From: Streptomyces lydicus
GTDB lineage: Bacteria > Actinomycetota > Actinomycetes > Streptomycetales > Streptomycetaceae
Length of the DNA stretch: 23,615 nt
Direction of reading: 5' to 3'
Assembly: GCF_000717345.1 (NCBI RefSeq)
Contig: NZ_JNZA01000066.1
Location: 1 to 23,615 of the forward strand
Shown: piece after piece, positions 1 through 23,615 of the stretch
How the letters are laid out: the number at the start of each line of letters is the position of its first letter
How positions within the stretch are numbered: position 1 is the stretch's first letter
Notes under the pieces: model-generated
What the model was told of the DNA's origin: nothing
Database searches by the model: none
The model's input: the letters and a program-made list of their open reading frames with translations, nothing else
Made by a program: the position numbers and the translations under genes

Positions 1-273
1 GGGCGTCCCACCCGCCGCGGAGCGGCCGTTCCATCGTGACCACGACCCTGCTGATCACCGCCCCGGCCGTGCTGGCGGGGGGCGGGCCCCCCCCCCCCTC
101 GCCCGCCGCCTCCCCCGCCCCCCGCCGCCGCCCGCTCGCAGGACCGTGCGCCGGCCGCCGTCCCCCGCGCCCGTGCTGCCCCGCAGTTACGTGCGGGCGT
201 CCCACCCGCCGCGGAGCGGCCGTTCCATCGTGACCACGACCCTGCTGATCACCGCCCCGGCCGTGCTGGCGGG
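1..273. repeat. 79-bp perfect direct repeat at contig edge
   Basis: Bases 1-79 are identical to bases 195-273 (offset 194). The sequence between the copies, about 80-147, is a run of C and G homopolymers with little complexity and does not look like normal Streptomyces coding or intergenic DNA. The second copy continues smoothly into the ribosome binding site and gene at 344, so it is probably the true one. The first copy sits exactly at the contig end and is best explained as an assembly or read-error duplication, although a real tandem duplication cannot be excluded. Apart from the small ORF at 230-334, I see no gene in 1-343. Confidence 0.8.
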
Positions 274-334
274 CGCCGCCCTCCGTCCCCGTTCGAGCTC
301 CTCGTCCGGCTCCGCCGGGCGCCGTTCCTCGTAG
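230..334 (+). CDS. possible 34-residue hydrophobic small ORF
   Basis: A GTG at 230 opens 34 codons ending in TAG at 332-334, nine bases before the ATG of the DUF4239 gene. The first 17 residues are hydrophobic and Thr/Leu/Ala-rich, like a membrane segment, and the rest is Ser/Arg-rich. A GGAG lies 13 bases upstream, which is rather far. The close spacing to the next gene would allow translational coupling, but its position in an edge repeat and the lack of a recognised family make it only a candidate. Confidence 0.2.
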   Translation: MTTTLLITAPAVLAGAALRPRSSSSSGSAGRRSS

Positions 335-343
335 GAGGTCCTC

Positions 344-1102
344 ATGTCCCAATGGCTGGTGCTGGGTATCGCCATGGCCGCCGTGTGCGGTGTCGTCCTG
401 CTGATCACCGTCCTCAAGGAGCGCCGGATCACTGAGGACCACGATCCGACCGAGACGCCCGATGTGATCGAGTATCTGACGATGATGGTGGGGGTGGTGT
501 ACGCGATCGTGCTGGGCCTGGCCATCGCCGGTGTCTGGGAGGCCAGGAGCGCGGCCGAGGACACCGTACGGACCGAGGCGCAGGCCCTGCACGAGGTCAG
601 CGCGCGGGCCCGGGCCTATCCGGCGCCGGTGCGCGACCGGATCCGCTCGGACGTGACGGCGTACGCGTCCTACGTCGTCCACAAGGAGTGGCCGGTGATG
701 GCTGAACGGGGGCAGTTGACCGCGCGCGGCACCGAGCTGCTGGCGAAGGTGCGGTCCGACGTCACCGACTACCACCCGGCCAACGACTTCGAGGGGCAGT
801 CCTACCAGCCGCTCGTCGACCAGGTCGGGGTGGTCGACGCGGCCCGCTCGGCCCGGGCGGACGCGGCGGATTCGACGCTGCCCGGAGTGGTGTGGTTCGG
901 GCTGATCACCGGAGGCGCCATCTGCATCGGCGTCGTCTTCACCCTGCAGATCCGGCGCTCGCCGCGGGAGTTGCTGATGGCCGGCCTCTTCAGCGCGCTG
1001 ATCGCCTTCCTGCTGTTCCTCGTCTGGGACTTCGACGCGCCGTTCAGCCGGGGCATCTCGGCGAGTGCGGACCCGTTCCTGGACCTGTTCCCGCATCTGT
1101 GA
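344..1102 (+). CDS. DUF4239 family membrane protein
   Basis: The 252-residue protein has four predicted membrane segments, near residues 4-24, 45-65, 180-202 and 210-228. Between segments 2 and 3 is a soluble, charged, helical domain with ARSAAEDTVRTEAQ-type heptads. This 2+2 topology and the sequence match the bestrophin-like DUF4239 family, whose function is not established. The start is well supported: AGGAGG at 333-338 lies five bases before the ATG. It is followed by a strong terminator and converges on the aldolase gene. A channel-like role would be inference from remote bestrophin similarity only. Confidence 0.85.
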   Translation: MSQWLVLGIAMAAVCGVVLLITVLKERRITEDHDPTETPDVIEYLTMMVGVVYAIVLGLAIAGVWEARSAAEDTVRTEAQALHEVSARARAYPAPVRDRIRSDVTAYASYVVHKEWPVMAERGQLTARGTELLAKVRSDVTDYHPANDFEGQSYQPLVDQVGVVDAARSARADAADSTLPGVVWFGLITGGAICIGVVFTLQIRRSPRELLMAGLFSALIAFLLFLVWDFDAPFSRGISASADPFLDLFPHL

Positions 1103-1120
1103 CCCGGCCGCTCCGGCGGC

Positions 1121-1159
1121 GGTGCCCCCGCGGGACCCGCGCGGTCCCGCGGGGGCACC
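1121..1159. terminator. 17-bp hairpin between convergent genes
   Basis: GGTGCCCCCGCGGGACC (1121-1137) is perfectly complementary to 1143-1159, with a five-base loop. It lies 18 bases after the DUF4239 stop and 54 bases from the aldolase stop, so it probably terminates both convergent transcripts. There is no T tract, as is usual for Streptomyces terminators. Confidence 0.85.
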
Positions 1160-1213
1160 GGCCCGTCGGCCCGCGGCACGCCCGCCCTCCCGGCCGGCGT
1201 GGCCCCGCCCGCC

Positions 1214-2008
1214 TCACTCGAAGAGGCCCGGCTCGCTCCGCACGGTCTGCTGGTACAGCGGCTGGTAGTTGATCCACGCCACCAGGTCGTTGCCCAGCTG
1301 CTCGCGGGTGTGGACGGCGTCGGCGTGGTCGATCAGGACCGGCTTGCCGGCCGCCTTCGCGGCCAGCTGCACCTGGCAGGAGCGCTCCATGGTGAAGAAC
1401 CACCACGCCGCCGCGTCGACCGAGCCGCCGACCGTCAGCAGCCCGTGGTTGCGCAGGATGACGGCCTTGTGCGGCCCCAGCGCGGCCGCGATCCGGCGGC
1501 CCTCCTCCTCGTCGACGACGACGCCCGTATAGGCGTCGTACAGCGCGTGGTCCTCGTAGAAGGCGCAGACGTCCTGGGTGATCGGGTCCAGCAGCTCCCC
1601 GAGGGCGGCCAGCGCCCTGCCGTACGTGGAGTGACTGTGCGCGGCGGCGACGACGTCCGGGCGGGCCCGGTGGACCTGCGCGTGGATCGCGAACGCCGCC
1701 TGGTTGACGTGGTAGCGGCCCTCGACGACCTTGCCGTCCCCGTTCACCAGGATCAGGTCGCTGACGGTGAGGTGCCGGAAGGACATCCCGAAGGGATTGA
1801 CCCAGAAGCAGTCGGGGAACTCCGGGTCGCGCGCGGTGATGTGGCCCGCGACGCCCTCCTCGAAGCCGAGCCGCCCGAAGAGCCGCAGCGCCGCCGTCAG
1901 GCGCTCCTTGCGGTGGCGCCGCTCGCCCTCGACCGTCTCGTGCGTCGGCGGCATCTCGAAGTGCAGCTGCTCGGTGGGGAGGGGCGTGGGCGCGCTCGGC
2001 TCGGACAT
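1214..2008 (-). CDS. class II aldolase/adducin family protein
   Basis: The 264-residue protein carries the class II aldolase/adducin fold typical of fuculose- and ribulose-phosphate aldolases and epimerases. Visible motifs are VNPFG (70-74), the metal-binding pair in AAHSHSTYG (His124, His126) and the downstream third-ligand region RNHGLLTVGG (His188). The substrate cannot be read from sequence. Many Streptomyces relatives are annotated only to family level. The ATG at 2008 is preceded by GAGGAG (2016-2021), which decides it over longer in-frame extensions. It diverges from the SRPBCC gene across 132 bp and has its own terminator at the 3' side. Confidence 0.85.
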   Translation of the reverse strand: MSEPSAPTPLPTEQLHFEMPPTHETVEGERRHRKERLTAALRLFGRLGFEEGVAGHITARDPEFPDCFWVNPFGMSFRHLTVSDLILVNGDGKVVEGRYHVNQAAFAIHAQVHRARPDVVAAAHSHSTYGRALAALGELLDPITQDVCAFYEDHALYDAYTGVVVDEEEGRRIAAALGPHKAVILRNHGLLTVGGSVDAAAWWFFTMERSCQVQLAAKAAGKPVLIDHADAVHTREQLGNDLVAWINYQPLYQQTVRSEPGLFE

Positions 2009-2140
2009 CGCGGCTCTCCTCGTTCTGCGGGTGCTCGCCCCGGAAGCTACGCCGCGGCCCGTGAAGAGACCAGAGAGGTCACCGACGGGTGCGGTGGAGG
2101 TGCTGTGAACCGCGTACGGGCCGGGCGGCATCCTGGGGCG

Positions 2141-2617
2141 ATGAGAACTGTCGTGGTCCACAAGGACGTGGCGGCGCCGCCCGCCGCACTGTTCGCCCTG
2201 CTCACCGATCCGCACCGGCACGCCGACCTGGACGGCTCGGGCATGCTGCGCGGCCGTCCGGAGGGACCGCGGTCGCTGGCGCTCGGCGACCGGTTCAGCA
2301 TGGGCATGCGTCAGGGCGGCATCCCGTACCGCTCGGTCAACACCGTCGTGGAGTACGAGACGGACCGGCTGCTCGCCTGGGAGACCTGGGGCGAACTGGC
2401 CGGCCGCCGGCTGGTCGGCGGCCAGCGCTGGCGCTACGGGCTTCAGCCGCTGGAGTCGGGCGGCACCCGGGTGACGCACACCTACGACTGGCGCGGCGCC
2501 CGCTTCCCCCGCCTGGTCGTCGAACTCCCGGGCTATCCGGCCCGGATGGGCCCGGCGATGAGCCGGACCCTGAGCCGCCTGGCGGCGTACGCCGAGGGCT
2601 CGGCGGACGGCCGCTAG
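2141..2617 (+). CDS. SRPBCC (START/Bet v 1-like) family protein
   Basis: The 158-residue protein starts MRTVVVHKDVAAPPAALFALLTD (the segment from residue 1 on is a typical SRPBCC first strand and helix) and continues through alternating strands to a long C-terminal helix (RMGPAMSRTLSRLAAYAEG). This is the helix-grip fold that binds hydrophobic ligands in polyketide cyclase-like proteins. No ligand can be assigned. The ATG at 2141 has only a weak GGGGCG-like sequence upstream. Its TAG stop (2615-2617) overlaps the stop codon of the convergent reductase gene, so no terminator separates the two. Confidence 0.8.
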   Translation: MRTVVVHKDVAAPPAALFALLTDPHRHADLDGSGMLRGRPEGPRSLALGDRFSMGMRQGGIPYRSVNTVVEYETDRLLAWETWGELAGRRLVGGQRWRYGLQPLESGGTRVTHTYDWRGARFPRLVVELPGYPARMGPAMSRTLSRLAAYAEGSADGR

Positions 2618-3519
2618 CCGTTCGGCTCGCCGGCCCCGTCGGCCGGCTCGCCGCTCAGCAGGCGGACGCCGCGCAGCAGCGCCGAGTGGTCCAGCGCGCC
2701 GTCGCCGCGGGCCACGGCCGAGGCGACGAGCTGCGCGGCGGCCGCGCCGACGGGCAGTGCCGCGCCCACCGTGCGGGCCGCGTCGGTCACGATCCCCATG
2801 TCCTTGTGGTGCAGCTCCAGCTTGAAGCCGGGGCGGAAGTCGCCGGTGAGGAGGGCGTCCTTCTTGCGGGTCAGGACGGTGGAGCCGGCCAGTCCGCCGG
2901 ACAGGACCTCCAGGGCGGCCGGCAGGTCGACGCCGGACTTCTCCAGGAACACGACGGCCTCGGCGAGGGCCTGCAGATTGACCGCGACGATCAGCTGGTT
3001 GGCGGCCTTGACGGTCTGCCCGGCGCCGTGCGGACCGCAGTGCACGACGGTCGTGCCGACCGCGTCGAGGACCGGCCGGGCGGCGTCGAGGTCGGCCCGC
3101 TCGCCCCCGACCATGATCGACAGCGTGCCCTCGACGGCGCCCGCCTCACCGCCCGACACCGGGGCGTCCAGCACCCGGATGCCCTTGGCGGCGGCGGCCT
3201 CGGCCAGGTCGACGGAGGTCCGCGGGGTGATCGAGGAGTGGTCGATGAAGAGCGCTCCGCCGCGCGCGTTCTCCAGGATCCCGTCGGGTCCGTAGGCGAC
3301 GGCTTCGACCTGCGGCGACGCCGGGACCATGGTGATCACGACGTCCGCGTCCCGGACCGCCTCGGCGATCGAGCCCGCCTCCTTGCCGCCCGCCGCGACC
3401 AGGGCGCCCGCCCGGCCCGGGCTGCGGTTCCAGCCGGTCACGGTGTGTCCGGCCCTGGCGAGGTTCACCGCCATCGGGCTGCCCATGATGCCGAGGCCGA
3501 GGAATCCGATCGTGCTCAT
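2614..3519 (-). CDS. NAD(P)-dependent reductase, 3-hydroxyisobutyrate dehydrogenase family
   Basis: The 301-residue protein belongs to the beta-hydroxyacid dehydrogenase family (3-hydroxyisobutyrate dehydrogenase, tartronate semialdehyde reductase GarR/GlxR). The nucleotide-binding GLGIMG lies at 8-13, the substrate-binding DAPVSGG at 118-124, and the catalytic-lysine motif GAGQTVKAANQ has Lys171 and Asn174. The length is normal for the family. I place the start at the ATG at 3519. A GTG at 3531 would add four residues. An inverted repeat sits 20 bases upstream of the start. Tartronate semialdehyde reductase is a plausible specific function, but the sequence alone does not settle it. Confidence 0.88.
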   Translation of the reverse strand: MSTIGFLGLGIMGSPMAVNLARAGHTVTGWNRSPGRAGALVAAGGKEAGSIAEAVRDADVVITMVPASPQVEAVAYGPDGILENARGGALFIDHSSITPRTSVDLAEAAAAKGIRVLDAPVSGGEAGAVEGTLSIMVGGERADLDAARPVLDAVGTTVVHCGPHGAGQTVKAANQLIVAVNLQALAEAVVFLEKSGVDLPAALEVLSGGLAGSTVLTRKKDALLTGDFRPGFKLELHHKDMGIVTDAARTVGAALPVGAAAAQLVASAVARGDGALDHSALLRGVRLLSGEPADGAGEPNG

Positions 3520-3538
3520 CGCGCCACCCACTCACTCA

Positions 3539-3555
3539 ATTCCGCACAACGGAAT
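3539..3555. promoter_or_regulatory. 17-bp inverted repeat, possible IclR-type operator
   Basis: ATTCCG (3539-3544) and CGGAAT (3550-3555) form a perfect dyad with a five-base spacer, 20 bases upstream of the reductase start. A further CGGAAT lies about 20 bases beyond. The TTCCG-n5-CGGAA form resembles IclR-family operators, and AllR-type IclR regulators control glyoxylate and tartronate-semialdehyde genes in Streptomyces. The link to AllR is inference. Confidence 0.5.
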
Positions 3556-3639
3556 CAATCTATCGCTACTCGGAATCCATCATGTGCCGGACGCCGAGAG
3601 GCGTCAACCGCGGCCCTCCCCCGCCGGCGGGAACGACAA

Positions 3640-3677
3640 CGCCGCCGCTCCGGCCCCGGAGGGCCCGAACGGCGGCG
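3640..3677 (-). terminator. hairpin downstream of guaA
   Basis: CGCCGCCG (3640-3647) pairs with CGGCGGCG (3670-3677). The loop contains a second possible stem, CTCCGG/CCGGAG. It lies 33 bases past the guaA stop on the minus strand, a suitable place for its terminator. Confidence 0.6.
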
Positions 3678-3709
3678 CGGTCGATCGGCTCAGCGGGAGA
3701 CCCCGGGGG

Positions 3710-5296
3710 TCACTCCCACTCGATGGTGCCCGGCGGCTTGCTGGTCACGTCGAGGACGACGCGGTTGACGTCCGCGACCTCGTTCGTGATGCGGGTCGAG
3801 ATGCGGGCCAGCACCTCGTACGGCATACGGGTCCAGTCGGCCGTCATCGCGTCCTCGGAGGAGACCGGGCGCAGCACGATCGGGTGGCCGTACGTGCGGC
3901 CGTCGCCCTGGACGCCGACGGAGCGGACATCGGCGAGCAGGACCACCGGGCACTGCCAGATCTCACGGTCCAGGCCGGCCGCGGTCAGCTCCTCGCGGGC
4001 GATGGCGTCCGCCTCGCGCAGCAGGTCCAGGCGGTCCCTGGTGACCTCGCCGACGATGCGGATGCCGAGGCCGGGGCCGGGGAACGGCTGGCGGTGGACG
4101 ATCTCGTCGGGCAGGCCGAGCTCGGTGCCGACCATCCGCACCTCGTCCTTGAACAGCTGGCGCAGCGGCTCGACGAGCTCGAACTCGATGTCGTCGGGGA
4201 GCCCACCGACGTTGTGGTGCGACTTGATGTTGGCGGTGCCGGTGCCGCCGCCGGACTCGACGATGTCCGGGTAGAGCGTGCCCTGGACCAGGAAGGCGAC
4301 TTCCTCGCCCTCGGCGCCGGCCTCGGCGACCAGCTCGGCCTGGGCCTGCTCGAAGACGCGGATGAACTCGCGGCCGATGATCTTCCGCTTCTGCTCGGGG
4401 TCGCTGACCCCGGCGAGCGCGTTCAGGAAGCGCTCCTCGGCCTCGACGACCTTCAGCTGGACGCCGGTGGCGGCCACGAAGTCCTTCTCGACCTGCTCCG
4501 ACTCGCCCTTGCGCATCAGGCCGTGGTCGACGTAGACGCAGGTCAGCTGGTCGCCGATGGCCTTCTGGACGAGGGCGGCGGCGACCGCGGAGTCCACGCC
4601 GCCGGACAGCCCGCAGATCGCACGCTTGGTGCCGACCTGCGCGCGGATCGCGGCGACCTGCTCCTCGACCACGCTGTGGGTGGTCCAGTTCGGCTCGATG
4701 CCCGCACCGCGGTACAGGAAGTGCTCCAGGACCTGCTGGCCGTGCGTGGAGTGCATGACCTCGGGGTGGTACTGGACGCCGTAGAGCTTCTTCTCGTCGT
4801 TCTCGAAGGCGGCGACCGGGACCACGTCCGTGGACGCGGTGACGGTGAAGCCCTCGGGGGCGGCGGAGCAGGCGTCGCCGTGCGACATCCACACCGACTG
4901 CTCGGCGGGGGTGCCCTCGAAGAGGGTGGAGCCGGGGCGGGAGACGGCGAGCGGGGTACGGCCGTACTCACGGGCGCCGGTGTTGTCGACGGTGCCACCG
5001 AGAGTGGTGGCCATGAGCTGGAAGCCGTAGCACATGCCGAAGACCGGGACGCCGGCTTCGAACAGGGCGCGGTCCAGGCGGGGGGCGCCCTCCGCGTAGA
5101 CCGACGAGGGGCCGCCGGAGAGGATGATCGCCTTGGGGTTCTTGGCGAGCATCTCGGCCACCGGCATGGTGGACGGCACGATCTCGCTGTAGACCCGGGC
5201 CTCACGGACTCGGCGGGCGATGAGCTGGGCGTACTGTGCGCCGAAGTCGACTACGAGGACGACGTCCGGGGCGGCGGCAGGGGGCGCTGATGGCAC
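3710..5296 (-). CDS. guaA: GMP synthase (glutamine-hydrolysing)
   Basis: The 528-residue enzyme converts XMP to GMP with ATP and glutamine, the last step of guanylate synthesis. The N-terminal class I glutamine amidotransferase domain (about 11-200) has the nucleophile Cys89 in GMCYGFQ and His177-Pro-Glu179. The ATP-pyrophosphatase domain begins with the PP-loop SGGVDS (231-236), and the C-terminal dimerisation domain ends in the conserved [10 protein letters not shown] chose the GTG at 5296 because GGAAGG lies nine bases upstream and the alignment with known Streptomyces GuaA begins there. The frame is open for 52 more codons upstream, but these are not family-like and overlap the divergent leader. 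Confidence 0.97.
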
Positions 5297-5328
5297 TTCG
5301 GCGGCCTTCCGGCGGGTGTGGAGCGGGG

Positions 5329-5358
5329 TTGGACTTTCGATTCTAACGGGCTCATACT
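5329..5358 (+). promoter_or_regulatory. putative promoter of the chorismate mutase leader transcript
   Basis: TTGGAC (5329-5334) and CATACT (5353-5358) are separated by 18 bases. A start point about seven bases after the -10 falls on or next to the A of the ATG at 5366, so the leader peptide would be translated from a leaderless transcript. This fits with the lack of a convincing ribosome binding site before that ATG. On the opposite strand, TAGAAT (5345 to 5340) is a good -10 for guaA, so the two divergent promoters overlap. Confidence 0.55.
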
Positions 5359-5365
5359 GTGACTC

Positions 5366-5437
5366 ATGTTCCAGCAGCTGACCTTCGCCTTTACCTATGG
5401 CACCGGCCCATCCGGTTGCCATGGTTGTGCTGCTTGA
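5366..5437 (+). CDS. Phe/Tyr-rich leader peptide upstream of chorismate mutase
   Basis: A 23-codon ORF begins [11 protein letters not shown] and ends in TGA at 5435-5437. Four of its first eleven residues are Phe or Tyr, including the codons TTT (5390-5392) and TAT (5396-5398), both rare in Streptomyces. The remaining codons (CCA, CAT, TGT, GCT) are also atypical. The Phe/Tyr cluster at 5384-5398 is followed at the very next base by a hairpin, the layout of trp- and phe-type leader peptides. The downstream gene is chorismate mutase, the branch-point enzyme to Phe and Tyr. The function is inferred from this arrangement, and the peptide itself is not a family I know. Confidence 0.6.
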
Positions 5438-5489
5438 TCGACTGACGAGCAAACTTCCCAGGCGCCCCGGGCCGACAAGGTCCGGGGCG
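5399..5489 (+). promoter_or_regulatory. putative ribosome-mediated attenuator
   Basis: Hairpin 1:2 is GGCACCGG (5399-5406) with CCGGTTGCC (5412-5420), one bulged base, starting directly after the TAT control codon. Hairpin 3:4 is CGCCCCGG (5463-5470) with CCGGGGCG (5482-5489), a perfect 8-bp stem and an 11-base loop, 59 bases before the chorismate mutase ATG. Segment 2 could instead pair with GGCGCCCCGG (5461-5470) through GCC/GGC and CCGG/CCGG, which would break the 3:4 terminator. This is the classic antiterminator logic. The 3:4 stem is not followed by a clear T tract. Confidence 0.5.
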
Positions 5490-5548
5490 TCTGTGCATGC
5501 CGAGGACCGTCAGCGGCTCCGGGGCCCGCTCACCCCAGGAGACACCCC

Positions 5549-5848
5549 ATGAGCACCGAGACCACCACCGCCCCCACTCCCGACACCGGAGCGCGCACCC
5601 CGGAGGCGGCCGGGATCATCTCCGACGCACGGCGCCGGATCGACGATCTCGACGGCCGGATCATCGGCCTCGTGCAGGAACGGATGGCCGTCTCGGCCGT
5701 CATCCAGCGCGAGCGGATCACCTCCGGCGGGCGGCGGGTGAATCTCACCCGCGAGATGGAGATCCTCGCCCACTACCGCGACCAGCTCGGCAGGCCGGGC
5801 ACCGCGCTGGCGATGACCCTGCTGGAGCTGTCGCGGGGCCAGATCTGA
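5549..5848 (+). CDS. chorismate mutase, AroQ class
   Basis: The 99-residue, all-helical, monofunctional AroQ chorismate mutase converts chorismate to prephenate for phenylalanine and tyrosine. Helix 1 has the hallmark ARRRIDDLDGRIIGLVQER (about 27-45). It is followed by the Arg-rich RVNLTREMEILAHYRDQLG (63-81), and the protein ends in LLELSRGQI. The size is normal for this actinobacterial type. AGGAGA (5537-5542) is six bases before the ATG. It diverges from guaA and is preceded by the aromatic leader described here. No partner gene follows, so it appears monocistronic. Confidence 0.9.
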   Translation: MSTETTTAPTPDTGARTPEAAGIISDARRRIDDLDGRIIGLVQERMAVSAVIQRERITSGGRRVNLTREMEILAHYRDQLGRPGTALAMTLLELSRGQI

Positions 5849-5888
5849 GCGACGCCCCGCCGGCCCCGGCACGCGCCCCGGGCACCAC

Positions 5889-5905
5889 CCGGCCCCGCGG
5901 GCCGG
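5889..5905 (+). terminator. short hairpin after chorismate mutase
   Basis: CCGGCCC (5889-5895) pairs with GGGCCGG (5899-5905) around a three-base loop, 40 bases after the stop codon. It is a modest candidate terminator without a T tract. Confidence 0.35.
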
Positions 5906-6206
5906 AGCAGCCGGGGGTGGCGGGGTGTGGCTGGTTCCCTTCGGCGTTCGGTCGGTTTCGGCGGCGGGCCGGAGCGCGCGGCACGGGGGTGCACGCCCGG
6001 CGCAGCTGCTGGATCTGAGTTCGGTTGCCGACTCACCCGTACGGCGCGTGACCGGCCGCCGCGGGGCTTCGTTGTTCCCGGTGCCACGCCAGCCAGGCGC
6101 GGCCTGCAGGACTACGCGTAGACGCCGCCCCACGGGCGGAAGATCCGGAACGATGAGACGCCGGCCGCTTGCCGCGGTCCGCGTCGTGGGACCTCGCTCC
6201 GGTGCG

Positions 6207-6287
6207 GTGACCGGTCAGCAGGGGACAGCAGCCCGGTCACATCCGATGGGGTGGTCGGTCCTGGGGACGCCCGGGACCGACCGCATC
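6207..6287. other. two adjacent strong hairpins, possible structured RNA
   Basis: Hairpin A is GTGACCGG (6207-6214) with CCGGTCAC (6233-6240), eight pairs around an 18-base loop. Hairpin B is GGTCGGTCC (6253-6261) with GGACCGACC (6274-6282), nine pairs, with an inner GGG/CCC and an outer GATG/CATC that could lengthen it. They lie five bases apart in DNA without coding signal. I do not recognise a known riboswitch or RNA family. Confidence 0.35.
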
Positions 6288-6398
6288 CGGTCGAAACGGT
6301 TGCGCCAGGTGAGGCGCATCCAGGACGATGCTTGACGAACGACCTACCGCTCCCGGTACGGACCGCACACTGCCCTTGGTCCGATCGGGGCGGACCTC

Positions 6399-6437
6399 GG
6401 CACCACCCCTGAGCACCACCCCGAAGCACCACCCCGA
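6399..6437. repeat. 13-bp tandem repeat, three copies
   Basis: Three head-to-tail units, 6399-6411, 6412-6424 and 6425-6437. The last two are identical (AGCACCACCCCGA) and the first differs slightly. They are non-coding and of unknown meaning. Confidence 0.7.
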
Positions 6438-6509
6438 GCCAGCGGCGCTACCCCCCCCCCAGCGCCGCCCGTCGGTGCCGGCGCTGCCCTGACGCCGGCA
6501 CCGAAAGCC

Positions 6510-6560
6510 AAGGGCCCCGTGCCGTCCGCACCCCCCTCGCGGACGGTATTCGGGGCCCTT
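6510..6560. terminator. bipartite hairpin, orphan terminator candidate
   Basis: AAGGGCCCCG (6510-6519) pairs with CGGGGCCCTT (6551-6560), and inside it CCGTCCGC (6522-6529) pairs with GCGGACGG (6539-6546). The result is an 18-bp two-part stem. It is 660 bases after chorismate mutase and 250 bases before the next gene, so the transcript it ends is unclear. It may terminate an unannotated RNA from 5900-6500 or an antisense transcript. Confidence 0.55.
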
Positions 6561-6679
6561 CGCTCTGCGGGGGCGCACATCCGGCGCACGGCCGCCGCTC
6601 CCACCTGCGCTGTGAGCCGGCTTTGCGTGCCCTGTGAGGCGGCTGTGAAGGCTGTGACCAGCATCACGCCCCTTGTTTC

Positions 6680-6701
6680 GGTTGAGCGAACAACCTTTTT
6701 T
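6680..6701 (+). terminator. small hairpin with T6 tail
   Basis: GGTTG (6680-6684) pairs with CAACC (6691-6695) around AGCGAA and is followed by six Ts (6696-6701). A T6 run is rare in DNA this GC-rich. It looks like a compact intrinsic terminator or attenuator 113 bases before the surface-protein ATG, but the stem is only five pairs. Confidence 0.35.
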
Positions 6702-6814
6702 GGCCATGGCCGGTCATGTACGTGCAATCGCACGGCCCTACCGCGCCCCACCGCGACGGCCCGCCACCCACTTGTGCCCCCCACCGGCACTTTGGACCCC
6801 GAGAGGTCTTCTCG

Positions 6815-7891
6815 ATGAAGCTTCGCCGTGCCCTGACGGCCGCCGCCGCGACGGCCGTCATAGCCCCCGCCGCCCTGATGGCGGCCCCCGCCGCGTTCGC
6901 GACCGGTGCCGGCACCGAGACCACCGTGAGCGCCGAGCCGACGACGGGCACCCCCGCCCCGGACCAGACCGAGGCCCCCACCGCGCAGCCCGAGACCCCG
7001 GGCACCGGTGACGAGACCGCCCCGAGCGGCGACACCACGCCCGGCTCGGACACCGAGCCCGGCGAGGAGACCGGCACCGCTGGCGGGACCGGGCCGACCG
7101 CCCCCGCCACCACCCCGGGCGGCGGCACCAAGCCCACCGGGACCGCCAAGCCCACCACCTCGGCCGAGCCCACCGCCAAGCCGACCCACGGCCCCGGCGA
7201 GGACCCGACCTGCGCCGAGCAGTCGGACGAGGCGGCGATCAGCACCGAGCTGCGCGGGCTGCCCAGCAAGGTCGTGGCCGGCTCCGGCTGGAAGAACTTC
7301 ACCTTCCGCGCCACCAACACCTCCCACAAGGCGATGAAGTCGGTCGACGCCTACGTCGCGCTGGGCGGCGTGAGCACCGGCACCTTCGACGACGTCTCCA
7401 AGCTGCTGACGGTGCAGTGGTACGACGAGGACAGCCACGCCTGGGAGGCCATCACCGACGTGGACGGCTACTTCGCCTCCGTCGACGGCCTGAAGCCCGG
7501 TGAGTACGCCGACGCCAAGCTGCGCCTGAAGGTCGACGCCAAGACGCCGGGCAGCTACGGCTTCGCGTTCACCATCGGCGCGTACCACAACGAGGACGAC
7601 GTCTGCGGGTTCTCGGACGTCTCGCAGTACGACTTCGACGTCCTCGTCGCCGGCAGCAAGCCGGGCAGCGTGCCGCCGGCCAAGGGCAAGCCGGGCGAGA
7701 GCAAGGGCAACAAGCCCGCTCCGCAGGGTGACCTGAAGGACCTCCCGGTCACCGGCAAGCTCGCCGAGACCGGTGCCTCCTCCGCGCTGCCGACCCTCGC
7801 CCTCGTCGGCGGGGTCGCCATGGTCGCGGGCGCCGGCGCGATCTTCGTCGTGCGCCGCCGCAAGACCTCGGGCGGCGCCGCGGCCGCGTAA
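6815..7891 (+). CDS. secreted surface protein with LAETG sorting signal
   Basis: The 358-residue precursor has a signal peptide (1-29, cleavage near AFA), then a Thr/Pro/Glu/Gly-rich stalk (about 30-130). A folded, likely beta-rich domain follows (about 133-280), bounded by its only cysteines, Cys133 and Cys264, a possible disulfide. After a Lys/Pro/Gly linker come LPVTG (310-314) and LAETG (316-320), a membrane helix (325-346) and an RRRK tail. LAXTG is the motif used by Streptomyces class E sortases, so the protein is probably linked to the cell wall. GAGAGG lies about eight bases before the ATG at 6815, which rules out the upstream in-frame ATG at 6716. The ligand or role of the domain is unknown. 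Confidence 0.88.
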   Translation: MKLRRALTAAAATAVIAPAALMAAPAAFATGAGTETTVSAEPTTGTPAPDQTEAPTAQPETPGTGDETAPSGDTTPGSDTEPGEETGTAGGTGPTAPATTPGGGTKPTGTAKPTTSAEPTAKPTHGPGEDPTCAEQSDEAAISTELRGLPSKVVAGSGWKNFTFRATNTSHKAMKSVDAYVALGGVSTGTFDDVSKLLTVQWYDEDSHAWEAITDVDGYFASVDGLKPGEYADAKLRLKVDAKTPGSYGFAFTIGAYHNEDDVCGFSDVSQYDFDVLVAGSKPGSVPPAKGKPGESKGNKPAPQGDLKDLPVTGKLAETGASSALPTLALVGGVAMVAGAGAIFVVRRRKTSGGAAAA

Positions 7892-7911
7892 GCGGCACCG
7901 GCGGACGTCAG

Positions 7912-7941
7912 GGGCCGCACCCGGGAGTCCGGGTGCGGCCC
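7912..7941. terminator. 13-bp hairpin between convergent genes
   Basis: GGGCCGCACCCGG (7912-7924) pairs perfectly with 7929-7941 around GAGT. It lies between the convergent stops at 7891 and 7949 and probably serves both genes. Confidence 0.85.
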
Positions 7942-7948
7942 TTCCGCG

Positions 7949-9874
7949 TCACGGGTTCCGGTCGAGCGACTTCTTCGGCGGGACCGGCGGCACGGCGAGG
8001 AACGGCAGCCGCAGCGCGCCGAAGGCGTCCGCGGGGACGGCGGGGCGCACCGGCTCGACCGGGTCCAGCCGCCGGTAGGCCCGGCCCTGGGCGGGCCGCG
8101 GGTCCGGCTCGCCCTTGTTGGGCCACAGCGACATCGCGCGCTCGGCCTGCGCGGTGATGGTCAGGGACGGGTTGACGCCGAGGTTCGCCGAGACCGCGGA
8201 GCCGTCGACGACCGAGATGCCCGGGTGGCCGTAGAGGCGGTGGTACGGGTCGATGACGCCGGAGTCCGCCGAGTCGCCGATCGGGCAGCCGCCGAGGAAG
8301 TGCGCGGTGAGCGGGGTGCCCATCAGCTCGCCGATGTTGGAACCCGCGAAGCCGTTGATCTGCTCGGACAGCAGGGTCGCCGCCCGGGTGGCCTCGGGTA
8401 TCTGGGTCGGGTTCGGGGCGCCGTGGCCCTGGCGCGCGGTGAGCAGGCCCTTGCCCAGGCCCGTCGGCTTCCGGTACGTCGTCAGCGAGTTGTCCAGGGA
8501 CTGCATGACCAGCCCGATGATGGTCCGCTCCGACCAGCGGCGGTTGGACAGCGAGCGCAGCGCGAGCAGGGGGTGGCGCGCCATGTTGCCGAGCCATCCC
8601 GCGACCCGCCCGGCGGGCCGGTAGGGCACCTGGAGGACCGTCAGGCTGCCCATCGAGTTGGAGCCCTTGCCGTAGCGGACCGGCTCGATGTGGGTGTTCT
8701 CGTCCGGGTGGATGGACGAGGTGATCGCGACGCCCTTGGTGAAGTCGGCCTTCGCCGCGCCGTGCCGCTTGCGGTAGCGGCGGTTGTCGGTCTGCGCGCC
8801 CACCAGCGCCTCGGAGTTGGTGCGGGTCAGCGCCCCGAGGCGGCCGGAGACGCAGGGCAGCAGGCCGCTGTCCTTCATGCGGTGCAGCAGGGTCTGGGTG
8901 CCGTAGGTGCCGGCCGCGAGGACCACCCGCCGGGCGGTGAACGTCCGCCCGCCCGTCTCCCGGCCACCACCTCCCGTCGAGGCTCCCCCAGACTTCGTCC
9001 GGGGGTACCCCCATCGCGCCGCCCCGCCTCGTCGGCCCTTCTTCCGGTCGTCCGTCGGCAGCGTCCGCACGGCGAAGCCGCCGCGGGAGTTCTCGGTCAC
9101 CGCGACCACGGAGGTCAGGGGGTGGATGACGGCGCCGGCCCGCTCCGCCAGGTAGAGGTAGTTCTCGTTGAGGGTGTTCTTGGCGCCGTGCCGGCAGCCC
9201 GTCATGCACTCCCCGCACTCGGTGCACGCCTTGCGGGACGGGCCCGCGCCGCCGAAGTACGGATCGGCGACCTCGGCTCCCGGTTCCGCCGTGGCGGTGC
9301 CGTCCGCGTCGTCGCCGTCCCCGAAGAACACCCCGACCGGCGCCATGTGGAAGGTGTCGCCGACGCCCATGGCCTCGGCGGTCGCCTTCAGGTGGACGTC
9401 CGAGGGCGTCATCGTCGGGTTGAGCCGTACGCCCAGCATCCGCCGCGCCTGGTCGTAGTACGGCTTCAGCTCGTCCTGCCAGTCGGTGATGTGCCGCCAC
9501 TGCGGGTCGTCGAAGAACGGCTTCGGCGGTACGTACAGGGTGTTGGCGTAGTTCAGCGAACCGCCGCCGACGCCGGCGCCCGCCAGGACCATCACCTTGC
9601 CCAGGAGGTGGATGCGCTGGATGCCGTAGAGGCCGAGGGCCGGGGCCCACAGGTAGTTCTTGAGGTCCCAGGAGTTCTTGGGCAGCGACTCGCGGCTGAA
9701 GCGGCGGCCGGCCTCCAGGACGCCGACCCGGTAGCCCTTCTCGGTCAGCCGCAGGGCGGTGACGGCCCCGCCGAAGCCGGAGCCGACGACCAGCACGTCG
9801 TAGTCGTAGCCGTCACTGTCCTCGGGGCCGTCGGTCGCCGCGTGCGGGTTTCGGGCAGAGTTCTCCTGGGGCAC
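7949..9874 (-). CDS. GMC-family FAD oxidoreductase (cholesterol-oxidase-like)
   Basis: The 641-residue flavoprotein opens with an FAD dinucleotide-binding fold, VVGSGFGG (29-36) followed by VGVLEAGRR. It has the family's GAGVGGGSLNYAN (99-111) and ends in the C-terminal FAD/active-site region HFLGGCPIGDS and NPSLTITAQAERA. A cysteine cluster, CTECGECMTGCRHGAKNT (Cys217, 220, 223, 227), has ferredoxin-like CxxCxxCxxxC spacing and recurs in this subgroup. Its steroid or alcohol substrate is unknown. The start is the GTG at 9874, with GGGAG upstream. Residues about 288-299 come from a Streptomyces hairpin repeat and sit in a low-complexity insertion (about 276-310). It lies 50 bases after the dehydrogenase gene and is probably co-transcribed with it. 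Confidence 0.9.
   Translation of the reverse strand: MPQENSARNPHAATDGPEDSDGYDYDVLVVGSGFGGAVTALRLTEKGYRVGVLEAGRRFSRESLPKNSWDLKNYLWAPALGLYGIQRIHLLGKVMVLAGAGVGGGSLNYANTLYVPPKPFFDDPQWRHITDWQDELKPYYDQARRMLGVRLNPTMTPSDVHLKATAEAMGVGDTFHMAPVGVFFGDGDDADGTATAEPGAEVADPYFGGAGPSRKACTECGECMTGCRHGAKNTLNENYLYLAERAGAVIHPLTSVVAVTENSRGGFAVRTLPTDDRKKGRRGGAARWGYPRTKSGGASTGGGGRETGGRTFTARRVVLAAGTYGTQTLLHRMKDSGLLPCVSGRLGALTRTNSEALVGAQTDNRRYRKRHGAAKADFTKGVAITSSIHPDENTHIEPVRYGKGSNSMGSLTVLQVPYRPAGRVAGWLGNMARHPLLALRSLSNRRWSERTIIGLVMQSLDNSLTTYRKPTGLGKGLLTARQGHGAPNPTQIPEATRAATLLSEQINGFAGSNIGELMGTPLTAHFLGGCPIGDSADSGVIDPYHRLYGHPGISVVDGSAVSANLGVNPSLTITAQAERAMSLWPNKGEPDPRPAQGRAYRRLDPVEPVRPAVPADAFGALRLPFLAVPPVPPKKSLDRNP
8981..9014. 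repeat. Streptomyces-type hairpin repeat inside a coding region
   Basis: On the minus strand the element contains the 12-bp palindrome GGGGGTACCCCC (9001-9012). Next to it, CCCCCGGAC and GTCTGGGGG form a 9-pair stem (one G-T pair) around GAA. From memory, this GGGGGTACCCCC/GACGAAGTC pattern is a common intergenic repeat in Streptomyces genomes. Here it is read in frame as WGYPRTKSGGAS within the GMC oxidoreductase. Confidence 0.7.
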
Positions 9875-9924
9875 TGGCTCTCCCTGCTGATCGTTGCCGA
9901 AGTGGCCGGACTACCGCGCGCCGC

Positions 9925-11577
9925 TCACCGCAGCCGGAACGCCTTCATCGCCTGGAGGCTGCGGGTCATGAACCGGGCGTACTTCTCGTCGGTCATCCCG
10001 AAGGACGGCGCGAGCGGCATCACCCGCTGGTGGGCGACGGTCTGCGCCTCGGTGTACTTGAGGATGCCCTCGGAGCCGTGCCGGCGGCCCAGACCCGAGT
10101 CGCCCATGCCGCCCATCGGGGACTGGACGCTGCCGTAGCCGGCGGCGTAGGACTCGTTGACGTTGACCGTGCCGGTGCGCAGCCGGGCGGCGACCGCGCG
10201 GCCGCGGCGGCCGTCCTTGGTCCAGACGCTGGAATTCAGCCCGTACGGCGTGGCGTTGGCGAGCGCCACCGCCTCGTCCTCGTCGCTGAAGCGGTAGACG
10301 GAGACGACCGGGCCGAAGGTCTCCTCTCCGCAGACGGCCATCGGGGCCTGGACCCCGTCGAGGATGGTCGGCTCGTAGAACAGCGGGCCGATGTCCGGGC
10401 GGTGGCGGCCGCCGGCGACCAGCTCGGCGCCCTTGGCGACGGCCTCCTCGACATGGCGGGTGACGGTCTCCAGCTGGCGCTCCCCGACCAGCGAGCCCAT
10501 GTCGGCGCCGTACGCGAGGGAGTTGCCCAGCCGCATCGCCTTCGTACGGGCGGCGAAGCGGGCGAGGAAGTCGTCGGCGACGGAGTCGTGGACGTAGAGC
10601 CGCTCGATGGAGATGCACAGCTGGCCGGCGGAGGAGAAGCAGCCGCGGACGGCGCCGGCGGCGGCCTTCTCCACGTCGGCGTCGTGCAGCACCAACATGG
10701 CGTTCTTGCCGCCGAGTTCGAGGGAGACGCCGACCAGCCGGGCGGCGGCGCCCTGGGCGACCTCGCGGCCCGTACGGGTCGAGCCGGTGAAGGAGACGTA
10801 GTCGGCGTGCTCGACGACCGCGGGGCCGACGACCGGGCCCTCGCCGATCACGACCTGCCAGACGTCCTCCGGCAGCCCGGCCTCGATCATCTGCTCACGG
10901 GCCCACAGCGCGGTCAGCGCGGTCTCCGTGTCGGGCTTCATCACCACGGCGTTGCCCGCGACGAAGGCCGGCAGCGCGTCGCCGACGGAGAGTTCGAGGG
11001 GGTAGTTCCAGGGCGCGATCTGGCCCACGACGCCGCGCGGGTGGCGGAGTTCGGTGACCTTGGTCAGGGTCGGTACGACACCGGTGTGGCCCTTCGGCCG
11101 GAGGTAGGCGGGGGCCTTGCGGCCGTAGTGGCGGGCGGCGACGGCGACCGCCTGCACCTCCTCGTGGGCGTGCAGCCGCGCCTTGCCGGTCTCCAGCTGG
11201 ATCAGGTCGAGGACCTCGGCCTGGCGGCGCAGGACCAGGTCGTGGAAGCGGAGCAGCACCGCGGCGCGCTGCCGGACCGGGACCTCGGCCCAGCGTGCCT
11301 GGGCGGCGCGGGCCCGCTCGAAGGCGGTGGCGACGTCCTCGGGGGTGGACTCCGGCAGGTCGGCGAGCTTCTCCCCGGTGAACGGGGTGTGGTTGGCGGT
11401 GCGGCCACTGCCGACAACACCACGGGTGAGCCGGGCGGCGACCTCGGGGGTGACCACGTCGGCGGCGGTGCGGGCGCCGGCCGGGGCGGGCGCGACCGGG
11501 TTGCCGTCGGTGGGCGGCACCGCGGGAGCCTCGGCGGTGGCGGAGGAGGAAGTTCCGGTGTCCTGCGAGTCCGTCAT
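9925..11577 (-). CDS. gabD2: succinic semialdehyde dehydrogenase (NAD(P)+)
   Basis: The 550-residue aldehyde dehydrogenase oxidises succinic semialdehyde to succinate, in GABA and related catabolism. The oxyanion Asn191 is in APWNYP, the cofactor Lys214 in VVMKPDTE, the general base Glu287 in LELGGKNAM and the nucleophile Cys321 in AGQLCIS. The sequence resembles the actinobacterial GabD2 type. An Ala/Pro-rich N-terminal extension of about 40 residues precedes the fold. The ATG at 11577 has GGGGAGG about 15 bases upstream, somewhat distant. It is the first gene of a likely operon with the GMC oxidoreductase. Substrate assignment rests on family resemblance. Confidence 0.87.
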   Translation of the reverse strand: MTDSQDTGTSSSATAEAPAVPPTDGNPVAPAPAGARTAADVVTPEVAARLTRGVVGSGRTANHTPFTGEKLADLPESTPEDVATAFERARAAQARWAEVPVRQRAAVLLRFHDLVLRRQAEVLDLIQLETGKARLHAHEEVQAVAVAARHYGRKAPAYLRPKGHTGVVPTLTKVTELRHPRGVVGQIAPWNYPLELSVGDALPAFVAGNAVVMKPDTETALTALWAREQMIEAGLPEDVWQVVIGEGPVVGPAVVEHADYVSFTGSTRTGREVAQGAAARLVGVSLELGGKNAMLVLHDADVEKAAAGAVRGCFSSAGQLCISIERLYVHDSVADDFLARFAARTKAMRLGNSLAYGADMGSLVGERQLETVTRHVEEAVAKGAELVAGGRHRPDIGPLFYEPTILDGVQAPMAVCGEETFGPVVSVYRFSDEDEAVALANATPYGLNSSVWTKDGRRGRAVAARLRTGTVNVNESYAAGYGSVQSPMGGMGDSGLGRRHGSEGILKYTEAQTVAHQRVMPLAPSFGMTDEKYARFMTRSLQAMKAFRLR

Positions 11578-11652
11578 GCGGGCGAGCGTATTCCTCCCCG
11601 GACGCTTTGTGTACCCGGCAGTAATAGGTTTTCACGCGGCGCCCACAATCGC

Positions 11653-11668
11653 GCCAGCGATCGCTGGC
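11653..11668. promoter_or_regulatory. 16-bp perfect palindrome upstream of the dehydrogenase
   Basis: GCCAGCGATCGCTGGC is a perfect dyad, 76-91 bases upstream of the dehydrogenase ATG and just past the kinase terminator. It is a good size for a dimeric repressor site. No regulator can be named. Confidence 0.45.
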
Positions 11669-11673
11669 CGCAA

Positions 11674-11700
11674 GGGCTCTGGTCTGGGAGGACCGGGCCC
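11674..11700 (-). terminator. terminator of the Ser/Thr kinase gene
   Basis: GGGCTCTGGTC (11674-11684) pairs with GACCGGGCCC (11691-11700) with one bulged base and one G-T pair. On the minus strand it begins four bases after the kinase stop and is followed by TTGCGG. Confidence 0.6.
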
Positions 11701-11704
11701 CGGA

Positions 11705-13432
11705 TCAGGTGCCGGTCAGCCGGAACGCGTCGACCGCGGTGTCGAAGTGGCGTTTGGCCTCCGTGCGGGAGCCGAGCGGCGAGGAGATCCACACGTCGAT
11801 CATCCGCCCGCCCTCGTCCCAGCTGAGGTCGTAGGTGTAGCGCGAGCCGCCGTCCTCGGCGCTGCCGTTCCAGACGAACTCCCAGAGCCCGGCCGTCAGG
11901 CCGTTGTGGGTGGTCTCGGTGACCTGGCCCTGCCGGTAGCCGCGGTAGGTGGCCGGGCCCTTCGCGTCCGCCGTGCGCATCGCGCCGAGGGGGCCCTGGG
12001 CCACCTGCCGCTGGAGCTGGACGCCGATCCGGAACCGCTTGCCCTGGGAGTAGTAGTAGACCCGGTCGTTCTCGTAGGAGCGGGTGAAGCCGTCCGGGAC
12101 GGCGAACGCGAAGCCCACCTTGTCGCGGACCAGGCGGTAGCCGGCCGGGACCGTGGCGGTGGGCGCCGGCGCGGGCCCGGCGGCGGCCGTGCGGTGCGGG
12201 CCGCCCGGCTTCCTGCTCGGCGTGGCGTCCGCGGCCTGCTGCGAGTGGCCGGTCCGGCCGCCGCCGTCGGTGGTGCCGTCCTGGCGCATCAGCAGCGCCG
12301 TGACGCCCGCCCCGGCGCCGGCGATCACCACCACCCCGAGCGCGACGAGCAGCGCCGTGCGGGTCCTGCCGGTGTGCGGGCGGGCGGCGGCGGCCGGCGC
12401 TCGCCCGTCGAGCGCCTCGCGGAGCGGCCGGCCACCGGCGGCGGGCACGGGCGCGCCGGGGCCGGCCGGCGGGAAGGGCCCGGGGGCGACGGGCGCACCG
12501 CCGGGTGCGGGCGGGGCGACCGGCGGCGTCCCGGGGAGCAGGAGGCCCTCGGGAGGCGGGTGTTCGCCGGCCGGGCCGCCGGGCGCGCGTTCGGGGGCGC
12601 GGCCCGAGTGCAGATAGCCGCTCAGCAGCCGCTCGGTCCCGGCGATGTCCAGCCGGCGCTCCGGATCGCGCTCCAGCAGGCCGCCGATCACCGCGCGCAG
12701 CGGGCGCGCGGCCTCGGGCAGCTCGATCGCGTCGTACACCACGGCGTGCAGCACGCCGCCCAACGAGTCGCGGTGGAAGGGCGATTCACCGTTGAGCGCG
12801 GCGCACAGCAGCACCCCGAGCGACCAGAGGTCGGCCTGCGGGCCGGTGGCGCGGCCGGCCATCCGCTCCGGCGCGGTGTACTCGGGCGAGCCGACGAAGC
12901 CGCCGGCGTCGGTCAGCGTCGTGACGCCGGGGACCTGGGCGATCCCGAAGTCGGTGAGCACGACCCGGCCGGTGCCCGACTCCAGCAGGACGTTGGCGGG
13001 CTTGAGGTCGCGGTGCAGCACCCCGCGGGTGTGCGCGGCGCGCAGCGCGCCGAGCAGCGCGACGCCGATCCGGGCCGCCTCGCGCGGGGCGACCGACCCG
13101 CCGCTGTGCAGCCGGTCGGCCAGCGACGGGCCCTCCACCAGCTCCATCACGATCCACGGCCGGCCGTCCTGCTCGACGACGTCGTGCACGACGATCACAT
13201 GGGGATGCTTGATCCCGGCGACCGTCCGCGCCTCCCGCATGGCCCGCTCGCGCTGCACCCGCGCCTCCGGGCCGGCCGCGTCCTCGTCCAAGTGCAGTTC
13301 TTTCACGGCGACTTGACGGCCCAGCAGTTCGTCGGTGGCCCGCCAGACCGTTCCCATGCCGCCGCGGCCCAGCCGTATTCCCAGGCGGTACCGGTCACCG
13401 ATCAGACGGCCCTCGCCCCCGAAGATCCCCAT
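11705..13432 (-). CDS. transmembrane Ser/Thr protein kinase (PknB/Hanks type)
   Basis: The 575-residue kinase has a cytoplasmic catalytic domain (about 16-275) with the glycine loop LGRGGMGTV (21-29), Lys44 in VAVKEL, HRDLKPANVLL (Asp142, Asn147), DFGIA (161-165) and GSPEYTAPER. A Pro/Gly/Ala-rich juxtamembrane region follows, then one membrane helix (about 365-387) and an extracellular domain of about 145 residues after a Thr/Pro linker. This external domain has no PASTA repeats and is unknown to me. It probably senses an extracellular signal. The ATG at 13432 has a GGAG just upstream. The kinase diverges from the 13542 gene across 109 bp. Confidence 0.93.
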   Translation of the reverse strand: MGIFGGEGRLIGDRYRLGIRLGRGGMGTVWRATDELLGRQVAVKELHLDEDAAGPEARVQRERAMREARTVAGIKHPHVIVVHDVVEQDGRPWIVMELVEGPSLADRLHSGGSVAPREAARIGVALLGALRAAHTRGVLHRDLKPANVLLESGTGRVVLTDFGIAQVPGVTTLTDAGGFVGSPEYTAPERMAGRATGPQADLWSLGVLLCAALNGESPFHRDSLGGVLHAVVYDAIELPEAARPLRAVIGGLLERDPERRLDIAGTERLLSGYLHSGRAPERAPGGPAGEHPPPEGLLLPGTPPVAPPAPGGAPVAPGPFPPAGPGAPVPAAGGRPLREALDGRAPAAAARPHTGRTRTALLVALGVVVIAGAGAGVTALLMRQDGTTDGGGRTGHSQQAADATPSRKPGGPHRTAAAGPAPAPTATVPAGYRLVRDKVGFAFAVPDGFTRSYENDRVYYYSQGKRFRIGVQLQRQVAQGPLGAMRTADAKGPATYRGYRQGQVTETTHNGLTAGLWEFVWNGSAEDGGSRYTYDLSWDEGGRMIDVWISSPLGSRTEAKRHFDTAVDAFRLTGT

Positions 13433-13541
13433 GGCTCCATCTTGCCGCACCGGCCCCCGGCGGGCGGGGCGCCACCCCTCGCCGGCGCCCGCTGTGCCGG
13501 TGCCCTGCCGCTGACCTGGTGCCCTGTGGTCCACTGCGGCC

Positions 13542-14012
13542 ATGGAGGCAGTTGTCGCAAGCGTCGTGGCCGTGTTCGGGACCCTGTTGGGCTCCGGCGT
13601 CACCCATTTCTTCCAGAGCCGGGCCGCCGACCGCAGCGAGCGGTTCGCCCGCGCGGAGCGGCTCCGGCAGGAGCGGATCGACGCGTACTGCGCGTACGCG
13701 GGGGCACTGCTGGACTACCGGCGGGTCCTGGTCCACCGCTGGTTCACGCTGCACGAGGAGGACCCCTGGGACGAGGACAGCCCGGAGTTGCGGGAGGAGA
13801 TGTACAAGACCCGCTACGCGGCACAAGAGGCCATGTTCCGGGCGCAGATGGTGACCGACGACCCCGGACTCCTCGACCGCACCGAGCAGGTGATGGCGGC
13901 GGTGACCGAACTGCACCGGGTCGCCGACCGGGAGGCCCTGGACAGCGTACGGACCTCCACCCGCCAGGGCATACGGGACTTCATCGCGGCCACCGCGCGC
14001 CAGGTGCACTGA
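13542..14012 (+). CDS. membrane-anchored coiled-coil protein of unknown function
   Basis: The 156-residue protein has an N-terminal hydrophobic segment (about 3-22, AVVASVVAVFGTLLGSGVTH). A highly charged, helical, probably coiled-coil region fills the rest (SRAADRSERFARAERLRQER onwards). I do not recognise a named family. Similar small anchored helical proteins are common in Streptomyces. The ribosome binding site before the ATG at 13542 is weak. Its divergent placement from the Ser/Thr kinase suggests, but does not show, a functional link. Confidence 0.7.
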   Translation: MEAVVASVVAVFGTLLGSGVTHFFQSRAADRSERFARAERLRQERIDAYCAYAGALLDYRRVLVHRWFTLHEEDPWDEDSPELREEMYKTRYAAQEAMFRAQMVTDDPGLLDRTEQVMAAVTELHRVADREALDSVRTSTRQGIRDFIAATARQVH

Positions 14013-14136
14013 TAACCCACCGGCGTACGACACGGGGTGGAACCTCCACCTGCTCCCGCACCGTCCTTGACACAGTGAGGCTGTCGTACGGGACGGGCCG
14101 GTACGGCGCCTGCGGCAGGCGGAGCGGGGGTCGGTC

Positions 14137-15174
14137 ATGGTGATGCAGGACGGCGGAACGGTGGACGTCCGGCCCGGCGCCGACCCCGGCCGGGCGGCGC
14201 CCGAGCACCGCGGCGCCTACCGGGTGACCGCGCTGTGCCTGGGCGTGTACGCCGGCACGCTGCTCGCCTGGACGGTCTACGGCATCGCCCGGGGGGACGG
14301 CGACCTCGACGACTTCCTGGAGGGCCTGTTCAACCCCGGGGCCGCCCCCGCCGCCCAGGTGCTCGGCCCGTACGAATGGTCCTTCACCGTCGTGTTCGCC
14401 GTCGTCGCGGCGCTGGCCCTGGCGCAGCGCCGGGTGGCGCGGTCGGCCGCGCTGCTGTCCGCCGCGCTGCTGCTCGCGGTCTCCCTGCGCGAGGGGGTGG
14501 GCCTGCTGTCCGGCCCGTACCGCGCCCAGTACGGCAACGACCCGCTGGGCGGCTGGGCGCTGGCCACCCGCGGCCTGGGCCTGGTGGTGGCGCTCGTCGT
14601 GCCGGCCGTGCTGCTGCCGGCCGTGGAGGGGCGGCGGCGCGCGCCGGGGACGGCGGCGGCGTGGGCGGGCCCGGACACCCGCCGGGACCGGTCGGCACGC
14701 ATCTGCGGCGTGCTGTTCCTGCTGATGGGGCTGGCGCGGCTGAGCTGGACGGTGCGGGACCTGACGGCCGGCGGGACGGACGTGGCGCACTACCTTCGCG
14801 GGGTGGTCGACAGTTCCCTGCTGGGCACGCCGGACCTGTCGGCGTCCACCGAGTTCACCACCGTCGGCTCGGTGCTCACGCTGCTGATCCTCGGGACGCT
14901 GGCCTTACGCGCGCGCCGCGATGTCCGGGGCGCCCTGCTGGTGTTCGCCGCGGTCGAGCTGTACCTGACCGTGCGGACGGTGGTCTGGCTGACCGTGACG
15001 GACTTCTTCAACCGGTCCTTCGAGACCACCGAGGGCGCGCTGTCCATGGCGACGACGGCCTACGGCCTGGCGGCGATGACGTCGGTGGTCGTCCTGGCGA
15101 CCGGCCGCGGCTTCGGCCCGTACGGCGGGATCCGGACGGAAGGCTTCCGCACGGCCCGGGCGGGACGCCCGTAG
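14137..15174 (+). CDS. multi-pass membrane protein of unknown function
   Basis: The 345-residue protein has about eight predicted membrane helices (roughly 28-50, 80-98, 101-122, 139-163, 188-206, 240-258, 265-288 and 300-322), separated by short charged loops, and soluble ends. No family motif is recognised. GGAG/GGGGG sequences precede the ATG at 14137, and an ATG six bases later is an alternative start. A TTGACA occurs at 14067-14072 in the 124-bp gap, but a convincing -10 is missing. Two strong hairpins follow the stop. It lies upstream of the two-component genes, but the terminators argue for separate transcription. Confidence 0.75.
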   Translation: MVMQDGGTVDVRPGADPGRAAPEHRGAYRVTALCLGVYAGTLLAWTVYGIARGDGDLDDFLEGLFNPGAAPAAQVLGPYEWSFTVVFAVVAALALAQRRVARSAALLSAALLLAVSLREGVGLLSGPYRAQYGNDPLGGWALATRGLGLVVALVVPAVLLPAVEGRRRAPGTAAAWAGPDTRRDRSARICGVLFLLMGLARLSWTVRDLTAGGTDVAHYLRGVVDSSLLGTPDLSASTEFTTVGSVLTLLILGTLALRARRDVRGALLVFAAVELYLTVRTVVWLTVTDFFNRSFETTEGALSMATTAYGLAAMTSVVVLATGRGFGPYGGIRTEGFRTARAGRP

Positions 15175-15217
15175 GGGCGACGGCGGGGCGGGCTGCCGAA
15201 GCGGCGGGCTCCCGGCG

Positions 15218-15253
15218 GTGCGGGGGAGATCCCCCTCCGAACCGCCCCCGCAC
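15218..15253 (+). terminator. first hairpin after the membrane protein gene
   Basis: GTGCGGGGG (15218-15226) pairs with CCCCCGCAC (15245-15253). The loop itself contains GGGG/CCCC pairing. It is 44 bases past the stop codon. Confidence 0.6.
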
Positions 15254-15261
15254 GCCAAAGA

Positions 15262-15292
15262 CGGCCGCCGCGTGTGGGGGTCGCGGCGGCCG
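15262..15292. terminator. second hairpin, 11-bp stem
   Basis: CGGCCGCCGCG (15262-15272) pairs perfectly with 15282-15292. On the minus strand it is followed by TCTTTGGCG, so it may end a leftward transcript as well as the rightward one. Confidence 0.6.
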
Positions 15293-15536
15293 CCGGTGTG
15301 AACTGCAACGCGTCCTGGGCTTGTGGCCTCTTCAGTGGTGCAGCATGTGAACACTCTGCCTGCGGGGGGCTCCCCGCAGCATCCTCCCGAGGTCGCGGGC
15401 TCACCCCCGCCGCTCGGCGGGGGTGCGGGTCCGTCGGAGGGCGGGCCGGATTGACAGGGGTACGGAGTCGCGCAGCGCCGGGCGGTTCCGCGGGATCGGG
15501 TGGTGTGAACCAGCAGGAAGCAGAAAGGGGCGGCCG

Positions 15537-16199
15537 GTGATCCGCGTCGCTGTGGTGGACGACGAACGGCTGGTCAGATCGGGACTGCGGATGATTCTGG
15601 GGACCGCCCCGGACATCGAGATGGTCGCGGACTGCGGTGGGGCCGAAGCGGTGGAGACCGTGCTGCGCGCCGCCGCCGAGGTCGTACTGCTGGACATCCG
15701 GATGCCGGACGTCGACGGGCTGACCGTGCTGCGCCGGCTGCGCGCCGCCCCGGACCCGCCGGCCGTGGCGATGCTGACCACCTTCGACGCCCAGGAGTAC
15801 CTGACCGCCGCGCTGCGCGAGGGCGCGGCCGGCTTCCTGCTCAAGGACTCCGACCCGGAGCAACTGGTGCGGGCGGTACGGACGCTGGCGGCGGGCGGCA
15901 GCGTGCTGGATCCCGGCGTGACGCGGGCGGTGATCGGGGGCTATCTGACGGCCGAGGACCAGGCCGCGGCGGCCCGGGCGGTCAGCGGGCTGACGCCGCG
16001 GGAGTCGCAGGTACTGGCGCTGCTCGGGGAGGGCCTGGGCAACGCCGGGATAGCGGACCGGATGGGGCTGGCCCCCAGTACGGTCAAGGACCATGTGCGC
16101 GCCCTGCTGGCCAAGTTGGGTGGCATCAACCGCATCCAGGCGGCCATCGTCGCCGACCGCGCCGGCCTGGTGACGGGCGCGCCGCGGGGGACGGCGTGA
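15537..16199 (+). CDS. NarL/LuxR-type response regulator
   Basis: The 220-residue regulator has a receiver domain with the acidic pair Asp8-Asp9, phosphoacceptor Asp53 (VVLLDIRMPDVDG), Thr81 and Lys103. A C-terminal LuxR-type helix-turn-helix follows (about 152-205: LTPRESQVLALL, then NAGIADRMGLAPSTVKDHV). It should be phosphorylated by the next gene's kinase and bind DNA as a dimer. I chose the GTG at 15537 because AAAGGGG lies about six bases before it and the receiver domain starts at residue 2. Its stop overlaps the kinase start in GTGA (16196-16199), so the two are translationally coupled. Confidence 0.93.
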   Translation: MIRVAVVDDERLVRSGLRMILGTAPDIEMVADCGGAEAVETVLRAAAEVVLLDIRMPDVDGLTVLRRLRAAPDPPAVAMLTTFDAQEYLTAALREGAAGFLLKDSDPEQLVRAVRTLAAGGSVLDPGVTRAVIGGYLTAEDQAAAARAVSGLTPRESQVLALLGEGLGNAGIADRMGLAPSTVKDHVRALLAKLGGINRIQAAIVADRAGLVTGAPRGTA

Positions 16200-17383
16200 G
16201 TGTCCGCGGCGGGCGGCTGCTCGCGCGCGGGACGGCGGCCGGCCGGGCGTTCGTACGGGGGAAGTGGGGGCGGCGGCTGCGCCGGATCGCCCCGGTCGTG
16301 GTGCCGGTGCTGCTGGCGATCGCGGACGCGGTGCTGGTCAACGGCTTGAAGATGGCCCTGGAACTGGGGGTGTCGGTGGTCGCCGCGGCGGCCCTGCTGC
16401 TGCGCCGCCGCTTCCCGCTGCTGGTCTTCCTCTTCACGCTGCCCGGTCTCTACATCGGTTACATCTGGTTCGCGCCGATGATCGGGCTCTACACGCTCGC
16501 CGCCCGGCGGCCCGGCCGGGTGCGGCTGGGGATCTGTGCGGTGCTGCTGATCGCCGCGCACTTCCTCCCGTACCCGATCTCCGACTTCGAACTCACCGCG
16601 TACCGCGAGAACACCCTGGTGCTGATCGACGCGTGCGTCACCTCGGCCGCGCCGATCGCGCTGGGCCTGCTGGTGCGCACCCGCCGGGAACTCGCCTCCC
16701 GCGTCGAGGACCTGACGCGCAGCCTGCGGCGCGAGGACCGGCTGCTGGCCGACCGGGTCAAGACCACCGAACGCGCCCGGCTGGCCCGGGAGATGCACGA
16801 CGTGGTCGCCCACCAGGTCAGCCTGATCAGCCTGCAGGCGGGCGCGGTGCAGGTCAGCACGGCGGACGAGGCGGCGCGCGCGGGCGCCCGGACGATCCGG
16901 GAGCTGTCCGTGCGGACGCTGGAGGAGCTGCGGCACATGGTCGGGGTGCTGCGGGCGGAGGACGGCGGGCAGGAAGCGCGCGAACTCGCGCCGCAGCCCG
17001 ATCTGGAGGAGCTGCCGCGGCTGATCGAGATGAGTGCGCTGGACGTGACGTACGAGGGCGGTGTGGTGGCCGGCGCGAGCGGGGCGAAGACGGTGGAGCG
17101 GGCCGCCTTCCGCACGGTCCAGGAGGCGCTCACCAACGTCCGCAAGCACGCGCCGGGGGCGCAGGTGCGGGTCCGGGTCGATCCGGCGGACGCGGGGCTG
17201 CGGGTGGAGATACGCAACGGGCCGCCGGACGCGGCGGCGACGGTCCCCGCGCTTCCGGGCGGCGGGCACGGCCTGGTGGGGTTGCGGGAGCGGGCGCAGA
17301 GCCTCGGCGGGACGCTGGAGGCGCGTCGTACGTCCGACGGCGGCTTCGTCGTACGGGCGGAATTCCCGTACGGAGCGGGGTGA
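16196..17383 (+). CDS. sensor histidine kinase, HisKA_3/HATPase type
   Basis: The 395-residue partner kinase has an N-terminal membrane region with about five or six hydrophobic helices (32-50, 56-70, 73-103, 108-124, 140-160) and no large extracellular loop. It probably senses a membrane or intracellular cue. The dimerisation/phosphoacceptor domain has ERARLAREMHDVVAHQ with His201. The ATPase domain has the N-box FRTVQEALTNVRKHA and the G-box GGGHGLVGLRERA. The signal and target genes are unknown. The gene order, regulator first, is the reverse of many NarL pairs. Confidence 0.93.
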   Translation: MSVRGGRLLARGTAAGRAFVRGKWGRRLRRIAPVVVPVLLAIADAVLVNGLKMALELGVSVVAAAALLLRRRFPLLVFLFTLPGLYIGYIWFAPMIGLYTLAARRPGRVRLGICAVLLIAAHFLPYPISDFELTAYRENTLVLIDACVTSAAPIALGLLVRTRRELASRVEDLTRSLRREDRLLADRVKTTERARLAREMHDVVAHQVSLISLQAGAVQVSTADEAARAGARTIRELSVRTLEELRHMVGVLRAEDGGQEARELAPQPDLEELPRLIEMSALDVTYEGGVVAGASGAKTVERAAFRTVQEALTNVRKHAPGAQVRVRVDPADAGLRVEIRNGPPDAAATVPALPGGGHGLVGLRERAQSLGGTLEARRTSDGGFVVRAEFPYGAG

Positions 17384-17473
17384 TTCGGGCACGGAGAGGG
17401 CGGCGCAGGGACGGGCCGGCCGGGTGACTGGTGGAGACTCCGGCGGCGGGGCGCGGCCGGCCGGTGGGGCGCG

Positions 17474-17848
17474 TCAGGCGGAGAGCGGTGCGGCGGCCTC
17501 GTCGACGGCGGTGTGCAGGTCGGGGTAGACCTCGAAGAGCCGGCGGACGCCGAGCGCGGCCAGCACCCGGTTGACGTGGGAGCCGTCGACGGCGCCCTGC
17601 GCGGGGAGGATCAGCCGCAGCCGCCCCTGACAGGAACGCATCAGGCGGCGCGCGGCGATCAGTACGCCGACGCCGCTGGAATCGCAGAACCGCACCTCGG
17701 AAAGATCGAGCACGAGCGATCTGCGGCCGTCCGCCACCGCGTCGTGCACGTGCTGGCGCACCGCGGGCGACGTGACCAGGTCCATCTCACCGGAGACCTG
17801 GAGGACCGCCCAGGGGCCCTGTTCGTCCTCTGCCACCTTCAACGACAC
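17474..17848 (-). CDS. STAS-domain anti-sigma factor antagonist
   Basis: The 124-residue protein is a single SpoIIAA/BldG-like STAS domain. The family's phosphorylation motif is FCDSSGVGVL, with the likely phosphoacceptor Ser57 following Asp56. Such proteins bind anti-sigma kinases when unphosphorylated and so release a sigma factor. No anti-sigma kinase gene is adjacent. The start is the GTG at 17848, with AAAGG upstream. The frame stays open for another 57 codons, but these are not STAS-like. It diverges from the sigma factor gene across 505 bp and has a large inverted repeat 32 bases upstream of its start. Confidence 0.88.
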   Translation of the reverse strand: MSLKVAEDEQGPWAVLQVSGEMDLVTSPAVRQHVHDAVADGRRSLVLDLSEVRFCDSSGVGVLIAARRLMRSCQGRLRLILPAQGAVDGSHVNRVLAALGVRRLFEVYPDLHTAVDEAAAPLSA

Positions 17849-17879
17849 GCGCTCGAAGCCTTTCGCTCGCTTTCGGACC

Positions 17880-17910
17880 GGATGTGTCCGGTTGCATCCG
17901 GAACACATCC
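17880..17910. promoter_or_regulatory. 31-bp inverted repeat upstream of the STAS gene
   Basis: GGATGTGT (17880-17887) mirrors ACACATCC (17903-17910), and inside it CCGG (17888-17891) pairs with CCGG (17898-17901), with one unpaired base and a six-base centre. It lies 32-62 bases upstream of the GTG, where it could be an operator or a leader hairpin. Confidence 0.55.
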
Positions 17911-18222
17911 TTCCCCGGCTCGACTGCCCGACCTCGATCCCCTGAAACACGAGCGAATCCTTGGCGCGTTCATGGCGCAACAGGCCGTCCTGTCCAAGGC
18001 TATGCCCAGGAGACCGCACCGATTCGCCGGCATCCGGTCACACCCGGATAACAGATCGCCGCATACGCTCACAGATGCTCCACATCGAGCAACTTCGAGC
18101 ATCTTCGGTCGGCTTCCCCGGGGCTTCAGCACGGCGAAACGGGCCATCCGCCGTCAGGCTGCCGTCAGGGCAATACCATCCGAATCCCCCGCAGGGCTCG
18201 GTTTGCCGCAAAGGAGCGTGCG

Positions 18223-18321
18223 TTGTCGGACCGGCGCACTACATTCGATGGCACGGCATTTTCTGTGATCGTGCGCACAGAACCGGGCATGACGCGTGCA
18301 GGAGTGACGGCTGAGGAGTGA
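18223..18321 (+). CDS. possible 32-residue small ORF overlapping an upstream sigma start
   Basis: A TTG at 18223 is preceded at ideal distance by AAGGAG (18211-18216). The 32-codon frame, MSDRRTTFDGTAFSVI onwards, ends in TGA at 18319-18321. That stop overlaps a GTG (18318) which is in frame with the sigma factor gene, so a coupled start adding 12 residues to the sigma factor is possible. Against it, only about 60 percent of its third positions are G or C, well below true genes here, and an inverted repeat lies inside it. Confidence 0.25.
   Translation: MSDRRTTFDGTAFSVIVRTEPGMTRAGVTAEE
18261..18282. promoter_or_regulatory. 22-bp inverted repeat upstream of the sigma gene
   Basis: TTCTGTG (18261-18267) and CACAGAA (18276-18282) are perfectly complementary with an eight-base spacer, about 72 bases before the sigma ATG. 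It could be an operator or RNA stem, and no regulator can be named. Confidence 0.4.
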
Positions 18322-18353
18322 GCCCGCAGGCGACGGGCAGGGATGGGGGTCCG

Positions 18354-19067
18354 ATGGGACACGACGCGCCACCGCGCTGGGACAGGCGGATGCAGCAGCG
18401 GCTCGCCCGCGGCGAGGCGGCCGCGCTCGGCGAGCTCTACGACCGCTTCGCCTCGCTCGTGCACAGCCTCGCCCACCGCGTCCTGGACGACGAGGACGCC
18501 GCCGACCGCATCACCCGCGAGGTCTTCGCCTACATCTGGGAGCACCCGGATTCCTACGACCCCAAGCAGGGCTCCCTGCGCTCCTGGGTCGCCGGCGTCA
18601 CCCGCCACCAGGCCGTCCAGCGGCTGCGCCAGACCGAGGCCGACTCGGCGCGCGACTGCGGGGACGACGCGCCGGCGCCCGCCGAGATAGAGCAGAAGAT
18701 CCGCGAGGCGTCCACGGCCGCCCGCGCCGACTACATCGTCACGTCCATGCCCGCACCCCTGCGCGACGCCCTGGAGCTCGCCTACTTCCAGCGCCGGGAC
18801 TACCGCCAGACCGCCGCCGACCTCGGCGTCACCGAGGACGAGGCCCGGCGCCGGCTGCGGCTGGGCCTGCAACTGCTGTCCACCGCCCACAACCACCAGG
18901 CCCTGCCGCCCACCCACCGCACCACGTACACCTCCAGCACGGTGCGGGCCACCCCCGCGGCGTCCCACGCGTCACAGCCGCCCCTGGGCTCGCGCCCGCC
19001 GCACACCCACCGCTCCGGCCCCGGCTCCTCCGCACCACCCGGCTCCGGCCACGGACGGGCCCTGTGA
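18354..19067 (+). CDS. ECF-like RNA polymerase sigma factor
   Basis: The 237-residue protein has sigma region 2 (about 20-93: LGELYDRFASLVHSLAHRVL through SLRSWVAGVTRHQAVQRLR) and region 4 (about 131-177) with the helix-turn-helix DYRQTAADLGVTEDEARRRL. A Pro/Ser/His-rich tail of about 60 residues (178-237) is longer than in ordinary ECF factors. Region 3 is absent, as expected for the group. The ATG at 18354 follows GGGGGT. A GTG at 18318, overlapping a small ORF stop, is an alternative start. Its stop overlaps the next start in GTGA (19064-19067), so it is made together with its probable anti-sigma partner. Confidence 0.85.
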   Translation: MGHDAPPRWDRRMQQRLARGEAAALGELYDRFASLVHSLAHRVLDDEDAADRITREVFAYIWEHPDSYDPKQGSLRSWVAGVTRHQAVQRLRQTEADSARDCGDDAPAPAEIEQKIREASTAARADYIVTSMPAPLRDALELAYFQRRDYRQTAADLGVTEDEARRRLRLGLQLLSTAHNHQALPPTHRTTYTSSTVRATPAASHASQPPLGSRPPHTHRSGPGSSAPPGSGHGRAL

Positions 19068-20446
19068 ACGGCCCGGACCAGTGGGACGGCCGCGAGGTGT
19101 CCGGCGGCCCCGGTGAACGGCCGCGGATACCGGCACCGCGCGCCGCGCCCGAGGACCGCGGCCCCCTCCCCGACCTCCCTCCCGCGCCGGTCACCGACCC
19201 GGCGGGCGACGCGGGCGCGTGGGACGGCGACTCCCCGCCCCACGACGATCCGCGCGCGGACACCCCGCGCGAACCGGAAGCCGAGCCCTTGACCGACCCC
19301 GCCCCTGCACCCGCCCCGCTCACCGCCCCGACGCCCGCCCCGCCGCACCGCGTCCTGAAGTCGCTGCTCGGCGCCTGGGCGCTGTCGGCCTGCTCCGCCG
19401 AGGAGACCGCCGCCGTCGAGGAGCACCTCACCGACTGCGCCTCGTGCGCCGACGAGGCCCTGCGGCTGCGCGACGCCGTCGGACTGCTGCACCCCGCCGA
19501 CAGCCTCGACCTCGATCCGCTGCTCCGCTCCCGCGTGCTGGAGGGCTGCCTGGGCCGCCGGCCGGCCCGTATCCCGGTGCCCGACTGGGCGGCTCCGTAT
19601 GACGCGGAGACCGCCAAACTGGACGCGCTGCTGCGCGACATGGGCGAGGCGGAGTGGCGCGCCCCGGTGCGGCTGCGCTGGTTCGAGGGCGAGCGTCCGG
19701 TCGAGCGCGAGACCACCGTCGCCGGCGTCATGGGCCACCTGATGGCGGTGGACGGCCTGGTCGCGACCGCGCTCGGCCTGCCCGACCCGCTCGGCACCGC
19801 GGCCCCGCCCGGCGCCCCGAACCCCCTCATCCGTACGGAGACGTTCTGGCGGTCGCCCGACGGGGAGCTCGGCCCGACGGCCGCCCACGGGCCATGGCGC
19901 GACCAGAGCTACTCCCTGATCCGGCAGGTGTCGTTCGCCGGCGGCAAGGTCGCCGAACTCGCGGTCCCGTACGGCGACTTCAGACTCCCGCTGCGCGACG
20001 CGTTCCTCGACCGCGCCTTCGAGTGCTGGGTGCACGCCGGCGACATCGCGGAGGCGGTGGACTATCCGTACGAGGCGCCGGCCGCCGCGCACCTGCACCG
20101 CATGGTCGACCTCGCGGCCCGGTTGCTGCCCAGCGCGCTGGCCGACCGCCGGCGGGCCGGGCTCGCCGCGCCGCCGCAGCGGCTGGTCGAGGCGGGCGCC
20201 CCGGGCCGTACGCTCCATCTGGAGGTCGAGGGCAACGGCGGCGGCCACTGGTACATAGCGCTGGACTCACCGGCCGCCCTGGGCACCCCGGACCACACCG
20301 TCGCGCACATCGCCCTGGACAGCGCCGAGTTCTGCCAGCTGGCCGCGGGCCACATCCTGCCCGAGGAGGCCGCGGCGGGGCAGCACGGCGAGCGTGACGC
20401 GATCCGCGAGGTGCTCTTCGCGACCGCGTCGCTCTCCCGCCTCTGA
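19064..20446 (+). CDS. ZAS zinc-motif / mycothiol-dependent isomerase-type fusion, probable anti-sigma factor
   Basis: The 460-residue protein has an acidic Pro/Ala-rich N-terminus (1-95), then a putative zinc-finger anti-sigma segment with the ZAS motif HLTDCASC (His121, Cys125, Cys128). A DinB-like mycothiol-dependent maleylpyruvate isomerase domain follows (about 180-335), with GHLMAVD (His225) and FECWVHAGD (Glu320, His324, Asp327) as likely metal ligands. The C-terminal domain (about 382-455) is of the isomerase-associated type. The start overlaps the sigma stop. HxxxCxxC is the signature of RsrA-type anti-sigma factors, so it probably binds the preceding sigma factor. Whether the isomerase domain is catalytic or senses mycothiol is unknown. 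Confidence 0.82.
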   Translation: MNGPDQWDGREVSGGPGERPRIPAPRAAPEDRGPLPDLPPAPVTDPAGDAGAWDGDSPPHDDPRADTPREPEAEPLTDPAPAPAPLTAPTPAPPHRVLKSLLGAWALSACSAEETAAVEEHLTDCASCADEALRLRDAVGLLHPADSLDLDPLLRSRVLEGCLGRRPARIPVPDWAAPYDAETAKLDALLRDMGEAEWRAPVRLRWFEGERPVERETTVAGVMGHLMAVDGLVATALGLPDPLGTAAPPGAPNPLIRTETFWRSPDGELGPTAAHGPWRDQSYSLIRQVSFAGGKVAELAVPYGDFRLPLRDAFLDRAFECWVHAGDIAEAVDYPYEAPAAAHLHRMVDLAARLLPSALADRRRAGLAAPPQRLVEAGAPGRTLHLEVEGNGGGHWYIALDSPAALGTPDHTVAHIALDSAEFCQLAAGHILPEEAAAGQHGERDAIREVLFATASLSRL

Positions 20447-20449
20447 AAC

Positions 20450-20466
20450 ACGGCCGGGCGGGCCGT
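20450..20466. terminator. short hairpin between convergent genes
   Basis: ACGGCC (20450-20455) pairs with GGCCGT (20461-20466) around GGGCG, in the 29-bp gap between the anti-sigma-type gene and purU. It could end both transcripts. Confidence 0.45.
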
Positions 20467-20475
20467 CGGCGCCGG

Positions 20476-21426
20476 TCAGGCGAAGACGACCGTCCGGCTG
20501 CCGTTCAGCAGCACCCGGCGCTCGCTGTGCCACTTCACGGCCCGCGCCAGCGCCTGGCACTCGACGTCCCGGCCGATCGCCACGAGCTGGTCCGGCGTGA
20601 CCTCGTGGCCGACCCGCTCGACCTCCTGCTCGATGATCGGGCCCTCGTCGAGGTCCGCCGTGACGTAGTGCGCGGTCGCCCCGATCAGCTTCACGCCGCG
20701 GGCGTGCGCCTGGTGGTACGGCTTGGCGCCCTTGAAGCTCGGCAGGAACGAGTGGTGGATGTTGATGATCCGGCCGGACAGCGCCTTGCACAGATCGTCG
20801 GAGAGCACCTGCATGTAGCGGGCAAGGACCACCAGCTCCACCCGCTCCGCCTCCACCAGCTCCAGCAGCCGCGCCTCGGCCTGCGCCTTGGTGTCGCGGG
20901 TGACCGGAATGTGGTGGAAGGGGATGTCGTACGAGCCGACCAGCTCGGCGAAGTCCGTGTGGTTGGAGACCACGGCCGCGATCTCCACCGGCAGCGCGCC
21001 GATCCGGGAGCGGAAGAGCAGGTCGTTGAGGCAGTGTCCGAACTTGGACACCATCAGGATGATCCGCATCTTCTCGTCGGCCCGGTGGATCTGCCAGTCC
21101 ATGCCGAACGAGTCGCCCACCGCCGCGAAGCTGGCCCGCAGCTTGTCGACGGTCGCCTCCGGGGTCGAGGACCCGGCGGGGGCGTCCGCGCTGAAGTGGA
21201 CCCGCATGAAGAACAGGCCGGTGTCGTGGTCGCCGAACTGCTGACTGTCCTCGATGTTGCAGCCCGTGATGAACAGGTAACTGGACACGGCGTGCACGAT
21301 CCCCTGCTTGTCCGGGCAGGACAGCGTGAGGACGTACTGATCGTTCCGACCGTTCCGATCGCTGCGATCGTTCTTCTGCTCGTTCCGGTCCTGGTGACCC
21401 GGCTTGGTGGACTGCGACTCGCTCAT
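20476..21426 (-). CDS. purU: formyltetrahydrofolate deformylase
   Basis: The 316-residue enzyme hydrolyses 10-formyl-tetrahydrofolate to formate and tetrahydrofolate, balancing one-carbon pools and supplying formate. An N-terminal ACT domain (about 31-112, LTLSCPDKQGIVHAVSSYL) precedes the formyltransferase domain. Its active-site Asn and His lie in NIHHSFLPSFKGAKPY, and the catalytic Asp in TADLDEGPIIEQ. The ATG at 21426 has GAGG just upstream. The first 30 residues are a hydrophilic Asp/Arg/Asn-rich tail, longer than I recall for other Streptomyces PurU. It is preceded by the 21459 gene with a 32-bp gap, probably one operon. Confidence 0.95.
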   Translation of the reverse strand: MSESQSTKPGHQDRNEQKNDRSDRNGRNDQYVLTLSCPDKQGIVHAVSSYLFITGCNIEDSQQFGDHDTGLFFMRVHFSADAPAGSSTPEATVDKLRASFAAVGDSFGMDWQIHRADEKMRIILMVSKFGHCLNDLLFRSRIGALPVEIAAVVSNHTDFAELVGSYDIPFHHIPVTRDTKAQAEARLLELVEAERVELVVLARYMQVLSDDLCKALSGRIINIHHSFLPSFKGAKPYHQAHARGVKLIGATAHYVTADLDEGPIIEQEVERVGHEVTPDQLVAIGRDVECQALARAVKWHSERRVLLNGSRTVVFA

Positions 21427-21458
21427 GACCTCATAGGGTCGCACACCCGCGGAGCAGG

Positions 21459-21917
21459 TCAGGCCGGGGCGTCCGCCTGACCGGTCATGATGGCCAGCAC
21501 CTCCAGCGAGCGGGGCGGCGCATCGGGGTCCTCGCCATCCGCCGCCGCCAGCCGCAGATGAGCCTCCCGGGCCGCCCGCACGGCCTCCGGCCAGCCCTCG
21601 TGGGCCATGTACGCGGTGACCGGGGCGTCCGCGCCGACCTGGTGCATGATCCGCAGCACCCGCAGCACGGCGGCGTCGACCAGCTGCGCCTCCTGGGCGT
21701 CGCGGAAGATCGTGCCGACGTATTTGTCGGCGGACCAGTTGTCCAGCCAGGTGTCCTCGACGAGCCGATAGACGGCGTCGGTGACATCCCCGTAGCCGGG
21801 CCGGCCGGCGAGCCAGGTGTCCTCGTGGAACGCGGGGTCGGAGAGCATGTGCAGCGCGGAGCGCACATTGCTGCGCCAGCGCCACCACGGCATGTCGTTG
21901 AGTGGCATGCCGCCCAT
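21459..21917 (-). CDS. SCO4402-type conserved protein of unknown function
   Basis: The 152-residue soluble protein begins MGGMPLNDMPWWRWRSNV and is mostly helical, with several Trp/Arg-rich conserved stretches and YRLVEDTWLDNWSADKYVG in the middle. I recall it as the conserved Streptomyces family found next to purU, named after SCO4402. Its function is unknown. The start is uncertain: the ATG at 21917 lacks a good ribosome binding site, and GTGs at 21965 and 21989 would add 16 or 24 Ser/Arg-rich residues with fairly normal codon use. It shares a transcript direction with purU and diverges from the lipoprotein gene. Confidence 0.75.
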   Translation of the reverse strand: MGGMPLNDMPWWRWRSNVRSALHMLSDPAFHEDTWLAGRPGYGDVTDAVYRLVEDTWLDNWSADKYVGTIFRDAQEAQLVDAAVLRVLRIMHQVGADAPVTAYMAHEGWPEAVRAAREAHLRLAAADGEDPDAPPRSLEVLAIMTGQADAPA

Positions 21918-22088
21918 GGTGGTCGAGCGGCGGCCGCGACGGGAAGACTTCTCCGAACCTTGCACAGCATTCGATCGTACGTTCTCCACGAACGATCTCA
22001 AGCAGCCCCCCGGAGTTCACCTCTGCGTCACCATCCGTTGCCCCTTCGTCACTCGCCCGTTCCGGGCAGGACGGAAGGCTGCGGTGCC

Positions 22089-23438
22089 ATGACCGGACGG
22101 CGACGCTCCTCCCCCCGCCCCTTCCGACGTGCTCCCGCGGTCGTGACCGTCTCGGCGGTGGCATGCGGGGCGGCCCTCGCGTCGCTGCTCTCGTCCTGCG
22201 GCTCCCTCCCCGGCTCGGGGGATTCCGGGGAGAAGGAGCCGGTCACCGTCATGACCTGGGCGCCGGAGAACACCAAGGCGACCAACATGCCGGGCATGCC
22301 GGCCATGGCGCAGGCGTACGCCCGCTGGGTCAACACCCACGGCGGCATCCGGGGCCACCGCCTGCGGGTACTGACCTGCAACGAGCGCAACGACTCGGTG
22401 GCCGCCGCACAGTGCGCCCAACGCGCCGTGGACCAGGGCGCGGCCGCCGTCGTCGGCTCGTACAGCCAGTTCGGCCGGCAGTTCATGTCGCCGCTGGAGG
22501 TCAAGGGCATCCCCTTCATCGGCGGCTACGGCGCCTCCGACGAGGAGTTCGAAAGCCCGCTGTCCTACCCCGTCAACGGAGGCCAGGCGTCTCTGCTCGC
22601 CGGAAACGGCCGCCAGTTGGCACGCGACTGCAAGCGCGTCGCGCTGGTCCGCCCGGACACCATCCAGGGCGACCAGATGCCGTCACTGCTCAACTCCGGC
22701 CTGCAGAACGGCAGTCGCAAACCCGCCAAGGACATCAAGGCCCCCGAGGACGGCACCAACTACTCGCCGCAGGTGACCCGCGCCCTCGACGAGGTCGGCG
22801 CCGACCCGGCCGTCTTCGGCACCGCCGCGGCCGGCGGAAAGGCGCCCGGCGCCTGCGTCACCGCCTCGCTCGGCGACCACACGGACGCCTTCTTCGACTC
22901 GTTCCGGCGGCTCCAGGAAGAGAGCCCCGAAGTGCGCGTCGCCTCCGTGCTCGGAAGCGTCGGCCAGTCACTGGTGAACCGTACGGGCGGCACCTCCGGG
23001 CCGCTGGAAGGCGCCGACATCACCGGCTGGTACCCGGTCGCCGCCGACCCCCGCTGGAAGCCGATGCGCCGGGTCATCACCGACTACGCCTTCGGCGACA
23101 ACCGCCTCGACCCCGCCGACCAGGGCGTCCAGACCACCTGGATCGCCTACACCGTGCTGCGCGCCCTGATCGAGCAACTCGACGACGAGGGCGTCCAGGA
23201 CATCACCGCGCACAACCTGCAGACCACCCTCGACAAGGGCGACCGGGCCATCGACACCGGCGGCCTGACCCCGAAGCTGCGCTGGCGCGACGACGACATG
23301 CTGGCCGTGCAGGACTTCCCGCGCATCGTCAACGGAATGGTGACCTACCAAGTCGTACGGGGCGGCCAACTGGTCGCCGCCCAGGACGGGTTCGTGAACG
23401 TCACCAAGACCCTGGAACGCCGGAAGACGGACAGCTGA
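22089..23438 (+). CDS. ABC transporter substrate-binding lipoprotein (branched-chain amino acid type)
   Basis: The 449-residue protein has a twin-arginine-rich basic start, a hydrophobic segment and the lipobox LSSC with Cys37, so it should be lipid-anchored outside the membrane. The mature part has the two-lobed periplasmic-binding fold of the Leu/Ile/Val/amide family: KATNMPGMPAMAQAYARWVN, NTHGGIRGHRLRVLTCNE, GAAAVVGSYSQ and PFIGGYGASDEEF. The substrate is unknown. GGAAGG lies about nine bases before the ATG at 22089. No permease or ATPase gene is visible, so it is either an orphan receptor or its partners lie beyond the contig end. Confidence 0.87.
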   Translation: MTGRRRSSPRPFRRAPAVVTVSAVACGAALASLLSSCGSLPGSGDSGEKEPVTVMTWAPENTKATNMPGMPAMAQAYARWVNTHGGIRGHRLRVLTCNERNDSVAAAQCAQRAVDQGAAAVVGSYSQFGRQFMSPLEVKGIPFIGGYGASDEEFESPLSYPVNGGQASLLAGNGRQLARDCKRVALVRPDTIQGDQMPSLLNSGLQNGSRKPAKDIKAPEDGTNYSPQVTRALDEVGADPAVFGTAAAGGKAPGACVTASLGDHTDAFFDSFRRLQEESPEVRVASVLGSVGQSLVNRTGGTSGPLEGADITGWYPVAADPRWKPMRRVITDYAFGDNRLDPADQGVQTTWIAYTVLRALIEQLDDEGVQDITAHNLQTTLDKGDRAIDTGGLTPKLRWRDDDMLAVQDFPRIVNGMVTYQVVRGGQLVAAQDGFVNVTKTLERRKTDS

Positions 23439-23459
23439 GGGGCGGGGGCCTCGGAGACT

Positions 23460-23559
23460 TGCGGGGGGGCATAGGTGCGGGCTTGCGGGGGCCGGAGTTG
23501 CGGCCCTGCGGGGGTCCTGAGCTGCGGCCTTGCGGGGGTCCGGAGTTGCGGCCCTGCGG
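23460..23559. repeat. 24-bp tandem repeat at contig end
   Basis: About four units of period 23-24: 23460-23483 (diverged), 23484-23506, 23507-23530, 23531-23554, then a partial TGCGG. The core is TGCGGGGGTCCGGAGTTGCG. It begins 22 bases after the lipoprotein stop. Repeats this close probably broke the assembly. In one plus-strand frame they encode a repeated GGPELRPC unit, but there is no sign that this is translated. Confidence 0.85.
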
Positions 23560-23615
23560 CTGTCTCTTATACACATCTCCGAGCCCACGAGACTCCTGAG
23601 CATCTCGTATGCCGT
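23560..23615. other. Illumina Nextera adapter contamination
   Basis: The last 56 bases are not genomic. CTGTCTCTTATACACATCT is the Tn5 mosaic end, CCGAGCCCACGAGAC the Nextera read-2 tail, TCCTGAGC an 8-base i7 index (I recall it as N704) and ATCTCGTATGCCGT the start of the P7 flow-cell sequence. Any protein read across it is false: the plus frame gives LLYTSPSPRDS and the minus frame SLVGSEMCIRDS, both well-known adapter artefacts in databases. Confidence 0.98.

Follow-up and report, generated by a model that had tools for sequence, protein, structure and literature searches.

A candidate Phe/Tyr leader-peptide attenuator ahead of the chorismate mutase gene in Streptomyces

Introduction

In Streptomyces lydicus a short open reading frame (ORF) with Phe and Tyr codons lies between the divergent guaA gene and a gene for chorismate mutase (CM). 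The question raised by this locus is whether the ORF is a leader peptide that adjusts CM expression to the supply of phenylalanine and tyrosine, as a sequence-only reading of the DNA had proposed. The window analysed here is the whole stretch of 23,615 nt (contig NZ_JNZA01000066.1, positions 1–23,615).

Attenuation is an established mode of control in this genus. A trp attenuator is described in Streptomyces, as the sequence-only reading had noted, and so is one of leuS (PMC1262725). In the sections available of a reannotation of S. lividans, eight leaders are listed (trpL1/trpL2, ilvL, leuL1/leuL2, alaL, metL and thrL), none of them aromatic besides the two trpL (PMC8079986). These Streptomyces leaders resemble the present locus in having a short ORF and hairpins before amino-acid genes, and differ in that none serves Phe/Tyr or CM. 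The accessible text of a 2005 survey reported no conserved RNA structures ahead of the phenylalanine and tyrosine operons of Actinobacteria (PMC1262725).

Results

The locus

The features of the locus are collected in Table 1. The guaA gene probably starts at GTG 5296, from which its frame is open. The product of the gene downstream of the ORF has 99 aa, and a ribosome site, AGGAGA, was read from the sequence at 5537–5542. Profile matches agreed with its original designation as a CM: the protein scored 115.1 bits to NCBIfam NF005894 (cut-off 73), 53.1 bits to TIGR01808 (cut-off 52.15) and 26.7 bits to Pfam CM_2, slightly below the cut-off of 27. A second, weak CM-like frame occurs in the same genome (G000:C15:192276-192452; 27.4 bits to TIGR01808, below the cut-off).

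Table 1. Positions of the features of the guaA–CM region in the window
Feature	Position	Strand	Basis or detail
Divergent guaA (GMP synthase)	3710..5296	(-)	NCBIfam NF000848, 775 bits
Promoter-like site	5329..5358	(+)	TTGGAC 5329-5334, 18-base spacer, CATACT 5353-5358; read from sequence
Leader ORF, 23 codons	5366..5437	(+)	ORF reading
Control codons TTC-GCC-TTT-ACC-TAT (Phe7, Phe9, Tyr11)	5384..5398	(+)	conserved core
Hairpin 1:2, antiterminator competitor	5395..5424	(+)	5395-5406 with 5412-5415 and 5417-5424
Antiterminator 2:3	5412..5470	(+)	folding, swap tests
Antiterminator pairs	5412-5415/5467-5470, 5417-5420/5461-5464, 5423-5424/5457-5458, 5427-5428/5453-5454		
Antiterminator tip helix	5431-5436 with 5446-5451	(+)	surrounds leader stop codon
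Hairpin 3:4, terminator-like stem	5459..5493	(+)	5459-5473 with 5479-5493
AroQ-type CM, monofunctional, putative regulated gene	5549..5848	(+)	profile matches

The ORF has Phe at codons 2, 7 and 9 and Tyr at codon 11, exactly as first described. In five genes of the window, TTT accounts for none of 43 Phe codons and TAT for three of 40 Tyr codons, so that both codons are rare, which had also been claimed. The two hairpins proposed earlier are real but their extents required revision. Hairpin 1:2 had been placed after the ORF, at 5399–5420; it lies inside the ORF and begins at the last base of codon 10. Hairpin 3:4 is strong and precedes the CM gene, as predicted, and runs beyond the originally assigned 5463–5489 on both sides.

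Distribution of the leader

A DNA query (5340–5552, E ≤ 0.001) matched the leader in 148 of 150 genus genomes, including the window's own, a few of the matches being short. In the two genomes without a match, the CM gene is cut short to 53 residues (G008) or absent (G103). When loci were selected by the CM protein alone, the leader was present at all 80 (the best 80 of 363 relatives), and in the combined sets, in which the window is counted twice, it was found with its core at 111 of 111 loci. Two of the combined loci carry titles of other genera (L073 and L093). In the first, titled Microtetraspora glauca NRRL B-3735, the CM (76% identity) and the leader, MRTHSTFLFTYGNRPTGCHGRAA, are of Streptomyces type, and the title of the record may be wrong.

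Of 150 family genomes, 102 had a full-length match to a covariance model of the leader (R1) at an E value no worse than about 1e-9. CM lay downstream of all 40 family leaders that were fetched and of all 22 further leaders at the level of the order. The other 48 family genomes had an absent or poor leader, and 24 of them were searched with the CM protein. No CM gene was detected in 20 of these 24; three (G153, G168 and G178) have CM with a diverged leader, and one (G182) has only a distant CM relative. The genomes lacking CM include genus g14 and part of g7. Elsewhere in the order, CM was present in 14 of 15 genomes, each time with a leader ahead of it (14/14; for example MLANRRFFYGYGPGSLAIVGC, MRQAAFRFSYGFRNRSGSPVAVWP and VLRSRRFGYGFPAGPVGQAVAR). 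Eleven of the 14 were detected by an aromatic-ORF scan, which also fired on 2 of 28 antisense controls and on 63 of 1400 shuffled ones; the RNA model recovered the remaining L233, L234 and L236, which have RRFSYGH. Phe and Tyr codons persist at the core in relatives outside the genus, the exceptions being L168 (FTQG) and L221 (FSHG), in which Tyr is lost, and L245, in which Tyr is replaced by Phe with the codon TTT.

At the level of the class, leaders such as FFFYG, RFFYGYRP and YFYYG precede CM in families f33, f37 and f39. In the DNA upstream of 20 class-level CM genes, R1 detected a leader in six (E 1e-14 to 0.002) and the aromatic-ORF scan in four; neither method found one at the other ten. 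In family f19 the leader, MQRNFWRFYGYRP..., is followed by DAHP synthase instead of CM. The f19 leaders have Phe, Trp and Tyr codons ahead of this gene, as in MQRNFWRFYGYRPISPVACKALR (loci L247-L249, L252, L254, L255, L296-L298 and L300-L315). Of 394 genomes, 33 contain a gene-blind pattern for a related core, TTYTAYGGSTAYCGGCC, and 2 contain the reversed pattern; the pattern is absent from the genome of the window itself. Thirty matches were fetched: nine stand ahead of CM and 19 ahead of DAHP synthase, 128–207 bases from the aligned start of the protein, while the remaining two fall within long open frames, and neither gene was found there.

No second copy of the leader was accepted in the window's own genome. 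There, R1 had a single strong match of 147 bits; of 14 weak ones (E up to 10), 11 are confined to the terminator or the 1:2 part and three are full-length with at most 19.7 bits. One of the three (L264, G000:C3:157245-157350) overlaps a tRNA-like sequence that runs directly into a GC-rich hairpin similar to the 3:4 stem, and hairpins of that kind explain most of the partial matches. Weak full-length or partial matches in other genomes (L250, L251, L256-L263 and L265) resemble gene ends that bear a GC-rich hairpin and were likewise discarded. The model also returns reverse-strand matches to the palindromic terminator.

Alternative folds and their conservation

The leader region folds better than expected (z −3.7 against dinucleotide shuffles, with 1 of 200 shuffles equally good). 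Segment 2 and the left arm of 3:4 can pair, as had been proposed, and do so as a long imperfect hairpin of −24.8 kcal/mol that spans 5412–5470; its tip helix contains part of the leader stop codon (5435–5437). In 153 of 157 folded leaders, segment 2 forms at least seven pairs with the left arm of 3:4. The folding set excludes one leader (VLRSRRFGYGFPAGPVGQAVAR, L229), which the motif pattern did not fit.

Selection on these helices was assessed by exchanging arms between 36 diverged leaders of the order in 20,000 swaps, a procedure that takes the leaders as exchangeable and so does not yield a phylogenetic probability. One leader with a wrong terminator call (L163) and one doubtful case (L226) were kept out. 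Native arms paired far better than swapped ones for hairpin 1:2 (z −8.2), hairpin 3:4 (z −14.4), the tip helix (z −6.1) and the whole antiterminator (z −6.9), each with 0 of 20,000 swaps as good. The antiterminator stem without its tip, left-arm flanks included, gave z −6.3 (0/20,000) in a set of 48 leaders, made up of the 36 and 12 from further families, four of which precede DAHP synthase. The corresponding values were z −6.2 (0/20,000) for the 36 leaders alone and z −3.6 (1/20,000) after thinning to 14 dissimilar leaders. The innermost 2:3 pairs taken alone showed no significant covariation among the 36 leaders (z −1.5, 1282/20,000) because the CCGG involved is palindromic and common to most lineages, and these strict pairs were dropped as proof of the antiterminator. 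Control pairings gave z −0.9 (1:4), 0.5 (1:3) and 1.1 (2:4) with 36 leaders. With 48 leaders, two controls gave z −0.8 and 1.3, and that of segment 1 with the right arm, like the helices under test, lay below chance (z −2.8, 47/20,000), which is unexplained.

Within the genus, an alignment built without reference to structure had 96.3% and 97.4% of cells paired. Changes on both sides were seen in 3 of 32 pairs, and in 1 of 16 antiterminator pairs; column covariation is thin at this level because the region is nearly invariant. The compensating changes to which the sequence-only reading had looked for support are thus found between lineages, with little of the kind inside the genus. On the comparison of diverged leaders, 1:2, 3:4 and the antiterminator are kept by compensating changes.

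The terminator-like stem

Hairpin 3:4 has 15 pairs, is GC-rich and has a folding energy of −33.5 kcal/mol. In this strain the stem is not followed by a U run, and a terminator scan found no terminator. Among 157 leaders, the 12 bases after the stem contain TTT in 82, only TT in 41 and not even TT in 34. These observations would fit a variant in which the same sensor acts through another output, namely Rho-dependent termination, RNA decay or translation of the CM mRNA, rather than through intrinsic termination. Against this stand the length and GC content of the stem, its status as the best paired helix of the genus alignment (98.8% of cells), its score in the swap test (z −14.4) and the TTT found in more than half of the leaders; furthermore, 3:4 ends 55 bases before the CM gene, away from the ribosome site. 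Another output is accordingly considered improbable, and hairpin 3:4 is taken as the putative site of termination.

Control codons and the leader peptide

The core reads TTT-ACC-TAT-GGC in 95 of 96 distinct leaders and TTT-ATC-TAT-GGC in one, so that codons 9 and 11 specify Phe and Tyr in all 96. Conservation of the ORF and its aromatic codons in relatives, on which the original proposal depended, was therefore borne out. Two residues ahead of the core Phe, 89 of these leaders have Phe, five have Tyr and two have Ser; the Phe at codon 2 is variable and not conserved across leaders. TTT is invariant yet unpaired in hairpin 1:2, which points to selection on the codon itself. TAT lies within 1:2, and its invariance could also reflect pairing.

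The remainder of the peptide is handled differently. A one-base shift in eight of the listed loci (L013, L018, L043, L049, L057, L060, L072 and L076) changes the tail to PVRLPWSCCLS[NH] with the RNA letters unchanged, which indicates that the frame matters as far as the core and not beyond. In L013, L018, L043 and their relatives, a conserved ACTGAC after the usual stop gives a stop codon in the shifted frame, so that the frame-shifted leaders still end at the antiterminator tip. In two other loci (L039 and L042) the 3' arm of 1:2 is swapped for a different sequence. In L039 the new arm pairs again with segment 1 (−24.3 kcal/mol), and the alternative hairpin toward the left arm of 3:4 folds at −33.0 kcal/mol with only four pairs into the arm.

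These loci bear on the possibility that the ORF encodes a small functional protein and that the hairpins are ordinary. The peptide is highly conserved within the genus, as such a protein would be, but its C-terminal half is shifted or replaced in several lineages (the eight frame-shifted loci together with L046 and L066; L039 and L042) while RNA letters or pairing are kept, its N-terminus is variable, and distant leaders share little besides the aromatic core; a functional protein is very unlikely on these grounds. No family in Rfam 15 reached its gathering score across the whole window, and the sole weak match of 5200–5650 was to a Burkholderia sRNA (19.2 bits, cut-off 112). Control of CM by a ligand- or tRNA-binding structured RNA (riboswitch or T-box), with the ORF incidental, would fit the several conserved helices with compensating change, but is hardly credible: no Rfam family reaches its cut-off, the Phe/Tyr codons read in frame are the most invariant stretch, and the ORF and the fold overlap, with the antiterminator tip enclosing the stop codon.

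Transcription start

The CATACT of the promoter-like site ends 7 bases ahead of the leader ATG. CATACT or CATAAT is found 6–7 bases ahead of the leader start in 109 of the 110 loci with enough upstream sequence (the window being counted twice), and this placement suggests that the transcript is leaderless. A promoter consensus scan listed no promoter. The position of the promoter-like site speaks for transcription starting at the ATG or close by, and the leader is probably translated from a leaderless transcript. The E. coli pheL leader, which is unrelated in sequence, has its own ribosome site. Several other Streptomyces leaders are reported as leaderless transcripts in the available text of the S. 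lividans study (PMC8079986). Polycysteine leaderless ORFs of mycobacteria (Canestrari et al. 2020, a title cited in PMC13236596) are alike as leaderless, amino-acid-sensing short ORFs and differ in sensing cysteine and in preceding other genes.

Discussion

Proposed mechanism

The locus combines end-product codons in a short ORF, a hairpin 1:2 at the control codons and a 2:3 pairing exclusive of the other folds. The leader is interpreted as a ribosome-mediated transcription attenuator of the trp/phe type that would make CM expression depend on how far tRNA-Phe and tRNA-Tyr are charged, a reading to which we assign a probability of roughly 0.86. The control codons, the alternative structures and the link to the CM gene are conserved; from these we infer the start site, the stalling, the termination and the direction of the response. 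Transcription would begin at or next to the leader ATG, and the leader would be translated at once. With Phe and Tyr plentiful, the ribosome would reach the stop codon in the tip helix and mask the end of segment 2 and the tip, leaving hairpin 3:4 to form and RNA polymerase to halt ahead of the CM gene. If Phe or Tyr were short, the ribosome would stall at TTT (5390–5392) or TAT (5396–5398) and mask segment 1; segment 2 could then pair with the left arm of 3:4 (5412–5470), the terminator would be blocked and CM transcribed. A leader that was not translated would form 1:2, with termination as the predicted outcome.

The geometry fits this scheme with ribosome footprints of the usual size. A ribosome at TAT or TTT would cover most of 5395–5406 and free segment 2, and one at the stop codon (5435–5437) would favour 5459–5493. 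Codon 7 is too far upstream for full masking of segment 1, in line with its weaker conservation. Termination is the weakest part of the scheme, given the missing U run in this strain. Judged from sequence comparison, the first reading is right in substance, and its comparative support is unusually good.

Relation to known systems

The nearest described case is the AroR leader ahead of aroF in Corynebacterium glutamicum, reportedly the subject of Neshat et al. 2014 (doi 10.1016/j.jbiotec.2014.05.033). In the parts available of the papers concerned, aroR encodes a leader peptide with Phe-Tyr-Phe ahead of aroF (PMC4046766, PMC11802643; the AroR/aroF leader is also covered by PMC7356990), and aroF transcription rises under Phe limitation via ribosome stalling while Tyr supply is without effect (PMC11802643). 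The likeness lies in an actinobacterial leader with Phe and Tyr codons and an aromatic-pathway gene downstream. AroR has Phe-Tyr-Phe and precedes DAHP synthase, whereas the present leader has Phe-x-Phe-Thr-Tyr and precedes a monofunctional CM, so that by the gene it precedes it differs from the AroR type in this comparison of published descriptions. In E. coli, according to the portion of the text available, the Phe leader peptide of pheL/pheA answers to charged tRNA-Phe and the controlled gene has CM activity (PMC11802643). A Phe-containing leader peptide and CM activity are thus shared, and the differences are that the E. coli enzyme is a bifunctional chorismate mutase-prephenate dehydratase and that only Phe is sensed. 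The earlier statement that no aromatic leader is described for monofunctional CM held for the open-licence PubMed Central literature as far as its texts were available, in which none was found; it needs the qualification that the phylum already has AroR, ahead of DAHP synthase.

The leaders of other families suggest a wider grouping. We rate at even odds the idea that a class-wide actinobacterial family of aromatic attenuators exists ahead of either CM or DAHP synthase, with AroR as one known branch. Its mark would be a core of Phe (or Phe-Thr/Ser) followed by Tyr-Gly, with the rare-type codons TTT and TAT, to which the DAHP synthase version would add a Trp codon (NFWRFYGYRP). In the accessible part of one study, complex formation with DAHP synthase raises the efficiency of the CM of Mycobacterium tuberculosis more than 100-fold (PMC4281200), and this complex makes the distribution of the leader over the two genes suggestive.

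Significance

In the open-licence literature searched, as far as its texts were available, no account of control at the RNA level was encountered for the Phe/Tyr branch point of Streptomyces. The leader is a candidate switch at this point. It precedes the gene whose product directs chorismate into Phe and Tyr synthesis, and is present in nearly every genus genome searched. Phe and Tyr feed many natural products, and the leader offers a possible handle for engineering, as producer strains might make more precursor once the putative terminator is removed. The DAHP synthase leaders might help to reconstruct how a single type of attenuator was acquired by two partner enzymes. If the class-wide family is real, the same RNA switch would have been retained on either partner of the branch-point complex and would be a main sensor of aromatic supply in the class.
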